Positions 1 through 64,000 of a DNA stretch of 64,000 nucleotides are shown here, piece after piece. Made by a program: the position numbers and the translations under genes. Under the pieces are notes generated by a model, which was given only the letters and a program-made list of their open reading frames with translations, did no database searches and was not told the DNA's origin. This DNA is from Leifsonia sp. Root4 (GTDB lineage Bacteria; Actinomycetota; Actinomycetes; Actinomycetales; Microbacteriaceae), in assembly GCF_001425085.1 (NCBI RefSeq), contig NZ_LMDN01000004.1, positions 310,001-374,000 on the forward strand. The letters are read 5' to 3'. Every line of letters starts with the position of its first letter. Positions within the stretch are counted from its first letter, which is position 1.

Positions 1-262
1 TCGCGCCGAAGGAGAGGCCGCGGGCCGCGGCATCCTGAACGACTTTGACGACGCGGGGGTGCGCGTGGCCGAGAATCGCGGGGCCCCAGCTCGCGACGAG
101 GTCGACGTACTCGCGCCCCGCCGAGTCGGTGACGTATGCGCCCGACGCTTCGACGAGAAACAACGGCGTGCCGCCGACGGAGCGGAATGCACGAACCGGG
201 GAGTTCACGCCGCCGGGGATTGCGGCCTGCGCGCGCTCGAAAAGGCTCTCATTGCTCGTCAT
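1..262 (-). CDS. hemL: glutamate-1-semialdehyde 2,1-aminomutase, N-terminal part (truncated by window edge)
   Basis: PLP enzyme that converts glutamate-1-semialdehyde to 5-aminolevulinate, the second step of C5-pathway haem synthesis. Only the first 87 residues are visible; the N-terminus reads [20 protein letters not shown], then [11 protein letters not shown] and [12 protein letters not shown], which is characteristic HemL. The PLP lysine lies outside the window. The ATG at 262 overlaps the hemB stop by four bases (ATGA), so the two genes are translationally coupled and hemL is the distal gene. Function is recognised from family similarity; confidence is limited only by truncation. Confidence 0.95.
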
Positions 263-1248
263 GCGACATCTCCAGTGTTCAGCCATCCGGCCAGTTCGGT
301 TGCCCAGTATGTGAGCACAACATCGGCGCCGGCACGGCGGATGCCGAGCACCGATTCGTGTACGGCGCGCTTGCGGTCGATCCAGCCGTGCATCGCGGCG
401 GCCTCGATCATCGCGTACTCGCCGGAGACCTGATATGCCCAAACGGGAATATCACTGGCTGCTGCGACATCGGCGAGCACGTCGAGGTAGCTGCCGGCCG
501 GCTTCACCATGACGATGTCTGCGCCCTCGTCGATGTCGAGCAGTGCCTCGCGTAACCCCTCACGGCGGTTACCGGGATCCAGCTGGTAGCTGCGGCGATC
601 TCCGTCGAGGGTCGACTCCACGGCGTCGCGGAACGGGCCGTAGAAGGCTGAGGCGTACTTGGCCGAGTAGGCGAGAACGGCGGTGTCGACGAATCCGGCG
701 CCGTCGAGTGCCTCGCGCACCGCGGCGACCTGGCCGTCCATCATGCCGGAGAGGCCGAGCAGCTCCGAGCCGGATGCCGCCTGCACGAGCGCCATCTCGC
801 GGTAGCGCTCGAGCGTCGCGTCGTTGTCGATGCGACCGCGCACGTCGAGAACGCCGCAGTGTCCGTGGTCGGTGAATTCGTCGAGGCAGAGGTCTGTCTG
901 CACGACGAGGGCGTCGCCGACCTCATCGGCGACAACGCGTGTCGCGAGGTTCAGAATGCCCTGCGGGTCGGTGGCCCCCGTGCCCGTCGCGTCGCGGTGC
1001 TCCGGCACGCCGAACAGCATCACACCGCCGACGCCGGCGGCCGCGGCCTCCGCGACGGCGCCCTTCACGCTCTCCAGCGTGTGCTGCACGACGCCGGGCA
1101 TCGAGGAGATCGGGACGGGCCCTCCGCCTTCGCGGACGAAGATGGGGAGCACGAGCTGGCCGGGGTGAAGCCGGGTCTCGGAGGCGATGCGCCTGATCGC
1201 GGGGGTGGTGCGCAGGCGGCGTGGACGAATACGGGGAGTAACAGTCAC
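259..1248 (-). CDS. hemB: delta-aminolevulinic acid dehydratase (porphobilinogen synthase)
   Basis: Condenses two 5-aminolevulinate molecules to porphobilinogen. The length (329 aa) is normal. Schiff-base lysines are visible at K197 ([11 protein letters not shown]) and K249 ([10 protein letters not shown]). The metal-site segment [14 protein letters not shown] carries Cys121, Asp123 and Cys131: two of the three zinc cysteines are kept and the middle one is Asp, a mixture of the zinc and magnesium types. The GTG start at 1248 is chosen because the family N-terminus ([13 protein letters not shown]) follows directly. It lies 34 bases after the crtEb stop on the same strand, so readthrough from the carotenoid operon is possible. 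Confidence 0.97.
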
Positions 1249-1282
1249 CCAATCAGCCTACGTGCATCCGGCGCAGTCGGTA

Positions 1283-2170
1283 TCAGCCGCCGAGCGCCGT
1301 CACGATCAGGAGCATCGTGGCGAGGAAGCCGACGAGGTAATTGACCCAGAGGAAATGGCGCCAGCCGCCGTTCGCAGAACCGGAGTCGGCGTCGCTGACC
1401 GAGCGATACGGCCAGGCCAACACGAGATACGGGATGACGAGGAGTGCCGAGAGCGCGCCGGGCCACCCGATGAAGCAGAGCACGAGGCCCGCCGCGATCC
1501 AGCAGGCCATCGCGAGGCGAACCGTCGCGGCGGCCCCGAATGCCGTCGCGACGGAGCCGATCCCGCCCTCGCGGTCAGGCACGACGTCCTGAACGGCACC
1601 GAAGGCGTGGCTCGCGACCCCCCACAGGAAGAATGCACCGAGGATGGCGAGGATCTCGGGGCTGATCGTGGCTCCGGCCAACACGAGACCGTACACCGCT
1701 GGCGAGACGAAGTGCGTGCTCGAGGTGAGCGAATCCAGCACGGGGATCTCTTTGAAGCGCAGCCCGGGGACGGAGTACGCGGCAACGGCGAACAGGCTCA
1801 CCGCCAGTACCAGCCAGGAGGCCGGGGAGCCCATCACGCAGAGCGCCAGGACGAACGGTGCGCAGAGCGCAACGGCGGCAATGAGCGTCGTGCGGTGCAT
1901 GCCGGTGTCGAGCAATGCCCCCTCGACACCACCCTTGCGGGGGTTGGCCACGTCGGAGGCGTAGTCGAAGACGTCATTGATGCCGTACATGGCGAGGTTG
2001 TACGGGATCAGGAAGAAGATCGTGCCGACGATGAGCGCGGCATCGATCTCGCCCGTGCTCAGGTAGTACGCGGCGGCGAACGGAAACGCCGTGTTGATCC
2101 AACTGAGTGGCCGCGAGGCGGTCACCAGCTGCCGCACGGCGCTCGGGTGCTCTCTGGCGTCAGTGCGCAT
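1283..2170 (-). CDS. crtEb: lycopene elongase, UbiA-type prenyltransferase
   Basis: Membrane prenyltransferase that adds C5 units to lycopene to give C50 flavuxanthin-type carotenoids. It is a 295-aa protein with about eight hydrophobic segments. The aspartate-rich motif NDVFDYASDVANPRKGG near residue 65 is the UbiA prenyl-diphosphate/Mg site, and a second acidic motif (VVPDREGGIGS) appears in the C-terminal half. It is the last gene of the crt operon, and its ATG overlaps the 3' end of crtYf by 11 bases. The assignment as CrtEb rather than menaquinone UbiA/MenA rests on its position next to crtYe/crtYf. Confidence 0.92.
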   Translation of the reverse strand: MRTDAREHPSAVRQLVTASRPLSWINTAFPFAAAYYLSTGEIDAALIVGTIFFLIPYNLAMYGINDVFDYASDVANPRKGGVEGALLDTGMHRTTLIAAVALCAPFVLALCVMGSPASWLVLAVSLFAVAAYSVPGLRFKEIPVLDSLTSSTHFVSPAVYGLVLAGATISPEILAILGAFFLWGVASHAFGAVQDVVPDREGGIGSVATAFGAAATVRLAMACWIAAGLVLCFIGWPGALSALLVIPYLVLAWPYRSVSDADSGSANGGWRHFLWVNYLVGFLATMLLIVTALGG

Positions 2171-2504
2171 GATCGGCCCCCGCGGTGCGTCGGTATCGCG
2201 GCCGCGGCGCAGCGAGCAGCCAGAGCGCAGGCAGCAGGATCACGGCGGCGATCGGGTAGGCGAAGTCCTCGATCGGCGCGAGGCCGATGAACCAGCCGAT
2301 CAGGTGCTCCGCGGTGTACTCCATCAGCCCTGCGGCGATCATCAGGCTGTCGAAGACCGCCGTGAGCACGACGAGCACAATGGCGGTCACCGCGGCGGCG
2401 GCGATGGCCGACCCCAGGCGGGCGGGACGTTTGATGAGCAGAGCGGATACCGCGACCGCGACCGCGATCCCGAGCGCAATCGCGCTGAGCAGGAGGTAAC
2501 TCAT
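2160..2504 (-). CDS. crtYf: C50 carotenoid cyclase subunit (lycopene cyclase domain)
   Basis: One half of the heterodimeric C50 carotenoid cyclase. It is a 114-aa membrane protein with three hydrophobic helices. The cyclase motif PIEDFAYPIAA follows FDSLMIAAGLMEY, as in CrtYf/CrtYh proteins. It overlaps crtYe by four bases at its start and crtEb at its end. Whether the partner pair makes epsilon rings (decaprenoxanthin) or gamma rings (sarcinaxanthin) cannot be decided from sequence alone. Confidence 0.9.
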   Translation of the reverse strand: MSYLLLSAIALGIAVAVAVSALLIKRPARLGSAIAAAAVTAIVLVVLTAVFDSLMIAAGLMEYTAEHLIGWFIGLAPIEDFAYPIAAVILLPALWLLAAPRPRYRRTAGADHAH

Positions 2505-2857
2505 CGCGCCCCCCGTCCGACACGTGCAGCATCGCCGACGGGTACCCGACGGTCAAGCAGAAGCCTGGTCCCGTTGAAGACCACCATCGTCAGGTAGCAG
2601 AGGAAGACGAGGAAGACGAGCTCTTCCACCGGGAATTCGGGGCCGAGCATGATGCCGGTCGAGATGTCATTCTGCCCGCGCAGGAAGATCCCGAGCGCGA
2701 TTCCGGCGACGTCCCAGAGCACGAAGAAGAGCACGCCGAGACCGAGCACCAGGGACGCCCGCCGCGCATCCCGCCAGAAGAACAGCGCGAAACGACGGTC
2801 GAGCATCATCATGCACGCGATCGTGCTCAGCAGGATGAGCAGGTAGAGCGCCGTCAC
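2501..2857 (-). CDS. crtYe: C50 carotenoid cyclase subunit (lycopene cyclase domain)
   Basis: Partner subunit of the heterodimeric C50 cyclase. It is a 118-aa membrane protein whose diagnostic acidic motif PVEELVFLVFL lies near residue 80, corresponding to EDFAYP in CrtYf. Start and stop both overlap neighbours by four bases (crtI upstream, crtYf downstream), which suggests stoichiometric translation of the two subunits. The order crtI-crtYe-crtYf-crtEb matches the known C50 clusters of Corynebacterium and Micrococcus. Confidence 0.9.
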   Translation of the reverse strand: MTALYLLILLSTIACMMMLDRRFALFFWRDARRASLVLGLGVLFFVLWDVAGIALGIFLRGQNDISTGIMLGPEFPVEELVFLVFLCYLTMVVFNGTRLLLDRRVPVGDAARVGRGAR

Positions 2858-4509
2858 AGCGGTGCCTTCAGCGGTGCTCCGCTGCGTTCACCGCGCAGCT
2901 TCTTGACCACGAGTTCCGCGCTGATCAGGCACATCGGCAGGCCGATGCCCGGGATCGTGCTGCCACCGGCGTAGAACAGCCCGTCGATGCGCGACGACGC
3001 GTTCTTGCCTCGGAAGAACGCGCTCTGCCGCAGGGTGTGTGCCGGCCCGAGGGCTCCACCACGCCAGGAATTGAGGTCGGTGGCGAAATCGGCCGGCCCA
3101 ACGGTGCGGCGCAGCACGATCCGCTGCGCCAGATCGGGGATACCGGCCCACGACGAGATCTGGTGGATGGCGGCATCCGCAGCCCGCTCAACTTCATCCG
3201 CACCACCGCGGCCCAGGCCGCCACCGCCGATGCCGGGGTCCGCGGGAACGGGGACGAGCACGAAGAGGTTCTCGTGGTCGACCGGTGCGGCCGAGCCGTC
3301 GGTGGCGCTCGGGCGGCAGACGTAGATGGATGCCGGTTCCGGAATGAAGCTCGGCGTGCCATAGATCGCCGAGAAGTTGTCTGCCCAATTCTCGGTGAAG
3401 AACAGATTGTGGTGGCTGAGCTCGGGCAACGATCCGCGCACGCCCAGCATGACCAGCACCGCTCCCGGGCCTGGATTGCGCTCGTCCCACCACTCCTCCG
3501 GGTAGCTCCGCAACTCAGCCGGCACGAGCTGCGTCTCGGTGAAGTGCAGATCGGCGGCCGAGACGACGATGTCGCTCTCGATGGCATGCACGGCGCCATC
3601 CGCGTCGACGTAGCGAACCCCGGTTGCCCTGGCCCCCGGTGCCCGGCGTGCAACGCCGCGCACCCGCCGGCTGGGCGTCGCTACGGTCGTGATCTCCGTC
3701 ACCCGCGCGCCGGTTCGCACCTCGACGCCCTCGGCGACGGCGAGAGCGGCGATGCGCTCGATCACGGTGCCGAAGCCGCCCTGGGGGTAGTACACCCCGT
3801 CGGCCAGGTCGAGGTGACTCATCAGGTGGTACAGACTCGGCACGTCGAACGGCGAGGAGCCGAGGAAGACGGCCGGGTAGCCGAGCACCTGCTGGAGTCG
3901 TGGGTCACTCACATGCTTCTCGATGAGGCCGCTGAGCGAGCGCGTTCCGAGCCGGGCGATGGCCGGGCCGCGGCGCAGCACATCCGCCCCGACCAGGCTG
4001 CGCGGGTCGTCAAAGGTGTTGTAGAGGAATCGGCCGAGCGCGAGCTCGTAGGCATCGGATGCCGAGGCGACATAGCGCCGCAGCGCGTCGCCGGAGCCGG
4101 CCTCGATGGACTCGAACAGATCGACGTTGCCCTCGAAGTCGGCCACGATGTCGATCGGGCTCTCACTCCCCTCGGCGAACACGCGATAGCCGGGGTCCAG
4201 GCGTTGCAGATCGAGCTGCTCCGCCGAGGAGGTGCCGAGCAGGCGGAAGAAGTGATCAAAGACCTCCGGCATCAGGTACCACGACGGCCCCGTGTCGAAG
4301 CGGTAGCCGTCTGCCTCCCAGACCCCTGCCCGCCCTCCGAGCACCCCGTTGGCCTCGAGCAGCGTGACGGCGTAGCCCTCCCGGCCGAGAAGCGCCGCCG
4401 TCGCGAGCCCGGCGATGCCACCGCCGATGACCGTCGCCGTCGCCCGCCCGCCTCCGCTGTGGCCGGCCGGGGAGCGCGTCGCCGCTGCCTCGTTCACGGT
4501 GCTGCTCAT
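2854..4509 (-). CDS. crtI: phytoene desaturase
   Basis: FAD-dependent desaturase that takes phytoene to lycopene in four steps. It is 551 aa, within the family range. The Rossmann motif VIGGGIAGLATAALLGREG begins near residue 28, followed by GGRAG and the substrate-side block YRFDTGPSWYLMPEVFDHFF. The C-terminal FAD motif FYAGGSTIPGIGLPMCLISA is also present. It is coupled by four-base overlaps to crtB and crtYe. The extra N-terminal 25 residues are low complexity and the exact start is slightly uncertain, but the ATG overlaps the crtB stop. Confidence 0.96.
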   Translation of the reverse strand: MSSTVNEAAATRSPAGHSGGGRATATVIGGGIAGLATAALLGREGYAVTLLEANGVLGGRAGVWEADGYRFDTGPSWYLMPEVFDHFFRLLGTSSAEQLDLQRLDPGYRVFAEGSESPIDIVADFEGNVDLFESIEAGSGDALRRYVASASDAYELALGRFLYNTFDDPRSLVGADVLRRGPAIARLGTRSLSGLIEKHVSDPRLQQVLGYPAVFLGSSPFDVPSLYHLMSHLDLADGVYYPQGGFGTVIERIAALAVAEGVEVRTGARVTEITTVATPSRRVRGVARRAPGARATGVRYVDADGAVHAIESDIVVSAADLHFTETQLVPAELRSYPEEWWDERNPGPGAVLVMLGVRGSLPELSHHNLFFTENWADNFSAIYGTPSFIPEPASIYVCRPSATDGSAAPVDHENLFVLVPVPADPGIGGGGLGRGGADEVERAADAAIHQISSWAGIPDLAQRIVLRRTVGPADFATDLNSWRGGALGPAHTLRQSAFFRGKNASSRIDGLFYAGGSTIPGIGLPMCLISAELVVKKLRGERSGAPLKAPL

Positions 4510-5402
4510 CTGGCCACCAGCGCCATTGCCAGTATGCGCAGCTTCCGCGGTGCGGGCACCCGCACCCGTTGTTCGGCGAGCGTGGCGGCCGGGGTGGCGT
4601 CGATGCGCGCGGTGAGTTCACCGAAGAGGGCGGATGCCGCCCGGATGGCACGGCGGCATCCGCTCGGCAGACGCGGGATCACGGCATTGGCCGTGTCCAG
4701 ATCGGAGCGGATGTCGGCCACGATCTCCGCCTTCTGCTCCTCGGTGATGGCGAGCGGATCGACACCAGGGAAGTAGCGCCGCCCGAGCGCGTCGTAGTCG
4801 GCCGCGATGTCGCGCAGGAAGTTGATCTTCTGGAACGCGGCGCCGAGCTTGCGAGCGCCGTGCTCGAGCCGCCGGCGCTCGTTGTCGTTGACGTATTCGT
4901 CGACGAGGAAGACGCGCAGGCACATCAGGCCGATGACCTCCGCCGAGCCGTAGATGTACTCCCGTAGTTCTTCAGCGGTGAATGGCGACGTGTCGAGATC
5001 GCGGCGCATCGAGGCGAAGAACGGCGCGAGCAGCTCGGGGCCGATGCCCACGCGGCGGGCACTGCGGGCGAAGGCGTGGATGATCAGATCGCTGCTGTAG
5101 CCGCACCGCACCGCCCGCAGCGTCTCCGCTTCCATCGCGTCCAGGCACTCCGCCTGCTGCGCGACGCTGAGGCCGGCCGCAGCCGCCGCCCCGTCGACGA
5201 TCTCGTCGGCAACACGCACGAGCGCGTAGATGTTCTCGACATCAGGTCGGATCGTCGATGAGAGAAGACGGCTCGCCAGGCCGAACGATGTCGAGTACTC
5301 ACGGATGACGACCGCGGCGCCCCGGTGCGCCGCGCGTTCGTAGAGCGCCAGATCGGCGTTCGCCACAGCCCCCACCCTGCCGCGCTCCAGCGGCCGGCTC
5401 AT
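4506..5402 (-). CDS. crtB: phytoene synthase
   Basis: Head-to-head condensation of two geranylgeranyl diphosphates to phytoene (C40). At 298 aa it is a normal length. The squalene/phytoene synthase aspartate motifs are RVADEIVD (near residue 67) and NFLRDIAADYDALGRRYFP (near residue 190). The reading frame is open further upstream to 5543, but the ATG at 5402 is preferred: it overlaps the crtE stop as ATGA and the upstream sequence is antisense-like Arg-rich filler inside crtE. Confidence 0.95.
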   Translation of the reverse strand: MSRPLERGRVGAVANADLALYERAAHRGAAVVIREYSTSFGLASRLLSSTIRPDVENIYALVRVADEIVDGAAAAAGLSVAQQAECLDAMEAETLRAVRCGYSSDLIIHAFARSARRVGIGPELLAPFFASMRRDLDTSPFTAEELREYIYGSAEVIGLMCLRVFLVDEYVNDNERRRLEHGARKLGAAFQKINFLRDIAADYDALGRRYFPGVDPLAITEEQKAEIVADIRSDLDTANAVIPRLPSGCRRAIRAASALFGELTARIDATPAATLAEQRVRVPAPRKLRILAMALVAR

Positions 5403-6466
5403 GCGACACGCTCCGTGGCCTGGTGGCTGAGCCGGGCCAACTCGGCGCGCAATGCCTCCGGCAGGATGGCGTCGTCGAGCATGGCGAGACTCTCCGCGAC
5501 GGCGTGCGAGATGAGCCCCTCGACGTAATCGAGTGCTCCGCACTCGACGAGCAGCACGCGTAGCCGCGCGACGTCGCCGTCGGCCGCGTCACGGCCGAGC
5601 AGTCCGCGCAGTTCCGCCCAGCTCGGTGTCTCACGCGCGTAGGCGATCATCGCCGTCACCTTCCCCTCGCGGATGTCGCCGATCGTGCTCTTGCCGGTGA
5701 CGGCCTCGTCTCCGAAGACCCCCAGTACGTCGTCCCTCAGCTGGAACGCCCGGCCAACGAGCCCGCCGAAACGGGCGAGGACGGCCACGGTCTGCGCGGG
5801 TGCGCCGGCCAGCACCGCTCCGGCGCGCAACGGGGCCGAGAACGAGTATGGCGCCGTCTTCCATGTCGTCATCTCGAGCACCGTGTGCAGGCCAGGCCTC
5901 GCCGTTCCCGCACTCAGCGCGACGTCGGCGAGTTCGCCAGCCGCCGATGCGAACACGGCGTCGTCGAGGAGGTCGAGCAGTGACAGGCGCAGCGGCTCCG
6001 GAACCGCCAGACGCGCGATGACTGCCTGCGCGTCATGGATGAGCAGGTCGCCGGCGAGAATCGCGGATGCCTGGGCCCACCGTTCGGCGTCGGCACCGTT
6101 GATCCCGGCCGCGAGCGCCTGATCGACGCGTTCTCCGAGCATGTTGCGGCGCCCGCGTCGAACCAGGTCTCCGTCGATGACGTCATCGTGCAGAAGGAAG
6201 CCTGTGTGCAACAGCTCGAAGGCGACCGCGACCTCGACCGCGGCATCGCCGTGGTCGCCGCCCAGCTGCTCATGCAGGCCGAGCACGAGGGCGGGGCGAA
6301 GGAGCTTGCCGCCGGTGGCCGATCGCGCGATCGCCGACCACAACGCCGCATAGTCGTCGCCGAAGTCCGCTGCGGCGGTGACACGGCGCTCCCAATGGCC
6401 GGCGAGCCTGGACTCGACGGCTGCGGCATCCTGCTCCGAGATGAAACGCGTGAGTACTGCGGTCAT
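5399..6466 (-). CDS. crtE: geranylgeranyl diphosphate synthase (polyprenyl synthetase)
   Basis: Trans-prenyl transferase that makes the C20 precursor for phytoene synthase. It is 355 aa. The first aspartate-rich motif is DDVID at residues 94-98 within LLHTGFLLHDDVIDGD, and the second is QLRDDVLGVFGDE near residue 245, followed by GKSTIGDIREGK. It is coupled by four-base overlaps to idi and crtB. An IdsA-type role supplying other isoprenoids is possible, but the operon context supports carotenoid supply. Confidence 0.95.
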   Translation of the reverse strand: MTAVLTRFISEQDAAAVESRLAGHWERRVTAAADFGDDYAALWSAIARSATGGKLLRPALVLGLHEQLGGDHGDAAVEVAVAFELLHTGFLLHDDVIDGDLVRRGRRNMLGERVDQALAAGINGADAERWAQASAILAGDLLIHDAQAVIARLAVPEPLRLSLLDLLDDAVFASAAGELADVALSAGTARPGLHTVLEMTTWKTAPYSFSAPLRAGAVLAGAPAQTVAVLARFGGLVGRAFQLRDDVLGVFGDEAVTGKSTIGDIREGKVTAMIAYARETPSWAELRGLLGRDAADGDVARLRVLLVECGALDYVEGLISHAVAESLAMLDDAILPEALRAELARLSHQATERVA

Positions 6467-7053
6467 GTCGCCACCTCCACATCAAGATTCTTCTGCACAG
6501 AGATCTGTTCCAGCACGGCGAGCTCCTTGAGCTGGAGCACCAGCCAGGGGCTGAAGGCCCAGGGGGTGAGCGCGACCGATCGTGCGAGGTCTTCCGGTCG
6601 CACCCAGGCCGTCTCGACAACCTCAGCCGGATTCGGCCGGGGTGCATCGTCGGTCACGGCGCGATAGACGGGGCAGATCTCGTTCTCGACGATTCCGGAT
6701 GCGTCGACGGCGCGATAGCGGAAGTCAGGCAGTTCGAGCACGAGCTCGTTCTCGACGGGGTCGATGCGCAGCCCGAGCTCGCGCGCGGCGTGCCGCCCGA
6801 TTGCGTCGGTGATCAGCTCCCCCGGTGCCGGATGCCCGCAGAAGGAATTCGTCCACACACCCGGCCAACTCCGCTTCCCGAGCGCGCGCCGCGTCACGAG
6901 CAATTCCCCTGCGCGATTGGACAGGTGGCACGAGAACGCGAGGTGGAGCGGCGTGCGCTCTCCGTGCACACGCTCCTTGTCGGCGCTGCCGTTCGCAACC
7001 CCGTCCTCGGTGAGCAGGACGACCCTGTCGCCAGATGCGTGCAATCCAGACAC
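6463..7053 (-). CDS. idi: isopentenyl-diphosphate delta-isomerase, type I
   Basis: Interconverts IPP and DMAPP (Nudix fold). It is 196 aa. The catalytic Cys motif TNSFCGHP and the glutamate motif VENEICPVYRA are both present, as is the metal-binding RHAARELG region. The GTG start at 7053 is supported by AGGGAG six bases upstream. It is the first gene of the crt operon, divergent from a MarR-family gene and separated by a 77-base AT-rich control region. Placement in the operon increases the C5 supply available to crtE. Confidence 0.95.
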   Translation of the reverse strand: MSGLHASGDRVVLLTEDGVANGSADKERVHGERTPLHLAFSCHLSNRAGELLVTRRALGKRSWPGVWTNSFCGHPAPGELITDAIGRHAARELGLRIDPVENELVLELPDFRYRAVDASGIVENEICPVYRAVTDDAPRPNPAEVVETAWVRPEDLARSVALTPWAFSPWLVLQLKELAVLEQISVQKNLDVEVAT

Positions 7054-7059
7054 TCTGCG

Positions 7060-7100
7060 CTCCCTGCGAATTATCTAGCTAAGTTATCTTCTTACTAAGC
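7060..7100. promoter_or_regulatory. divergent idi/marR control region with candidate MarR operator
   Basis: An unusually AT-rich patch in a GC-rich neighbourhood between idi and the MarR gene. Reading the minus strand, CTTAGTAAG (itself a palindrome) is followed 16 bases later by CTTAGCTAG, and a GATAAT -10 for idi overlaps the second copy with TTAGTA 17 bases upstream. A repressor bound here would block idi transcription directly. Binding by the adjacent MarR protein is inferred from position. Confidence 0.55.
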
Positions 7101-7118
7101 ATGACACACTTCCGCCAG

Positions 7119-7124
7119 TACACT
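7119..7124 (+). promoter_or_regulatory. -10 element TACACT for leaderless marR (crtR-like) mRNA
   Basis: TACACT ends six bases before the ATG at 7131, which puts the expected transcription start on the A of the start codon. This arrangement recurs at many genes in the window and decides the start of this MarR gene in favour of 7131 over 7101. Confidence 0.5.
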
Positions 7125-7130
7125 GAGGCC

Positions 7131-7700
7131 ATGACGAAAGCGCAGCCGGGCACGTGGGATCCCTCCGCGTCGATGGTTGATCCGCGCATCATCGATCCGG
7201 CAGGCAGCTACGTTCACCACAGCGACCTCAAGCCGGAAGAGCTCGACCAGGTCGTGGCGGTGCTGCGTGCCATCAAGGCCTGGCGAGAGTCGGAAGAGCG
7301 CATCAGCCTGGAGTCACGCAGCTACATGCGGTTGAACGAGACCGACATGAAGGCGCTGCGCTTCATCATCGCGGCAAAGAATGCCGGCGTCATCGTCACG
7401 GCGGGCATGCTCGCTGATCACCTGAGCATCTCGACGGCGTCGATCACGAAGATGCTCGACCGCCTCGAGAAGGCGAAACACATCACGCGCGCCCAGCACC
7501 CGAGCGACCGCAGAGCGGTGGCCATCGGCATCACGGACGCGACTCACGCCGATGCGCGTGACACGATCGGGCGGCGGCACGCCAGGCGCTTCGACGTCGC
7601 TGCCGAGCTGAGCCCGGACGAGCGCGAGGTCGTCATCCGCTTCCTGACCAACCTCGCCGCGCTCGAGAACGAGGTCGCCAAGGAGCTCGACGGGCACTAG
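7131..7700 (+). CDS. MarR-family regulator of the carotenoid operon (CrtR-like)
   Basis: A winged-helix regulator of 189 aa with recognition-helix region ADHLSISTASITKMLDRLEK and wing QHPSDRRAVAIGIT. It is divergent from idi-crtE-crtB-crtI-crtYe-crtYf-crtEb. A MarR protein in this position (CrtR) is known in Corynebacterium glutamicum to repress the crt operon and respond to geranylgeranyl diphosphate, so the same job is inferred here. An upstream in-frame ATG at 7101 exists but has no ribosome site; 7131 sits six bases after TACACT, suggesting a leaderless transcript. It converges with hemD. Confidence 0.85.
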   Translation: MTKAQPGTWDPSASMVDPRIIDPAGSYVHHSDLKPEELDQVVAVLRAIKAWRESEERISLESRSYMRLNETDMKALRFIIAAKNAGVIVTAGMLADHLSISTASITKMLDRLEKAKHITRAQHPSDRRAVAIGITDATHADARDTIGRRHARRFDVAAELSPDEREVVIRFLTNLAALENEVAKELDGH

Positions 7701-7733
7701 TCCGAGTTGCCCGAGCTTCGCGAGCTCAGTGGC

Positions 7734-8567
7734 TCAGTTGGCGCTGCGTGCCTGAGCCGAGCGCACGAGCACCTCGATCAGCGACTCGGCTGTGCGCTCG
7801 TCGGCGACCGCGTCAACGCGCAAGCCGATCGCCCGCGCATCCTTCGCCGTCTGCGGGCCGATGCACACGACGAGGGTGCCGTCGGGGATAGGGCCAAGCT
7901 GCTTCTGCACCTGCTCTGCCACGCTGCCGGAGGTGACGAGGACGGCCTGGACGCGGCCCTCTGCGACATCCGCGACGACCTTCTCCTCGACGGGGACGCC
8001 GACCGTGCGGTAGGCGACGACCGCCTCGACGTGGTGCCCGATCCGGGCGAGGCCGACGCTCAGCAACGGCTTGGCGATCGCGGAGCGAAGGGCGAGCACG
8101 CGCAGCGGAATGGCGCCGTCCGTCGCGGCGGTCCACTCCTCGAGCAGTCCGCGCGCGGAATTGTCCTCTGCCGGCACGAGTGCGACCGGGTATCCGGCGG
8201 CTGTGAGCGCTGCCGCGGTCGTCTCGCCGACGGCCGCGATCTTCGTCGTGGTCGGCACGACGGCCTGATGCGAGGAGAGCACGTCCACGGTCGTGGCGCT
8301 CGTGACGGTGACCCAGTCGAAGCCGCCGGCCGCCAGCTTGGCGAGAGCGGCTTCGAGCGCAGCCGCGTCGTCGGTCGGAGCGAAGTTGATCATCGGTGCG
8401 ACCTTCGGCGATGCGCCCTGGGCGCGCAGGCTCGCCGCGACCCTGTCGCCCCACGGGCCACCGCGGGGCACGAGAACGCGCCAGCCGGTCAGCGGCTTCT
8501 GCGCCTTGTCGGCGTTCTGGGCCTTGTCGGAGGCGCCTTCGTCGAAGGCGGCAGAACTCGTGGTCAC
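7734..8567 (-). CDS. hemD: uroporphyrinogen-III synthase
   Basis: Cyclises hydroxymethylbilane with D-ring inversion to uroporphyrinogen III. It is 277 aa. The family is poorly conserved, but the two-domain HemD pattern is visible: LVPRGGPWGDRVAASLRAQG at the N-terminus, FDWVTVTSATTV in the first domain, and VLVTSGSVAEQV with VVCIGPQTAKDARAIGLRVD near the end. The GTG start overlaps the hemC stop by four bases and has AAGGGA upstream. It is the last gene of this haem sub-operon and converges with the MarR gene 33 bases away. Confidence 0.9.
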   Translation of the reverse strand: MTTSSAAFDEGASDKAQNADKAQKPLTGWRVLVPRGGPWGDRVAASLRAQGASPKVAPMINFAPTDDAAALEAALAKLAAGGFDWVTVTSATTVDVLSSHQAVVPTTTKIAAVGETTAAALTAAGYPVALVPAEDNSARGLLEEWTAATDGAIPLRVLALRSAIAKPLLSVGLARIGHHVEAVVAYRTVGVPVEEKVVADVAEGRVQAVLVTSGSVAEQVQKQLGPIPDGTLVVCIGPQTAKDARAIGLRVDAVADERTAESLIEVLVRSAQARSAN

Positions 8568-9538
8568 GGCGTTCCCTTCACGGCGGCAAGGTCCGCTGCG
8601 CCGTTGCCGAGAAGTTCGGCCACGACGCGTTCGGCGATGTCGTGGGCCGCCTCGGCCAGGTGGGCGGCGGAGTGGCTCTCCGGCGATGCCGCGTGCGAGC
8701 TCGTGATCGAGCGCATGCCGTCGTGGCTATATACAGTCGCCGTCAGGAAGAACAGCTCGTTGTCGATGCTGGCTGTCGCCCCCACCGGTGCGGAACAGCC
8801 TGCCTCGAGGCCGGCGAGCACGAGACGCTCTGCGAGGGTTGTGGCGGCCGTCGCGCCGTGGTTCACGGCGTCCAGAGCGCCGGCGAGAACCCGGTCGAGT
8901 GTTCCGGCGCGCACCTCGATGGCGAGCGAACCCTGACCCGGCGCGGTCGGCCATTCGTAGAGGTCGAGGTACTCGGTGACGTGCTCGAGCTTGCCGAGGC
9001 GGCCGAGACCGGCGGCGGCGAGCAGCACGGCATCGAGGCGTTGCGGGTCGTCGGCGGCGAGCTCGTCGCTCACCCGCGCGAGCCGCGAGTCGATGTTGCC
9101 CCGGATATCGACGATGTCGAGGTCGGGTCGGCGGGCGCGCAGCTGGGCGATGCGACGCGGCGAGCCTGTGCCGACGCGGGCACCCTCCGGCAACGTCTCC
9201 AGCGTGTGACCGTCGCGGGCGCAGAGCGTGTCGCGCGCGTCAGCCCGCTTGGGCGTCGCGGCGAGGCGGAGTCCGGCGTATTCGCCGGTCGGCAGGTCTT
9301 TGAGCGAGTGCACGATCAGATCGCACTCATCGGCGAGCAGCGATTCGCGCAGTGCCGAGGCGAACACCCCGGTGCCGCCGATGCTGGCGAGCGATTCGCG
9401 CGAGGTGTCACCGTGGGTTGTCACCGGTACGATCTCGATCTCGGCCTTCGCAGCGCTGCCGATGCGGGTGGCGATGGCGGTCGTCTGCGCCATCGCGAGT
9501 GCGCTTCCGCGGGTTCCGACCCGGATCACGGCGTTCAT
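8564..9538 (-). CDS. hemC: hydroxymethylbilane synthase (porphobilinogen deaminase)
   Basis: Polymerises four porphobilinogens to hydroxymethylbilane. It is 324 aa from the ATG at 9538 (VIRVGTRGSALAMAQ follows at once), rather than the longer open frame to 9595. The dipyrromethane cofactor cysteine is in LAGLEAGCSAPVGA. Substrate motifs HSLKDLPTGE and GTGSPRRIAQLRARRPDL are intact. Four-base overlaps with hemH upstream and hemD downstream indicate tight coupling. Confidence 0.96.
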   Translation of the reverse strand: MNAVIRVGTRGSALAMAQTTAIATRIGSAAKAEIEIVPVTTHGDTSRESLASIGGTGVFASALRESLLADECDLIVHSLKDLPTGEYAGLRLAATPKRADARDTLCARDGHTLETLPEGARVGTGSPRRIAQLRARRPDLDIVDIRGNIDSRLARVSDELAADDPQRLDAVLLAAAGLGRLGKLEHVTEYLDLYEWPTAPGQGSLAIEVRAGTLDRVLAGALDAVNHGATAATTLAERLVLAGLEAGCSAPVGATASIDNELFFLTATVYSHDGMRSITSSHAASPESHSAAHLAEAAHDIAERVVAELLGNGAADLAAVKGTP

Positions 9539-10599
9539 GCAACACCCCCGGTGCTGCCGGCATCCGCAGTGCCCACCCGCTCGTGATCGGCCCACGGACC
9601 CAGCTCCGTCAGGTGCGGGCGCTCATCGACCGGGACGTCATTCACGCGCTCCAGCACGAGGTCGATCAGCCCGGAGACGAAACTCGGGTGCACGCCGGGG
9701 GTCGGCACACGCACGGCGAGCAGGCCGTGGCCCTGTGCGGTCGTGACGGCCTCGTTGTCCAGATCCCACAGGACCTCCATGTGATCACTGACGAAGCCGA
9801 ACGGCACGATCACGACGGCCTTGACGAGGCCGGCAACGGCGAGTTCGTCGATGGCATCGTTGATGTCCGGCTCGAGCCAGGGGGTCCGGGGGTCACCTGA
9901 GCGCGACTGGTAGACGAGCGACCAGGCGGCGGCGGGTGCGGTCTCGCCGTGGATGTAGGAGGCGACGGCCAGGTGCTGGGCGACGTACGCTCCGCCTGGA
10001 CCGAACTCCGGACCAGATTCCTCGGCCGCCGTGTTCGGGATCGAATGAGTCACGTAGAGCACGTGGATGGCCTCGTCAGCGATGCCCTGTGCACGCAGCT
10101 GGTGCACGGCCGAGGAGACGCCCTCGACGAAGGGCATGACGAAGCCGGGGTGGTCGAAGAACTCGCGCACGCGGTCGATCGAGACCTGCTCGCCGAGGCC
10201 GGTGTCAGCCAGCGCCTTCTGGAAGTCTTCACGGTACTGACCGACGCCCGAGTACGAGGTGTACGCGCTCGTGACCAGTCCGAGCAGGCGGTCGTCTCCG
10301 GCTGCGTGCGCCTCGCGCACGGTGTCCGCGAAGAACGGGGCGGAGTTGCGGTTGCCCCAGTAGACGGGCAGCTCGATGCCGCGCGCGGCGAGCTCCGCCT
10401 CGAGCGCCGCCTTCAGCGCACGGTTCTGGGCGTTGATCGGGCTCACTCCGCCGAAGTGACGGTAGTGGTGGGCAACCTCTTCGAGTCGCTCATCGGGGAT
10501 CCCGCGACCGGCCGTGACATTGCGCAGGAACGGGATGACCTCGTCCTGCCCCTCCGGTCCACCGAAGCTGGAAAGCAGGATGGCGTCGTACTGGGCCAC
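9535..10599 (-). CDS. hemH: coproporphyrin ferrochelatase
   Basis: Inserts Fe(II) into coproporphyrin III (CpfC activity is inferred because hemQ is adjacent). It is 354 aa. The signature LLSSFGGPEGQDEV opens the protein, TSAYTSYSGVGQYRED carries the family Tyr cluster, the catalytic His is in THSIPNTA, and the acidic SDHMEVLWDLDNEA carries the second metal-site residue. The GTG start at 10599 overlaps the hemQ stop by a single base. Confidence 0.95.
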   Translation of the reverse strand: MAQYDAILLSSFGGPEGQDEVIPFLRNVTAGRGIPDERLEEVAHHYRHFGGVSPINAQNRALKAALEAELAARGIELPVYWGNRNSAPFFADTVREAHAAGDDRLLGLVTSAYTSYSGVGQYREDFQKALADTGLGEQVSIDRVREFFDHPGFVMPFVEGVSSAVHQLRAQGIADEAIHVLYVTHSIPNTAAEESGPEFGPGGAYVAQHLAVASYIHGETAPAAAWSLVYQSRSGDPRTPWLEPDINDAIDELAVAGLVKAVVIVPFGFVSDHMEVLWDLDNEAVTTAQGHGLLAVRVPTPGVHPSFVSGLIDLVLERVNDVPVDERPHLTELGPWADHERVGTADAGSTGGVA

Positions 10600-11327
10600 T
10601 ACTGCAGCACCTCCACAAGTTCAGCGGTTTCAATGCGTCGCCCCGTGTAGAACGGCAGTTCGTCGCGCACGTGCATGCGGGCGTCGGTCGCGCGCAGCTC
10701 GCGCATCAGGTCGACGAGTTCGACGAGCTCATCGCTCTCGATCGGCAGCAGCCACTCGTAGTCGCCGAGCGCGAACGCCGACACGGTGTTGGCGATGGCC
10801 CCGCGGAACGCGGCGCCCTTCCGACCGTGGTCGGCGAGCATGCGCTTGCGCTCCTCGTCCGGCAGCAGGTACCACTCGTAGCTGCGCACGAACGGGTAGA
10901 CCGTGAGCCACCCCTTGGGGTCGACGCCGCGCAGGAAGCCGGGGACGTGGCTCTTGTTGAACTCGGCGTCGCGGTGCACGCCCATGGCGTTCCACGTCGG
11001 GAGCAGGCTCTTCAGCATGCGGGCACGGCGCATCTCACGGAGCGCCCACTGCAGGCCCTCGGCATCCGGACCGTGCAGCCAGAGCATGACGTCGGCGTCG
11101 GCGCGCAGACCGGAGACGTCGTAGATGCCGCGCAGGGTCACACCCTGCGCCTGGACCAGGGCGATCGTGTCATCGAGTTCGTGCACGAAGTGCGGAACGT
11201 CGTGACCATCGAAGTCGTCTGGGTTGCTCGGATCGCGGCGAAGGACGGCGAACAGGGTGAAACCCTGCGGCGATGCCTCGGATTCGAACACGTCGGATGG
11301 GGCCTGACGATCAATCGGGTCAGTCAT
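10599..11327 (-). CDS. hemQ: coproheme decarboxylase (chlorite dismutase family)
   Basis: Last step of the coproporphyrin-dependent pathway: oxidative decarboxylation of coproheme to haem b (HemQ/ChdC). It is 242 aa from the ATG at 11327. The catalytic Tyr144 is in YPFVRSYEWYLL and the proximal haem His is in LADHGRKGAAF (H167). A longer open frame to 11606 is non-homologous and lies over a neighbouring gene, so it was rejected. It lies upstream of hemH in the same operon. Confidence 0.95.
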   Translation of the reverse strand: MTDPIDRQAPSDVFESEASPQGFTLFAVLRRDPSNPDDFDGHDVPHFVHELDDTIALVQAQGVTLRGIYDVSGLRADADVMLWLHGPDAEGLQWALREMRRARMLKSLLPTWNAMGVHRDAEFNKSHVPGFLRGVDPKGWLTVYPFVRSYEWYLLPDEERKRMLADHGRKGAAFRGAIANTVSAFALGDYEWLLPIESDELVELVDLMRELRATDARMHVRDELPFYTGRRIETAELVEVLQ

Positions 11328-11370
11328 GCCCCTAGTCTGCTCCGCTTTGCGCCGCGGGGCAAAAGCAGTC

Positions 11371-11697
11371 CTAGTCGCGGAGCGCGCGAATGATGGCCCA
11401 CACGCCGAGGCCGACGGCGGTGGCAGCCGCCAGAGCGACGGCGCCGAGGGCGATCGGGTTCTCTGCCGCCATGCGGCGCACGCGTGCTCCGGTGCGATCG
11501 GCGGCCAGGCCGATCTGCTTCGGCACGTTGAGTTTGTCTTCGATGGCGTCGAGGGTTGCGGCGAGTTCCGCTCGAGCGCGGACGGCATCGGCCTGCAACT
11601 CGGCACGGCTGCGGCGCGGCGCGGACGCGGCCTGCTGTGCCACGGCGGTCGACGCTGCGTTCAACGCGGCTGCACTGTTCTCAGGCGTGGCGGTCAT
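11371..11697 (-). CDS. DUF3618 membrane protein
   Basis: Small protein of 108 aa. The block RAELQADAVRARAELAATLD followed by AIEDKLNVPKQI is the DUF3618 signature (amphipathic, charged helix), and one C-terminal membrane helix follows (IALGAVALAAATAVGLGVWA). Function is unknown; the family accompanies YtxH- and holin-like proteins in actinobacteria. The ATG at 11697 is chosen because GGGAGAGGG lies just upstream, inside the 3' end of the preceding gene. It lies between hemY and hemQ, 43 bases before hemQ. Confidence 0.8.
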   Translation of the reverse strand: MTATPENSAAALNAASTAVAQQAASAPRRSRAELQADAVRARAELAATLDAIEDKLNVPKQIGLAADRTGARVRRMAAENPIALGAVALAAATAVGLGVWAIIRALRD

Positions 11698-12106
11698 ATG
11701 ATCCCTCTCCCTTGAAGACATCCATGTCGCGCTTCAGATCGACGTCGAACTCGCTCTTGGCGAGTCCGGCCTGGATTCGACCCCGACCGATGAAGATCAG
11801 AAGAATGGCGAGCAGGAACAGGATGCCGGCCACGATGAGCGCGGCCAGCCAGGCCGGCACGATGAGCGCGAAAGCGAGCACCGCACAGGCGACGAGCACA
11901 GCGAGGCCGAAGAAGGCGAATCCGACGGCGACGACCATGAGCGCAACGCCCACACCGATGCGCTGGCCCTTCTCGCTGAGCTCGGCCTTGAACTGCTCGA
12001 TCTCGGCGCGGACCAGTCCGATGAGCAACCCGGGAAGGTCGCCGATCAACTCAAAGAGGGACCGCCTGTTCGCCGCGTTCAGTGGGTTTCCGTCATGTTC
12101 ACTCAT
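11681..12106 (-). CDS. phage-holin-superfamily (DUF1469-like) membrane protein
   Basis: A 141-aa protein. An N-terminal amphipathic region (LFELIGDLPGLLIGLVRAEI) precedes two adjacent membrane helices (residues about 50-75 and 80-105), then a charged tail ending in KRDMDVFKGEG. This matches the actinobacterial 'phage holin family' (DUF1469), which is a housekeeping envelope protein rather than a phage lysis gene; nothing phage-like is nearby. The ATG at 12106 (AAAGGTG upstream) is preferred over the GTG one codon earlier. Its 3' end overlaps the next gene by 17 bases. Confidence 0.75.
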   Translation of the reverse strand: MSEHDGNPLNAANRRSLFELIGDLPGLLIGLVRAEIEQFKAELSEKGQRIGVGVALMVVAVGFAFFGLAVLVACAVLAFALIVPAWLAALIVAGILFLLAILLIFIGRGRIQAGLAKSEFDVDLKRDMDVFKGEGSYDRHA

Positions 12107-12139
12107 CACGCACGCACCTTTCCTGGCGATCGGATGCGA

Positions 12140-12523
12140 TCAGCCGTCGGCTTTCGGAGTGGCATCGGCCGGCGACGTCGCGCCGCCCGTCGTCGCGCCG
12201 CCCGGCTTCACGCCAGTCGGCTTCGTGGCAGGCGGAACCGGCGTTCCGGCCGTCGTGACGACCGTCGTGATCGTGGTCTCACCCTTGCTCTGCTTGGTGG
12301 CCGCATTCACGAGCTTCTTCGCATTGTCGAAGAAGGCATCGGAGACGGTGCCGACCCTGGCGAGGGCGAAACCCTTGACCTGATCGACGCCCTGCTGCAC
12401 GAGCGGTGTGTTCCACACGCTCTGCGCGGCGCCCTTGATCTGTTCATATCGCTTGCGGCCGGCGCGCGTGCCGAGCACGTAGCCCACCGCAGCACCGGAA
12501 ACGAAGAGAAGCTTGCCCTTCAT
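12140..12523 (-). CDS. YtxH-like small membrane-anchored protein
   Basis: A 127-aa protein that starts MKGKLLFVSGAAVGYVLGTR, with a glycine-rich single N-terminal membrane helix, then RAGRKRYEQIKGAAQSVWNT, the recurring YtxH-like pattern, and an extended Thr/Pro/Gly-rich C-terminus. It is probably an envelope-stress or cell-surface protein of unknown role. The open frame runs on to 12679, but the ATG at 12523 with GGGG upstream and the membrane helix placement support the shorter form. It is the first of three small genes inserted between hemY and hemQ. Confidence 0.7.
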   Translation of the reverse strand: MKGKLLFVSGAAVGYVLGTRAGRKRYEQIKGAAQSVWNTPLVQQGVDQVKGFALARVGTVSDAFFDNAKKLVNAATKQSKGETTITTVVTTAGTPVPPATKPTGVKPGGATTGGATSPADATPKADG

Positions 12524-12685
12524 GACACCCCGATCTTTTTCACTGTTCTGCACAGCGTCGCCCTGCCTAGAGTAGCCCCGTTCCCGGCATCCTGAAACGA
12601 CGAGTCTGAAATATTCCATTTTGGATATGCACCGGGGCACGTCGGCAGCGGCGACGAATCGGAGGCTTGGCACCCCCACGGCCGC

Positions 12686-14200
12686 CTAGAGGTGCACGAA
12701 GTGGCGGCGGATGCCGGACGCGGCTGCCGTGGCATCCGGAATCACCGAGGCGAGTCCCGTGCCGCCAAGCCAGGATCCCGTCGCGGCGAGCGTCGTCTCC
12801 TCCTCGAGCCTGGCGCGCAACGCCGTGACCCGTTCCCGCTGGCCGATGGCCGCGTGCGAGAGGGCGTCGCGCCACGGGGTGCGAGCCGAGTCGACGAGCT
12901 GGGCCGCTGTGAGTGGAACGCCGAGGATGGCGCTCGCATCGCGCAGGGCGAGAGCGGTGAGCTCGGCGTCATCGAGCGCCGAGCTCGGGCTGTCCTGCCC
13001 CAGCCGGCCGTACGACAGCCGCACGACGTGACGCCCGGGGCCCGCGGCCTCGGCCAGCCAGGCCCACTTGGCGGTGGAGTGCGTGAGCGCCTTCGCGGTG
13101 GTGCCAGGGGTGTCGGAGGCCACGAGCACGCCTGTGCCGCGCGGCGCGGCATCCAGTGCGGGGGCGTCGAGCACGAGCGTGACGATCTCGACGGCTGAGC
13201 CGGAGGCCCACGCGGAATCACTCGCCTCGCTCCATTCGGGCCGTGCCAGGGAGAGCAGGCCGAGCGAGACTGTCGCGGGCGCGGCCAGGATCACGGTGCG
13301 GGCGGTGACGGTGCGCTCGATCGGCTCTGACCGAGGCGAGTCTGGCTCGGTCGCGCCTGGCTCTGTCGCCGGCGTCGGCCGCTCGGTCGCGGTGAGCGCC
13401 CAGGAGCCGTCGGCATTCTCACGCAGGCCGGTCACGCGAGTGCCGAGGCGCAGCTCCGCGTCGAAGTGGGCGTTCTCGGCGAGCAGCGCATCGACGAGGC
13501 GGTGCATGCCGCCGCGGATGCCGCGCACGCCGGCCCCTGGCTTGGCATCGCTCTTCAGCAGAGCAACGGCCCCCGAGAGCGACCCCGCTCTGGTCAGCGC
13601 GGCATTCAGCCCCGGTGCGACGACGTCGACCTCGAGGTCATGCGCATCGGCGGAGTAGACACCGGAGGAGATCGGCGAGACGAGGCGGTCCAGCACGGCC
13701 TTGCCCATCCGCTGCTCGACGAGCTTGCCGAAGTTCTTCTCGGTGCCGATCGTGAGCACAGGGCGCAGGCGGTCGGAGTATGCCCGGATGGAGTTCTTCC
13801 AGCCGATCGCGGCGCGCACGTCGTCGGCGAGGGGCGACGAGGGGATGCCGAGCAGCGAAAGCTTCGGCATCGGCACCGTGATGGCGTCCGTCCCGGTCAG
13901 CGGCGGCAGACGCAACCAGGCTCCGGCCGGGTTCGGATCCACGATGTCGTCGCCGAGTCCGAGTTCCCCGAGCAGCTCGGCGACCGAGTCGTTACGGGTC
14001 GCGAAACCCTCGGCGCCGGTGTCGAGGCTGAGGCCCGCGAGCTCGGTGCGGCCGACGCAGCCGCCTGCGACGTCCGCGGCCTCGAGGATCAGCACCGAGA
14101 GGCCGAGCCTGGCGCAGGCGCGCGCGGCGACGAGGCCGGCGATGCCGGCCCCGACAACGGCGACGTCAACGATGCCAGCCGAGTTCTGCTGTGCTCTCAT
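12686..14200 (-). CDS. hemY: coproporphyrinogen III / protoporphyrinogen oxidase
   Basis: FAD-dependent oxidase that, in organisms with HemQ, oxidises coproporphyrinogen III to coproporphyrin III (CgoX). It is 504 aa. The dinucleotide motif [20 protein letters not shown] is at the N-terminus and [16 protein letters not shown] follows. A low-complexity acidic/Ser insert near residue 285 ([20 protein letters not shown]) is unusual for the family. The ATG at 14200 overlaps the hemE stop by four bases; the longer frame to 14344 lies inside hemE. Confidence 0.93.
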
Positions 14201-15378
14201 CGGCCGTGCACCAGTTCGACGATGCGGCTGAGCACGGCGGGGTCGGTCTCCGGCGGCACCCCGTGGCCGAGGTTGAGCACGTGGGCCGGCGCGGCCTCGC
14301 CGCGGCGCAGCACATCGCGCACGTGCGCCTCGAGCACCGGCCACGGTGCGCCGAGCAGTGCCGGGTCGACGTTGCCCTGCACGGGGACGCCGCCGCCGAG
14401 GCGGCGGATGCCCTCGTCGATGGCCAGGCGGTAGTCGACCCCGACGACGTCGGCTCCGACGCGGTGCATCGCGCCGAGCAGCTCACTCGTTCCGACGCCG
14501 AAGTGCACGATCGGAACGCGGTGCCAGACCCGCTCGGGATCGGCGGCCCCGTCGGTGCCGCGCTCGTAGTAGCCGAGGTCGCTGACGAAACTCAGGGCGT
14601 GGGCGGATGCCGGGGCGACATGCTCCTCGTAGTCCTCGAGCGAGAGCGCGCCGGCCCAGGAGTCGAAGAGCTGAGCGGCACTGGCGCCGGCGAGGATCTG
14701 CGCGCGCAGGAAGCGCCCGGTGACCTCGGCGGTCCAGCGCATCAGCGCGGCCCAAGCCTCCGGCTCGGAGTGCATCAGTGCGCGGGCGGCGAGGTGGTCC
14801 TTCGACGGTCCGCCCTCGACGAGGTAGGCCGCCAGCGTGAACGGGGCGCCGGCGAAACCGATCAAGGGGGTTACGGAGGACGGCTCGCCATCGACGCGGT
14901 GCGACGGCGCGATCTCGGCGAGTGCGGCGACCGTGCGCGCAACGGCCTCGGAGATCGGAGCGAGCGAGGAATCGAGAACGGCGGGGTCGAGCGCGGTGAG
15001 CTCGGCCACGTCGGCGGCGGTGCGCACGGCCTTGCCCATCACGGGTCCACGGCCGGCGACGATCTCCACCTCGACGCCAACGAGCCTGAGCGGCACGACG
15101 ATGTCGCTGAAGAAGATTCCGGCATCCACCCCGTGCCTGCGCACCGGCTGCAGAGTGATCTCGCTGGCCAGGGCCGGGTCGAGGCAGGCGTCGAGCATCT
15201 TCGTGCCGACCCGCAGCTCGCGGTACTCCGGCAGCGAGCGGCCAGCCTGGCGCATGAACCAGACCGGGGTCACCTCTGGGCGGTCGCCGCGGTACGCGCG
15301 GATCAGGCGCGAGCGGCTGGTGAGGCCGGTGGCGAGGGGATGCTGAGGCGGCAGGGTCTGGCGAGCGTCGTGGTTCAC
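14197..15378 (-). CDS. hemE: uroporphyrinogen decarboxylase
   Basis: Decarboxylates uroporphyrinogen III to coproporphyrinogen III. It is 393 aa. The conserved N-terminal substrate motif [16 protein letters not shown] and the [13 protein letters not shown] block are present, as is the C-terminal GVDYRLAID region. The start is assigned to the GTG at 15378: it has GACAAT, a -10-like hexamer, ending six bases upstream, which fits a leaderless transcript, and there is no ribosome site. It is the first gene of the haem operon, divergent from hemA. Confidence 0.92.
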
Positions 15379-15618
15379 CTGGCCATTGTCTCGCACCCGG
15401 CTGCGCGCCGTCTCGGAGCCAACGCAGCGGCGGCACAGCGGCGGCATCGCAGCGGCATCCGCTCTGGCATGCACTGCGCGAGGGAGGCCTTCAGCGCGAA
15501 CGGAGGCCACCGCCCTGAGATGCGGCCTCCCCTGCCCACTTTCACCTCCCGGCACGTTGTGCCAACTGCGGTCAGGCTGCTGCCAGCAAGTTGCTTCGAC
15601 GAGCTGTAGAATTCTCAA
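15379..15618. promoter_or_regulatory. hemE/hemA divergent intergenic region
   Basis: 240 bases with no gene I can support. Both flanking start codons carry -10-like hexamers six bases away (GACAAT at 15385-15390 on the minus strand for hemE, TAGAAT at 15607-15612 for hemA). No convincing -35 hexamers or operator palindromes were found, and no riboswitch was recognised. Confidence 0.5.
15607..15612 (+). promoter_or_regulatory. -10 element TAGAAT for leaderless hemA mRNA
   Basis: TAGAAT ends six bases before the GTG at 15619; the intervening ATTCTCAAG-type sequence contains no Shine-Dalgarno motif, so the transcript is expected to begin at the start codon. Confidence 0.65.
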
Positions 15619-16995
15619 GTGCTCATCTGTCTCTCTGCGAGTCACAAGAACTCCCACTTCGATCTGCTCGAACAGCTCTCTGTCGACGCGGCAGCCATGG
15701 GCGAGCGCATTGTGAGCGAACATCGCGCGCTCCCGGGCGCCCACACCCTGCAGGGCGCCGTCGTCGTGGCCACCTGCAACCGCTTCGAGACCTACCTCGA
15801 TCTCGATGCCCCCTTCGGCCACTCCCCCCTGCCCACCGTGTTCGCCGCCATCGACGCGGTCAGCGCGAGCACCGGCGTGAGCAGCGAGATTCTGCGCGAC
15901 AGCCTGCAGCTCGTGCACGGCAATGGTGTGGCGGAGCACCTCTTCGCCGTGTCGGCCGGCCTTGAGTCCGTCGTGGTCGGCGAGGGCGAGATCGCCGGCC
16001 AGGTTCGCCGCTCGCTGGAGCAGGCACGCACCGTCGGAACGACCAGCCCCGAGCTGGAGCGCCTCTTCCAGCGCGCATCGCAGACCTCACGCGGCGTCAA
16101 GAACCGCACCGGCATCGGCTCGGCCGGCCGCTCCCTCGTGCGACTCTCGCTCGAACTCGCCGAGAGCCGCGTCAGCGACTGGGCGGAGACGAGCGTGCTG
16201 CTCGTCGGCACGGGGCGCTACGCCGGTGCCTCGCTGGCCGCCCTGCGCGACCGTGGAGCCGAGAATGTGCGGGTCTACTCGCCGTCCGGCAGGGCCGCGC
16301 GCTTCGCGGCCAACCACGGCATCCTGCCCGTCGCGCACGCCGACTTCGCGAGCGTCGCGGCATCCGTCGACCTCATCGTGACCTGCACCACCGCCGAGAC
16401 CCACGTCGTCGACGCAGCCCTGCTCACCGCCGGTCGCACGAGCGCGTCGAGCCCGAGCGAGCGCCAGCTGCTGATCGACCTCGGCCTGCCGCGCAACATC
16501 GACCCTGATGTGGCCGATTTGGCCGGCGTTGAACTGCTCGACCTCGAGACGATCAGCATCCACGCTCCGCTCGAGGAGCTGAACGCCACGCAGGAGGCCC
16601 GCGCCATGGTCGGCAAGGCCGCCCGCACCTTCACCGAGGTGGCCGAGGAGCAGTCGCTCGCCCCCGCCGTGGTCGCACTGCGCACCCACGTCTTCGACCT
16701 GCTCGACGCCGAGATCGCGCGTGCGCAGAGCAAGGGCGATCCCGACGGACGCATCGAGCAGTCGCTGCGTCACCTCGCCGGAGTGCTGCTGCACACGCCG
16801 ATGGTGCGCTCCCGCGAACTCGCCCGCGACGGCGAGCAGCAGGCCTGGCTCGACGGCATCGATGCCCTCTTCGGTCTGAAGGTCGAGACGCCGGATGCCG
16901 CGCGCGCCAGTGCCGACATCCCCAGCATCGCCGGCGGCACTGCGGGCAGCTGCCCGGTGGGTGGCGACCGGATGCGCGCGGCGGCGAACGACTGA
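15619..16995 (+). CDS. hemA: glutamyl-tRNA reductase
   Basis: First committed step of C5 haem synthesis: NADPH reduction of Glu-tRNA to glutamate-1-semialdehyde. It is 458 aa. The catalytic cysteine is in [28 protein letters not shown] is the conserved hinge region, and [20 protein letters not shown] is the NADP Rossmann motif. The start is GTG at 15619 and probably leaderless. It is divergent from hemE and is followed after 16 bases by a GNAT gene. Confidence 0.95.
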
Positions 16996-17011
16996 GCGCG
17001 ATCGGACTGCG

Positions 17012-17740
17012 ATGAGCTCGGCACCGGACTTTACGCCTGACCTCGCGGCACCGTCGTCCGTCGGGCCCGATTCCGCGGAGACCCCGACTCCCCCGCCCGG
17101 CTACTTCCACGGCTTCCCCTTCGACAGCGGCCCGCTCGCACTCGCGCCCATCCAGACCGAACGGTTGATCCTGCGACCTCTCATTGCCGGCGATGCGGCA
17201 GACGTCTGGGAGTACCAGCGGCTCGACGAGGTGCTGCGCTACATCCCGTGGCCCCGTCGCACCATCGAGGAGGGCGCAGCGCACACCCTGCGCCGCGCCG
17301 CATTGCGCACGCTCGATGCCACCGCCGACAGCGCCATCTTCCTGGCCTGCGAGCTGGCAGCAGACGACGAGCGGCTGGTCGGCAGCGCCGGTCGCGTGAT
17401 CGGTGACGTCATGCTCCGCCTCAGCAGCGTCGAGACCGCCGAACTCGAGATCGGCTGGGTCTTCCACCCCGACTTCGCCGGCAAGGGCTACGCCACCGAG
17501 GCGGCGGAAGCCATGCTGCGTCTGGCGTTCGACGGCATCGGCGCCCACCGCGTCATCGCCCACCTCGATCCGCGCAATGACGCATCCGCCCGACTGTGTG
17601 TGCGGCTCGGGCTGCTGCATGAGGCGACCCTGCGCGAGTCGTACTGGGACAAGGGCGAGTGGAGCGACACCGGCATCTACGGCATGATCGCGCACGAGTG
17701 GCGCGCCCGCGAAGACACCCCGGCCCCGCACACGCCCTGA
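17012..17740 (+). CDS. GNAT-family N-acetyltransferase
   Basis: A 242-aa protein with a RimJ/RimL-type acetyltransferase domain from residue about 48: ERLILRPLIAGDAADVWEYQ, then EIGWVFHPDFAGKGYATEAA (acetyl-CoA pyrophosphate loop) and NDASARLCVRLGL. Substrate is unknown. The open frame extends upstream into hemA, but the ATG at 17012 after the hemA stop is the plausible start. The first 45 residues are Pro/Ser-rich and divergent. Probably co-transcribed with hemA. Confidence 0.85.
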   Translation: MSSAPDFTPDLAAPSSVGPDSAETPTPPPGYFHGFPFDSGPLALAPIQTERLILRPLIAGDAADVWEYQRLDEVLRYIPWPRRTIEEGAAHTLRRAALRTLDATADSAIFLACELAADDERLVGSAGRVIGDVMLRLSSVETAELEIGWVFHPDFAGKGYATEAAEAMLRLAFDGIGAHRVIAHLDPRNDASARLCVRLGLLHEATLRESYWDKGEWSDTGIYGMIAHEWRAREDTPAPHTP

Positions 17741-18102
17741 GCGCGTCAGCCCCCGTCTACGCACCGCACTCGGCTTCGGGGGCGGCCTCGGTCCTCGGCT
17801 GCTCCCTCGAGCCAGCGTGAGTTTCTGCGGCTCCGCTGCACGCTGGCACGCGAAGCCCTGAGCGAATCCGTGCAGAGTGCGCTCAGCGCAACCCTTTCGG
17901 CAACAGTGCTCGCATACGCAACAACCCCGAGACCGCGTCGCGTTCCCGGGGTTGCGGTCTCCGCCTTTCGCCTGACGGAGTAGTGATCCCCCGGATCACT
18001 ACTCTTGGCCGGCGGCGGGAGCCCCCAGCGTTGACGAGATTTCCTGAGTGAGGGCTGCCGCCTTTCGCGTGAACATGATTGATCCACTGGATCAATTCAT
18101 GT
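17741..18102. repeat. gene-free region packed with palindromes (GNAT/glyS convergent gap)
   Basis: A 362-base gap with no credible ORF. It holds, in order: one copy of a dispersed terminal-inverted-repeat element (17769-17864); a pair of interleaved 8-bp inverted repeats (17922-17961); a perfect hairpin AGTAGTGATCC-CCC-GGATCACTACT (17979-18003); and a second GATCC/GGATC palindrome next to the glyS stop (18072-18103). The last two are each preceded by CCGCCTTTCGC. Confidence 0.7.
17769..17864 (+). repeat. dispersed intergenic palindromic element, copy A
   Basis: Begins CTCGGCTTCG and ends CGAAGCCCTGAGCG, an imperfect terminal inverted repeat. Inside, GCCAGCGTG (17811-17819) pairs with CACGCTGGC (17839-17847). 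The core GGCGGCCTCG-GTCCTCGGCTGCTCCCTCGA is shared with the copies at 20.1-20.4 and 28.7 kb. Confidence 0.75.
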
Positions 18103-18103
18103 T
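18072..18103 (-). terminator. hairpin at the glyS stop codon
   Basis: AACATGATTGATCC (18072-18085), loop ACT, then GGATCAATTCATGTT: a 14-bp stem with one bulge, extended by GCGT/ACGC. It overlaps the TAA of glyS. There is no clear U-tract, so it may be an operator or attenuating hairpin rather than a classical terminator. Confidence 0.5.
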
Positions 18104-19488
18104 TACGCGCCCTTGAGGCGGGCTGCCAGGTACAGGTACAGCTCAGCGAGCGGCACGCGCTCCTGCTGCATGGTGTCGCGGTCGCGCACGGTCACGGCCT
18201 GGTCGTCGAGCGAGTCGAAGTCGACCGTGATGCAGAACGGGGTGCCGATCTCGTCCTGGCGGCGGTAGCGACGGCCAATGGCGCCGGCGTCGTCGAAGTC
18301 GATGTTCCAGCTCTGGCGCAGCTCGGCGGCGAGCTCACGCGCCATCGGCGAGAGGCGCTCGTTGCGCGACAGCGGCAGGATGGCGGCCTTGATCGGTGCC
18401 AGGCGCGGGTCGAGCTTGAGCACGGTGCGGGTGTCGACGCCGCCCTTCGCGTTCGGCACCTCCTCCTCGTGGTACGCGTCGACGAGGAACGCCATCAGCG
18501 AGCGGGTGAGGCCGGCTGCCGGCTCGATCACGTAGGGGGTCCAGCGCTCGTTCTTGGTCTGGTCGAAGAAGGAGAGGTCCTTGCCCGAGGCCTCGGAGTG
18601 CGTCTTCAGGTCGAAGTCGGTGCGGTTCGCGATGCCCTCGAGCTCGCCGAACTCGCTGCCGGTGAAGCCGAAGCGGTACTCGATGTCGACGGTCCGCTTG
18701 GAGTAGTGCGAGAGCTTCTCCTTCGGGTGCTCGAAGAAGCGCAGGTTGTCCGGGCTGATGCCGAGGCCGGTGTACCAGCTCATGCGCTGTTCCATCCAGT
18801 ACTCCTGCCACGTCTCGTCGGTGCCGGGCTCGACGAAGAATTCCATCTCCATCTGCTCGAACTCACGGGTGCGGAAGATGAAGTTTCCGGGTGTGATCTC
18901 GTTGCGGAAGCTCTTGCCGATCTGGCCGATGCCGAACGGCGGCTTCAGGCGCGAGGCCTGCAGCACATTGGCGAAGTTCACGAAGATGCCCTGCGCCGTC
19001 TCCGGACGGAGGTAGTGCATGCCCGACTCGTCGTCGACCGGGCCGAGGTAGGTCTTCAGCAGACCGGAGAACGCACGCGGTTCCGTCCAGGTGTGGCGGT
19101 TGCCGCAGTTGGGGCAGGCGATGTCGTCGAGGCCGTTCTCGGGCGCGCGTCCCTTCTTCTCCTCGAACTCCTCCTCCAGGTGGTCGGCGCGGAAGCGCTT
19201 GTGGCAGCTCTGGCACTCGACCAGCGGGTCACTGAAGACCTCGACGTGGCCGGATGCCTCCCACACCTGCTTGGGCAGGATCACGCTGGAGTCGAGGCCC
19301 ACGACGTCGTCGCGGCTCTGCACCATGAAGCGCCACCACTGGCGCTTGATGTTCTCCTTGAGCTCGGTGCCGAGAGGCCCGTAGTCCCACGCGGAGCGCG
19401 AACCGCCGTAGATCTCACCGGCCTGGAAAACGAACCCGCGGTGGCGGGCGAGGGCGATGACGGCGTCGAGACGGCTGGGTGCGGCCAT
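18103..19488 (-). CDS. glyS: glycyl-tRNA synthetase (class II, eukaryote/archaeal-type single chain)
   Basis: Charges tRNA-Gly. It is 461 aa and homodimer-type. Class II motif 1 region [20 protein letters not shown], motif 2 ([20 protein letters not shown]) and motif 3 ([14 protein letters not shown]) are all visible. A zinc-ribbon pair (CQSC and CPNC) lies near residues 90-130. The anticodon-binding domain is C-terminal ([20 protein letters not shown]). The ATG at 19488 has TGGAG upstream. No T-box leader is visible in the 80-base gap to the divergent Nudix gene. Confidence 0.97.
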
Positions 19489-19568
19489 GGTGGCTCCAAT
19501 GGGGCGTGATCAGGGCGGAAGGGCCCGGCGAACAGTCTTCCTAGTTTACGGTGGGGTTCAATGGAACG

Positions 19569-20018
19569 ATGACCTCAGCCGAATCCCCGCCGTTGCCCGG
19601 CGCCACCCTCCCCGACATCGCCGTCGCCGCCGTCGCGCTCATCCGTGATCGCCGCGTGCTCATGGTCACCGCCCGTGGGCGCGACGTGCTGTTCATGCCC
19701 GGAGGCAAGATCGACACAGGCGAGTCCATTGCGGATGCCGCGGTGCGCGAGGCCAGCGAGGAGGTGTCGATCGAGCTCAGGCCGAGCGATCTCCACGAGC
19801 TCTTCACCGTGGCGGTGCAGGCACACGGCGAGCCCGTCGGCCGGCTCGTGCGCATGCACGTCTTCGGGGTGGACTCCACCGCCGCGGCATCCGTCACCCC
19901 CGCGCCATCGGCCGAGGTGAGCGAGCTGCACTGGGTGGGCTTTGACGCGCTCGACCGCTGCCCGCCCGCCGGCGCCGAGGTGTTGCAGCGCCTGGCCTCC
20001 GCAGGCCTGATCGACTGA
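19569..20018 (+). CDS. Nudix hydrolase
   Basis: A 149-aa phosphohydrolase of the MutT type. The Nudix box GGKIDTGESIADAAVREASE is intact, except that the usual Gly after the glutamate pair is Ser (EEVSIEL). Substrate is unknown (nucleotide triphosphate clean-up is typical). The ATG at 19569 is preferred to an in-frame GTG six codons upstream. It is divergent from glyS and is followed by a 464-base gene-free repeat region. Confidence 0.85.
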   Translation: MTSAESPPLPGATLPDIAVAAVALIRDRRVLMVTARGRDVLFMPGGKIDTGESIADAAVREASEEVSIELRPSDLHELFTVAVQAHGEPVGRLVRMHVFGVDSTAAASVTPAPSAEVSELHWVGFDALDRCPPAGAEVLQRLASAGLID

Positions 20019-20096
20019 CTGCAGGAGCGTATCGAGTGCCGCGCGTGGCGCAGTCGACGTGCGCTCTCACGTCGCAGGGCTCGGTCACCGTCGATA

Positions 20097-20193
20097 TGCA
20101 CGCTGGCTTCGCCCATGTGCACGACGGCGAGAGGGAGCAGCCGAGGAACGAGGCCGCCCCCGAGGAACGAGGCCGCCCCCGAAGCCCCGAGCG
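20097..20193 (-). repeat. dispersed element, copy B (half element with 19-bp tandem duplication)
   Basis: Runs from TGCACGCTGGC to CGAAGCCCCGAGCG. The 19-bp unit CGAGGAACGAGGCCGCCCC is present twice in direct tandem (20142-20160 and 20161-20179), while copy C has it once. The opposite end is not clearly recognisable. Confidence 0.7.
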
Positions 20194-20244
20194 CCTGACC
20201 AGATCGGCTCGCCCCGGATGTCGCGGCTGCAGAGTCCGCGGATC

Positions 20245-20384
20245 CGCTCGGGGCTTCGCGTGCGTCGCTGCTCCTTCGTCGCGGCGCCACTCGCTCGAGC
20301 CAACGTGCAGAGAGCGCATCGTGCATGTGCACGCTGGCTAGAGGGAGCAGCCGAGGAACGAGGCCGCCCCCGAAGCCCCGAGCG
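20245..20384 (-). repeat. dispersed element, copy C (complete, 14-bp perfect TIRs)
   Basis: 140 bp bounded by CGCTCGGGGCTTCG (20245-20258) and its exact complement CGAAGCCCCGAGCG (20371-20384). Internally CTCGAGCCAACGTGCA faces TGCACGCTGGCTAGAG (14 of 16 paired). No ORF. Confidence 0.8.
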
Positions 20385-20402
20385 TCTGACCGGATCGGCT
20401 CG

Positions 20403-20446
20403 CCCGGGTCTCGATACGGCCGCGAGCGGCCTACTCGACCACCGGG
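20403..20446. repeat. REP-like palindrome (TCTCGATACG...CTACTCGACC type)
   Basis: An imperfect 44-bp palindrome with outer arms CCCGG/CCGGG, TCTCGATAC facing CTACTCGA and inner GGCCG/CGGCC around CGAG. Sequences of this form are, from general knowledge, scattered in Microbacteriaceae intergenic regions. It is distinct from the GGGCTTCG element next to it. Confidence 0.6.
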
Positions 20447-20482
20447 AAATGGTCGGTTTCGACGGGCTCAGCCGCCGGGGCG

Positions 20483-21406
20483 TCAGTGCACGTATTCCAG
20501 CAGGTCGAGGCCGACCTGGCGCATGCCGTCGAGCACCTCGAGCCTGGCCGCCAGGGTGGTGTCTGCGAAGCTCAGCGACACCACGTACGTGACACCGGCG
20601 CGCGGGCCGCGCAGCACGCCGACCTCGCTGCGCACGCCCGGCTCCGTTCCGGTCAGATTCACGAGCAGCAGGCCGTGATCGGCATCGCGGTGCGCGAGCG
20701 GAACCAGGCCGAACGCGCTGGCCACCATCGAAAGGTCGGCGTTCAGCGAGAGCCAGCCGAGCACGCGCTGCGAGACGGTGGGCGACACGACCTCGCCGCG
20801 GGCCATGGCGGTGAAGAGCCAGCAGAGTTCCTGTGCGGAGCCGACCGAGAGCTGTGGGGCGTCATCCGGGCCGCGCAGATCACGCACGACATCGAGCAGC
20901 GCCGTCTTGGAGAGTCCGAGCGACTCCGCGCGCCTGCGCACGGCCTCGAGCCCGACGACGCGCAGCAGGACGTTGCTGGCGAGGTTGTCGTTGCTCGCTC
21001 CGACGAGTGCGGCGAGATCGGCCACGGGCAGCGACGGCGCCTGCAGGTGCTGCCAGATTCCGGCTGATCCCGCGGCGTCGCCTGCGCCCCGATCGAGGAT
21101 CACGAGTTCGCCGAGTCCGTCATCGGCGCGATCGGGGTCGCCCAGCTGGGCTGCCACCTCGATCAGGAGCAGCACCTTGCCGATGTCGGCGGTCGGCATC
21201 GAGACGTGGTCATCGACGGAGAACAGCACGCGCCCCGTCGCCAGATCGCTGGCGCGCGCCGAGACCTGGACACCGTCGAGGGCGAGTTGGCCGAGCGCCG
21301 CGAAGCCGCGCCCGAAGTTCTCGTTCGTCTCGCCGCCCTGGTGCCTGCCCCGCTCGAGCGCCGCCTGCCGCACACGGCGTTCCGACTGCGGCGCGGGGCT
21401 TGTCAC
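20483..21406 (-). CDS. class A beta-lactamase-like serine hydrolase with substituted active site
   Basis: A 307-aa protein with the beta-lactamase2/PBP-like fold order (VSMPTADIGKVLLLIE, GASNDNLASNVLLR, EVGVLRGPRAGVTYVVSL). The nucleophile position of the SxxK motif is Asp74 (ADIGK) and the SDN motif reads NDN at 139-141, so both catalytic serines appear to be lost. No signal peptide or membrane helix is visible. GTG start at 21406 with GAAGGA six bases upstream. It is probably a non-catalytic binding protein; other members of the family in related bacteria have the serine. Confidence 0.8.
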   Translation of the reverse strand: MTSPAPQSERRVRQAALERGRHQGGETNENFGRGFAALGQLALDGVQVSARASDLATGRVLFSVDDHVSMPTADIGKVLLLIEVAAQLGDPDRADDGLGELVILDRGAGDAAGSAGIWQHLQAPSLPVADLAALVGASNDNLASNVLLRVVGLEAVRRRAESLGLSKTALLDVVRDLRGPDDAPQLSVGSAQELCWLFTAMARGEVVSPTVSQRVLGWLSLNADLSMVASAFGLVPLAHRDADHGLLLVNLTGTEPGVRSEVGVLRGPRAGVTYVVSLSFADTTLAARLEVLDGMRQVGLDLLEYVH

Positions 21407-21545
21407 ACGGGTTCCTTCGAGGCTCGATGCTGTGGATCGCGCGGCTCACCCCTCCGCGCAGAATTCACCCGCGAGAGAATCGGCTGCGGGTCACGATGAG
21501 TGTAACCCCGACAGCTGACAGCGTGGGACGCCCGGGCGCCCACAC

Positions 21546-23507
21546 TCACCAGATCGTGACGCGCTCCTCCGGTGCAAGCCAGGCGGCATCCGTCGGCTGC
21601 ACGTCGAAGGCACCGTAGAAGTCGTCGATGTTGCGCACGATCTGGTTGCAGCGGAACTCGTTCGGCGAGTGCGGGTCGATCGCGAGCAGGCGGATGACCT
21701 CCTCGTCGCGGCCCTTCATCTGCCAGGCCTGCGCCCAACTGAGGAAGAAGCGCTGCGCGCCCGTCAGGCCGTCGAGCACGGGCGGCTCCGACCCGTCCAG
21801 CGAGATCAGGTAGGCCTTCCACGCGATGGCGAGGCCGCCGAGGTCTCCGATGTTCTCGCCGATGGTGAGGGCGCCGTTCACGTGGTGGTCCGGCACCTGG
21901 GCGGGGGCGAGGGCGTCGAACTGGGCGATCAGGGATGCCGTGCGCTCTTCGAACGCGGCTCGGTCCGCCTCGGTCCACCAGTCGGTGAGGCGGCCGTCTC
22001 CGTCGTACTTGGAGCCCTGGTCGTCGAAGCCGTGGCCGATCTCGTGGCCGATGACGGCGCCGATCGCGCCGTAGTTGGCCGCGGCATCCCGCGCATCCGA
22101 GAAGAACGGCGGCTGCAGGATCGCCGCCGGGAACACGATCTCGTTGAAACCGGGGTTGTAGTAGGCGTTGATCGTCTGCGGCGTCATGAACCACTCGTCG
22201 CGGTCGATCGGCTTGCCGATCTTGCCGAGCTCGCGATTGAACTCGAACTCGCTCGTCGCCCGCACATTGCCGATGAGGTCGGTCGCGTCGATGCTGAGCG
22301 CCGAGTAGTCGCGCCACTTCGACGGGTAGCCGATCTTGGGAGTGAACTTGTCGAGCTTGTCGAGGGCGCGCTCCCGCGTCTCGGCACTCATCCACTCGAG
22401 GGTGGTGATCGACTGGCGGTACGCTTCGACGAGATTCGCGACGAGAACGTCCATCGCCGCCTTCGCGGTCTCCGGGAAGTGCTTCTCGACGTAGATGTGG
22501 CCGACGGCCTCACCGAGCGCTCCCTCCACCAGCGAGACGCCGCGCTTCCAGCGGTCACGCATCTCCGGGGTCCCGGTGAGCGTGCGGCCGTAGAAGTCGA
22601 AGTTCGCCTCGACGATGTCGCTCGTCAGGTAGGCGGCGCTGCCGCGCACGACCTGCCAGCTCAGCCAGTCGCGCCAGGCGTCGAGCTGCTCCGGCACGAG
22701 CAGGGCGCCGACGCCGCTGGTGAAGCTCGGCTGACGCAGCACGAGTTCGTTGAAGACACCGGTCGGCGCGCCCATGGCGTCGCGCCACACGGCGAGGTCG
22801 GCCGGGACGAGGATGGCGGCATCCGCCCAGCTCATCAGGTTGTAGGTCTTCTCGCTGTCGCGCGATGCGACGTTGTCCCAGTGCACGGCGGCGATCGCGC
22901 TCTCGAGGTCGAACACGCGCGCCGCCCGCTCGGCGGGGTCGCTCAGGCCGGCGAGAGCGAACATGCGCTCGAGGTGAGCCCGGTAGGCCTCGCGCACGTC
23001 GGCGAACTTCTCCTCGCGAAAGTAGCTCTCGTCCGGCAGGCCGATCCCACCCTGCTCGGCGAAGACGAGATAGCGCTCGGGGTCACCGGGGTCGTTGTCG
23101 ACGAAGAGCTGGTAGAAACCGCTCACCCCGGCACGCTCGAGCTCGCCGAGAGTGGCGAGGAACTCCGGGATCGATGAGACGGATGCCGCGGCGGCCAGCT
23201 GGCCGGCGATGGGCGTCACGCCGAGGCTCTCGATGCGCTCCTCGTCGAGGAAGCTGGCGTAGAGGTCGCCGACCTTGCGCGCCTCCGTGTCCGGCTCAGC
23301 GTCCTGCGACTCCATGATGATGTCGCGAACGGCCTTCTCTGCCTCTTCGTGCAGAACGTAGAACGAGCCGTAGCGCGCCTTGTCGGCCGGGATCTCGGTG
23401 CGCGCGATCCACTTGCCGTTGACGTGGCGGAACAGATCGTCCTGCGGGCGCACCGTCGGGTCGAGTTCGTCGAGCACAATTCCAGAAGCAGTCGTCGCAG
23501 CGGTCAT
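21546..23507 (-). CDS. pepO: M13 family zinc metallopeptidase (PepO/neprilysin-like)
   Basis: Oligopeptidase of 653 aa. M13_N occupies the first about 400 residues. The catalytic domain has NAYYNPGFNEIVFPAAI, zinc motif HEIGHGFD and the third ligand in GENIGDLGGLAIAW. No signal peptide is seen, so it is probably cytoplasmic. The ATG at 23507 is chosen over the GTG at 23513 because TAGGCT ends exactly six bases before it (leaderless pattern). A hairpin (TGGGACGCCCGGGCGCCCA, 21526-21544) follows the stop. Confidence 0.95.
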   Translation of the reverse strand: MTAATTASGIVLDELDPTVRPQDDLFRHVNGKWIARTEIPADKARYGSFYVLHEEAEKAVRDIIMESQDAEPDTEARKVGDLYASFLDEERIESLGVTPIAGQLAAAASVSSIPEFLATLGELERAGVSGFYQLFVDNDPGDPERYLVFAEQGGIGLPDESYFREEKFADVREAYRAHLERMFALAGLSDPAERAARVFDLESAIAAVHWDNVASRDSEKTYNLMSWADAAILVPADLAVWRDAMGAPTGVFNELVLRQPSFTSGVGALLVPEQLDAWRDWLSWQVVRGSAAYLTSDIVEANFDFYGRTLTGTPEMRDRWKRGVSLVEGALGEAVGHIYVEKHFPETAKAAMDVLVANLVEAYRQSITTLEWMSAETRERALDKLDKFTPKIGYPSKWRDYSALSIDATDLIGNVRATSEFEFNRELGKIGKPIDRDEWFMTPQTINAYYNPGFNEIVFPAAILQPPFFSDARDAAANYGAIGAVIGHEIGHGFDDQGSKYDGDGRLTDWWTEADRAAFEERTASLIAQFDALAPAQVPDHHVNGALTIGENIGDLGGLAIAWKAYLISLDGSEPPVLDGLTGAQRFFLSWAQAWQMKGRDEEVIRLLAIDPHSPNEFRCNQIVRNIDDFYGAFDVQPTDAAWLAPEERVTIW

Positions 23508-23513
23508 TTCCAC

Positions 23514-23519
23514 AGCCTA
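23514..23519 (-). promoter_or_regulatory. -10 element TAGGCT for leaderless pepO mRNA
   Basis: On the minus strand TAGGCT is followed by GTGGAA (six bases) and then the ATG at 23507. This resolves the start against a neighbouring in-frame GTG, which would fall inside the promoter spacer. Confidence 0.55.
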
Positions 23520-23622
23520 TTGGGAACGCACGACGCCGCAGCTGGGATTCCGCCGAGCGCGAAGTGCGGTTTCCCCGAGTCGATGTGCACCGGCGGCTGG
23601 GAACTGCTTCACTGAGAGCACT

Positions 23623-23994
23623 ATGAAGACGCTGCTCAACATCATCTGGCTCGTGCTCAGTGGCTTCTGGCTGTTCCTCGGGTACATGGCGGCCGGCATC
23701 ATCTGCTGCATCCTGATCGTGACGATCCCGTGGGGCATCGCCTCATTCCGCATCGGGCTGTACGCGCTCTGGCCGTTCGGCAAGACCGTCGTCAACAAGC
23801 CAACCTCCGGCGTCTGGTCGTTCCTCGGCAACGTCGTGTGGGTCATCGTCGCCGGTATCTGGCTGGCCATCGGCCACATCCTCTCTGGCATCGCGCTCTG
23901 CATCACGATCATCGGCATCCCGTTCGGCATCGCCAACTTCAAGATGGTTCCCGTCTCGCTCGCTCCCCTCGGTAAGGAGATCGTCGACATCTGA
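23623..23994 (+). CDS. YccF domain-containing inner membrane protein
   Basis: A 123-aa protein with two tandem YccF repeats: IPWGIASFRIGLYALWPFGK in the first half and IPFGIANFKMVPVSLAPLGK in the second, each preceded by strongly hydrophobic helices (about four membrane spans in total). Function is unknown. The ATG at 23623 follows GAGAG; the frame is open upstream but the membrane helix starts here. It is divergent from pepO. Confidence 0.85.
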   Translation: MKTLLNIIWLVLSGFWLFLGYMAAGIICCILIVTIPWGIASFRIGLYALWPFGKTVVNKPTSGVWSFLGNVVWVIVAGIWLAIGHILSGIALCITIIGIPFGIANFKMVPVSLAPLGKEIVDI

Positions 23995-24203
23995 GTCGAC
24001 ATCGGAGTCGGCGGCAGTCCCGGGCGCGAGTTCAGGGCAAGCCCCGACGACTGCGCCGTCGGAGCCTCATAACGTTTCTTCTCGTTGCGTCGGCCTGTTG
24101 CCACGCATCGCATCGGTTGAGGGCTCTCCCGCCCCGCCTCCCGCATACCTGCGACGAGGGCCGCAGCACTTCGGTCGCGCCGCATCCCGAGAAGAAAGTC
24201 GCC

Positions 24204-25628
24204 ATGACCATCGCAGAATCTTCCCCAGTCGCCGCGCCGCTTGCCCCTGAGGCCTTCGCCGCCCTCGCCGCGCGCATCGACGGCACCATCACCACGCCGA
24301 TCGACGCCGAGTGGGACACCGCCAGGCAGGCCTGGAACCTCAGCGCCGACCAGCGTCCAGACGCCGTCGTCGCGCCGAGCAGCGCAGCCGATGTGCGCGC
24401 AACGCTGCTCTTCGCCAACGAGCACGGGCTCCGCGCCGTCGCCCAGGGCACCGGGCACCTCGCCGGCCCGCTCGGCGATCTGGCCGACAGCATCCTCGTG
24501 CGCACGACCGCGCTCTCCAGCATCGAGGTCGACGCCACGGCGCTCACCGTCCGCGTCGGCTCCGGCGTGCTCTGGGGCGACGTCACCGCCGCTCTCGCCG
24601 AGCACGGGCTGATCGCCCTGGCCGGATCGGCCCCGGATGTCGGAGTCGCCGGCTACCTGCTCGGGGGCGGTGTCAGCTGGTTCGGGCGGAGCCTCGGCCT
24701 GGCGACCTCGCACGTGACGACGATCGAGGTCGTCTCGGGCGGCGGGCGCATGCTGCGCGCGTCGGCCACGGAGGAGAGCGAGCTGTTCTACGCACTCCGC
24801 GGTGGCGGCGGCAACTACGGCATCGTCACGGCGATCACCTTCCGCGTCTTCGCCGTGCGCGATGTCTACGCCGGCATGCTGATGTTCCCGCTGGAGCGCG
24901 CAGAGGAGGTGTTCAGCGCCTGGGAGCTGTGGACCCGGGATCTCGACGACAGCGCCACGAGCTGCTTCCGGCTGCTGCGCCTGCCGCCGCTGCCCGAGCT
25001 GCCGGAGTTCTTGCGTGGCCAGAGCTTCGCCGTGATCGACGGCGCGATCGCGATCGAACAGGGCGACGGATCTGGGCCTGAGCGCTCCGCCGAGGCCGCA
25101 GCGTTGCTCGCCCCGCTGCGCGCGCTCGGCGCCGCGATCGACACCTTCGGCGTCATGCCGGCGAGTCGCCTCGGCGAGATCCACATGGACCCTCCCGGCC
25201 CCGTGCCCGGCGTCGGCGACGGCATCACCCTCGACGAGCTGCCCCGTGCGGCCATCGATGCGGTGCTCGAGTTGGCCGGCCCTGATGCCGCGACACCCCT
25301 GTTGGCCATCGACATCCGTCACGTCGGCGGGCAGCTCGCCGTTCCGGCGGCGGACGGCGGCGCGGTCAACTCCCTGCCGGGGCGCTACCTGCTCTACGCC
25401 GTCGGCATCACGCCGACTGCGGAGGCGGCTGTGGCCGTGCGCTCGGCGACGCAGGCGGTGCTCGAGGCCGTCGCGCCGTGGCGGAGCGCCACCGACTACA
25501 TCAACTTCCGGGAGGTGAGCGCCGCGCCGGAGCGGCTCTACCGCACCGACACGCTGGCCCGCCTGCGTGCGGCGAAGCGCAGCTACGACCCGAACAACAC
25601 GATCCGCTCTGCCCACCCGCTCGACTGA
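24204..25628 (+). CDS. FAD-linked oxidase (PCMH/BBE type)
   Basis: A 474-aa oxidoreductase of the berberine-bridge/6-hydroxynicotine oxidase kind. PCMH domain: VVAPSSAADVRATLLFANEH, VAQGTGHLAGPLGD (likely covalent FAD His), VGSGVLWGDV and GGGVSWFGRSLGLATSHV. The substrate domain ends in the BBE motif AKRSYDPNNTIRSAHPLD. The second covalent-flavin Cys of bicovalent enzymes is not seen. The ATG at 24204 has GAAGAAAG upstream. Substrate unknown. The 209 bases before it hold no gene I can support. Confidence 0.88.
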   Translation: MTIAESSPVAAPLAPEAFAALAARIDGTITTPIDAEWDTARQAWNLSADQRPDAVVAPSSAADVRATLLFANEHGLRAVAQGTGHLAGPLGDLADSILVRTTALSSIEVDATALTVRVGSGVLWGDVTAALAEHGLIALAGSAPDVGVAGYLLGGGVSWFGRSLGLATSHVTTIEVVSGGGRMLRASATEESELFYALRGGGGNYGIVTAITFRVFAVRDVYAGMLMFPLERAEEVFSAWELWTRDLDDSATSCFRLLRLPPLPELPEFLRGQSFAVIDGAIAIEQGDGSGPERSAEAAALLAPLRALGAAIDTFGVMPASRLGEIHMDPPGPVPGVGDGITLDELPRAAIDAVLELAGPDAATPLLAIDIRHVGGQLAVPAADGGAVNSLPGRYLLYAVGITPTAEAAVAVRSATQAVLEAVAPWRSATDYINFREVSAAPERLYRTDTLARLRAAKRSYDPNNTIRSAHPLD

Positions 25629-25673
25629 GCGCACCCCGCTTTCTCGGCCGTACCCGAAGCGGCGGAGAAGAGC

Positions 25674-25713
25674 CGATGGGGAGGATGGAATCGCAGATTC
25701 CCTCCTCCCATCG
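25674..25713. terminator. long bidirectional hairpin between converging genes
   Basis: CGATGGGGAGGATGGAATC, a 3-base loop GCA, then GATTCCCTCCTCCCATCG: an 18-bp stem with one bulge and one mismatch. It lies 45 bases after the FAD oxidase stop and before the converging ABC permease, so it probably ends both transcripts. There is no long U-tract. Confidence 0.6.
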
Positions 25714-25782
25714 CGCTGTCCCCGAACGGACGCCCGCCGCGGACGCCCAGCCACCCACGTCGGCTGAGGGAGCGCCAGCGGC

Positions 25783-25825
25783 CGAAGCCCTGAGCACCCC
25801 GATCACGAGAGGGCTCGGGGCTTCG
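25783..25825. repeat. dispersed element ends, copy E (two outward-facing termini)
   Basis: CGAAGCCCTGAGC (25783-25795) and GCTCGGGGCTTCG (25813-25825) are the right and left termini of the dispersed element placed back to back 17 bases apart. Flanking GAGGGAGCGCCAGCGG and CTCCTCCCTCGGCCGCC resemble element interiors, so this may be two eroded copies abutting. Confidence 0.6.
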
Positions 25826-25874
25826 ATCGCTCCTCCCTCGGCCGCCGTGAGATGGAGCACACGCGGGTGGCGCT

Positions 25875-27599
25875 TCAGCCGCCGAGCGCGAGATCCCGAC
25901 GCCGCACGAGCACAGCGGCGAGCGCCGACAGCACGAGCGCGAACCCGAGCATGACCCAGGCCGCGCTCCAGTCGACAGTTGCCGCGGTCGCTGCCGTGAC
26001 GATGGGCGTGTGTGCGAACGGTGACGCGTCGCGCACGGCATCCGGCAGGCCGAGCAGCCCACCGAACTGCCCGATCGCGATCGCCAGCAGCAGCACGACC
26101 CAGGCGAGCCAGATCGTGGTGCGCGGCAACACCGCGAACACCAACGCAACGATGGCCAGCAGGAGCAGCACGGCCGGCAGCTGGGCCAGCCCGGCGAGCG
26201 CGACAGAGGCCGCGCGATCGCCGAGACCGGCAGAGCGGGTGAGGCCGAGCACCGCACCGAGCACGGCCGCGCCGAGCACGAGCAGCGCCGTGAACACCCC
26301 GACCGCCAGGTAGCCGCCGAACCAGCGCAGCCGAGTGACGGGAGCGGCGAGCACGATCTCCGCGGTTCCGGATGCCTCGACCTGCCTGGCCCGCACCATC
26401 GCCTGAACGGTGCCGACGGCGGCGATGATGCCGACGAGGCTGAACATGGCGGCCGTGAACAGATCGATGAATGAGCCCTCGGCGCCCGGCCCGGCCAGGG
26501 TGGAGAGCGTGTTGCCGAGCGTCTCGGTCACGCCCTCCGCCCCGCTGTCACCTGCCTGAACGAGCTTCAGCATCGTCTCGCCCAGCGCGCCGATCAGCAG
26601 GCCGAAGATGCCTCCGGCCACCATCCAACCGATCACGGCGTTGCGCTGCAGGCCCCAGCTCAGCCCGAGCGGTCCGCTGAGCGAGCGCGGGGCGGTCAGC
26701 CGGCCCGCCCGCTCGGGAATCACGCTCGAGTCGACGTCGCGGTGCGCCTGCATCCAGAGCGAGGCCAGCACGAGCACCGCGCCGAGTGCCAGCCCGGGGG
26801 CGAGTGGCCAGAGCAGTTGCCCGGTCTGCGGCGAGAATGGGGCGACGGCCTGACCCCAGCCGATCGGGCTCAGCCAGCTGAGCCACCCGGCGGTCATGCT
26901 CACACCGTCGGCCTGCACGGTTCCGGTGGCATCCCCCAGCCCGCGCAGCACATAGGAGAGCGTCACGACGGCCGCGGCCAGCCCGTTCGCCCCGCGCGAG
27001 GTGCGCATGAGTTGTGCGGAGAACAGCCCGACTCCGAGGAAGGCGATTCCGGTGACGGCGAGCGCCCCGCCTGCGAGCCAGCTCCCCTCCGGGTCGGCAC
27101 CGCCCAGGAGGTAGCCGAGCGCCGAGATGACGCCGATTGTGGCGCAGAGCACGGTGCCCTCGATCACCGTCGCGACGAGCGGCGTGCTGCGCCCGGCCGG
27201 AGTCGCCCCGATGAGCTCGGCGCGACCGGACTCCTCCTCTGCGCGACTGTGCCGCACGGCGAGGAATGTCGACATGAGCCCGATCAGCACACCGAGGAAG
27301 GCGAAGAGGAGGAAGTACTGGAAGGCGTCGGCGGCCGGGCCCTGCGGGGTGCCGCGCAGCATCAACACGGCGGGGGTCTGCCCCGCGAGCCTGAGCACCT
27401 CGACGCGCTGCGACTCGGTTCCGTAGGTGCTCTCGATCGCGGAGTTGCCGACGACGGCGAGCAGGGCGAATCCGGCGATCCAGGCCAGCAGCTGCACGCG
27501 GTCGCGGCGGAAGCGCTGGTGGAGGAGCGGCAGCAGCGTGCGCGGGGTGTGCGCCTCGGCCGGTACGCGCACCGTCGTCGGCGCGAGCGTGGCGGTCAT
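25875..27599 (-). CDS. ABC-2 type exporter permease (antibiotic/multidrug exporter)
   Basis: A 574-aa integral membrane protein with about twelve hydrophobic helices in two similar halves; each half begins with an amphipathic stretch (RRDRVQLLAWIAGFALLAVV and LQRNAVIGWMVAGGIFGLLI) and contains an EE/GT-AE loop (EEESGRAELIGATPAGR and EASGTAEIVLAAPVTRLRW). This duplicated layout matches actinobacterial polyketide/tetracycline-type exporters. Its start overlaps the ATPase gene by four bases. Substrate cannot be told. Confidence 0.88.
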   Translation of the reverse strand: MTATLAPTTVRVPAEAHTPRTLLPLLHQRFRRDRVQLLAWIAGFALLAVVGNSAIESTYGTESQRVEVLRLAGQTPAVLMLRGTPQGPAADAFQYFLLFAFLGVLIGLMSTFLAVRHSRAEEESGRAELIGATPAGRSTPLVATVIEGTVLCATIGVISALGYLLGGADPEGSWLAGGALAVTGIAFLGVGLFSAQLMRTSRGANGLAAAVVTLSYVLRGLGDATGTVQADGVSMTAGWLSWLSPIGWGQAVAPFSPQTGQLLWPLAPGLALGAVLVLASLWMQAHRDVDSSVIPERAGRLTAPRSLSGPLGLSWGLQRNAVIGWMVAGGIFGLLIGALGETMLKLVQAGDSGAEGVTETLGNTLSTLAGPGAEGSFIDLFTAAMFSLVGIIAAVGTVQAMVRARQVEASGTAEIVLAAPVTRLRWFGGYLAVGVFTALLVLGAAVLGAVLGLTRSAGLGDRAASVALAGLAQLPAVLLLLAIVALVFAVLPRTTIWLAWVVLLLAIAIGQFGGLLGLPDAVRDASPFAHTPIVTAATAATVDWSAAWVMLGFALVLSALAAVLVRRRDLALGG

Positions 27600-28588
27600 C
27601 GCCCGGCCTCCCCCCGCGATCCGCTCGTCGGGGCGTCGGCGAGTGGCTGCTGGGCGGGCGTCGCGGCATCCGACTGCCCACCGTAGTGGCGGAGGAACAG
27701 CTCCTCGAGCGACGGCGGGTTCACCGTGAGCCCGCTCACCCGCAGCGCGGAGAGCGCAGCGAGCACGGCGGGCATCTCGTCGCTGTCGACGGTGAAGCGC
27801 ACGCGGGCGGCATCGCGCAGCAGATCGTGGGCGCCGGGGATCATCGCGAGCTGAGCATCGACGAACTCGCCGCCGCCCGGCGCCTCCGCCGCGAAGGACA
27901 CCTCTGTGCGGGTGAGGTGGCGGAGGGCGGCGAGCGTTCCGCTCTCGACGGTTCTGCCCGCGCGGATGATGCTCACCCGGTCGCAGAGGTGCTCAACCTC
28001 GCTGAGGATGTGGCTGCTCAGCAGCACGCTCGTCCCCTCGTGGACCCGCTGCCCGATCTGCTCGCGGAACACCGCCTCCATCAGCGGGTCGAGGCCGGAT
28101 GTCGGCTCGTCGAAGATGTACAGCTCCGCCGGTGTGGCCAGGGCTGCGATGAGGGCGACCTTCTGCCTGTTGCCCTTGGAGTAGGTGCGGGCCCTCTTGC
28201 TCGGGTCGAACTGGAACGCTTCGATCAGCGCGGCCCGCCTGCTCGCGTATGCGCGTTTGTCGGCGTCGCCGCCGCGCAGCCGGGTGAGCAGATCGATCGC
28301 CTCGCCGCCGGCGAGGTTCGGCCAGAGGCTCACATCGCCCGGAACGTAGGCAATGCGGGCATGGAGCGCCGCGGCATCCGCCCAGGGATCCCTGCCGAAG
28401 ACGGATGCCGAGCCACCCGTCGCGCGCATCAGACCGAGCAGCACCCGGATGGTCGTGGACTTGCCCGCACCATTGGGGCCGAGGAAGCCGTGCACCTCGC
28501 CGCGGGCGACGCTGAGGTCGAGCCCGTCGAGCGCAACCACCCGGCCGAAGTGCTTCTGCAAGCCCCGTGTTTCAATCACCGTGCTCAT
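27596..28588 (-). CDS. ABC transporter ATP-binding protein
   Basis: A 330-aa ATPase partner of the downstream permease. Walker A FLGPNGAGKSTTI, signature YSKGNRQKVALI (degenerate SGGQ), Walker B LYIFDEPTSGLDPL and switch His in SSHILSEVEHL are present. A C-terminal about 90-residue extension is typical of DrrA-like exporters. The ATG at 28588 has TAGCGT ending seven bases upstream and no ribosome site, consistent with a leaderless mRNA. Confidence 0.93.
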   Translation of the reverse strand: MSTVIETRGLQKHFGRVVALDGLDLSVARGEVHGFLGPNGAGKSTTIRVLLGLMRATGGSASVFGRDPWADAAALHARIAYVPGDVSLWPNLAGGEAIDLLTRLRGGDADKRAYASRRAALIEAFQFDPSKRARTYSKGNRQKVALIAALATPAELYIFDEPTSGLDPLMEAVFREQIGQRVHEGTSVLLSSHILSEVEHLCDRVSIIRAGRTVESGTLAALRHLTRTEVSFAAEAPGGGEFVDAQLAMIPGAHDLLRDAARVRFTVDSDEMPAVLAALSALRVSGLTVNPPSLEELFLRHYGGQSDAATPAQQPLADAPTSGSRGEAGR

Positions 28589-28666
28589 GGTCGTGACGCT
28601 ACGCCGATGCGGCGCCACGTGCGTGATTTCTCACGGTTTCCTAACGGCGCGTCGTTTCGGGTCGAT

Positions 28667-28865
28667 TCAGGGCTTCGGGGGCTGCCTCGTTCCTCGGCTG
28701 CTCCCTCTAGCCAGCGCGGGACGCGGCGTGTGGAAGCACGCTGGCTCGAGCGAACGTGGGATGCACGAACACGCCGACGCCGGGACGCACGCCGGCGTGT
28801 GGATGCACGCAGACTCGAGCGAACGAGCCGACGAGGAACGAGGAGGCATGCTCGCGAAGCCCTGA
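28667..28865 (+). repeat. dispersed intergenic element, copy D (199 bp, 11-bp perfect TIRs)
   Basis: Bounded by TCAGGGCTTCG (28667-28677) and CGAAGCCCTGA (28855-28865). The core TGCCTCGTTCCTCGGCTGCT-CCCTCTAGCCAGCG matches copies A-C, and the central part is expanded by GC-rich material with repeats of CTCGAGCGAACG and GGATGCACG. No ORF is conserved. Confidence 0.8.
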
Positions 28866-28902
28866 GCGGATCCGCCGGGGCTGCTGCACCAACGGCCATC
28901 GC

Positions 28903-28908
28903 TAGGCT
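28903..28908 (+). promoter_or_regulatory. -10 element TAGGCT upstream of the MATE gene
   Basis: TAGGCT ends six bases before 28915. By the spacing seen at other genes, the transcript should start at the A of the ATC codon at 28915, which is the first in-frame codon but one after a TGA. Confidence 0.5.
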
Positions 28909-28914
28909 TGAGCC

Positions 28915-30252
28915 ATCAACGTCTTCCGCCGCCGCCCCATCGATCGCGAGATCCTGCGCCTCGCGGTACCCGCGCTCGGTGCGTTGATCGCCGAACCGCT
29001 GTTCCTGCTGGCCGACTCCGCCATGATCGGTCACCTCGGCGCGATTCCGCTGGCCGGGCTCGGCATCGCCAGCGCCGTGCTGCAGACGATCATCGGCCTG
29101 ATGGTCTTCCTCGCCTACAGCACCACCCCTGCCGTGGCGCGCCGACTCGGCGCCGGCGACGAACGCGGTGCCGTGGCATCCGGCATCGACGGCATCTGGT
29201 TGGCCACCGGCCTCGGCGTGCTGCTGGCCATCGGCGGCTGGTTCGCCGCGCCCTGGCTGGCCGGCTTGTTCGGCGCGGAGGCCGCCGTGACCGAGCAGGC
29301 CGTGATCTACCTCGGCATCTCGATGTTCGGCCTGCCGGCGATGCTGCTCGTCTTCGCCGCGACCGGCCTGCTGCGTGGGCTGCAGGACACCCGCACCCCG
29401 CTCTACGTGGCCGGGATCGGCTTCGCGGTGAATATCGCGCTCAACTACCTGTTCATCTACGTGCTCGGCCTCGGCATCGCCGGCTCCGCCATCGGAACCG
29501 TGCTCGCGCAGTGGGGCATGGTCGCCGTCTACCTCGTCGTCGTGGCCGGGCACGCCCGCCGCGTCGGGGCCGGCCTGTTGCCCCACCACGCCGGTGTGCT
29601 CGGCGGTGCGACGTCTGGCGGCTGGCTGTTCCTGCGCACGGTGAGCCTGCGCGCCGCGATGCTGCTCGCCGTCTTCGTGGCGACCGGGCTGGGTTCGGCA
29701 CCGCTCGCGGCATTCCAGATCGCGATGACGCTGTTCGCCACGATCGCCTTCGCCCTCGACGCCCTCGCGATCGCCGCCCAGGCGCTCGTCGGCAAGGGCC
29801 TCGGCGGCGGCGACGTCGCGAGCGTGCGCGCCGTGCTCGCCCGTTGCCTGCAGTGGGGAATCGGCGGGGGTGCGCTGATCGGCCTGCTCGTGATGAGCGC
29901 CGCCGGCGTGCTCGGCTGGCTCTTCACGAGTGACCCGGATGTCGCCGCGCTGCTGCCGCCCGCGCTGCTCGTGCTCGGCCTCTCGGTTCCGCTCGGCGGA
30001 CTCGTCTTCGTGCTCGACGGCGTGCTGATCGGCGCGGGCGACGCCCGCTACCTCGCGCTCACCGGCATCCTGAACTTCGCCGCCTTCGTGCCGCTCGCCC
30101 TCGCGGTCGGTGCGTGGGCCGCCCCGGACGCCGCAGGGCTCGCCTGGCTGATGGCGGCATTCGCGCTCGGCTACCTGGGGGCCAGGGCGATCACCCTCGG
30201 GCTGCGCGCCCGGGGTGATCGCTGGATGGTGGTCGGCACGACGCGTGCCTGA
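28915..30252 (+). CDS. MATE family efflux transporter with probable non-ATG start
   Basis: Twelve-helix multidrug/cation antiporter of the DinF/NorM type (445 aa from 28915). Conserved sequence begins before any ATG/GTG: VFRRRPIDREILRLAVPALG, then EPLFLLADSAMIGHLGAIPL. The frame is closed by TGA at 28909-28911, and between there and the TTG at 28984 there is no ATG, GTG or TTG; only ATC 28915 fits the family N-terminus and the promoter spacing. A conventional call would start at TTG 28984 and lose 23 conserved residues. It converges with sodA, 9 bases apart. Confidence 0.85.
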   Translation: MNVFRRRPIDREILRLAVPALGALIAEPLFLLADSAMIGHLGAIPLAGLGIASAVLQTIIGLMVFLAYSTTPAVARRLGAGDERGAVASGIDGIWLATGLGVLLAIGGWFAAPWLAGLFGAEAAVTEQAVIYLGISMFGLPAMLLVFAATGLLRGLQDTRTPLYVAGIGFAVNIALNYLFIYVLGLGIAGSAIGTVLAQWGMVAVYLVVVAGHARRVGAGLLPHHAGVLGGATSGGWLFLRTVSLRAAMLLAVFVATGLGSAPLAAFQIAMTLFATIAFALDALAIAAQALVGKGLGGGDVASVRAVLARCLQWGIGGGALIGLLVMSAAGVLGWLFTSDPDVAALLPPALLVLGLSVPLGGLVFVLDGVLIGAGDARYLALTGILNFAAFVPLALAVGAWAAPDAAGLAWLMAAFALGYLGARAITLGLRARGDRWMVVGTTRA

Positions 30253-30261
30253 CCGCGGCCG

Positions 30262-30885
30262 CTAGAGCGTGATCAGCCCGCTCGTGTTGTCTCGGGCACG
30301 CTCGAAGCGCGCGGCGACGTTCTGCCAGTCGACGATGCTCCAGAAGGCGTTCACGTAGCTCGCCCGCACGTTCTGGTAGTCGAGGTAGTACGCATGCTCC
30401 CAGACGTCGAGCATGAGCAGCGGGATGAGCCCGGCCGGCAGATTGCCCTGCTGGTCGTAGAGCTGCACGATGATGGGCTGCGCGCCGAGGATGTCCCAGG
30501 CGAGGATCGCCCAGCCGGAGCCCTGCACGCCGAGCGCGGTCGCCGTGAAGTGCGCCTGGAACTTCTCGAAGGATCCGAAGGCGTCATCGATGGCCGCTGC
30601 AAGTTCGCCCTCCGGCCGGTCGCCGCCACCCGGTGCGAGGTTGGTCCAGAAGATGGAGTGGTTGATGTGCCCGCCGAGGTTGAAGGCGAGATCCTTCTGC
30701 AGCTTGTTCACGGTGCCGAACTCGCCGGCGTCACGCGCCTCGGCCAGCTGGGCGAGCGCCGTGTTGGCGCCCGTGACGTAGGCCTGGTGGTGCTTGCTGT
30801 GGTGCAGCTCCATGATCCGGCCGCTGATGGCCGGCTCGAGTGCCGCGTAGTCGTAGCCGAGTTCCGGCAGTGTGTAGAGAGACAT
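30262..30885 (-). CDS. sodA: superoxide dismutase (Mn/Fe type)
   Basis: Dismutates superoxide in the cytoplasm. It is 207 aa. Metal ligands are in ELHHSKHHQAY (H28), GGHINHSIFW and the C-terminal LDVWEHAYYLDY (Asp and His). The Gly/Gln pattern GVQGSGWAIL fits either Mn or Fe. The ATG has a strong AAGGAAG ribosome site. No signal peptide. It lies beside a flavin reductase and SoxR, making a redox-stress neighbourhood. Confidence 0.96.
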   Translation of the reverse strand: MSLYTLPELGYDYAALEPAISGRIMELHHSKHHQAYVTGANTALAQLAEARDAGEFGTVNKLQKDLAFNLGGHINHSIFWTNLAPGGGDRPEGELAAAIDDAFGSFEKFQAHFTATALGVQGSGWAILAWDILGAQPIIVQLYDQQGNLPAGLIPLLMLDVWEHAYYLDYQNVRASYVNAFWSIVDWQNVAARFERARDNTSGLITL

Positions 30886-30975
30886 TGCTTCCTTTCGATG
30901 GGTGTTGCTCGCCCCGTGGGTGGGTCAACGCGCTCTGGCCGGCGCGGTCGAGTGCCAGCGATGGGCCACGGTGGA

Positions 30976-31485
30976 TCAGTTCAGGATGCTGTGCTGCTGC
31001 AGCCCGTGGAACGCTCGGTCGTGGTAGACCAACGGGCTGCCGTCAACGCCCTCGTCGATCTCGAGCACCTCGGCGATCACGAGCGTCGAGGCACCGACCG
31101 CGACCGTGTCCGCGATCCGACAGCGCAGCATCATCGCCGCGTCCGGGAGCAGCGGCTCCCCCGTCGCCCTGGTGGTCCAGCCCTGTTCGCTGACGAAGCG
31201 CGGCGCACCGCTCTGTGCGAATGAGCGCGCGATGTCGACGTTCTCGGAGCGCAGCAGGTGCACGACGCACGTTGCCGCCGCCAACACCTGGCCGGCGGAG
31301 CCCGCCGTCGTCGTCACGGAGAACACGAGGACCGGCGGTTCGGCCGAGACGGAGGAGACGCTCGATGCGGTCAGACCGACCGGCCCGTTCGGACCCTCCG
31401 CGGTGATCACCGCGACACCGGCCGGATGCCGGCGGAACGCCGCCTTGAACTGATCGATCATCGCGGCGGCTGGGTCCTCTGACAT
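30976..31485 (-). CDS. flavin reductase domain protein (FMN-binding)
   Basis: A 169-aa protein of the HpaC/ActVB-like NAD(P)H:flavin oxidoreductase group: FRRHPAGVAVITAEGPNGPV, GLTASSVSSVSAEPPVLVFS and the C-terminal YHDRAFHGL. It may supply reduced flavin to a monooxygenase or to redox cyclers, but no partner monooxygenase is in the window. The ATG has AGGAG four bases upstream. It is divergent from soxR across a perfect sox box, so SoxR control is likely. Confidence 0.88.
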   Translation of the reverse strand: MSEDPAAAMIDQFKAAFRRHPAGVAVITAEGPNGPVGLTASSVSSVSAEPPVLVFSVTTTAGSAGQVLAAATCVVHLLRSENVDIARSFAQSGAPRFVSEQGWTTRATGEPLLPDAAMMLRCRIADTVAVGASTLVIAEVLEIDEGVDGSPLVYHDRAFHGLQQHSILN

Positions 31486-31541
31486 TGTTCTCCTGTTCGC
31501 GCGCCGCGCAGCGTTTCGCCCGGCGCCTTCGCAACGCTAAC

Positions 31542-31561
31542 ATCTCAAGTGAACTTGAGAT
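31542..31561. promoter_or_regulatory. sox box (SoxR operator)
   Basis: ATCTCAAGTGAACTTGAGAT, a perfect 9+2+9 palindrome almost identical to the E. coli soxS operator core CTCAAGTTAACTTGAG. It lies between soxR (start 16 bases downstream) and the divergent flavin reductase (56 bases away). Confidence 0.9.
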
Positions 31562-31576
31562 CAAGGAGCCCCTGCC

Positions 31577-32041
31577 GTGACGGACACCCCCACCTCAGCC
31601 GACCTCCTGCCCATCGGGCAGATCGCACGACGGGCCGGGGTTCCGGTGTCAACGGTGCGCTACTACGAGTCGATCGGACTCCTGCCCGCGGTGCGCTCGG
31701 CCGGCAACACACGCCAGTTCCCGCGGCACGTGCTGCGCCGCATCGCCTTCATCCAGGTGTCGGTGCGCTACGGGGTCACACTCGGCGAGGTCGCCGAACT
31801 CCTCGCGACGCTGCCGAGCGACCACCCGCCGACCCGGGCCGACTGGGCGCGCATCTCGGCTGCGTGGTCTGAGCACCTCGCCCGCCAGCAGGCGATTCTG
31901 GCGCGCATGCAGGAGGAGCTGACCGGCTGCATCGGATGCGGCTGCCTCTCGCAGACGCGCTGCGCCGTCGTCAATTCCCGCGACAGGCTCGGCGACGACG
32001 GCCCGGGGCCCCGGCGCGTGCTCGGCGGCGCCGAGGCCTAG
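31577..32041 (+). CDS. soxR: redox-sensitive MerR-family regulator SoxR
   Basis: A 154-aa [2Fe-2S] sensor. The N-terminal MerR helix-turn-helix IGQIARRAGVPVSTVRYYES is followed by the dimerisation helix and the cluster motif C-IG-CGC-LSQTR-C (C118, C121, C123, C129). GTG start at 31577 with AAGGAG upstream. The adjacent sox box indicates autoregulation and control of the flavin reductase. Its 3' end overlaps the converging M20 gene by four bases. Confidence 0.95.
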   Translation: MTDTPTSADLLPIGQIARRAGVPVSTVRYYESIGLLPAVRSAGNTRQFPRHVLRRIAFIQVSVRYGVTLGEVAELLATLPSDHPPTRADWARISAAWSEHLARQQAILARMQEELTGCIGCGCLSQTRCAVVNSRDRLGDDGPGPRRVLGGAEA

Positions 32042-33291
32042 GCCACCGGCCCTCCGCCGAACCACTCCAGTGCGGCAGCGGTCAGCGCGGTCACACCGGT
32101 GGAGAGCGTCGGTTCGATCACCGGCCCGAACAGCGGCGAGTGATTCGACGGCACGTCTTCCGGCATCCGCCCCGTACGCATGAAGTCGGCGAAGAGGGCC
32201 GGCTCGAATCCACCGAGGAACCAGTAGACGAGCGGCACCCCCGCCGCGCTCGCGAGCACGCCGACGTCTTCGCTGCCGGAGACCATGCCCGGGTCGATCA
32301 CGCGATCCTCTCCGAGGGCGCGGCGGAGGGCGGCCGCGGTGCGCTCGGTCGCCTGCGCGTCGTTGACGGTCAACGGGAAGTGCTCCTCGAACAGGATCTC
32401 GGGCTCGCGGGTGGCGCCGGATGCCGCGGCTTCCGCCTTCGCCATCCTCTCGATCGCGGTGATCACCTTCCCGCGCACGGCGTCGTCGAAGGTGCGCACG
32501 CTGAGACCGAGGCTCGCCTCGGACGGGATGATGTTGTTCTTGGTTCCGGCGTGCAGCTGGCCGACGGTCAGCACGGCGGCATCGTTCGGTGCGATCTCGC
32601 GCGAGACCACGCTCTGCAGGCGCACGGTCAGCGACGCGGCCATGAGAACGGGGTCGATCGTGGTCTCCGGCCGGGAGCCGTGGCCGCCCTCGCCGTGCAG
32701 GCGCACGGTGATCGAGTCGGCCGCAGCCATCGCCACGCCGGCATGGACGCCGACCCAGCCGGCTGGGAACGGCGCGACGTGCTGGCCGAGCACCACGTCC
32801 GGGCGCGGGATGCGCTCGAACAGGGGGTCGTCGACCATGGCCTGGGCGCCGCCGCCCCACTCCTCTGCCGGCTGGAACACGGCCACGAGCGTTCCGCTCC
32901 ACTCCGCGCGCCGGGCGACGAGCTGCTCGACCGCTCCGAGCAGACAGGTGACGTGGACGTCGTGCCCGCAGGCGTGCATGACCGGGACGTCGTTGCCGTC
33001 GGCATCCGTGCCGCGCGCCGTGCTGGCGTAGTCGAGGCCGGTCTGTTCGAGCACGGGCAGGCCATCCATGTCGGCCCGCACCAGCACGGTGCTGCCGACG
33101 CCGTTCTCGAGCACGCCGACGACGCCGGTCTGGCCGATGCCCGTGGTCACGGCGAGGCCGAGGGAGCCGAGGCGCTCGGCGACGATGCCTGCCGTGCGGT
33201 GCTCCTGGAAGGAGAGCTCGGGGTTCGCGTGCAGATCGCGGTAGATCGCGGCGAGGTCGAGGGGGCTGGCGGCTGCGGCGTCGGTGCTCAT
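32038..33291 (-). CDS. M20 family metallohydrolase (amidohydrolase, hippurate/IAA-amino acid hydrolase type)
   Basis: A 417-aa dizinc hydrolase. Metal and catalytic motifs: RADMDGLP, MHACGHDVHVT, QPAEEWGGGA and near the end GSEDVGVLASAAGVP; dimerisation domain HGEGGHGSRPETTIDP. N-acyl amino acid or peptide substrates are expected but cannot be named. TAGGCT ends seven bases before the ATG at 33291, suggesting a leaderless mRNA. The 185-base gap beyond holds only GC-rich palindromes. Confidence 0.92.
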   Translation of the reverse strand: MSTDAAAASPLDLAAIYRDLHANPELSFQEHRTAGIVAERLGSLGLAVTTGIGQTGVVGVLENGVGSTVLVRADMDGLPVLEQTGLDYASTARGTDADGNDVPVMHACGHDVHVTCLLGAVEQLVARRAEWSGTLVAVFQPAEEWGGGAQAMVDDPLFERIPRPDVVLGQHVAPFPAGWVGVHAGVAMAAADSITVRLHGEGGHGSRPETTIDPVLMAASLTVRLQSVVSREIAPNDAAVLTVGQLHAGTKNNIIPSEASLGLSVRTFDDAVRGKVITAIERMAKAEAAASGATREPEILFEEHFPLTVNDAQATERTAAALRRALGEDRVIDPGMVSGSEDVGVLASAAGVPLVYWFLGGFEPALFADFMRTGRMPEDVPSNHSPLFGPVIEPTLSTGVTALTAAALEWFGGGPVA

Positions 33292-33476
33292 GCCCGTCAG
33301 CCTATTGGGCAGAGCTCACCCTCGTGCCACCGCCGATCGTGTGCCCGTCACGGCCCGGTCGCCGTGCGCTCGGCCGGAGTTTCGGGCGCCGCGCCGGTGC
33401 GGGCGGTCGCGTCGGCGGCGTGTCGACCGGATCTCCGGCCGACGGTACACAGCCCGGGCCGGGTCCCGGCCGGGTC

Positions 33477-34544
33477 TCAGTCGGAGTGAGGGGGCGCGGC
33501 GGTGGTGTTGCCCTGGTGGAACACGCTGCTGAAGCAGCGACCGTGCGGGTGCTCACCGGCCAGCATCTGCACCAGCGCCTCGCCGGCCGCGCGCCCCTTG
33601 GCCGCTGACGGCTGCACGAGGGTCGTCAGGTCGTATGGCGCGAGGCCGTCGACCTGCACGCCGTCGAAGCCGAGCACGCTGACGTCGCCGGGAACGCTGA
33701 GGCCGAGTTCCTCCGCCGCCCTGATCACTCCGGCCGCGAGTAGATCACTCTGGGCGATCACCGCGGTCGGCCGCGTCTCGGGGTCGGCCAGGAGGCTGAG
33801 CGCAGCCAGCCGCCCCGCCTCGACGTCGCTCGCGGTCGCAACCACTCCCCCGATTTCGGGGAAGACGGCTCGCGCACCAGCGATGCGCTCGCTCGTCGTG
33901 GCTGAGGTGCTCGCGGCCTCCCGCTCCGGGGTGAGGGGCCCGCCGAGACGGTCGGGGTCCAGGGGCAGCGTCACCAGCGCGACCCGGCTGTGGCCGAGGG
34001 CGCGCAGGTGCTCTGCGCCGCGGCGCGTTGCATCTTCGTTGTCGATCGAGATCTCGATGATGTCCTCGCCTGCGTGCCCCTCGATGGCGACCATCGGGAT
34101 GCCGCGCTGGCGCAGTTGCGCGACGGAGTGGGCGAGCCGCGGGCTGCAACCGATCAGCGCGACCGCGTCGACGGGGGCGTTGCCGACGTTCACGGCACCG
34201 TCGCCGGTGTCGGTCAGCAGCAGCAGGCCGGCGCCGATCGACGCGATGCCGTCGGAGATGCCGTCGAGCATCTGGATCTTCACCGGGTCGAGGAAGGCCG
34301 CGCGCACCCGCTCCTCGAGCACGACGCCGACGATGCCGGAGCGGCCGCGGCGCAGCGACTGGGCGCGGGGATCCGGGCCGGCGTAGTTGAGTTGGCGTGC
34401 AGATTCCAGCACGCGTTCCCGTGTGGACTCCGACACCGGGCCGGAGCCGCTGAAGGCGAGCGATGCGGTCGACGGCGAGACGCCGGCGTGGGCCGCGACG
34501 TCGGCGAGGGTCGGCCGGGGATGGGGTGCCGCGGCATCCGTCAT
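33477..34544 (-). CDS. LacI-family transcriptional regulator
   Basis: A 355-aa repressor. N-terminal HTH: PTLADVAAHAGVSPSTASLA, hinge ARQLNYAGPDPRAQSLRRGR, then a periplasmic-binding-like effector domain (IVGVVLEERVRAAF; SVLGFDGVQVDGLAPYDLTT). The ATG at 34544 has GGAGGAG upstream; the longer frame was rejected. It is divergent from an MFS transporter with a perfect operator palindrome between them, so it probably controls that transporter in response to a sugar-like ligand. Confidence 0.93.
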   Translation of the reverse strand: MTDAAAPHPRPTLADVAAHAGVSPSTASLAFSGSGPVSESTRERVLESARQLNYAGPDPRAQSLRRGRSGIVGVVLEERVRAAFLDPVKIQMLDGISDGIASIGAGLLLLTDTGDGAVNVGNAPVDAVALIGCSPRLAHSVAQLRQRGIPMVAIEGHAGEDIIEISIDNEDATRRGAEHLRALGHSRVALVTLPLDPDRLGGPLTPEREAASTSATTSERIAGARAVFPEIGGVVATASDVEAGRLAALSLLADPETRPTAVIAQSDLLAAGVIRAAEELGLSVPGDVSVLGFDGVQVDGLAPYDLTTLVQPSAAKGRAAGEALVQMLAGEHPHGRCFSSVFHQGNTTAAPPHSD

Positions 34545-34638
34545 CTCGTCGCTCCTCCGCGCTCTGTGCCAACAAGACGTGGCCGCACCGGGCAAGACGC
34601 GCTTGACCGGCTTCCGCCCACCTCGGTAGTTTAGACGG

Positions 34639-34654
34639 ATCGAATCGATTCGAT
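34639..34654. promoter_or_regulatory. LacI-type operator
   Basis: ATCGAATCGATTCGAT, a perfect 16-bp palindrome with the central CG typical of LacI-family sites. It lies 95 bases upstream of the LacI gene and 56 bases upstream of the MFS gene. Confidence 0.8.
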
Positions 34655-34709
34655 ACGATGGATCTCAGGCGCGAACGACACCGCCTCCACCACCGAGCAT
34701 CGGGAACGC

Positions 34710-35978
34710 ATGTCAGAGTCGACCTCACCATCCACCACGACACCGTCGGCGGTCGTGCCCGCGACTCAGCGCCGCGGCCTCGGGGCCTGGCGCAACGCCG
34801 TGTTCACGATCTTCTTCCTCAGCGGCCTCAGCGTCGCCAGCTGGGTCGCCCGCATCCCCGCCGTGCGCGACGATCTGGAGATCTCGCTCGACACCGTCGG
34901 TCTCGTGATCCTCGGCATGTCGGTCGGCTCGATCATCGGCCTCACCTGCTCCGCTGCCATCCTGGCCCGCTTCGGTGCGCGCATCGGCATGATCTTCAGC
35001 CTCTGCCTCGTCGCCGGTGGCCTCGTCTTCATCGGGCTCGGCAGCAGCGTGTTCGGTGTGCTGCCGGTGATCGTGATCGGCATGGCGATCTTCGGATTCG
35101 GCAACGGCGCCGTCGACGTGATGATGAACGTCGAGGGCGCGGCAGCCGAGCGTGAGATCGGCAAGACGCTGATGCCGCTCATGCACGCCTTCTTCAGCTT
35201 CGGAACCATGGCGGGCGCGGCGCTCGGCGCCGGCGCATCGGCCATGCACCTGCCGGTCGCGGCCCACCTTGCCGCCATCGCGCTGCTCATCGTCGTCGCG
35301 GTGTTCATCACCGTGCGCTTCATCCCGATCCGCGAGTCGGTCGGCGACGACCCGCACACGGCGGCGCCGCGCCAGCCATGGGTCGCCCGCCTCCGCGAGA
35401 ACCTCGCCGTCTTCGCCGACACCCGTCTGCTCCTCATCGGCGTCATCGTGCTCGGCACCTCCTTCGCCGAGGGCTCAGCAAACGACTGGATCGCCCTCGC
35501 CGTCGTCGACGGCCACGGCTTCGACAACACGACGGGCGCCATCGTCTTCGGTGTGTTCGTGACCGCGATGACCGTCGCCCGCGTCGCCGGCGGCCCAATC
35601 CTCGACCGCTTCAGCCGGGTTCCCGTGTTGCGCGTCTGCGCCGCGCTCGGCATCGCCGGCCTCTCGCTGTTCATCTTCGGCGGCGGCAGCCTGCCCGTCG
35701 TCATCGTCGCCACCGTGTTGTGGGGGCTCGGCTGTGCGCTCGGCTTCCCCGTCGGCATGTCGGCGGCCGCGGATGACGAGAAGCACGCCGCGGCCCGCGT
35801 GAGCGCCGTCGCGATCATCGGCTACTGCGCGTTCCTGGCCGGCCCGCCGCTGCTCGGCTTCCTCGGCCAGCAGTTCGGCATCCTGAACGCCCTGATCGTG
35901 CTGCTCGGCCTGCTCGTGCTCGCCGGGCTCTGCGCTCCGGCGGCCCGCGAGACGTCGCGCCGCATTCCCGCCAACTAA
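34710..35978 (+). CDS. MFS transporter (fucose-permease-like)
   Basis: A 422-aa permease with twelve predicted helices. FLSGLSVASWVARIPAVRDD and LMHAFFSFGTMAGAALGA are typical of the YbjJ/FucP-like branch; the central cytoplasmic loop is at about residues 205-230. The ATG at 34710 has GGGAA upstream. Divergent from a LacI regulator and probably repressed by it. Substrate (sugar or other) is unknown. Confidence 0.88.
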   Translation: MSESTSPSTTTPSAVVPATQRRGLGAWRNAVFTIFFLSGLSVASWVARIPAVRDDLEISLDTVGLVILGMSVGSIIGLTCSAAILARFGARIGMIFSLCLVAGGLVFIGLGSSVFGVLPVIVIGMAIFGFGNGAVDVMMNVEGAAAEREIGKTLMPLMHAFFSFGTMAGAALGAGASAMHLPVAAHLAAIALLIVVAVFITVRFIPIRESVGDDPHTAAPRQPWVARLRENLAVFADTRLLLIGVIVLGTSFAEGSANDWIALAVVDGHGFDNTTGAIVFGVFVTAMTVARVAGGPILDRFSRVPVLRVCAALGIAGLSLFIFGGGSLPVVIVATVLWGLGCALGFPVGMSAAADDEKHAAARVSAVAIIGYCAFLAGPPLLGFLGQQFGILNALIVLLGLLVLAGLCAPAARETSRRIPAN

Positions 35979-36049
35979 CGGCAACCCGAGCGGATCCCAT
36001 GCAGCCAGTGCACGGTCGGCGCACAGCCGGGGCGGCATCCGCCAGCGTC

Positions 36050-36055
36050 TAAACT
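36050..36055 (+). promoter_or_regulatory. -10 element TAAACT for leaderless nucS mRNA
   Basis: TAAACT ends six bases before the GTG at 36062 with no ribosome site between. Confidence 0.65.
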
Positions 36056-36061
36056 CGTACG

Positions 36062-36757
36062 GTGCGCCTTGTCATTGCTACCTGTTCCGTCGATTACGCC
36101 GGCCGCCTCGCCGCCCACCTGCCGCTGGCGAAGCGCCTGCTGATGGTCAAGGCCGACGGCAGCCTGCTCGTGCACTCCGACGGGGGCAGCTACAAGCCGC
36201 TCAACTGGATGAGCCCGCCGTGCACCCTCGCGGTCGGCGAGCCGAGCGCGGAGCAGGCCGAGGCCGGCATCACCGAGCTCTGGACCGTGACGCACACGAA
36301 GACGGCGGACAAGCTCGTCGTGAGTATCTATGAGGTCGAGCACGACAGTGCCCACCCACTCGGCATCGACCCCGGCCTGCAGAAGGACGGCGTCGAGGCC
36401 CACCTGCAGAAGCTCCTGGCCGAGCAGATCGAGTTGCTCGGCGACGGCCACACCCTCGTGCGGCGCGAGTACATGACGGCGATCGGGCCGGTCGACATCC
36501 TGGCGAAGGATGCCGCGGGCGGCTCCGTCGCCGTCGAGCTCAAGCGCCGCGGCGACATCGACGGCGTCGAACAGCTCACCCGCTACCTCGAGCTGATGAA
36601 CCGCGACCCGCACCTCGCGCCGGTGCACGGGGTGTTCGCGGCGCAGGAGATCAAGCCGCAGGCACGCACCCTGGCCGAGGACCGCGGCATCCGCTGCCTG
36701 GTGCTCGACTACGACGCGATGCGCGGCCTCGACGACGGCCACCACCGCCTGTTCTGA
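36062..36757 (+). CDS. nucS: mismatch-specific endonuclease NucS
   Basis: DNA mismatch repair endonuclease of MutSL-less actinobacteria (EndoMS/NucS). It is 231 aa. N-terminal DNA-binding domain [20 protein letters not shown], then the RecB-like nuclease core with [37 protein letters not shown] and [10 protein letters not shown]. The C-terminus HHRLF is the expected sliding-clamp binding tail. GTG start, leaderless. It acts with the beta clamp encoded near the origin. Confidence 0.95.
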
Positions 36758-36822
36758 GTGCACTCCGGGCGACACCCCGGCGCGAAACCCAAGCGAAAGC
36801 GGAGTTTCACAGGCGGGGAACC

Positions 36823-36828
36823 TAGGAT
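36823..36828 (+). promoter_or_regulatory. -10 element TAGGAT for leaderless HAD phosphatase mRNA
   Basis: TAGGAT ends six bases before the GTG at 36835; no Shine-Dalgarno is present in the spacer GGCTCG. Confidence 0.6.
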
Positions 36829-36834
36829 GGCTCG

Positions 36835-37512
36835 GTGAGTACCCCGACTTTGACCACCGCGACCGCGCTGTGGTCCGCCATTCTCTTCGACCTTGACGGC
36901 ACCATCACCGACTCGGCTCCCGGCATCACAGCATCCCTCGCGCGCACCTTTGAGACGCTCGGACGCCCCGTCCCAGATGCCGCAGAACTGCTGGCATACG
37001 TCGGCCCGCCCCTGCTCGACTCCTTCCGTGAGCGCGCCGGCATGAGCGAGGAGCAGGCCTGGGAGGCGATCAACGCCTACCGCGCCGACTACAACGGCTC
37101 CGCCATCGACACCGCGGTCTACCCCGGCGTCGCCGGCCTGCTCGAGCGCATCCACGCTGCCGGCGTTCCGTTGGCGCTGGCCACGAGCAAGCCGGAGTCC
37201 GTTGCCGTGCGCATCCTCGAGAACTTCGGCCTCGACCGCTACTTCACCGTGATCTGCGGCGCGACCGACGACGAGAGCCGCAGCGCGAAGGCCGACGTCG
37301 TCGCCGAGGCGATCCGTCGCCTCAGCGCGCAGGGTGTCGACGTCAGCCGCACCGTCATGATCGGCGACCGCAGTTACGACGCCGTCGGCGCCGCGGCCAA
37401 CGGCATTCCCACGATCCTCGTCGAGTGGGGCTACGGCTCCCCCGCCGAGGCCGTCGACGCCATCGGTACCGTGTACTCGACCGACCAACTCGCGAAGAAG
37501 CTCCTCGGCTGA
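36835..37512 (+). CDS. HAD-family hydrolase (phosphoglycolate phosphatase-like)
   Basis: A 225-aa HAD phosphatase, subclass IA. Motif I FDLDGTITDSAPGI, motif II LALATSKPE, motif III Lys in SRSAKADVV and motif IV VMIGDRSYDAVGAAANGIPT. Likely acts on a small phosphate ester; a Gph/nucleotidase role is possible. GTG start at 36835 from the promoter spacing. A DUF2804 gene follows after 33 bases. Confidence 0.88.
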   Translation: MSTPTLTTATALWSAILFDLDGTITDSAPGITASLARTFETLGRPVPDAAELLAYVGPPLLDSFRERAGMSEEQAWEAINAYRADYNGSAIDTAVYPGVAGLLERIHAAGVPLALATSKPESVAVRILENFGLDRYFTVICGATDDESRSAKADVVAEAIRRLSAQGVDVSRTVMIGDRSYDAVGAAANGIPTILVEWGYGSPAEAVDAIGTVYSTDQLAKKLLG

Positions 37513-37545
37513 CCACGCCCCACCCCGACGACGGAGTTCCCGACG

Positions 37546-38583
37546 ATGCGAACCCAGACGACCCATGAGCGCGAGCTCACCGCGCCCGTCGCGCTCTGCC
37601 TGCCGAACGGCCGCCTGAACCCCGCGGCGGTCGGCTGGGCGCGGCATCCGCTGGTCGGCACCGACGGCATCGGCCACGGCGGCTTCGGCTGGGGGCGTAA
37701 CAAGCGCTGGGAGTACTGGGCGGTCACCACGCCGACGCACATCGTCGGCATCACGGTGTCAAGCCTCGACTACGCGAGCCTGCACCAGCTCTGGGTCAAG
37801 GATCGCCGAAGCGGCGAGGAGATCGACCTCGTCGCGATCAGCCCGCTGAGCGGCAGCGCGACCCTGCCCGGCACCCTCGGCGCCGGCTCCGCCCGCACCC
37901 GCACGAAGAATCTGAACATCGACATCGACGAGCTCGGCGGGGCGGATGCCGGCTCCCCCGGCACCCGACTGCGCGCCGTCTCGCCCCGGGTCACCATCGA
38001 CGTGCTCGCCGAGCGACCTCCCGGCCACGAGGCCATGGGCGTCGTCGTGCCGTGGAACGACCGCCTGTTCCAGTACACGGTCAAGGACGTCGCCCGGCCG
38101 GCCGGGGGCACGATCACGATCGACGGCGTGAGCCACCGACTGCCGCGTGGCCAATCCTGGGCGGTGCTCGATCACGGCCGAGGACGCTGGCCGTATTCGA
38201 TGACGTGGAACTGGGGAGCGGCATCCGGCATCGTCGACGGACGCACGATCGGGCTGCAGCTCGGCGGCAAGTGGACGGCGGGAACGGGCTCGACCGAAAA
38301 CGCGCTCTCGGTCGACGGGCGCATCACCAAGTACGGAGACGAGCTGGACTGGGAGTACGTGCAGGGCGACTTCCTCGCGCCGTGGCGGATCCGCGGCGAA
38401 TGTCTCGACCTCGTCTTCACGCCGGAGTTCGACCGCTCCTCGCAGACGAACATGCTCGTGATCGGCTCGGAGACGCACCAGTGCTTCGGCACATACTCGG
38501 GCACCGCGATCGATGAGAACGGGACGACGCTGCGGATCGACGGCCTCTTCGGCTGGGCCGAGCACGTGCACAACCGCTGGTAG
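37546..38583 (+). CDS. DUF2804 domain-containing protein
   Basis: A 345-aa protein recognised by REL-TAPVALCLPNGRLNPAAVGW at the start, GWGRNKRWEYWAVTTPTHIV and the C-terminal LFGWAEHVHNRW. Rich in beta-strand and tryptophan; resembles lipocalin-like AttH/CrtC folds but with no visible catalytic motif. Function is unknown. It probably shares a transcript with the HAD gene. The ATG has GGAG eight bases upstream. Confidence 0.8.
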   Translation: MRTQTTHERELTAPVALCLPNGRLNPAAVGWARHPLVGTDGIGHGGFGWGRNKRWEYWAVTTPTHIVGITVSSLDYASLHQLWVKDRRSGEEIDLVAISPLSGSATLPGTLGAGSARTRTKNLNIDIDELGGADAGSPGTRLRAVSPRVTIDVLAERPPGHEAMGVVVPWNDRLFQYTVKDVARPAGGTITIDGVSHRLPRGQSWAVLDHGRGRWPYSMTWNWGAASGIVDGRTIGLQLGGKWTAGTGSTENALSVDGRITKYGDELDWEYVQGDFLAPWRIRGECLDLVFTPEFDRSSQTNMLVIGSETHQCFGTYSGTAIDENGTTLRIDGLFGWAEHVHNRW

Positions 38584-38651
38584 GCGCAACGGCCGCGTGA
38601 TCGGTCGCGACGGTGTGCGTGCGCACCCACCGCGAGACGACCGCGGACCGC

Positions 38652-39227
38652 TCAGCCGACTGCGGCGGTCGCCGTCTCAATCAGCGCGGCGGCCTCGCGG
38701 GGGTTCACCCGGCTGAGCAGGAGTGAACTCGCGGTGATCGCGACGAAGAGCCGGGCGCGCCGCTCGACCTCGTGCGCGGGTGCGCCGGCATCCGCCCGCC
38801 CCAGCACCGTCTCGAACGTCTGCTGAAGCGCCGCCCGATAGTCGTCGACCACCGCGCGCTGCCGCTCGTCCCGCCCGGCGATCCCGCTGGCACTGTTCAG
38901 CAACAGACAGCCGCGGCGGGGCGAGCTCGCCGGGGTCGTCGTGATGAACGCCGACAGCGTCGCCCAGTAGTCACGCAGCGCGGCCACGGGGTCGTCAGCG
39001 CCACGCAGCCGGGCGAGCCGCGGGGCGATGACGGTGTCGAGATAGTCTGCGACCGCGGCGTCGTAGAGCCCGCGCTTGCTCTCGAAGGTGCGATAGAGGC
39101 TGGACCGGTTGAGCCCGGTCGCCTGCTCCAGGTCGGCCAGCGAGGCGGCCTCGAAGCCCTTGTCCCAGAAGACATCGCGTGCGGCGGCGACGGCCGTCGC
39201 GGTGTCAAAGGCCTGTGTGCGCCCCAT
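38652..39227 (-). CDS. TetR-family transcriptional regulator
   Basis: A 191-aa repressor. HTH: AARDVFWDKGFEAASLADLE, then QATGLNRSSLYRTFESKRGL; an AcrR/YcdC-like C-terminal ligand domain with a Cys (RGCLLLNSASG). The ATG at 39227 has GGGAGGG upstream. It is divergent from a DUF1304 gene; two palindromic operators lie between, so it should repress itself and DUF1304. Confidence 0.92.
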   Translation of the reverse strand: MGRTQAFDTATAVAAARDVFWDKGFEAASLADLEQATGLNRSSLYRTFESKRGLYDAAVADYLDTVIAPRLARLRGADDPVAALRDYWATLSAFITTTPASSPRRGCLLLNSASGIAGRDERQRAVVDDYRAALQQTFETVLGRADAGAPAHEVERRARLFVAITASSLLLSRVNPREAAALIETATAAVG

Positions 39228-39254
39228 GCGCCCTCCCGTGTTCACGATCGACAG

Positions 39255-39283
39255 TTGCGAACCGATCGTTTCCATTCTATAGT
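39255..39283 (+). promoter_or_regulatory. sigma-70 type promoter for DUF1304
   Basis: TTGCGA (39255-39260), 17-base spacer, TATAGT (39278-39283). Both TetR operator candidates overlap it. Confidence 0.6.
39259..39272. promoter_or_regulatory. TetR operator 1
   Basis: GAACCGATCGTTTC, palindromic at 12 of 14 positions, inside the promoter spacer. Confidence 0.65.
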
Positions 39284-39299
39284 GAACCGATCGGTACAC
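39282..39299. promoter_or_regulatory. TetR operator 2
   Basis: GTGAACCGATCGGTACAC, with a perfect 10-bp core ACCGATCGGT. It repeats the GAACCGATCG of operator 1 and overlaps the end of the -10 and the expected start of transcription. Confidence 0.75.
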
Positions 39300-39361
39300 A
39301 ATAATACCAGCCGACGCCCGGGCGGTGATCCCGCCCGCTTCCGTCAGAAAGCAGTTGAGCC

Positions 39362-39748
39362 ATGCTCGCCCTGAGCCTCGTCTTCCTCGGCATCGCGGCC
39401 GTTATCCACGTCTACATCTTCGTTCTCGAATCCCTGCGCTGGACGGCGCCATCGACGCGCAAGACCTTCGGAACGAGTGAGGCGGATGCCGAGACGACCA
39501 AGCCCCTCGCCTTCAACCAGGGCTTCTACAACCTGTTCCTGGCGATCACCGTCGGCGTGGGCATCGCGATGGCCGGAAACGGCGCGCTCGCGCCCGGAGC
39601 CGCCCTCCTGTTCGCGGGAGCCGGATCGATGGTCGCAGCCGGACTCGTCTTGCTGATCTCGGATCGCCGCAAGGCGCGTGCGGCGATCGTGCAGCTGGCC
39701 GCCCCGGCCATCGGCCTGATCCTGTTGCTGATCACGCTGCTCGGCTGA
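39362..39748 (+). CDS. DUF1304 membrane protein
   Basis: A 128-aa protein with four membrane helices: LSLVFLGIAAVIHVYIFVLE, FYNLFLAITVGVGIAMAG, ALLFAGAGSMVAAGLVLLIS and a C-terminal helix. NQGFYNLFLA is the family hallmark. Function is unknown; it is commonly next to a TetR regulator. Expression is probably repressed by the divergent TetR. Confidence 0.88.
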   Translation: MLALSLVFLGIAAVIHVYIFVLESLRWTAPSTRKTFGTSEADAETTKPLAFNQGFYNLFLAITVGVGIAMAGNGALAPGAALLFAGAGSMVAAGLVLLISDRRKARAAIVQLAAPAIGLILLLITLLG

Positions 39749-39784
39749 CGCGCACCAGCCGCCAAGGCTGCCCTGCTGCTGCCG

Positions 39785-40654
39785 CTAGGAGACGATGCCG
39801 GGCGTCGTCGAGACCACGGCCATGATCACGTTCATCATCTGCGCGAACCAGACGATCACCAGAACGAGCGAGAGCACGCTGACCGCGAGCGTCGCCCACA
39901 TCGGGGCGAAACCCCTGCCGGCCTGGCGCTTGACGACAATGGAGCGCCCGATCACGTAGACCAGATTGCTCAGAATCGCCCACGCCCAGTGGAAGCGCCG
40001 CGGGTAGCCCTGCTGGCCGAGCCAGCGCCAGTCGAGCACGGCGAGCACGATCATCGCCGCCGCGATCACCCAGCTGCCGACGCTGAGCAGCAGGTAGCCG
40101 GGGTCGAGCAACATCGAGTTGGCTGCGAGCGGGTCGGTCACCGAGGCGATCATGAAGCCCTCGAAGTCCCAGGCGAAGAGCGTGAACACCGACAGCAGCG
40201 GAAGCAGCGTGTACGCCCAGATCAACCAGTTCGCCGTCGGCGTGCCCTCCGGCACCCGACCCTGCGTCATCGTCATGCCGTATGGCTGCGCCGCATACTG
40301 CTGCCCGGTGTACGACTGGGCAGCGTAGGGCTGGGCCGCGTAGGACGGCGCAGGCGTCTGTGCCGAGTAGGGCTCCGCGGATGACTGGCCCGTGTAGGAC
40401 GGAGCGACGAACGGCTGGGCCGCGACCGGCTGCACGGCGGTTGACTGAACAGGGGCCGGCTGAACGGCTGGTGCCATCTCGCCGTACTTCGGCACCGTCG
40501 GCATCGCCGCGGCCACCGCGGGGACCGCCGGAGCGACCGGCTGCGGCACGGGAGTGGTGTGATCACTCCACCGGGCGCCATCCCACCAGCGCAACTGCGC
40601 GGCATCCTGCGGGTCGGCGTACCAGCCGGCGCTCGGCAAGCCATTCGTGGTCAT
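39785..40654 (-). CDS. DUF2510 membrane protein with repetitive Pro/Ala/Tyr linker
   Basis: A 289-aa protein. N-terminal DUF2510 motif GWYADPQDAAQLRWWDGARW, then a low-complexity linker (residues about 35-130) with repeats of the type QPYAAQSYTGQ, then four membrane helices (about 145-285). It probably senses or binds at the envelope; function is unknown. It overlaps the HAD gene stop/start by four bases, so the two are coupled. It converges with DUF1304. Confidence 0.82.
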   Translation of the reverse strand: MTTNGLPSAGWYADPQDAAQLRWWDGARWSDHTTPVPQPVAPAVPAVAAAMPTVPKYGEMAPAVQPAPVQSTAVQPVAAQPFVAPSYTGQSSAEPYSAQTPAPSYAAQPYAAQSYTGQQYAAQPYGMTMTQGRVPEGTPTANWLIWAYTLLPLLSVFTLFAWDFEGFMIASVTDPLAANSMLLDPGYLLLSVGSWVIAAAMIVLAVLDWRWLGQQGYPRRFHWAWAILSNLVYVIGRSIVVKRQAGRGFAPMWATLAVSVLSLVLVIVWFAQMMNVIMAVVSTTPGIVS

Positions 40655-41550
40655 CGCACGTCTCCGTCCTGCGTGGCTGTGCCGCGCACCATCTCGACCC
40701 AGCGGGCGAGGAACGCCGCTCCGGCTTCATCATGAATCAGCTCGCCGGCCGTGAGCACCGGGTATGGCTTCTCGGGCACGCCGTCGGCCGGGCGCACATC
40801 GACATGGGCAACAGTATGCCCCTGCTCGTGCAGCCAGTCGGCCATTGCGTAGTCGGTGCGCGAGTCGCCGACCGTGCGCCACTCCACGGGGAGGGCGCCG
40901 CCGGGCAGCAGCATCTCGATCGCGCGCATCGCCCCGAGATCCTTGCCGAGTTGAATCGACTCAATGTCCGTGGAGATGATCGTGGAGTCCACGCGGTATC
41001 CGACGGTTCCATCGGATGCCGCCGCGTTCACTCCGTTGTGCTCGATGCCGAGATCGTGCAGCCCCATCTCGGCGAACGCGGCCGCGTCGAACTCCTTCTG
41101 CTGCTGCAGGTAGTCGGCGCTCTGAACGTGCTTGTGCTGCTCGACCGAGACCATGGCCCGCTTGGTCTGGTCGAAGAACATGTAGTCGGCGAAACGCTCG
41201 GCGACGAGCTTCTCGATCGCCTCGCCGTATGCGGTCGGCACGGCGAGCTCGCCCGAGACCTCGATCTCACCGGCGCCGGCAGGCGTGATCGGGAACCACA
41301 CGGCGCCCTTCTCGCAGACCGCGAAGACGCGGGCGTGCGCGGGAAGCCCCGCGGCGACGAGCGGCGCGACGACCTCCTCGCGCAGGAAGGCGTCGGAACG
41401 GCCCGTGTTGAACACGATCGGGATGCCGGCATCCGCCAGCGTCACGAGGTCGCGCGTCACGGACTCGATCGCGATCGAACGCGTGACGGGGCTGGCGATC
41501 GGGCCGTCAACGTCGAGGAGCAGGCCGAGCATCGGTACAGAATCACTCAT
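40651..41550 (-). CDS. HAD-superfamily hydrolase (Cof/MPGP-like)
   Basis: A 299-aa subclass IIB-like HAD protein: LGLLLDVDGPIASPVT (motif I), IVFNTGRSDAFL (motif II) and VGDSRTDYAMADWLHEQG (motif IV). Similar to mannosyl-3-phosphoglycerate or sugar phosphatases; substrate unknown. Start at ATG 41550; TACCGT ends six bases upstream, consistent with a leaderless transcript, and the longer frame to 41613 is unsupported. Confidence 0.85.
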   Translation of the reverse strand: MSDSVPMLGLLLDVDGPIASPVTRSIAIESVTRDLVTLADAGIPIVFNTGRSDAFLREEVVAPLVAAGLPAHARVFAVCEKGAVWFPITPAGAGEIEVSGELAVPTAYGEAIEKLVAERFADYMFFDQTKRAMVSVEQHKHVQSADYLQQQKEFDAAAFAEMGLHDLGIEHNGVNAAASDGTVGYRVDSTIISTDIESIQLGKDLGAMRAIEMLLPGGALPVEWRTVGDSRTDYAMADWLHEQGHTVAHVDVRPADGVPEKPYPVLTAGELIHDEAGAAFLARWVEMVRGTATQDGDVR

Positions 41551-41613
41551 ACCTCGACGGTACCGGGCGCCGGGAGCCACCGCGGACAACGCATCCGGAC
41601 ACTGCCCATCCAC

Positions 41614-42231
41614 TCAGAGTGCGGCGAATCGCCGCCGCACTGCGGCGAGGGCCCGCACACGACCGGCAGCGCCGCGCTGGGTCGAGCGTCCGATCGAGAG
41701 GTGCCGGAAGCGTCGGATGCCGATGAGCCGGAAGGTACCGCGGCCGAGTATCGCGGTGGCCGGTCGGCCGAACCACCAGCGGTAGAGGGCGTCATCCGTC
41801 GTCATCACCGAAACCACGCTCACCCCGCGCAGCCGCGTCAGTCTGCCGTGGAGCGCTCCGCCCAGCCGTGGCTCATCAAAGGCGAAGCCCTTGGAGAGCA
41901 CGCGGTCGAGAAAGCCCTTGGTGCCCGCCGGCATGGCCATCCACCAGACAGGGAAGACGAAGACGAGGTGGTCTGCGGCGCTCAGCCGCTGCTGCAGGGC
42001 CGTCGCGTCCTGGCGCATCTCGCCGCCGGTGCGCCAGGCCCGCAGCTCCGCGGCGGTCATCACCGGGTCGAAGCCCTCTGCGGCAAGGTCGGCGACATCG
42101 ACGCTGTGGCCGGCGTCGGCGAGCCCGGCGCGCACCTCGGCGAGGGCGGCCGCGGCGAGACTGCGCTGGTGCGGAACGTTGGCGTGCGCTTCCGCGCCGT
42201 AGGGGTGGTCGAAGACAACGAGAACGTGCAT
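41614..42231 (-). CDS. NAD(P)H dehydrogenase (quinone), flavodoxin-fold family
   Basis: A 205-aa flavoprotein of the MdaB/NQO type: LVVFDHPYGAEAHAN, VFVFPVWWMAMPAGTKGFLD and VSVVSVMTTDD. Likely two-electron reduction of quinones or other electrophiles. It is divergent from a MarR-family regulator with a shared operator, so induction by a quinone-like compound is plausible. A highly basic C-terminal tail is noted. Confidence 0.85.
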   Translation of the reverse strand: MHVLVVFDHPYGAEAHANVPHQRSLAAAALAEVRAGLADAGHSVDVADLAAEGFDPVMTAAELRAWRTGGEMRQDATALQQRLSAADHLVFVFPVWWMAMPAGTKGFLDRVLSKGFAFDEPRLGGALHGRLTRLRGVSVVSVMTTDDALYRWWFGRPATAILGRGTFRLIGIRRFRHLSIGRSTQRGAAGRVRALAAVRRRFAAL

Positions 42232-42279
42232 GATGGCCTTTCAATCGGGTGCGCTCGCGCATCAGTTTCATAAACAACA

Positions 42280-42293
42280 GTTGCACATGCAAC
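42280..42293. promoter_or_regulatory. MarR operator
   Basis: GTTGCACATGCAAC, a perfect 6+2+6 palindrome. It covers the -35 hexamer (TTGCAC) of the marR promoter and lies 49 bases from the start of the divergent quinone reductase. Confidence 0.75.
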
Positions 42294-42308
42294 CATACTC
42301 GCTAGAAT
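42281..42308 (+). promoter_or_regulatory. marR promoter (leaderless)
   Basis: -35 TTGCAC (42281-42286), 16-base spacer, -10 TAGAAT (42303-42308), then six bases to the ATG at 42315. Confidence 0.65.
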
Positions 42309-42314
42309 GAGGTC

Positions 42315-42791
42315 ATGGCAGACACACTCGGCAGGATCGGTGATCCGGCGGCGGAGCTCGAGGCCGAAGATCGCGTGATTGCGCTCTGGCTGCAGGCTCG
42401 GCACACCGCGGCCGCGATGGAGTCTGCCCTCGACGCCGAGCTGCAACGGGAGCTCGGCGTCCCCCTGACCCGTTACGCGCTGCTCTGCACCATCGATGAC
42501 CCGGACTGCGCATTCAATCAGCAGGTGATCGCCACCCTGCTCGGCGTGAACAAGAGCAGCGTGAGCCGGCACGTCGACGCCGCGGCGCAGGCCGGGTTCC
42601 TCGTCGCCGAGGTGTCGGCGGGCTCGCGTCGCGACAAGAGCGTCCGCCTCACGGCATCCGGTCGGCGGCTCGTCGAGCGGGGGCGCGCCATCGTCGCCGC
42701 CCACGCACCGACGCTCTCTCAGCAACGGCTCGACGACGCCATTGCCACGCTCGCGCTCTTCGCCACACAGAGCGAGCACGCGAGGCCGTGA
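42315..42791 (+). CDS. MarR-family transcriptional regulator
   Basis: A 158-aa winged helix protein. HTH: QQVIATLLGVNKSSVSRHVD with wing VSAGSRRDKSVRLTASG. Divergent from the flavodoxin-fold quinone reductase and upstream of a lipase whose ATG overlaps its stop (TGATG). It probably represses both directions through the palindrome on its own -35. Confidence 0.9.
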   Translation: MADTLGRIGDPAAELEAEDRVIALWLQARHTAAAMESALDAELQRELGVPLTRYALLCTIDDPDCAFNQQVIATLLGVNKSSVSRHVDAAAQAGFLVAEVSAGSRRDKSVRLTASGRRLVERGRAIVAAHAPTLSQQRLDDAIATLALFATQSEHARP

Positions 42792-43498
42792 TGAAGCGCC
42801 TGCTGCGGCCGTTCTGGTGGTGGCTGGACTACGTCTACGCGGGCTGGCAGCAGTGGCGCTCGCTCTTCCGCCGCCGACCGCCGCGCCAGTTCGGTGTTGG
42901 TGACCCCGAACTCCCGGCCGTCATCCTCCTGCCCGGCGTCTACGAGACCTGGCTCTTCCTCGAGCCGCTGGCCACCCGCCTGAACAAGCGTGGCCACCGC
43001 ATCTTCGCCATTCCCGAGCTGTCATTCAACCGGATGCCGGTGCTGCGCTCTGCGGAGGTGGTCGCCGCCGCCATCGGACGGCTCTCCGCCGAGCACGGCA
43101 TCACGGAGTTCGTGCTGCTTGCGCACAGTAAGGGAGGACTCATCGGCAAGAAACTGATGGTGTCTGAGCACCCCGGTCTCCTCGGCATGGTCGCGATCTC
43201 GACGCCGTTCAACGGCTCCAGCTACGCGCAATATCTGCCGACATCCACATTGCGCGCCTTCTCCCCGAACGACGAGGTGCTCAAGGAACTGCTCACCCAG
43301 CTGCATGCGAACACGAACATCGTCTCGATCTACGCCGAATTCGATCCGCACATTCCGGGCAAGAGCGCCATCGTAGGCGGGCAGAACATCGAGCTGCCGA
43401 TCAACGGTCACTTCCTGCTGCTCGGCAACGGGCTGCTTGGCGACACCGTCGAGACCGCGATCGGCGCCATCCAAGGGACCGCCGCATCGAACCCGTAG
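42791..43498 (+). CDS. alpha/beta hydrolase (lipase-like)
   Basis: A 235-aa hydrolase. Oxyanion/lid region ILLPGVYETWLFLEPLATRL, nucleophile elbow LLAHSKGGLIGKKL (Ser in HSKGG), acid in YAEFDPHIP and catalytic His in NGHFLLLG. Similar to secreted triacylglycerol lipases, but here there is no clear signal peptide; the N-terminus is Trp/Arg-rich (RPFWWWLDYVYAGWQQW) and could attach to the membrane. Translationally coupled to marR. Start at ATG 42791 rather than GTG 42788. Confidence 0.87.
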   Translation: MKRLLRPFWWWLDYVYAGWQQWRSLFRRRPPRQFGVGDPELPAVILLPGVYETWLFLEPLATRLNKRGHRIFAIPELSFNRMPVLRSAEVVAAAIGRLSAEHGITEFVLLAHSKGGLIGKKLMVSEHPGLLGMVAISTPFNGSSYAQYLPTSTLRAFSPNDEVLKELLTQLHANTNIVSIYAEFDPHIPGKSAIVGGQNIELPINGHFLLLGNGLLGDTVETAIGAIQGTAASNP

Positions 43499-43501
43499 AA
43501 A

Positions 43502-43539
43502 ACACAGAAGGCCCCCGATTCCTCGGGGGCCTTCTGTGT
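43502..43539. terminator. strong bidirectional intrinsic terminator
   Basis: ACACAGAAGGCCCCCGA, loop TTCC, TCGGGGGCCTTCTGTGT: a perfect 17-bp stem between the lipase gene and the converging tRNA-Leu. Confidence 0.9.
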
Positions 43540-43570
43540 CTGAGTCCTTTGGCAACGAACTCAATTCGCG

Positions 43571-43654
43571 TGCGCGAGGGGGGACTTGAACCCCCACGCC
43601 CTTTCGAGCACTGGCACCTGAAGCCAGCGCGTCTGCCAATTCCGCCACTCGCGC
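43571..43654 (-). tRNA. tRNA-Leu (CAG)
   Basis: 84 nt, class II with a long variable arm. Acceptor GCGCGAG/CTCGCGC, anticodon stem-loop CTGGCTTCAGGTGCCAG (anticodon CAG), variable arm TGCTCGAAAGGGCG and T-arm GGGGGTTCAAGTCCCCC. CCA is not encoded. Confidence 0.96.
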
Positions 43655-43893
43655 GAACTTGACGAGATTAGCATCTTCGCGACACGAGCACCATTTGAGT
43701 GATCCGATGGGAGTGTCGGAGAGCCTGAAAAGGTGCGATCGGCCGACAGACCTGTCATCCTCAAGGGCGAGTTTCGACCGGCTCTCGCCCGAGAACTAGC
43801 GGGCGAGTGCGCAGAAGTACGCGTACAAGGGCGGGTTCCCAGCGGGCCCGACTAACATTTGATAGTCATCAGAACCGGAAAGCGGGAGAGCTA

Positions 43894-44643
43894 GTGGGCT
43901 TACTGGACAACTTCGAGAAGGGTCTCGAGCGTGCCGTCAACGGCGCCTTTGCGAAGACGTTTCGCTCGGGGCTGCAGCCGGTTGAGATCACCTCCGCCCT
44001 GCGCAGGGAGCTCGACACGAAGGCTGCCGTCGTTTCGCGCGACCGCGTGCTCGTCCCCAACAAGTTCGTCGTGCGCATGAATGCCGACGACTACAGCCGC
44101 ATGCGCGCGCTCGGCCCCGCCCTCACCGACGAGCTCGCCCAACTCGTGCAACGGCACGCGGCGAGCCAGGGCTTCCAGTTCGCCGGGGCACTCAGCATCG
44201 AGCTGCAGAGCGACCCGGCGCTCAGCCTCGGCATCGTGCAGGTCGATTCCAGCAACGTCAAGGGCGATGTCGCCTGGGCCCCCGTCGTCGACATCAACGG
44301 CAAGCGTTACCCATTGCTGCATGCGCGCACCGTCATCGGCCGCGGCAGCGATGCAGACATCACCGTCGAGGACACCGGCACGAGCCGACGCCACGTCGAG
44401 ATCCTCTGGGACGGCAGGCGCGCGAAGGTGCGCGACCTCGGGTCCACGAACGGCTCGAAGCTCAACGGTTCGCCGGTCACGGAGGCCGTGCTCGAGCCGG
44501 AATCCGTCATCACCATCGGCCGCACCAACATCACCTTCCGGGTGCTCGCCCAGGCGGCGCCCAGCGCGCGGCAGCCGGAGAGCTTCGGCGATGCGACGCA
44601 GCGTCACGACATGGATGGATTCTGGGGGCCCCGTGACCAGTGA
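43894..44643 (+). CDS. fhaA: FhaA-like protein (DUF3662 and FHA domain)
   Basis: A phosphothreonine-binding scaffold of the pkn operon. It is 249 aa. N-terminal DUF3662: GLLDNFEKGLERAVNGAFAK, with KTFRSGLQPVEITSALRREL. C-terminal FHA domain (about 155-235) with the binding residues in VIGRGSDADITVED, SRRHVEI and LGSTNGSKLNG. In mycobacteria FhaA binds phosphorylated MviN and regulates peptidoglycan synthesis; here it is shorter because the central linker is brief. GTG start with GGGAGAG upstream; the 239-base leader holds a CTCGCCCG/CGGGCGAG hairpin. Confidence 0.92.
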   Translation: MGLLDNFEKGLERAVNGAFAKTFRSGLQPVEITSALRRELDTKAAVVSRDRVLVPNKFVVRMNADDYSRMRALGPALTDELAQLVQRHAASQGFQFAGALSIELQSDPALSLGIVQVDSSNVKGDVAWAPVVDINGKRYPLLHARTVIGRGSDADITVEDTGTSRRHVEILWDGRRAKVRDLGSTNGSKLNGSPVTEAVLEPESVITIGRTNITFRVLAQAAPSARQPESFGDATQRHDMDGFWGPRDQ

Positions 44644-45277
44644 GCTCACCCTGCTGGTGTTGCGGCTCGGCTTCCTGCTGCTGCTCTGGCTCTTCGTCTT
44701 CGCCATCGTCTATGCGCTGCGCTCCGATCTGTTCGGCCAGCGGGTGCGCAAACTTCAGCCGACATCGGATGCCGCGAGCCCGGCGATCTCACCAGGCTCA
44801 ACCGGGGGCAACTCCAGCGGCCGCGGCAACCCGAGCGCCGGCAACGGCCCCACCGGCGCCATGCCCTCCCCCGGTGCCGCTGCCGCGGCTCCCCTGTTCG
44901 CGGCCCACGCCCCGGTTTCGGCGGCCTCCGCAGCCGAGCCGAACGCACTTGCACCGAACTTCGGCCGCGAGACCGCCACGGCCCAGACCGCTCAGCGCCT
45001 CGTCATCACCTCCGGTGCCAAGGCCGGAGCCGAGTTCCCGCTCGGTCGCGACGAGATCACGATCGGCCGCTCGAGCGACTCGGCCATCGTCATCCGCGAC
45101 GATTACACCTCCACCCACCACGCGCGCCTCATGCTGTGGAACGACCAGTGGATGCTGCAAGACCTCGACTCGACCAACGGCACCTTCCTCGACGGCGTCC
45201 GCGTCGCCGTGCCCACGCCGATTCCGTTGAACACCCCTGTCAAGATCGGTTCCACGAGCTTCGAGCTGCGACGGTAG
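44633..45277 (+). CDS. fhaB: FhaB-like membrane FHA protein
   Basis: A 214-aa protein with one N-terminal membrane helix (LVLRLGFLLLLWLFVFAIVY), a Gly/Ser/Ala-rich linker (about residues 50-115) and an FHA domain at the C-terminus (ITIGRSSDSAIVIRDDYTST, DLDSTNGTFLDG). FipA/FhaB homologues recruit division and synthesis factors to phosphorylated partners. The GTG start lies 11 bases inside fhaA; pstP follows 4 bases after its stop. Confidence 0.92.
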   Translation: MTSELTLLVLRLGFLLLLWLFVFAIVYALRSDLFGQRVRKLQPTSDAASPAISPGSTGGNSSGRGNPSAGNGPTGAMPSPGAAAAAPLFAAHAPVSAASAAEPNALAPNFGRETATAQTAQRLVITSGAKAGAEFPLGRDEITIGRSSDSAIVIRDDYTSTHHARLMLWNDQWMLQDLDSTNGTFLDGVRVAVPTPIPLNTPVKIGSTSFELRR

Positions 45278-45281
45278 GCGC

Positions 45282-46517
45282 ATGGCGAGAGTCTCTGACA
45301 GCGCGGCGGTCTCACACGTCGGACGCATCCGTTCGAACAACCAGGACTCCGGCCTCGCCGGCATCGGGCTGTTCGTCGTCGCCGACGGCATGGGTGGCCA
45401 CGCGGGCGGAGACGTCGCATCCGCGATCGCGATCACGCGCATGGCGGAGGCCGACCAGGTCTACTCGACTCCCCAAGAGGCCGAGTTCGCGCTGCAGGCT
45501 GCCCTCGTAGCCGCCAACGCCCTGCTGGCCGAGACCGTCTTCGAACACACCGAGCTGACCGGCATGGGCACGACGGTCAGCGCGCTGGCCGTGCTCGGCG
45601 ACGAGGTGGCGATCGCCCACATCGGCGACTCCCGCATCTACCTCTACCGCGACGGCGACGTCTCGCAGATCACGATCGACCACACCTTCGTGCAGCGCCT
45701 CGTCGACAGCGGGCGCATCACAGAGGAAGAGGCGGCGGTGCATCCCCGCCGCAGCGTGCTCATGCGCGTGCTCGGCGACGTCGACTCGGCCCCGGAGATC
45801 GACACCTCCATCTTGGCCACGCGCCCGGGCGACCGCTGGCTGATCTGCTCCGACGGCCTGAGCGGGGTCGTCTCACTCGACCAGATCCGGGCCGAGTTCG
45901 CGATGGGCGGCCGCGCGCACGATCTGGCCCAGCGCCTGGTCAAGGACAGCCTGGATGCCGGCGCGCCGGACAACGTGACCGTTGTCATCGTCGACATCGG
46001 CGAGACCGCGCCGCTCCGCACGGACCCACTGATCGTCGGCTCCGCCGCGTCCCCCCTCAGCTTCGCTGCCCCAGAGCCGCAGCGTGTCCGCTCGATGCGC
46101 CTGCCGCCATTCCGCCTGCACCCCGTGCGCGAGAGCCACTTCGAGCCGGACTCCCAGGACTATCTCGACGAGCTCATCGAAGAGGACCGCCGCCGCGTCA
46201 CCCGCCGCAGGGTCGTCTGGCTCGCGTCCATCATCGCGCTCGTCGTCGCCATCGTGCTCGCCTGCGTCGTGGCGTACCAGTGGACCCAGACCCGCTACTT
46301 CGTCGGAAGCGAGAGCGGCACCGTCGCCATCTACCGCGGCGTGCAGCAGACCCTCGGCCCGATAGCACTCAGCGAGGTCTACAAGAAGACCGACATCGCC
46401 CTCGCCGATCTCAAGCCCTATGACCAGAAGATCGTCGAAGCCACGATCAGCGCCGGTTCGCTGAGCGAGGCACGAGAGATCGTCACCCGACTGGAGGCCA
46501 GTCGTGTCCCGGAATAA
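45282..46517 (+). CDS. pstP: PP2C-family Ser/Thr phosphatase
   Basis: Dephosphorylates PknA/PknB and their substrates. It is 411 aa. PP2C metal motifs: RSNNQDSG, VADGMGGHAGG, HIGDSRIYLY, CSDGLSG and DNVTVVIVDIG. A membrane helix near residues 313-335 (WLASIIALVVAIVLACVVAY) anchors it and a short extracytoplasmic domain follows. Overlaps rodA by 14 bases. Position in the fha-pst-rod-pbp-pkn operon is conserved across actinobacteria. Confidence 0.95.
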   Translation: MARVSDSAAVSHVGRIRSNNQDSGLAGIGLFVVADGMGGHAGGDVASAIAITRMAEADQVYSTPQEAEFALQAALVAANALLAETVFEHTELTGMGTTVSALAVLGDEVAIAHIGDSRIYLYRDGDVSQITIDHTFVQRLVDSGRITEEEAAVHPRRSVLMRVLGDVDSAPEIDTSILATRPGDRWLICSDGLSGVVSLDQIRAEFAMGGRAHDLAQRLVKDSLDAGAPDNVTVVIVDIGETAPLRTDPLIVGSAASPLSFAAPEPQRVRSMRLPPFRLHPVRESHFEPDSQDYLDELIEEDRRRVTRRRVVWLASIIALVVAIVLACVVAYQWTQTRYFVGSESGTVAIYRGVQQTLGPIALSEVYKKTDIALADLKPYDQKIVEATISAGSLSEAREIVTRLEASRVPE

Positions 46518-47922
46518 CGCACGCACGGCGGATGCCGCCGGGCGCCAGACGCGCAGCTCCACCAACACGGGAAGCGTCCGTCGCATCCGCATCCCGCAGA
46601 AGCTGCGCAACCTCGAGCTCATGCTGCTCATCTTCGCCTGCGCGATCAACGCCATCGCCATCGTGCTCGTGCAGCTCGGCGAACTCGGCACGCTCGACAC
46701 GACCCTCGTCGTGCTCGGCGCCGGGCTCTCGTTGCTCGTCTTCGGCATGCACGTGGCGATGCGCTTCATCGCCCGCGACGCCGACCCGTTCATCCTGCCG
46801 ATCGCCACCGTGCTCAATGGCCTCGGCATCGCGATGATCTACCGCGTCGACCTGCTCCTCGGCGACACCGGCTGGGACAGCGCGGCCGTGCGCCAGATCG
46901 TGTGGAGCGCGATGGCGATCATCGCCGCACTCGTGGTCATCCTCGTCATCCGCAACCACCGCGTGCTCTTCCGCTACACCTACGTCGCCGGCTTCGTGGC
47001 CGTCATCCTGTTGCTGCTCCCGCTCGTGCCCGGCCTCGGCCGCGAGGTCAACGGCGCCCGCGTCTGGATCGGCATCGGCGACTTCGCCACCTTCCAGCCC
47101 GGCGAGATCGCGAAGATCGCCCTGGCCGTGTTCTTCGCCGGGTACCTGGTGCGCAACCGCGACAGCCTCTCGATGGTCGGAACCAAGTTCCTCGGCATGC
47201 GGATGCCGCGCATGCGCGATCTCGGGCCACTGATCGTGGTCTGGGCCCTCTCGATGTCGGTCATCGTCTTCCAGCGCGATCTCGGCACCGCGTTGCTCTA
47301 CTTCGGCCTGTTCCTCGTGATGCTCTACGTCGCCACCGCGCGACTCAGCTGGGTGCTGATCGGCCTCAGCCTGTTCCTCGGCGGCGCCCTGATCGCCAGC
47401 CAGACGCTCGACTACGTCAACGGCCGCTTCAACAACTGGCTCGACGCCTTCAACCCGGCCGTCTATGAGGCGGCCGGCGGCAGCTACCAGCTTGTGCAGG
47501 GTCTCTTCGGCCTCGCCAACGGCGGGCTACTCGGCACCGGGCTCGGGCAGGGGCGACCAGACCTCACACCCGTTCCGCAGAGTGACTACATCATCGCCAG
47601 CCTCGGCGAGGAGCTCGGTCTGGCCGGCATCTTCGCCATCCTCTCTCTGTACATGCTCTTCGTCGCTCGCGGATTCCGCATCGGATTCGCCGGACAGGAC
47701 GACTTCGGCAAGCTGCTCGGCGTCGGCCTGGCCTTCGTGGTCGCCCTGCAGGTGTTCATCGTGATCGGCGGCGTCACCCGCGTCATCCCGCTCACCGGTC
47801 TGACGACCCCGTTCCTCGCCGCCGGTGGTTCATCGCTTGTGGCCAACTGGATCATCGCGGCGCTCCTGCTCAGACTCTCCGACACCGTGCGCAATCAACC
47901 GCGTCTGGTGGTGAACGAATGA
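46504..47922 (+). CDS. rodA: FtsW/RodA/SpoVE-family peptidoglycan polymerase
   Basis: SEDS glycosyltransferase for peptidoglycan. It is 472 aa with about ten to twelve helices. Family signatures NGARVWIGIGDFATFQPGEI and FQRDLGTALLYFGLF, and the C-terminal GVTRVIPLTGLTTPFLAAGG. It pairs with PbpA encoded next, overlapping by four bases. GTG start at 46504. RodA (elongation) rather than FtsW is inferred from the operon. Confidence 0.95.
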   Translation: MSRNNARTADAAGRQTRSSTNTGSVRRIRIPQKLRNLELMLLIFACAINAIAIVLVQLGELGTLDTTLVVLGAGLSLLVFGMHVAMRFIARDADPFILPIATVLNGLGIAMIYRVDLLLGDTGWDSAAVRQIVWSAMAIIAALVVILVIRNHRVLFRYTYVAGFVAVILLLLPLVPGLGREVNGARVWIGIGDFATFQPGEIAKIALAVFFAGYLVRNRDSLSMVGTKFLGMRMPRMRDLGPLIVVWALSMSVIVFQRDLGTALLYFGLFLVMLYVATARLSWVLIGLSLFLGGALIASQTLDYVNGRFNNWLDAFNPAVYEAAGGSYQLVQGLFGLANGGLLGTGLGQGRPDLTPVPQSDYIIASLGEELGLAGIFAILSLYMLFVARGFRIGFAGQDDFGKLLGVGLAFVVALQVFIVIGGVTRVIPLTGLTTPFLAAGGSSLVANWIIAALLLRLSDTVRNQPRLVVNE

Positions 47923-49373
47923 ACCGCGAACTCAAGCGCGTGAGCATCGTCGTCTTCGTCATGTTCATGGCCCTGTTCAGCTCGACGACGATCATCCAGG
48001 TGATCCAGTCCGACAACCTGCGCAATGACGCCCGGAACACGCGCACGCTCTACGACAGCTACGAGGTCGAGCGCGGCCCGATCCTTGCCGGCGGTGCTCC
48101 GATCGCCGAGTCCGTGCCGAGCGACGACAACTACAAGTTCCAGCGGGTCTATAGCAACGGAGTGCTCTACGCACCGATCACCGGCTTCTTCCCCGTCAAC
48201 GGTGAGCCGACGGCCCTCGAGGGCAAGCTGAACAGCTACCTCAGCGGCACCGCGAACGCACAGTTCCTCGACTCCCTCGAACGACTCTTCACCGGGCAGG
48301 GACGCAAGGGTGCATCCGTCTCGGTCACCATCGACCCCGTCGCCCAGCAGGCGGCATGGGATGCCCTCGGCGACTACACCGGTTCCGTCGTCGTGACACA
48401 GCCCAAGACCGGCCGCGTCATCGCGATGGTCTCCAAGCCGAGCTTCGACCCCAATGCGCTCGCGGTGCACGACAGTGAGATCGTCGACCAGAACTACGAG
48501 GCGCTGCTGGCCGATCCCGGCGACCCGCTCATCAACCGAGCGATCGGCGGCGACATGAACCCTCCCGGTTCCGTCTTCAAACTCGTCGTCGTCGCGGCGG
48601 CGCTCGAATCCGGCGAGTACACGCCCGAGAGCGAGTTCCCCAACCCTCCGACGTTCCAGCTCCCAGGCACGGACACGATCATCCGCAACAGCGGCGGGGA
48701 CGACTGCGGTGGCGGAGAGACCGTGACCATCGCGACGGCGCTGCGCCTCAGCTGCAACGTGCCGATGGCCGAGCTCGGTCTCGCCCTCGGCGATGCCGCA
48801 ATCCGCGAGCAGGCAGAGAAGTTCGGTTTCAATTCCGAGTTCGAGATCCCCCTGGATGTCGAGGCCAGCGTCTACCCGCGCGTGCTCGACGATGCCCAGA
48901 CCGCCATGACCGCGTACGGCCAGTACGAGGTCCGCGCGACCCCGCTGCAGATGGCCATGGTCTCCGCGGCGATCGCCAACGGCGGCATGGTCATGAATCC
49001 GAACATGGTCGAGGCGATCACGGCCCCGAACCTCAGCCCGCTCGAGAGCTTCGAGCCGAGCGAGTATCAGCGCGCCATCAGCCAAGAAACCGCCGCGACG
49101 ATGACCGAAATGATGGTCAACGGAGTCGAAAACGGTGCCGCGAGTAATGCAAGAATAGACGGGGTCAGTGTTGCCGGTAAGACGGGTACGGCAGAGAACG
49201 ACGGAGATGCTCCGTACACTCTCTGGTTTACCGGATTTGCCCCCGCAGACGACCCAGAATATGCAATCACCGTCCTCATTGAGGATGGCGGGGGAATGGG
49301 CCAAACGGGGTACGGCAATCTACTTGCCGCACCGGTCGCACAACAGGTACTAGAGGCGGTGCTGAATAAATGA
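47919..49373 (+). CDS. pbpA: penicillin-binding protein A (class B transpeptidase)
   Basis: D,D-transpeptidase, 484 aa. N-terminal membrane anchor (VSIVVFVMFMALFSSTTIIQ), dimerisation domain, then transpeptidase motifs PPGSVFKLVV (SxxK), LSCNVPMAE (SxN) and AGKTGTAEN (KTG). Its last about 230 bases use codons rarer than in the rest of the operon (AGA, ATA, GTA, CTA). The stop overlaps the pknA ATG. Confidence 0.95.
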   Translation: MNRELKRVSIVVFVMFMALFSSTTIIQVIQSDNLRNDARNTRTLYDSYEVERGPILAGGAPIAESVPSDDNYKFQRVYSNGVLYAPITGFFPVNGEPTALEGKLNSYLSGTANAQFLDSLERLFTGQGRKGASVSVTIDPVAQQAAWDALGDYTGSVVVTQPKTGRVIAMVSKPSFDPNALAVHDSEIVDQNYEALLADPGDPLINRAIGGDMNPPGSVFKLVVVAAALESGEYTPESEFPNPPTFQLPGTDTIIRNSGGDDCGGGETVTIATALRLSCNVPMAELGLALGDAAIREQAEKFGFNSEFEIPLDVEASVYPRVLDDAQTAMTAYGQYEVRATPLQMAMVSAAIANGGMVMNPNMVEAITAPNLSPLESFEPSEYQRAISQETAATMTEMMVNGVENGAASNARIDGVSVAGKTGTAENDGDAPYTLWFTGFAPADDPEYAITVLIEDGGGMGQTGYGNLLAAPVAQQVLEAVLNK

Positions 49374-51136
49374 GGCCAACTACAGGGCTCACCTTCGGGG
49401 GACGATACGAACTCCTTTCGCGAATCGCGATCGGCGGAATGGGCGAGGTGTGGCAAGCCACAGACCTCGTCATCGGTCGTCAGGTTGCCATCAAGATCCT
49501 GAAGGACGAGTACCTCGGTGACCCGGGCTTCCTTGAGCGTTTCCGCGCCGAGGCCCGTCACGCCGCGCTCGTCAACCACGAGGGCATCGCCAACGTCTTC
49601 GACTACGGCGAGGAGGAGGGCAGCGCCTACCTCGTGATGGAGCTCGTGCCCGGCGAGGCGCTCTCCACGATTCTCGAGCGCGATCACGTGCTCTCCAGCG
49701 ACAAGGTGCTCGACATCGTCGCCCAGACGGCGTCTGCACTGCACGCCGCGCACGCCGCCGGCCTCGTCCACCGCGACATCAAGCCCGGCAACCTGCTGAT
49801 CACACCGGACGGCCGCGTCAAGATCACCGACTTCGGCATCGCCCGCATCGCCGACCAGGTTCCGTTGACCGCCACCGGCCAGGTGATGGGCACCGTTCAG
49901 TACCTCTCGCCCGAGCAGGCCTCCGGCCACCCGGCGTCACCGACCACCGACATCTACTCGCTCGGCATCGTCGCCTACGAGGCCCTCGCCGGTCGCCGCC
50001 CCTTCACGGGCGAGTCCCAGGTGGCCATCGCGATGGCGCAGATCAACGAGGCGCCGCCAGAGCTGCCTGTCACGATCTCCGAGCCCGTGCGCAACCTGGT
50101 CTTCGCGTGCATCGCCAAGAACCCGGCGGACCGCCCGGCCTCTGCCGCACACCTCGCCCGGGCCGCCACGGCGCTCCGCCGCGGCGACGTGCAGGCTGCC
50201 GCGGCATCCGTGCCCGCCATTCTCGGCGGAGCGAGTGCGGACACCGCTGCGACGATGCTCTTCCCCGCCCAGGGTGCTCCGACGGTTGCGACGACGGTGC
50301 TGCCGGCGACCGAGGGCATCGCGGGCTCGATGACGCGCGCCGACACGGTCGCGGCCGAGAAGAAGAAGCGCAGCCCATGGACGTGGCCGCTGATCGCTCT
50401 CATCGCCCTGCTCGCGATCGTGTTGATCGGTGCCGTCTTCGCCCTGACGAACCAGGGCTCCCCGACACCGGAGAAGACCACGACGCCGCCGGCAACCTCG
50501 AGCACGCCGACGCCGAAGCCGACGGAGACCACGCCGCCGGCCCCGACGACGGCCGCGATCGTCGAGACCGACTTCATCGGCCTCACCGCGGATGAGGCCC
50601 GGGCCAAGCTCGGCGAGCTCGGCATGACCGCCGACGTCGCCGAAGGCAACGCCGCGACCAACAGCAGCGATGCCGGCAAGGTCTACGCCGTGAACCCGAC
50701 CGGCAAGAATGTGGCGATCGGCACGACGATCACCGTCACCGTGTGGGCGGCCCCGGCAGAGCTGAGCGCTCCGAGCTCCGCTCCGTCACTGGCAGGCGGC
50801 AGCGAGCCGTTCGCCCCCGGCGACGACGTCAAGGTCACCTGGCCGGCACAGAGCTGCCCGGCCGGGCAGACCCTGAGCGGCTACAAGATCGCCGTCACCG
50901 GCGAGGGTGCGGCCATCAGCGTTGAGGACACCAGTGCGAACGGTTCGCGTTCGGCGGTCATCACCGCCGGAAGCGCACCATTCTCCGTGATCTTCCAGTA
51001 CTTCTGCGGAGAGTTCGCCTCTCCGGCCTCGCCTGCCCTTGACGTTGACGTGCAAGAAGCCGAAGAGCCCGAACCTGGGCCAGAAGCCAATCCCTCGACG
51101 AATGCACCCGTTACAGAACGTGCTACCAAGGGGTAA
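49370..51136 (+). CDS. pknA: Ser/Thr protein kinase PknA with extracellular PASTA domain
   Basis: Transmembrane kinase of 588 aa. Kinase domain residues about 12-275: glycine loop IAIGGMGEVWQA, VAIKILKDEY, catalytic HRDIKPGNLL, DFGIARI and GTVQYLSPEQ. Membrane helix near 345-365 (PLIALIALLAIVLIGAVFAL), Pro/Thr linker, one PASTA repeat (about 395-460: FIGLTADEARAKLGELGMTA), then about 110 residues with two Cys (SCPAGQ and FCGEF), perhaps a disulphide-closed beta domain. Mycobacterial PknA lacks PASTA, so this receptor part is notable. Confidence 0.93.
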   Translation: MRPTTGLTFGGRYELLSRIAIGGMGEVWQATDLVIGRQVAIKILKDEYLGDPGFLERFRAEARHAALVNHEGIANVFDYGEEEGSAYLVMELVPGEALSTILERDHVLSSDKVLDIVAQTASALHAAHAAGLVHRDIKPGNLLITPDGRVKITDFGIARIADQVPLTATGQVMGTVQYLSPEQASGHPASPTTDIYSLGIVAYEALAGRRPFTGESQVAIAMAQINEAPPELPVTISEPVRNLVFACIAKNPADRPASAAHLARAATALRRGDVQAAAASVPAILGGASADTAATMLFPAQGAPTVATTVLPATEGIAGSMTRADTVAAEKKKRSPWTWPLIALIALLAIVLIGAVFALTNQGSPTPEKTTTPPATSSTPTPKPTETTPPAPTTAAIVETDFIGLTADEARAKLGELGMTADVAEGNAATNSSDAGKVYAVNPTGKNVAIGTTITVTVWAAPAELSAPSSAPSLAGGSEPFAPGDDVKVTWPAQSCPAGQTLSGYKIAVTGEGAAISVEDTSANGSRSAVITAGSAPFSVIFQYFCGEFASPASPALDVDVQEAEEPEPGPEANPSTNAPVTERATKG

Positions 51137-51200
51137 CGAGGCCCCGGAAATTCGCGGGTAAAATTATCCGCTGTGTGCCGAACCATGAGGGAGATTCGCT

Positions 51201-52898
51201 GTGTCTGAGGAAGGTCGCCTGATCGCTGGGCGCTACCAGGTTGGCGAACTCATCGGCCGCGGTGGCATGTCTGACGTGCACCGCGGAACGGATTCCCGCC
51301 TCGGCCGCACGGTGGCCATCAAGCTGCTGAAGCCCTCGCTGGCCAGCGACCCTGCGTTCCGTACCCGCTTCCGCCAGGAGGCGCAGGCCGCGGCGCGCAT
51401 GGCCCACCCGACGATCGTGCGCGTGTTCGACGCCGGCGAGGAGACCGTCACCGACGCGAACGGCCACGAGTCGCAGCTGCCGTTCATCGTGATGGAGTAC
51501 GTCGACGGCACGCTGCTGAAGGATCTGATCAAGCAGGGGCCGCTCTCCTCGACCGAGGCCGTGCGCATCCTCGACGGCGTTCTCACCGCACTCGAGTATT
51601 CGCACCGCGCCGGTGTCGTTCACCGCGACATCAAGCCGGGCAACATCATGATCACCCGCAACGGGCAGGTCAAGGTGATGGACTTCGGCATCGCCAGGGC
51701 CATCTCCGATTCCTCGACGACCGTTGCGCAGACCACCGCGATCCTCGGCACCGCCTCCTATTTCTCGCCGGAGCAGGCCAAGGGCGAGCTCGTGGACGCG
51801 CGCACCGATCTGTACTCAACCGGTGTCGTGCTGTTCGAGATGCTGACGTCACGCCCGCCATTCCGCGGGGACACACCCGTGGCGATCGCCTACCAGCACG
51901 TGTCGGAGATCGCACCCAAGCCCAGCAGCTTCAACCACCAGGTCTCGCCGGCGCTCGACGTCGTGGTGGCCAGGGCGATGACGAAGGACCGGGAGCAGCG
52001 CTACCAGAGCGCCGCGGAGTTCCGCGCTGACGTCGATCTGGCCGGCGCAGGCCAGGTTCCCATTCACCGGGCATCCGACGCGTCCGCGACGTCGCTCTTC
52101 AGCCAGGACCCGCACAGCATCTCGGGCTCCGAGCTCGCGCTCAAGCAACTCGCCGAAGACACCAACATGGTGCGCACGCAGCGCCGCCCTCCGGCACTCT
52201 GGATCTGGGCCGGTGTGCTCAGCGTCATCGTGATCGTGATCACCGTGATGTTCTGGGTGCTCAACCTGAATACGGAAACCGAGCTGCCGCCGACCTCACG
52301 CGAGGTTCCCGTGCTCACCGGGCTGACTTTTGCCGAGGCCCAGGAGACCCTTGCCGGGCTCGAACTGCAATCCGTCGAGGCGCGCGAGACCAGCACGACC
52401 GTTCCCGTCGACCAGGTGACCCGCACCATGCCTGCCGCTGGAGGCATTGTCAGCCCGGACACCATGATCACGGTCTACGTCTCATCGGGCAAGGTGGTGA
52501 TCCCTGTTCCGGATCTCGCCAACCTCAGCATCGCGGATGCCGAGGCGAAGCTGGCCGAGGTCGGGTTCGTCCTCGGGCTCACGACGACGCAGAACTCGCC
52601 GACGATCGCGGCGGACATCGTGCTCGCGACGGACCCAGCGGCCGGCGCATCAGGCCATGAGGGTGACACCGTGAACCTCACCGTGTCGAGCGGTCTCGTG
52701 ACGCTGCCGGATCTCACCAACCAGACGCTCAGCGCGGCGACGGCGATCCTCGCAGGGCCCGATCTGCAGCTCACCGCAGAGCCCGTCGCCGACCCGGCCT
52801 GTGCGGCACAGCCCGGCGATCTGATCACGCACCAGTCACTGGTCGGCGATGTTCCGCAGCACTCAACCGTGCAGCTCAGCTACTGCTCAGGCGACTGA
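51201..52898 (+). CDS. pknB: Ser/Thr protein kinase PknB with three PASTA domains
   Basis: Transmembrane kinase of 565 aa. Kinase domain 1-270: IGRGGMSDVHRG, VAIKLLKP, HRDIKPGNIMI, DFGIARA; activation loop TTVAQTTAILGTASYFSPEQ carries the threonines used in PknB. Membrane helix about 333-355, then three PASTA repeats (about 367-563; e.g. VPVLTGLTFAEAQETL, IPVPDLANLSIADAEAKL, TLPDLTNQTLSAATAIL) and a terminal Cys pair. Start GTG at 51201 with GAGGGAG upstream. TAAAAT at 51159-51164 could be a local promoter. Confidence 0.95.
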   Translation: MSEEGRLIAGRYQVGELIGRGGMSDVHRGTDSRLGRTVAIKLLKPSLASDPAFRTRFRQEAQAAARMAHPTIVRVFDAGEETVTDANGHESQLPFIVMEYVDGTLLKDLIKQGPLSSTEAVRILDGVLTALEYSHRAGVVHRDIKPGNIMITRNGQVKVMDFGIARAISDSSTTVAQTTAILGTASYFSPEQAKGELVDARTDLYSTGVVLFEMLTSRPPFRGDTPVAIAYQHVSEIAPKPSSFNHQVSPALDVVVARAMTKDREQRYQSAAEFRADVDLAGAGQVPIHRASDASATSLFSQDPHSISGSELALKQLAEDTNMVRTQRRPPALWIWAGVLSVIVIVITVMFWVLNLNTETELPPTSREVPVLTGLTFAEAQETLAGLELQSVEARETSTTVPVDQVTRTMPAAGGIVSPDTMITVYVSSGKVVIPVPDLANLSIADAEAKLAEVGFVLGLTTTQNSPTIAADIVLATDPAAGASGHEGDTVNLTVSSGLVTLPDLTNQTLSAATAILAGPDLQLTAEPVADPACAAQPGDLITHQSLVGDVPQHSTVQLSYCSGD

Positions 52899-52962
52899 GC
52901 CAGCCCAGCCCAGCCCAGCAGCCCAGGCACGATCAGCGCTGTCGCGATCAACTCAGACCTGA

Positions 52963-53601
52963 TCAGCTCAGGCGCACCAGCGGGTTGAGGCCGAGGGCGC
53001 GCTCGGCGGCTCCGGCCAGGCCGGCGCTCTCGAGCCAGTTGCCGAGCATGCGGTAGCCGCCTTCGGTCAGAACCGACTCGGGGTGGAACTGCACGCCGTA
53101 CAGCGGCGCGCTCTCGTGCCGGAGACCCATGATCACGCCACCCTGCGTCCGGGAGGTCACGACGAGCTCGCCGGGAACCGTGGACTCGACGACGGCGAGC
53201 GAGTGGTATCTGGTGGCCGTGAACGGCTGCGGAACACCGGCGTAGAAGGCGCTGTCGTCGTGACTGACGAGCGAGGTCTTGCCGTGCATGAGCTCCTCGG
53301 CGTTGGTGACGGTCGCCCCGAACGCCTCGGCGATGGCCTGGTGGCCGAGGCACACGCCGAGCAGCGGCTGCCCGGCGGCGAATGCGGCGCGCACGGTCGC
53401 GATCGAGACGCCGGCGTCTGCGGGCTTGCCGGGGCCGGGTGAGACCAGCACGGCGTCGAACTCCGCGGCCCGGGCCGCGGCATCCGCGGCCGAGTAATCG
53501 TCGTTGCGCACGACGACGGTCTCGGCGCCGAGCTCCTGCAGGTACCCGTTCAGGGTGTAGACAAAGCTGTCGTAGTTGTCGATGACGAGTATGCGAGTCA
53601 T
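52963..53601 (-). CDS. trpG: glutamine amidotransferase component of anthranilate/aminodeoxychorismate synthase
   Basis: Supplies ammonia from glutamine to a chorismate-using partner. It is 212 aa. ILVIDNYDSFVYTLNGYLQE at the N-terminus, PGPG loop, nucleophile Cys in LLGVCLGHQAIAEA, HGKTS, and the catalytic His-Glu in GVQFHPESVLTEGG. The ATG at 53601 overlaps the small gene upstream by four bases. TrpG versus PabA cannot be settled, as no synthase large subunit is in the window. It converges with pknB. Confidence 0.93.
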   Translation of the reverse strand: MTRILVIDNYDSFVYTLNGYLQELGAETVVVRNDDYSAADAAARAAEFDAVLVSPGPGKPADAGVSIATVRAAFAAGQPLLGVCLGHQAIAEAFGATVTNAEELMHGKTSLVSHDDSAFYAGVPQPFTATRYHSLAVVESTVPGELVVTSRTQGGVIMGLRHESAPLYGVQFHPESVLTEGGYRMLGNWLESAGLAGAAERALGLNPLVRLS

Positions 53602-53756
53602 GTTCCGACCGTTGCTTCCTGGTTGTTGATGAGCGTCTCCACCCACGGGAAGACCCAGGTGGAGAGGGAGTAGAGGACCGCGACCGCGAGCAGCAGCACG
53701 AGAATGATGCGTACCCAGATCGGTCCGGGGAGAACCCGCCACAATGCACCGTACAT
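53598..53756 (-). CDS. 52-aa single-pass membrane protein
   Basis: Below the size usually called. MYGALWRVLPGPIWVRIILV is followed by LLLAVAVLYSLSTWVFPWVE and a short tail TLINNQEATVGT: one strong membrane helix with a conserved-looking Trp/Pro-rich frame. It starts 3 bases after the sortase stop and its TGA overlaps the trpG ATG, so it is translationally embedded in the sortase-trpG unit. Small proteins of this kind occupy the same position in related genomes (general knowledge). Function is unknown. Confidence 0.85.
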   Translation of the reverse strand: MYGALWRVLPGPIWVRIILVLLLAVAVLYSLSTWVFPWVETLINNQEATVGT

Positions 53757-53759
53757 CGG

Positions 53760-54554
53760 TCAGCCCTCCTGCGCCTGAGCGGCGACTTGTGCGGCAATCT
53801 CGGCCGGCGGCCCCGCGCTGAGCGGCTGCCAGCTCTCGAAGACGCCGTAGGCGATGATGCGCTCGTCGGTGGACAGCAACGGATTGCAGCTCGTCAGCGT
53901 GATGAGCCGCTCACCGGGAACGACGCCATCCTGGCGCGGAACCGGTGCGAGAACGTCGCCGGCGCTCGGCTGCACGTACTCGAGATTGCGGAACCGGTAG
54001 GTGTAGTAGCCGTCGGCCGTCTGCACGTAGATCCCGTCACCGAGCTGGAGCTCGTTGATCAGGTGCATGCCACCGCCCCAGGCGCTGCGGTGCGCGGCCA
54101 GCGCCATGTTGCCGACCTCGCCGGGCATCTGGGTGTTCTCGTAGCGGCCGACGCCGAGGTACATGCTGTTCAAGACATCCACGGTCGTGCCCACGGCGAT
54201 GTTGCGCGCGTACTCCGGCCCGTAGCGCGGAATGTAGAGCACGCCGAGAATCTCGCCGTGCTCGGGAGGCGCGGCGACGGGGGGCTCCCCGTAGTCGACC
54301 GGCGTCGCCGGGTCCTCCGGTGCCTGCGGGGTGAGGGGCGCCTCGGCCTGGGCGATCCATTCCTGACTCTGGGATGCCGCAGAGCTCTTCTGTTGATTGG
54401 CCATCACCGCGTCATTCCACCACAGCTGCCAGGCGAGGAAGAGCAGCACGAGCACGCCGGCCGTGATGAGCAACTCGCCGAGGACACCGACGACGCTGAC
54501 GCGCCGCCCGGCGCGACGCCGCGTCGGCGGGGTCGCAGCGTGGGCCTCGGTCAT
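53760..54554 (-). CDS. srtE: class E sortase
   Basis: Membrane-bound transpeptidase that anchors surface proteins. It is 264 aa. N-terminal helix about 22-46; acidic/Pro linker; sortase beta-barrel with His155 (LAAHRSAWGG), Cys223 (TLTSCNPLLSTDER) and Arg232. TAGGAT ends six bases before the ATG at 54554, giving a leaderless transcript. It is divergent from crgA. The TLTSCNP motif is typical of housekeeping class E enzymes. Confidence 0.94.
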   Translation of the reverse strand: MTEAHAATPPTRRRAGRRVSVVGVLGELLITAGVLVLLFLAWQLWWNDAVMANQQKSSAASQSQEWIAQAEAPLTPQAPEDPATPVDYGEPPVAAPPEHGEILGVLYIPRYGPEYARNIAVGTTVDVLNSMYLGVGRYENTQMPGEVGNMALAAHRSAWGGGMHLINELQLGDGIYVQTADGYYTYRFRNLEYVQPSAGDVLAPVPRQDGVVPGERLITLTSCNPLLSTDERIIAYGVFESWQPLSAGPPAEIAAQVAAQAQEG

Positions 54555-54560
54555 GGCCCA

Positions 54561-54566
54561 ATCCTA
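54561..54566 (-). promoter_or_regulatory. -10 element TAGGAT for leaderless sortase mRNA
   Basis: On the minus strand TAGGAT, then TGGGCC, then the ATG at 54554. Confidence 0.65.
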
Positions 54567-54632
54567 TTCGAGCCATGACCGGCGCCCCGCTGTGCTCAGC
54601 AACTCCGAGGGGATCAGGATAGAATCGCTCGC

Positions 54633-54875
54633 ATGGCACGCACGAAATCATCGAAGCCCGCACCCGTGGTTGACAACCGTTCTGGTGAAGACGCCCCGAA
54701 CGCGGTGTGGTTCAAGCCCGTGATGTTCGGCTTCATGCTGCTCGGGCTGGTGTGGATCATCGTCTTCTACGTGAGCCAGGGCGCTTGGCCCGTTGCCGCA
54801 CTCGGTTCGTGGAACATCCTGGTTGGTTTCGGCATCGCCTTCATCGGCTTCCTCATGACAACTCGCTGGCGCTGA
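54633..54875 (+). CDS. crgA: cell division protein CrgA
   Basis: An 80-aa division regulator that contacts FtsZ, PBPs and Wag31/FtsQ in other actinobacteria. The PNAVWFKPVMFGFMLLGLVW block and VAALGSWNILVGFGIAFIGF mark the two membrane helices, and the C-terminus MTTRWR is typical. TAGAAT (54620-54625) lies seven bases before the ATG, suggesting a leaderless transcript. A perfect terminator follows. Confidence 0.95.
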   Translation: MARTKSSKPAPVVDNRSGEDAPNAVWFKPVMFGFMLLGLVWIIVFYVSQGAWPVAALGSWNILVGFGIAFIGFLMTTRWR

Positions 54876-54897
54876 CGCCACCGCTCATCGACAGTCT

Positions 54898-54928
54898 GGT
54901 CGCCGCCCGTTGGGCGGCGACCATTTTT
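54898..54928 (+). terminator. intrinsic terminator of crgA
   Basis: GGTCGCCGCCC, loop GTT, GGGCGGCGACC, then ATTTTT: an 11-bp perfect stem with a U-tract. Confidence 0.93.
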
Positions 54929-54977
54929 GTGCCGGCAGCGGGCCGCGGGCGTCGGGGCATGTAACCCCATTAGAAAG

Positions 54978-55077
54978 TTATCCACAGCCGTTTACCCGTG
55001 TGGAAAGTTACATCCGTGTAATTATCCCCAGTGTTAATAACCCTGTGGATAGATTCTGTGGAGAACTCTGTGGAGAG
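54978..55077. other. DnaA-box cluster in convergent intergenic gap
   Basis: Six 9-mers related to the DnaA box: TTATCCACA (54978-54986, exact consensus), TGTGGAAAG (54999-55007), TTATCCCCA (55022-55030), TGTGGATAG (55044-55052), TGTGGAGAA (55057-55065) and TGTGGAGAG (55069-55077). Four are reverse-strand; the last three are 13 and 12 bases apart. An AT-rich patch (GTGTTAATAACC) lies in the middle. It is flanked by the crgA terminator and the 3' end of the rhomboid gene, so it is not a promoter. Confidence 0.75.
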
Positions 55078-55088
55078 ATCGGCGCCCG

Positions 55089-55943
55089 TCAGAACAGCGG
55101 GAAGAAGAAATAGCGCAGGCTGAGGAGCATCAGAACGAGCGAGAACGCCACGAGGAGGACGATCTGCAGCTTCTGCTGATCGCGCTTGCGCGTCTCGACG
55201 AAGATCAGTCCGACGATGGCGCCACCGATGAGACCACCGAGGTGTGCCTGCCACGCGATGTTCATACCGGGGATGAACCCGATGACGAGGTTGATGCCGA
55301 CGAGGACGAGCAACTGCTTGGCGTCGCCGCCGAGCCGACGCTGGATCACGAGGAACGCGCCCATCAGGCCGAAGATGGCACCGGACGCCCCGACGACAGG
55401 GGTCAGCGGATCACTCAGCAGCAGAACGCCGACCGATCCGGCGAATCCGCCGATCAGGTAGAGCGCAAGGAAGCGCCAGCGCCCGAGGAGCTGTTCGAGT
55501 AGCTGCCCGAAGATCCACAGCGTGTACATGTTCAGCAGCACGTGGAAGATGAAGCCGGTCGAGTGCACGAACATCGCCGTGATCATGCGCCACGGCTCAA
55601 ACGATCCCGGGTGTGAGTACACGCCGGCGTACCAGAGCGCTCCGGTCACCTGCGCGCCGATGACGGGCAGGACCTGCAGCACGAAGATGAGCAGGGTGAT
55701 GCCGATGAGGCTGTACGTCACAACGGGCGCGCCCTGCCCCGTCATCCGGGTCAACAGCGCCGACTTGGTGCGTGGCGCCGATGCGCGCTGCTCACTCATG
55801 CATTCGGGGCAGGTAACGCCAACTGCCCCGACTGTTTGACAGTCGGGGCAGATGGTACGGCCACAACGCTGACAGAGCACGAAGCTCTGACGCGAGGGGT
55901 GCCGGTAGCAATAGTTTGCCGCCGAGTCCGGCACCGAGCTCAT
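55089..55943 (-). CDS. rhomboid family intramembrane serine protease with zinc-ribbon N-terminus
   Basis: A 284-aa intramembrane protease. A cytoplasmic N-terminal zinc-binding segment (CYRHPSRQSFVLCQRCGRTI, then CPDC and CPEC) precedes six helices. The catalytic dyad is Ser187 (GASGAIFGLM) and His234 (WQAHLGGLIGG); HVLLNMYTLWIFG is the conserved Asn-containing helix. Start ATG 55943, 7 bases after the ppiA stop, so it is co-transcribed with ppiA. Substrate unknown. Confidence 0.92.
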   Translation of the reverse strand: MSSVPDSAANYCYRHPSRQSFVLCQRCGRTICPDCQTVGAVGVTCPECMSEQRASAPRTKSALLTRMTGQGAPVVTYSLIGITLLIFVLQVLPVIGAQVTGALWYAGVYSHPGSFEPWRMITAMFVHSTGFIFHVLLNMYTLWIFGQLLEQLLGRWRFLALYLIGGFAGSVGVLLLSDPLTPVVGASGAIFGLMGAFLVIQRRLGGDAKQLLVLVGINLVIGFIPGMNIAWQAHLGGLIGGAIVGLIFVETRKRDQQKLQIVLLVAFSLVLMLLSLRYFFFPLF

Positions 55944-55950
55944 GCGAGAC

Positions 55951-56490
55951 CTAGAGCTGCTCGATGGTGATGCTCTCGATGACGACGTCGTCGAGCGGAC
56001 GGTCGCGGCCGTCAGTCGGAAGCGAGCCGAGCTTGTCGACGATCGCGCGCGAGTCGGCGTCTTCGACGGCACCGAAGATGGAGTGCTTGCCCTGAAGCCA
56101 GGTGGTCGGAGCCGTGGTGATGAAGAACTGCGAACCGTTGGTTCCGCGACCACCCTGGATGCCCGCGTTGGCCATGGCCAGCATGTAGGGCTCGGTGAAG
56201 TCGAGGTCGGGGCTGATCTCATCGTCGAACTGGTAGCCCGGTCCGCCGATGCCCTGGCCGAGCGGGTCGCCGCCCTGGATCATGAATCCGGGGATGATGC
56301 GGTGGAAGACCACACCGTTGTACAGCGGTGCGTTGCTCTTCTCGCCCGTGCTCGGGTGGGTCCATTCCTGCTCACCGGTGGCGAGTCCGACGAAGTTGCG
56401 GACGGTCTTCGGGGCATGGTTGCCGAACAAGTTCACCTTGATCGGGCCGTAGTTGGTGTTGAGCGTTGCGACAGCGGTGTGCTTGGACAT
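55951..56490 (-). CDS. ppiA: cytoplasmic peptidyl-prolyl cis-trans isomerase (cyclophilin)
   Basis: A 179-aa cyclophilin: GVVFHRIIPGFMIQGGDPLG, GTNGSQFFITTAPTTWLQGK and HSIFGAVEDADS contain the active-site Arg, Phe, Gln and His. GAGAAT ends six bases before the ATG at 56490, a leaderless-like layout. The same gene order (ppiA near gyrA, then crgA) is seen in Mycobacterium. Confidence 0.95.
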   Translation of the reverse strand: MSKHTAVATLNTNYGPIKVNLFGNHAPKTVRNFVGLATGEQEWTHPSTGEKSNAPLYNGVVFHRIIPGFMIQGGDPLGQGIGGPGYQFDDEISPDLDFTEPYMLAMANAGIQGGRGTNGSQFFITTAPTTWLQGKHSIFGAVEDADSRAIVDKLGSLPTDGRDRPLDDVVIESITIEQL

Positions 56491-56624
56491 ATCAACATTC
56501 TCTCACAGGCATCCAGACGCTCCCGCGATGTTCGCGCGCAACGAACTGCAAACTCTCGCCCCGTTCACAGCCCATTCGGTGGCAAGATGGTAGCTGTTCG
56601 CCAGAGACACGATGGAGGGTCCGA

Positions 56625-57149
56625 ATGAGCCTGTCACGAAAGCGTCGCAAAGAACTCGACCACCTGCGCAGTAGCGCCGAAGAATTGTGGGAGCACCAGC
56701 AGGCCGTCCTCGACCACGCCAACGGCGTCGCCCGCGAGGCCAGCCGTCAGCTCGGTCACCTCACCCGCGAAGAGGTCGCACCGCGCGTGCGGGAGAGCTA
56801 CGAGAACTACGTCCGTCCAGGAGTGGACACTGCCCGTGAGATCGCCAAGGGAACCGGCGCGACGATCGAGCGCACCGTCGTCCCCGCACTCGGCAACGCC
56901 CTCGGCGCCGTGATGAGCGTCGGCGACGTCGCTCGTGATGCACGGGTGCGCGCAGCCTTCAACCGCATCGCACCGGGGAAGGTCGTCGTTCCGGAGAAGA
57001 AGAGCTCCGGCATCGGCGGCACGATTGCCCTCGCGGCGGCCGTTCTGGTCGCAGCAGGCGTCGCCTACGCCGTGTGGCAGACCTTCCGAGCCGATGATGA
57101 GCTCTGGGTCGCGGACGACGAGTCCCCCTTCGACGGGTCGCGCGCCTAG
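56625..57149 (+). CDS. conserved hypothetical protein with C-terminal membrane helix
   Basis: A 174-aa protein I do not recognise beyond being common in this genomic position. It has a long charged N-terminal helix (KRRKELDHLRSSAEELWEHQ) followed by an amphipathic helical region to about residue 125, then a hydrophobic helix (GTIALAAAVLVAAGVAYAVW) and an acidic tail (ADDELWVADDESPFDGSRA). The ATG at 56625 has GGAGGG upstream. Divergent from ppiA; ends at an intrinsic terminator. Confidence 0.75.
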   Translation: MSLSRKRRKELDHLRSSAEELWEHQQAVLDHANGVAREASRQLGHLTREEVAPRVRESYENYVRPGVDTAREIAKGTGATIERTVVPALGNALGAVMSVGDVARDARVRAAFNRIAPGKVVVPEKKSSGIGGTIALAAAVLVAAGVAYAVWQTFRADDELWVADDESPFDGSRA

Positions 57150-57166
57150 TCGAAGACCAGTTGTTC

Positions 57167-57196
57167 GGCCGTCACCCACGCTGGGTGGCGGCCTTT
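57167..57196 (+). terminator. intrinsic terminator
   Basis: GGCCGTCACCCA, loop CGC, TGGGTGGCGGCC (12-bp stem with one G-U), then TTT; serves the upstream hypothetical gene. Confidence 0.8.
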
Positions 57197-57260
57197 CTGG
57201 TTCCCCGCGCCGAGACCGGCTGTGCTGGCCGCGTCAGTGGACGTCACCGGACGTCAGCGG

Positions 57261-57719
57261 TCATCTGCGCTCGTCAGAGCTCATCGGGATGCCGTTGGCT
57301 GGCTGGCGCTCATTGAGGGCCAGAGCGATGCGCACGAGCTCGACGGTCTTGAGCTCGTCGAGCTCATCGAGCGGAACCCACCGCGCCTCATCGCTGGAAC
57401 CGTCGAGTTCGTGGGTGATCTCCCCAGAGATGACGTGCGCCCGGTAGAGCACGCGAATCGCATTCAGCGGGTGTGTGGCGCCGGCGAGGCGTGAGCGGGC
57501 CGCGATGACGTGGTTGTCGATGCCCAGCAGCACGTCGAGGCCCGCGTGGTAGCCGGTCTCCTCGAAGATCTCGCGCACGGCTGTCTGTGCGGGGTTCTCG
57601 CCGCCCTCGAGGCCGCCACCCGGAAGCGTCCACCCGCTCCGCCCATGCTCATTCCAGTGCGCGAGGAGAATGCACCCGTCTCGAATGATCACCCCGTAGG
57701 CAGCAACCCTGATGTCCAT
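57261..57719 (-). CDS. Nudix hydrolase
   Basis: A 152-aa MutT-like hydrolase. Nudix box GGGLEGGENPAQTAVREIFE followed by ETGYHAGL is complete. N-terminus RVAAYGVIIRDGCILLAHWN. Substrate unknown. TAGTGT ends six bases before the ATG at 57719, suggesting a leaderless mRNA. A frequent neighbour of the gyrA-tRNA region. Confidence 0.88.
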   Translation of the reverse strand: MDIRVAAYGVIIRDGCILLAHWNEHGRSGWTLPGGGLEGGENPAQTAVREIFEETGYHAGLDVLLGIDNHVIAARSRLAGATHPLNAIRVLYRAHVISGEITHELDGSSDEARWVPLDELDELKTVELVRIALALNERQPANGIPMSSDERR

Positions 57720-57725
57720 GCCGCA

Positions 57726-57731
57726 ACACTA
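57726..57731 (-). promoter_or_regulatory. -10 element TAGTGT for leaderless Nudix mRNA
   Basis: On the minus strand TAGTGT, TGCGGC, then ATG at 57719. Confidence 0.5.
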
Positions 57732-57763
57732 GTGCCGCGCACTCCGCGATCGAGGCGTTAATC

Positions 57764-57795
57764 AGAAGAAGGCCGACTCTCGTCGGCCTTCTTCT
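57764..57795 (-). terminator. intrinsic terminator of the tRNA-Ile/tRNA-Ala unit
   Basis: AGAAGAAGGCCGAC and GTCGGCCTTCTTCT form a perfect 14-bp stem with a 4-base loop, 15 bases downstream of tRNA-Ala. Confidence 0.9.
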
Positions 57796-57810
57796 TTCAA
57801 TCTGTAACTG

Positions 57811-57883
57811 TGGAGCCTGGGAGAATCGAACTCCCGACATCCTGCTTGCAAAGCAGGCGCTCTACCAACTGAGCTAAGGCCCC
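57811..57883 (-). tRNA. tRNA-Ala (TGC)
   Basis: 73 nt. Acceptor GGGGCCT/AGGCTCC, D-arm GCTCAGTTGGTAGAGC, anticodon arm CTGCTTTGCAAGCAG (anticodon TGC) and T-arm CGGGAGTTCGATTCTCCC. CCA is not encoded. Confidence 0.97.
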
Positions 57884-57950
57884 GCGGGGAAGATTCTGGG
57901 AATCTTCCCCGGTGGAATGGCTGTTGCAATTACTTGTTTCAGCCATTTCG

Positions 57951-58024
57951 TGGGGATACCAGGACTTGAACCTGGGACCTCTTCGTTATCAGCGAAGCGC
58001 TCTAACCGCCTGAGCTATATCCCC
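57951..58024 (-). tRNA. tRNA-Ile (GAT)
   Basis: 74 nt. Acceptor GGGGATA/TATCCCC, D-arm GCTCAGGCGGTTAGAGC, anticodon arm TTCGCTGATAACGAA (anticodon GAT) and T-arm CCAGGTTCAAGTCCTGG. Transcribed before tRNA-Ala, as in the ileT-alaT pair after gyrA in mycobacteria. Confidence 0.97.
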
Positions 58025-58094
58025 GAATGGGCAGATATGAGACTACCTGACCACTGCCCGAAAGGTGAAATCGGGCACGTATTCCCGCGCGCGT

Positions 58095-58499
58095 CTAGTT
58101 GTTTGTGAAGCCGACGAGCACGCCGCCGGTGACCTTCACGCTCAGGTTGTAGAGCACGGCCATGATGGCGCCGAGCGCCGTCACGACGACGAGGTCGAGC
58201 AGCGCGACGACGACGGTGAAGCCCATCACCTGAGGCAGCGAGAGGATCGCCGTGAGGCTCTGAGCCCCGCCGGTGATGTCCTTGAACAGCTTGTCTGCCT
58301 CGTCGAAGATGCCAGTCGAGTCGAGCACCGTGTAGATCAGGAAGGTGCCGACGATCGTGATGATCGCCAGGCAGATCGAGATCAGGAATGACAGCTTCAC
58401 GGCCGACCAGAAGTCGACGTAGACCAGCTTCAGGCGCACCTGCTTGGTCGACGGGCGACGATTGGATTTCTTCGCCAGTTTGTCAGCGACACTACTCAT
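58095..58499 (-). CDS. DUF3566 membrane protein
   Basis: A 134-aa protein with two membrane segments: [20 protein letters not shown] and [40 protein letters not shown] is the family hallmark. It overlaps the gyrA 3' end by eight bases, so it is translated from the gyr message. Corresponds in position to Rv0007 of M. tuberculosis. Function unknown. Confidence 0.9.
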
Positions 58500-61074
58500 T
58501 TACGGTTTCATCCTTCCCGGGTTCGCCCTCTGTCACGTCCGACTCCTCGTCGGCGTTCTCCAGATTGCGTTCGGTGTTCTTCGCGATGGCGATGATTCGA
58601 TCATCATCGGCAAACTTGGCGAATACAACGCCCATTGTGTCGCGCCCCTTGGCAGGGACTTCAGCGACGTCAGAGCGTACCACCTTGCCGCTGGCAAGAA
58701 CCACAAGAACCTCGTCCTGCTCCTCGACGATGATCGCGCCGGCCAGATCGCCCCTGTCCTCGCTCAGCTTGGCCACCTTGATGCCCAGGCCGTTGCGGTT
58801 CTGCAAGCGGTACTGGTCGACGGAGGTGCGCTTGGCGTATCCACCCTCTGTCACGACGAACACGTAGCCCTCGTCGCTGACGACGGATGCGTCCAACAGC
58901 TCGTCGTCACCGCGGAAGTGCATTCCGCCGACGCCGGAGGTGCTGCGACCCATGGGGCGCAGTGCCTCGTCGCTGGCCTTGAAGCGGATCGACATGCCCT
59001 TGCGGGAGACGAGGAGCACGTCGTCGTCCTCGTTCAGCAGCATCGCCGAGACGAGGGCATCGCCCTCGCGCAGCTTGATGGCGATGATGCCGCGAGAACG
59101 GTTGGTGTCGTACTCGGAGAGCGCCGTCTTCTTGATCAGGCCGTCACGGGTGGCGAGCACCAGGTACGTCGCAACCGAGTAGTCGCGGATGTCGAGGATC
59201 TGTGTGATCTCCTCGTCCGGCTGCATCTCGAGCAGGTTCGCGACGTGCTGGCCCTTCGCATCGCGGCCGGCCTCCTGGATCTCGTAGGCCTTGGCACGGT
59301 AGACGCGGCCGGCGTTCGTGAAGAACAGCAGCCAGTGGTGCGTCGTGGTGACGAAGAAGTGCTCGACGACGTCATCCGCACGCAGCTGGGCGCCCTTGAC
59401 GCCCTTGCCGCCGCGGTGCTGGCTGCGGTAGTTGTCACTGCGCGTGCGCTTGACGTAGCCGCCGCGGGTGACCGTGACCACCATCTCCTCTTCGGGGATG
59501 AGGTCCTCGATGCTCATGTCGCCGTCATAGCCGTACATGATCTCGGTGCGGCGCTCGTCGCCGAACTTGGCGGTGACCTCGGCCAGCTCGTCGATGATGA
59601 TCTGGCGCTGGCGGGTCTCCGAGGCGAGGATCGCGTGGAACTCGGCGATCGCCAACTCGAGCTCGTTCAAGCGGTCGATGATCTTCTGACGCTCGAGCGC
59701 GGCCAGTCGACGCAGCTGCATAGCCAGGATCGCGTCTGCCTGCAGCTGGTCCACGCCGAGCAGGTCCATCAGACCGAGGCGAGCTTTCTCGACATCCGGG
59801 GAGCGGCGGATGAGGGCGATGACCTCATCGAGGGCGTCGAGCGCCTTCACGTAGCCACGCTGGATGTGTGCCTCGGCTTCGGCCTTCTTCAGGCGGAACT
59901 GGGTGCGGCGAACGATGACCTCGACCTGGTGCATGACCCAGGCGTGGATGAAGCCGTCGATCGAGAGCGTGCGCGGGATGCCATCGACGATGGCGAGCAT
60001 GTTGGCGCCGAAGTTCTCCTGCAGCTGGGTGTGCTTGTAGAGGTTGTTCAGCACGACCTTGGCCACGGCGTCGCGCTTGAGCACGATCACGAGGCGCTGG
60101 CCGGTGCGGCCGGAGGTCTCGTCGCGGATGTCCGCGATGCCGGTGATCTTGCCGTCCTTGACCAGATCGGCGATCTTGATGGCGAGGTTGTCCGGGTTGA
60201 CCTGGTACGGCAGCTCGGTCACGACCAGGCAGGTGCGGTTCTGGATCTCCTCGACGTTGACCACGGCGCGCATCGTGATGGAGCCGCGGCCGGTGCGCTG
60301 GGCGTCGTGGATGCCCTTGACTCCGAGGATCTGGGCGCCGGTCGGGAAGTCCGGTCCCTTGATGCGCTGCATGAGAGCTTCTTGCAGCTCCTCGCGCGTC
60401 GCGTCGGGGTTCTCGAGGTACCACTGGGCACCGGATGCCACCTCGCGCAGGTTGTGCGGCGGGATGTTCGTGGCCATACCGACCGCGATGCCGACCGAGC
60501 CGTTGACGAGCAGGTTCGGGAAGCGGGCCGGCAGGACCGACGGCTCCTGCGTGCGGCCGTCGTAGTTGTCCTGGAAGTCGACCGTGTCCTCGTCGATGTC
60601 ACGGACCATCTCGAGGGCGAGCGGGGCCATCTTGGTCTCGGTGTATCGCGGGGCGGCAGCGCCGTCGTTGCCGGGAGAGCCGAAGTTGCCCTGGCCGAGC
60701 GCCAGCGGGTAACGCAGGCTCCAGGGCTGGACGAGGCGCACCAGCGCGTCGTAGATGGAGCTGTCACCGTGCGGGTGGAACTGACCCATCACGTCGCCGA
60801 CGACGCGCGAGCACTTGGAGAAAGCCTTGTCCGGGCGGTAGCCGCCATCGAACATCGCATAGATGACGCGGCGGTGCACCGGCTTGAGACCGTCACGCAC
60901 ATCGGGCAGCGCGCGCCCGACGATGACGCTCATGGCGTAGTCGAGGTAGGACCGCTGCATTTCCAGCTGCAGATCAACCTGGTCGATCTTGCCGTGCGCC
61001 TTGAACGTGTCTGCGGCCAGCTGCTCGTCGGCGCTCAACTGTTCGCCACCGGTGATGTTGTCTTCGTCTGCCAT
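58492..61074 (-). CDS. gyrA: DNA gyrase subunit A
   Basis: Breakage-reunion subunit, 860 aa. Active-site Tyr144 in [11 protein letters not shown]. The quinolone-resistance region [12 protein letters not shown] carries Ser105 and Asp109 (E. coli Ser83 and Asp87), i.e. the quinolone-sensitive residues. The C-terminal beta-pinwheel has the GyrA box QHRGGKG. The long acidic C-terminal tail ([20 protein letters not shown]) is typical. ATG at 61074 with GAGAAG upstream. Confidence 0.98.
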
Positions 61075-61114
61075 TTGTCTTCTCGTCTACTTACTCAAGT
61101 TCGTACGGGTGCTC

Positions 61115-61170
61115 TCAGAGGCTTCGCCAACCGGCCGGAAGGGCCGATTGGCTCGAGCCCTGATCGGATC
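61115..61170. repeat. possible eroded copy of the dispersed element between gyrB and gyrA
   Basis: TCAGAGGCTTCG at 61115-61126 and CGAGCCCTGATCGGATC at 61154-61170 resemble the element ends TCAGGGCTTCG and CGAAGCCCTGAGCGGATC. AACCGGCCGGAAGGGCCG in between is GC-rich and self-complementary. The core is missing, so this is tentative. Confidence 0.35.
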
Positions 61171-61191
61171 GCCGCTGCGCGGCTCTCGCGA

Positions 61192-63177
<1,986 letters not shown>

Positions 63178-63292
63178 TTAGGCTCCTGACCGTCGTTTAG
63201 GCGACTCCCCATGCTACCAAGAAGGGCACCATCCCCGGGGAGATTTCGCGATCTGAGGGCCTTGATTTCGGTAGTTGACCGAATTTGTTTGC

Positions 63293-63886
63293 CTACCCGT
63301 AGGTATCGCGCGGGCCACGCCCTGGAATCGATCTGGGGCCCTTTTTCCAGGAAGGGGCGTTCGGCCCCTGAAAGCGGATCGAGACGACACCCGCTTCGGT
63401 GAACTCCGTGACGATGCGCGTCATGATCTCAACACGCATGAGGCGCAACTGCGTCGCCCACGCTGTCGACTCGCATTGCACCGTGAGCACACCATCATCG
63501 ATCCCGAGCGGCGTCGAGTGTTTAGCGGTCTCGGCTCCGGCGATCGCCGCCCAGGAGTTCAGCAGATCGGCCTGGGTGAGGGGGGCCCGCCAGCCCAACT
63601 GCTTCGTGAGCAGCTCGAGGGAGTCGCCGAGCCCCTTCGGATCGCGGCCGATGCCGAAGGCCTGGCTCTCCGCCGGGTCGTGGAGCTTCTTGCGCTTGAG
63701 GCGCGCCCCCCGCGGGAACCCACCGAACACTTCTTTGAGGTGCAGGTAGACCCGGCTTGCCTCGGTCTCGTCCGGCAGCGACGATCGGTGTTGAACGGTT
63801 GGGTTTGCCGTGGTCGCCGCGATATCGGGGCTCGCCGACGTCCCCGACCGGCCTGGCGAACGGGGCGGCTGTGGCAGATCAGGCAT
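63293..63886 (-). CDS. DUF721 protein (DciA-like)
   Basis: A 197-aa protein of the origin-proximal recF-DUF721-gyrB block. DUF721 core: LELLTKQLGWRAPLTQADLL followed by NSWAAIAGAETAKHSTPLGI and VQCESTAWATQLRLMRVEI. DciA proteins load or regulate the replicative helicase DnaB in bacteria lacking DnaC/DnaI; the actinobacterial member is inferred to do so. The first about 40 residues are disordered. Its ATG lies eight bases inside the recF stop end. Confidence 0.9.
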   Translation of the reverse strand: MPDLPQPPRSPGRSGTSASPDIAATTANPTVQHRSSLPDETEASRVYLHLKEVFGGFPRGARLKRKKLHDPAESQAFGIGRDPKGLGDSLELLTKQLGWRAPLTQADLLNSWAAIAGAETAKHSTPLGIDDGVLTVQCESTAWATQLRLMRVEIMTRIVTEFTEAGVVSIRFQGPNAPSWKKGPRSIPGRGPRDTYG

Positions 63887-64000
63887 CGACGATCTCCCCC
63901 GCGCGGATGTGGATGGTGTGCGCGGCGAGGGCCGCCGGAACGTCGTCGAGCACGGCGGCGGTGATGAGCACCTGCTCGTAGCCGGTGACAGCCTCGGCCA
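63879..64000 (-). CDS. recF: RecF, C-terminal end (truncated by window edge)
   Basis: Only the last 39 codons are visible: AEAVTGYEQVLITAAVLDDV, then PAALAAHTIHIRAGEIVDA and stop. The QVLITAA strand and the HTIHIRAGEI ending match RecF C-termini, and position before DUF721 and gyrB agrees. The ATPase motifs lie beyond the window. Its TGA overlaps the DUF721 start by eight bases. Confidence 0.85.
   Translation of the reverse strand, partial: AEAVTGYEQVLITAAVLDDVPAALAAHTIHIRAGEIVDA

What the first reader, a model, noticed from the sequence alone, without database searches (positions are those of the whole stretch)
54978..55077. DnaA-box cluster outside oriC, between the 3' ends of crgA and the rhomboid gene
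Seen: six DnaA-box-like 9-mers in 100 bp, one an exact TTATCCACA, two others in-phase (TGTGGATAG, TGTGGAGAA, TGTGGAGAG spaced 13 and 12 bp), plus an AT-rich centre. The stretch sits between two converging genes and behind a perfect terminator, so it is not a promoter. Known: oriC in this group is near dnaA/dnaN, which here lies beyond recF, over 9 kb away; E. coli datA/DARS and Streptomyces DnaA-box clusters show such sites can titrate or reactivate DnaA. Inferred: a datA-like titration site, a DnaA-reactivation site or a secondary origin element near oriC.
Basis: partly seen in the sequence, partly recalled or inferred. Interest (0 to 1): 0.82.

Follow-up and report, generated by a model that had tools for sequence, protein, structure and literature searches.

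The report
DnaA-box and McdR-operator element beside crgA
A short stretch of non-coding DNA near the replication origin, widely conserved in actinobacteria, joins docking sites for the replication starter DnaA to what looks like the docking site of a cell-division regulator, and it appears to be the same site that recurs as a mutation target in tuberculosis isolates.

Summary
Seven DnaA-box-like 9-mers lie in 100 bp between crgA and a rhomboid gene; 0 of 60 shuffled windows reached that. They belong to a compact element found in 5/5 genus, 145/299 family, 241/396 order and 187/296 class genomes sampled, usually beside crgA (76 of 80 named loci). Its order is fixed: an 18-bp palindrome, then three DnaA boxes. 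It matches the published operator of McdR/ResR (Rv1830), AATnACAnnnnTGTnATT (PMC9040748), with one mismatch here. A relaxed form of that motif occurs at two places in this genome: here and before whiB2. The mycobacterial copy lies 65-66 bp before the Rv0010c start, as published (65 bp) for a palindrome in a DnaA-bound gap that is recurrently mutated in clinical M. tuberculosis (PMC7738170). So the DnaA site is known in mycobacteria. Its wide conservation and the McdR reading are, in the papers I could read, new. Most likely it is a DnaA-control site gated by McdR that couples replication initiation to division. McdR binding here and its effect on DnaA are inferred. The mcdR gene was not located in this genome.

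The parts
54633..54875 (+). crgA (cell division protein); its 3' end marks the locus
   Evidence: ORF; PF06781 E 4.9e-27
54897..54923 (+). intrinsic terminator behind crgA
   Evidence: 12-pair stem, 3-nt loop, T run; fold z -4.0
54978..54986 (+). left DnaA box, exact TTATCCACA; outer box of a weaker left copy of the array in mirror orientation
   Evidence: R2 also matches the minus strand at C4:364975-365021, E 3.5e-7
54999..55007 (-). left DnaA-box-like 9-mer (2 mismatches)
55006..55023 (.). 18-bp palindrome AGTTACATCCGTGTAATT, proposed McdR/ResR (Rv1830 family, MerR) operator; one mismatch to published AATnACAnnnnTGTnATT
   Evidence: motif from PMC9040748
55022..55030 (+). core DnaA box 1, TTATCCCCA; overlaps the palindrome by 2 bp
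55032..55040 (-). core DnaA box 2, TGTTAATAA here; TGTGNAYAA-like in most other families
55044..55052 (-). core DnaA box 3, TGTGGATAG here; TGTGGATAA in most relatives
55057..55065 (-). extra DnaA box TGTGGAGAA, outside the shared core
55069..55077 (-). extra DnaA-box-like 9-mer TGTGGAGAG, outside the shared core
55089..55943 (-). rhomboid-family gene converging on crgA (start codon chosen by me)
   Evidence: ORF; PF01694 E 1.6e-34

Best explanation
The gap holds one composite regulatory site. A dimer of the MerR-family cell-division regulator McdR/ResR sits on the palindrome, and DnaA sits on three boxes that begin at or within the palindrome's edge (2 bp overlap in the window). I propose that the site is an extra-oriC DnaA-control site (titration and/or change of DnaA state), and that McdR occupancy gates DnaA assembly there. 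The regulator that represses whiB2 (shown in mycobacteria) would thereby also adjust replication initiation about 12 kb away. Shown here: anatomy, conservation, and the likeness of the palindrome to the operators before whiB2. Shown by others in mycobacteria: DnaA binding at this locus, and McdR binding to this motif at other promoters. Inferred: McdR binding at this site, and any effect of McdR on DnaA here.
For: Conserved core: in 5 genus genomes the 60 columns from -10 to +49 around the palindrome are all invariant while most flanking blocks vary. Model or BLAST matches: 145/299 family, 241/396 order, 187/296 class genomes. Location: all 30 family loci inspected hold crgA and rhomboid hits; the element lies between them in 26 and beyond crgA in 4. 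76/80 named loci lie within 1.5 kb of the crgA 3' end. Spacing: palindrome centre to box 1 is 11-12 bp in 80/80, box 1 to box 3 is 21-24 bp (the search pattern limits both ranges). Palindrome = McdR motif: published AATnACAnnnnTGTnATT fits 13/30 family core sequences exactly and 27/30 in relaxed form; of 38 order-wide sequences, 11 and 24. The relaxed motif hits only the whiB2 upstream region and this site in G000, G001 and G004 (reversed-pattern control 0, 0 and 1), with one further site in G003. Of 20 hand-picked loci holding exact TTACACNNGTGTAA, 14 are upstream of whiB2, 4 lie 0.8-0.9 kb upstream of nrdE, 1 is the crgA element, 1 is other. whiB2 upstream regions score at least 15 in 27/28 genomes against 7/2800 shuffles; the relaxed motif itself is in 15/28 and the strict one in 12/28, against 0/2800. 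McdR orthologues lie in 19/22 BFN loci examined. Likeness to the published DnaA site: 66 bases between the palindrome's last base and the Rv0010c-like start codon (65 if one flanking base is counted in) in 17 of the 18 mycobacterial loci measured, against '65 bp upstream' in PMC7738170. The palindrome at whiB2 stands without DnaA boxes: 0 of 14 loci have a box with at most 1 mismatch within 60 bp, against 4 of 4 at nrdE. whiB2 is not among the five best DnaA regions in mycobacteria, so the palindrome alone is not an evident DnaA site.
Against: No binding assay exists for this genome. The palindrome here has one mismatch (second base) to the published McdR motif. mcdR was not located in the window's genome or family: BFN, its neighbour elsewhere, lies in another context in this genus and was not found in 8 of 30 genomes, five of them of this family. 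Many genomes lack a scored match: 154/299 family (BLAST), 155/396 order, 109/296 class, 147/246 phylum, and many phylum hits cover only the boxes. The two Streptomyces-like f37 loci read keep the boxes beside crgA but not the palindrome. In families f4 and f6 the element sits near rhomboid with 1.6-5.6 kb between it and crgA (L073, L074, L076, L078). The main texts of two McdR papers do not name crgA, Rv0010c or Rv0011c. One g36 genome (G297) changed its crgA palindrome but not its whiB2 one. One of 28 whiB2 regions (G807) lacks the palindrome.
Confidence: 0.6

Rival explanations
1. A pure DnaA site (datA-, DARS- or titration-like). The palindrome is simply two more, head-to-head, DnaA-box-like sequences, as the M. 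tuberculosis authors describe it, and no second protein is needed.
For: DnaA binds the mycobacterial locus in vitro, and a homologous region was found by ChIP-seq in M. smegmatis; the palindrome is called two DnaA-box-like sequences (PMC7738170). The boxes are retained without the palindrome in two f37 loci.
Against: The same palindrome occurs before whiB2 with no DnaA box of at most 1 mismatch within 60 bp in 14 of 14 loci, and matches the McdR motif including its fixed spacer length. whiB2 is not among the five best DnaA regions. By eye the half-site TTACAC / TCACAC is a poor DnaA box (not scored).
Confidence: 0.22
2. A secondary origin, or a distant part of a bipartite oriC.
For: In family f3 the same composite lies upstream of dnaA (G388, G414, G300, G401). 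A local GC-skew turn lies near C4:363-365 kb. In family f68, model matches to the box part lie near dnaA in 4 of the 5 loci checked.
Against: A canonical dnaA-dnaN gap with two exact boxes exists 12 kb away. The dnaN-recF-gyrB-gyrA genes would run head-on to forks from here. The skew turn was not corrected for gene strand. No search for an unwinding element was made.
Confidence: 0.07
3. An ordinary operator for transcription of crgA, rhomboid/Rv0010c or an unannotated RNA.
For: In mycobacteria the site lies 65-66 bp before the Rv0010c start. One promoter-like match lies on the minus strand at 55049-55021.
Against: In the window the site lies between two gene 3' ends, behind a terminator. It stays beside crgA when neighbouring gene order changes (g3). 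Neither Rv0010c nor Rv0011c expression changed in dnaA mutants (PMC7738170). No Rfam match in the gap at gathering scores.
Confidence: 0.1

Closest known systems
DnaA site of the Rv0010c-Rv0011c (crgA) intergenic region of M. tuberculosis and M. smegmatis (Hicks et al. 2020, PMC7738170; outline with abstract, section 9 and passages read)
   Same: Same place behind crgA, a box cluster, and in mycobacteria a palindrome at the published distance from the Rv0010c start.
   Different: Here the neighbour is a converging rhomboid gene, so there is no start codon downstream. The paper reads the palindrome as two DnaA-box-like sequences and saw no obvious correspondence in other bacterial species.
McdR/ResR (Rv1830) operator of whiB2 (PMC9040748; abstract passage, section 7 and passages read)
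   Same: Same inverted repeat with a 4-bp spacer.
   Different: At whiB2 it lies around the transcription start (paper) and has no DnaA boxes beside it; at crgA it adjoins three DnaA boxes and no clear promoter.
Streptomyces coelicolor DnaA-box clusters H69, H24, D78 (Smulczyk-Krawczyszyn 2006; only citations seen; paper not held; content recalled)
   Same: DnaA-box clusters near oriC, one of which lowers initiation frequency (recalled). H69 may lie beside crgA (recalled, unverified).
   Different: The Streptomyces-like loci read here lack the palindrome.
E. coli datA and DARS1/2 (recalled; search listings only)
   Same: Small box clusters outside oriC, paired with a second DNA-binding protein.
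   Different: The partner there is IHF/Fis; the box layout differs; no sequence relation was tested.

Membership tests
Actinobacterial crgA-linked DnaA site (Rv0010c-Rv0011c type) | lies directly behind crgA | tested here: met
Actinobacterial crgA-linked DnaA site (Rv0010c-Rv0011c type) | cluster of DnaA-box-like sequences | tested here: met
   7 at up to 2 mismatches in 100 bp, 0/60 shuffles
Actinobacterial crgA-linked DnaA site (Rv0010c-Rv0011c type) | palindrome at the place published for mycobacteria | tested here: met
   homologous palindrome; 65-66 bp to the Rv0010c start in 17 of 18 measured mycobacterial loci. M. tuberculosis sequence itself not read
Actinobacterial crgA-linked DnaA site (Rv0010c-Rv0011c type) | bound by DnaA | not testable with these tools
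   published only for mycobacteria
McdR/ResR operator | matches AATnACAnnnnTGTnATT with 4-bp spacer | tested here: met
   with one mismatch (second base) here; exact in 13/30 family sequences
McdR/ResR operator | same motif before whiB2 in the same genome | tested here: met
   C1:512856-512873, read AATGACAACGGTGTAATT on the whiB2 strand; only two relaxed hits in genome
McdR/ResR operator | mcdR gene present in the genome | tested here: inconclusive
   found in 19/22 BFN loci, all of other families; the three own-genus BFN loci lack it and no direct search was left
McdR/ResR operator | bound by McdR | not testable with these tools
   -
Chromosomal origin oriC | adjacent to dnaA/dnaN | tested here: not met
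   about 12 kb away
E. coli datA / DARS | IHF/Fis sites and effect on the DnaA nucleotide state | not testable with these tools
   -

The most novel reading that the evidence does not exclude
Actinobacteria carry a dedicated, ancient replication-division coupling site, usually beside crgA, where the division regulator McdR/ResR and the initiator DnaA bind side by side. The 'cryptic' DnaA site recurrently mutated in clinical tuberculosis strains is the ResR operator of this element, so two separately discovered targets of selection (resR and the Rv0010c-Rv0011c gap) would act through one switch.
Probability: 0.5. Interest if true: 0.92.

Novelty: new variant of a known kind. Interest (0 to 1): 0.78.

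Why it matters
Published work found an unexplained DnaA-binding site in mycobacteria and, separately, an essential division regulator (McdR/ResR). This analysis puts the regulator's motif inside the DnaA site and shows that the pair is kept across much of a bacterial class, and in part beyond it. The open question of what that DnaA site does then becomes testable in harmless actinobacteria. It also predicts a simple mechanism: competition or cooperation between McdR and DnaA at abutting or overlapping sites, one helical turn apart.

Tried and rejected
Chance cluster: rejected. RNA element: no Rfam hit in the gap at gathering scores; the gap folds better than shuffles, which I put down to the terminator and the inverted boxes; covariation was not tested. 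HigA2 as general partner: it bound the Mtb site at 8 micromolar (PMC11205783), and I know of no class-wide HigA2 (recall). WhiB2 as partner: two genomes with the crgA palindrome, G149 and G334, gave only 48-49% identical whiB hits, so WhiB2 is unlikely. FtsR (Rv1828) considered: a different MerR protein with a different motif (PMC6683498, passages). BldD and WhiA considered from memory only; spacing or half-sites did not fit.

Failed or weak steps: paper search for 'datA' drowned in the word 'data'; the search for H69/D78 gave nothing; the Smulczyk-Krawczyszyn paper is not held. GC skew not corrected for gene strand. Not in print: in the held library I searched crgA + DnaA box, Rv0010c + DnaA, Rv0010c-Rv0011c, whiB2 + palindromic and others, and FtsR/Rv1830/resR and others, and found no paper joining McdR/ResR to this site among those I opened. 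The 2022 Science paper on resR (recalled, not looked up) and the McdR supplementary tables (five DIP-seq peaks, three targets named in the text) were not seen and could already say so.

Counting notes: models R1 and R2 were built from loci of some of the genomes later searched, so those match by construction. R1/R2 E-values come from shortened calibration. Loci shown are the top-scoring ones; those were picked by hand from capped lists. In one search, of 30 loci, 18 had crgA, 8 rhomboid without crgA, 1 dnaA, and 3 no marker hit. In one search, of 20 regions, 18 had crgA and 2 rhomboid only. Of the 30 genomes, two (G149, G334) were dropped from the whiB2 upstream test because their best hit was not a whiB2 orthologue. 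The exact pattern does not occur in the window's own genome, whose copy reads TTACATCCGTGTAA. In one search, 19 mycobacterial loci were put in; one (L175) did not match the pattern and gave no row; 17 of the 18 measured gave one value and one (L158) gave 3 bases less.

Full report
What is there. Between the 3' ends of crgA and a rhomboid gene, behind a perfect terminator, lies a 100-bp cluster of DnaA-box-like 9-mers at 54978-55077. Four boxes with at most one mismatch and seven with at most two fall in 100 bp; 60 Markov shuffles of the whole window never exceeded one and three. The canonical origin region of the same genome, the dnaA-dnaN gap with two exact boxes, is about 12.2 kb away. The window is G000:C4:310001-374000 of a 3.87-Mb genome.

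Conservation. The gap is found in 5 of 5 genus genomes. The 60 columns from -10 to +49 around the palindrome are identical in all five, while most flanking blocks vary. BLAST finds it in 145 of 299 family genomes, in 52 of 85 genera. The 30 top-scoring loci inspected all hold crgA and rhomboid hits; the element lies between the two in 26 and beyond crgA in four loci of genus g3. A sequence-only model of these (R1) hits 241 of 396 order genomes, and a broader one (R2) hits 187 of 296 class genomes and 99 of 246 phylum genomes, many of the latter over the boxes only. Those counts include genomes used to build the models. Of the 80 listed and read, by their record titles nearly all are Actinobacteria of the class studied here (Microbacteriaceae, Mycobacterium, Prauserella, Dermatophilus, Nostocoides, Arsenicicoccus, Phytoactinopolyspora and others), one is an Acidimicrobiaceae metagenome bin, and 76 lie within 1.5 kb of the crgA 3' end. 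Exceptions exist: in families f4 and f6 the element stays near rhomboid with 1.6-5.6 kb between it and crgA.

Anatomy. The core is: palindrome (WTTACAC-NN-GTGTAAT type), box 1 (TTATCCCCA, forward), box 2 (TGTTAATAA here; TGTGNAYAA-like in most other families, reverse), about 3 bp, box 3 (TGTGGATAA, reverse), usually followed by CT. In the window box 1 overlaps the palindrome by 2 bp. In 80 named loci the palindrome centre lies 11-12 bp from the centre of box 1, and box 3 lies 21-24 bp further, within a range set by the pattern. The window's genus also has a weaker mirror copy of the array on the left side (second R2 hit in G000, E 3.5e-7). Some other lineages have two palindromes flanking the boxes (L268, L274, L278).

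The palindrome is an operator-like site with other targets. Exact TTACACNNGTGTAA occurs in 67 of 150 family genomes, against 1 genome for the reversed pattern; the window's own copy is a near variant. I fetched 20 stretches holding such sites, picked by hand mainly away from crgA. 14 lie upstream of whiB2, 4 lie 0.8-0.9 kb upstream of nrdE, one proved to be the crgA element itself, and one is elsewhere. At whiB2 none of the 14 has a DnaA box of at most one mismatch within 60 bp; at nrdE all four have two or three. whiB2 upstream regions of 28 genomes across the class were then read. In 27 of 28 a palindrome scores at least 15, against 7 of 2,800 shuffles; the relaxed motif is in 15 and the strict one in 12, against none of 2,800. 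In the window's genome the relaxed motif ANTNACANNNNTGTNANT occurs at exactly two places, before whiB2 and in this element.

The motif has a published owner. PMC9040748 (abstract passage, section 7 and passages read) shows that McdR (Rv1830, also ResR), an essential MerR-family regulator of mycobacterial division, represses whiB2 by binding AATnACAnnnnTGTnATT. Altering the inverted repeat or the spacer length abolishes the effect, while altering the spacer sequence does not. The element's palindrome fits this motif exactly in 13 of 30 family sequences and in relaxed form in 27 of 30; the window's copy has one mismatch, at the second base. The same search recovered, in two mycobacterial genomes, a site before a gene whose start reads MPSIPQSLLWIS. 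I take it to be the Rv0996 homologue (recalled), a McdR target in that paper. McdR orthologues (PF13411, 63% identical between a mycobacterium and an order member) lie in 19 of 22 BFN-gene loci, but not in the three of the window's own genus, so the gene remains to be located there.

The DnaA site is known in mycobacteria. PMC7738170 (outline with abstract, section 9 and passages read) reports that DnaA binds the Rv0010c-Rv0011c gap (Rv0011c is crgA) in vitro, that the homologous region is bound in M. smegmatis cells, and that convergent clinical mutations concentrate in a small palindrome 65 bp upstream of the Rv0010c start. It describes that palindrome as two DnaA-box-like sequences, sees no obvious correspondence in other bacterial species, and does not mention Rv1830, MerR or whiB2 in its main text. 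In 17 of the 18 mycobacterial loci measured here the McdR-type palindrome ends 66 bases before the Rv0010c-like start codon (65 if one flanking base is counted in); one has 3 bases less. PMC11205783 (passages) states that a HigA2 site found by an ATCAC-spacer-GTGAT search in the Rv0010c upstream region is the same as the DnaA interaction site. I therefore take the two to be the same site and read its palindrome as an McdR/ResR operator. The M. tuberculosis sequence itself was not read.

How it most likely works. DnaA on three boxes and an McdR dimer on an abutting palindrome, one helical turn apart, would be expected either to help or to exclude each other. Because the site lies close to oriC, I expect it to be duplicated early in each round and so to change the DnaA balance just after initiation. 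McdR would tie that to the division programme (whiB2). Whether the DnaA effect is titration, inactivation or reactivation cannot be told from sequence. Facts against a simple story: the palindrome is absent from the two Streptomyces-like copies read, many genomes have no scored match, and in four genomes of family f3 the element sits upstream of dnaA instead. The last fact could also be read in favour of an origin-linked function.

Verdict. The site belongs to a DnaA-site type known in mycobacteria. New, as far as the papers I opened go, are its wide conservation, its fixed architecture and the McdR-type operator within it.

Noticed in passing
L291:1542, L292:1554, L296:1502, L304:1500: Upstream of nrdE (ribonucleotide reductase) in four family genomes the McdR-type palindrome again adjoins DnaA boxes, as in the crgA element.
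   Followed up: partly
L068:16104, L069:8731, L071:9778, L072:9279: In four family f3 genomes the same palindrome-plus-boxes element lies upstream of dnaA (in G388 across the ends of a single-contig record) rather than beside crgA.
   Followed up: partly
L300:1572 and 5161 (G055): Two palindromes with DnaA boxes 3.6 kb apart, with none of the searched marker genes in the fetched stretch.
   Followed up: no
L274, L278, L268 near position 1500: Outside the class, DnaA-box-like triplets flanked by a palindrome on each side.
   Followed up: no
L285:3922-4078 (G000:C4:399421-399577): Three DnaA boxes just upstream of an ORF that looks by eye like dnaB, resembling another DnaA site reported in mycobacteria (upstream of dnaB).
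   Followed up: partly
L286:3507 and 3575 (G000:C4:446506, 446574): Two exact DnaA boxes 68 bp apart, function unknown.
   Followed up: no
window about 53000-55000 (C4:363-365 kb): Cumulative GC skew over 82 kb has its minimum close to the element rather than at dnaA; not corrected for gene strand.
   Followed up: partly
L027, L028, L029, L030 (genus g3): Gene order is changed (rhomboid lies on the other side of crgA), yet the element stays beside crgA.
   Followed up: partly
L193:1120, L211:503: Pattern matches in a Propionibacteriaceae bin and in Mycolicibacterium iranicum without any searched marker gene nearby.
   Followed up: no
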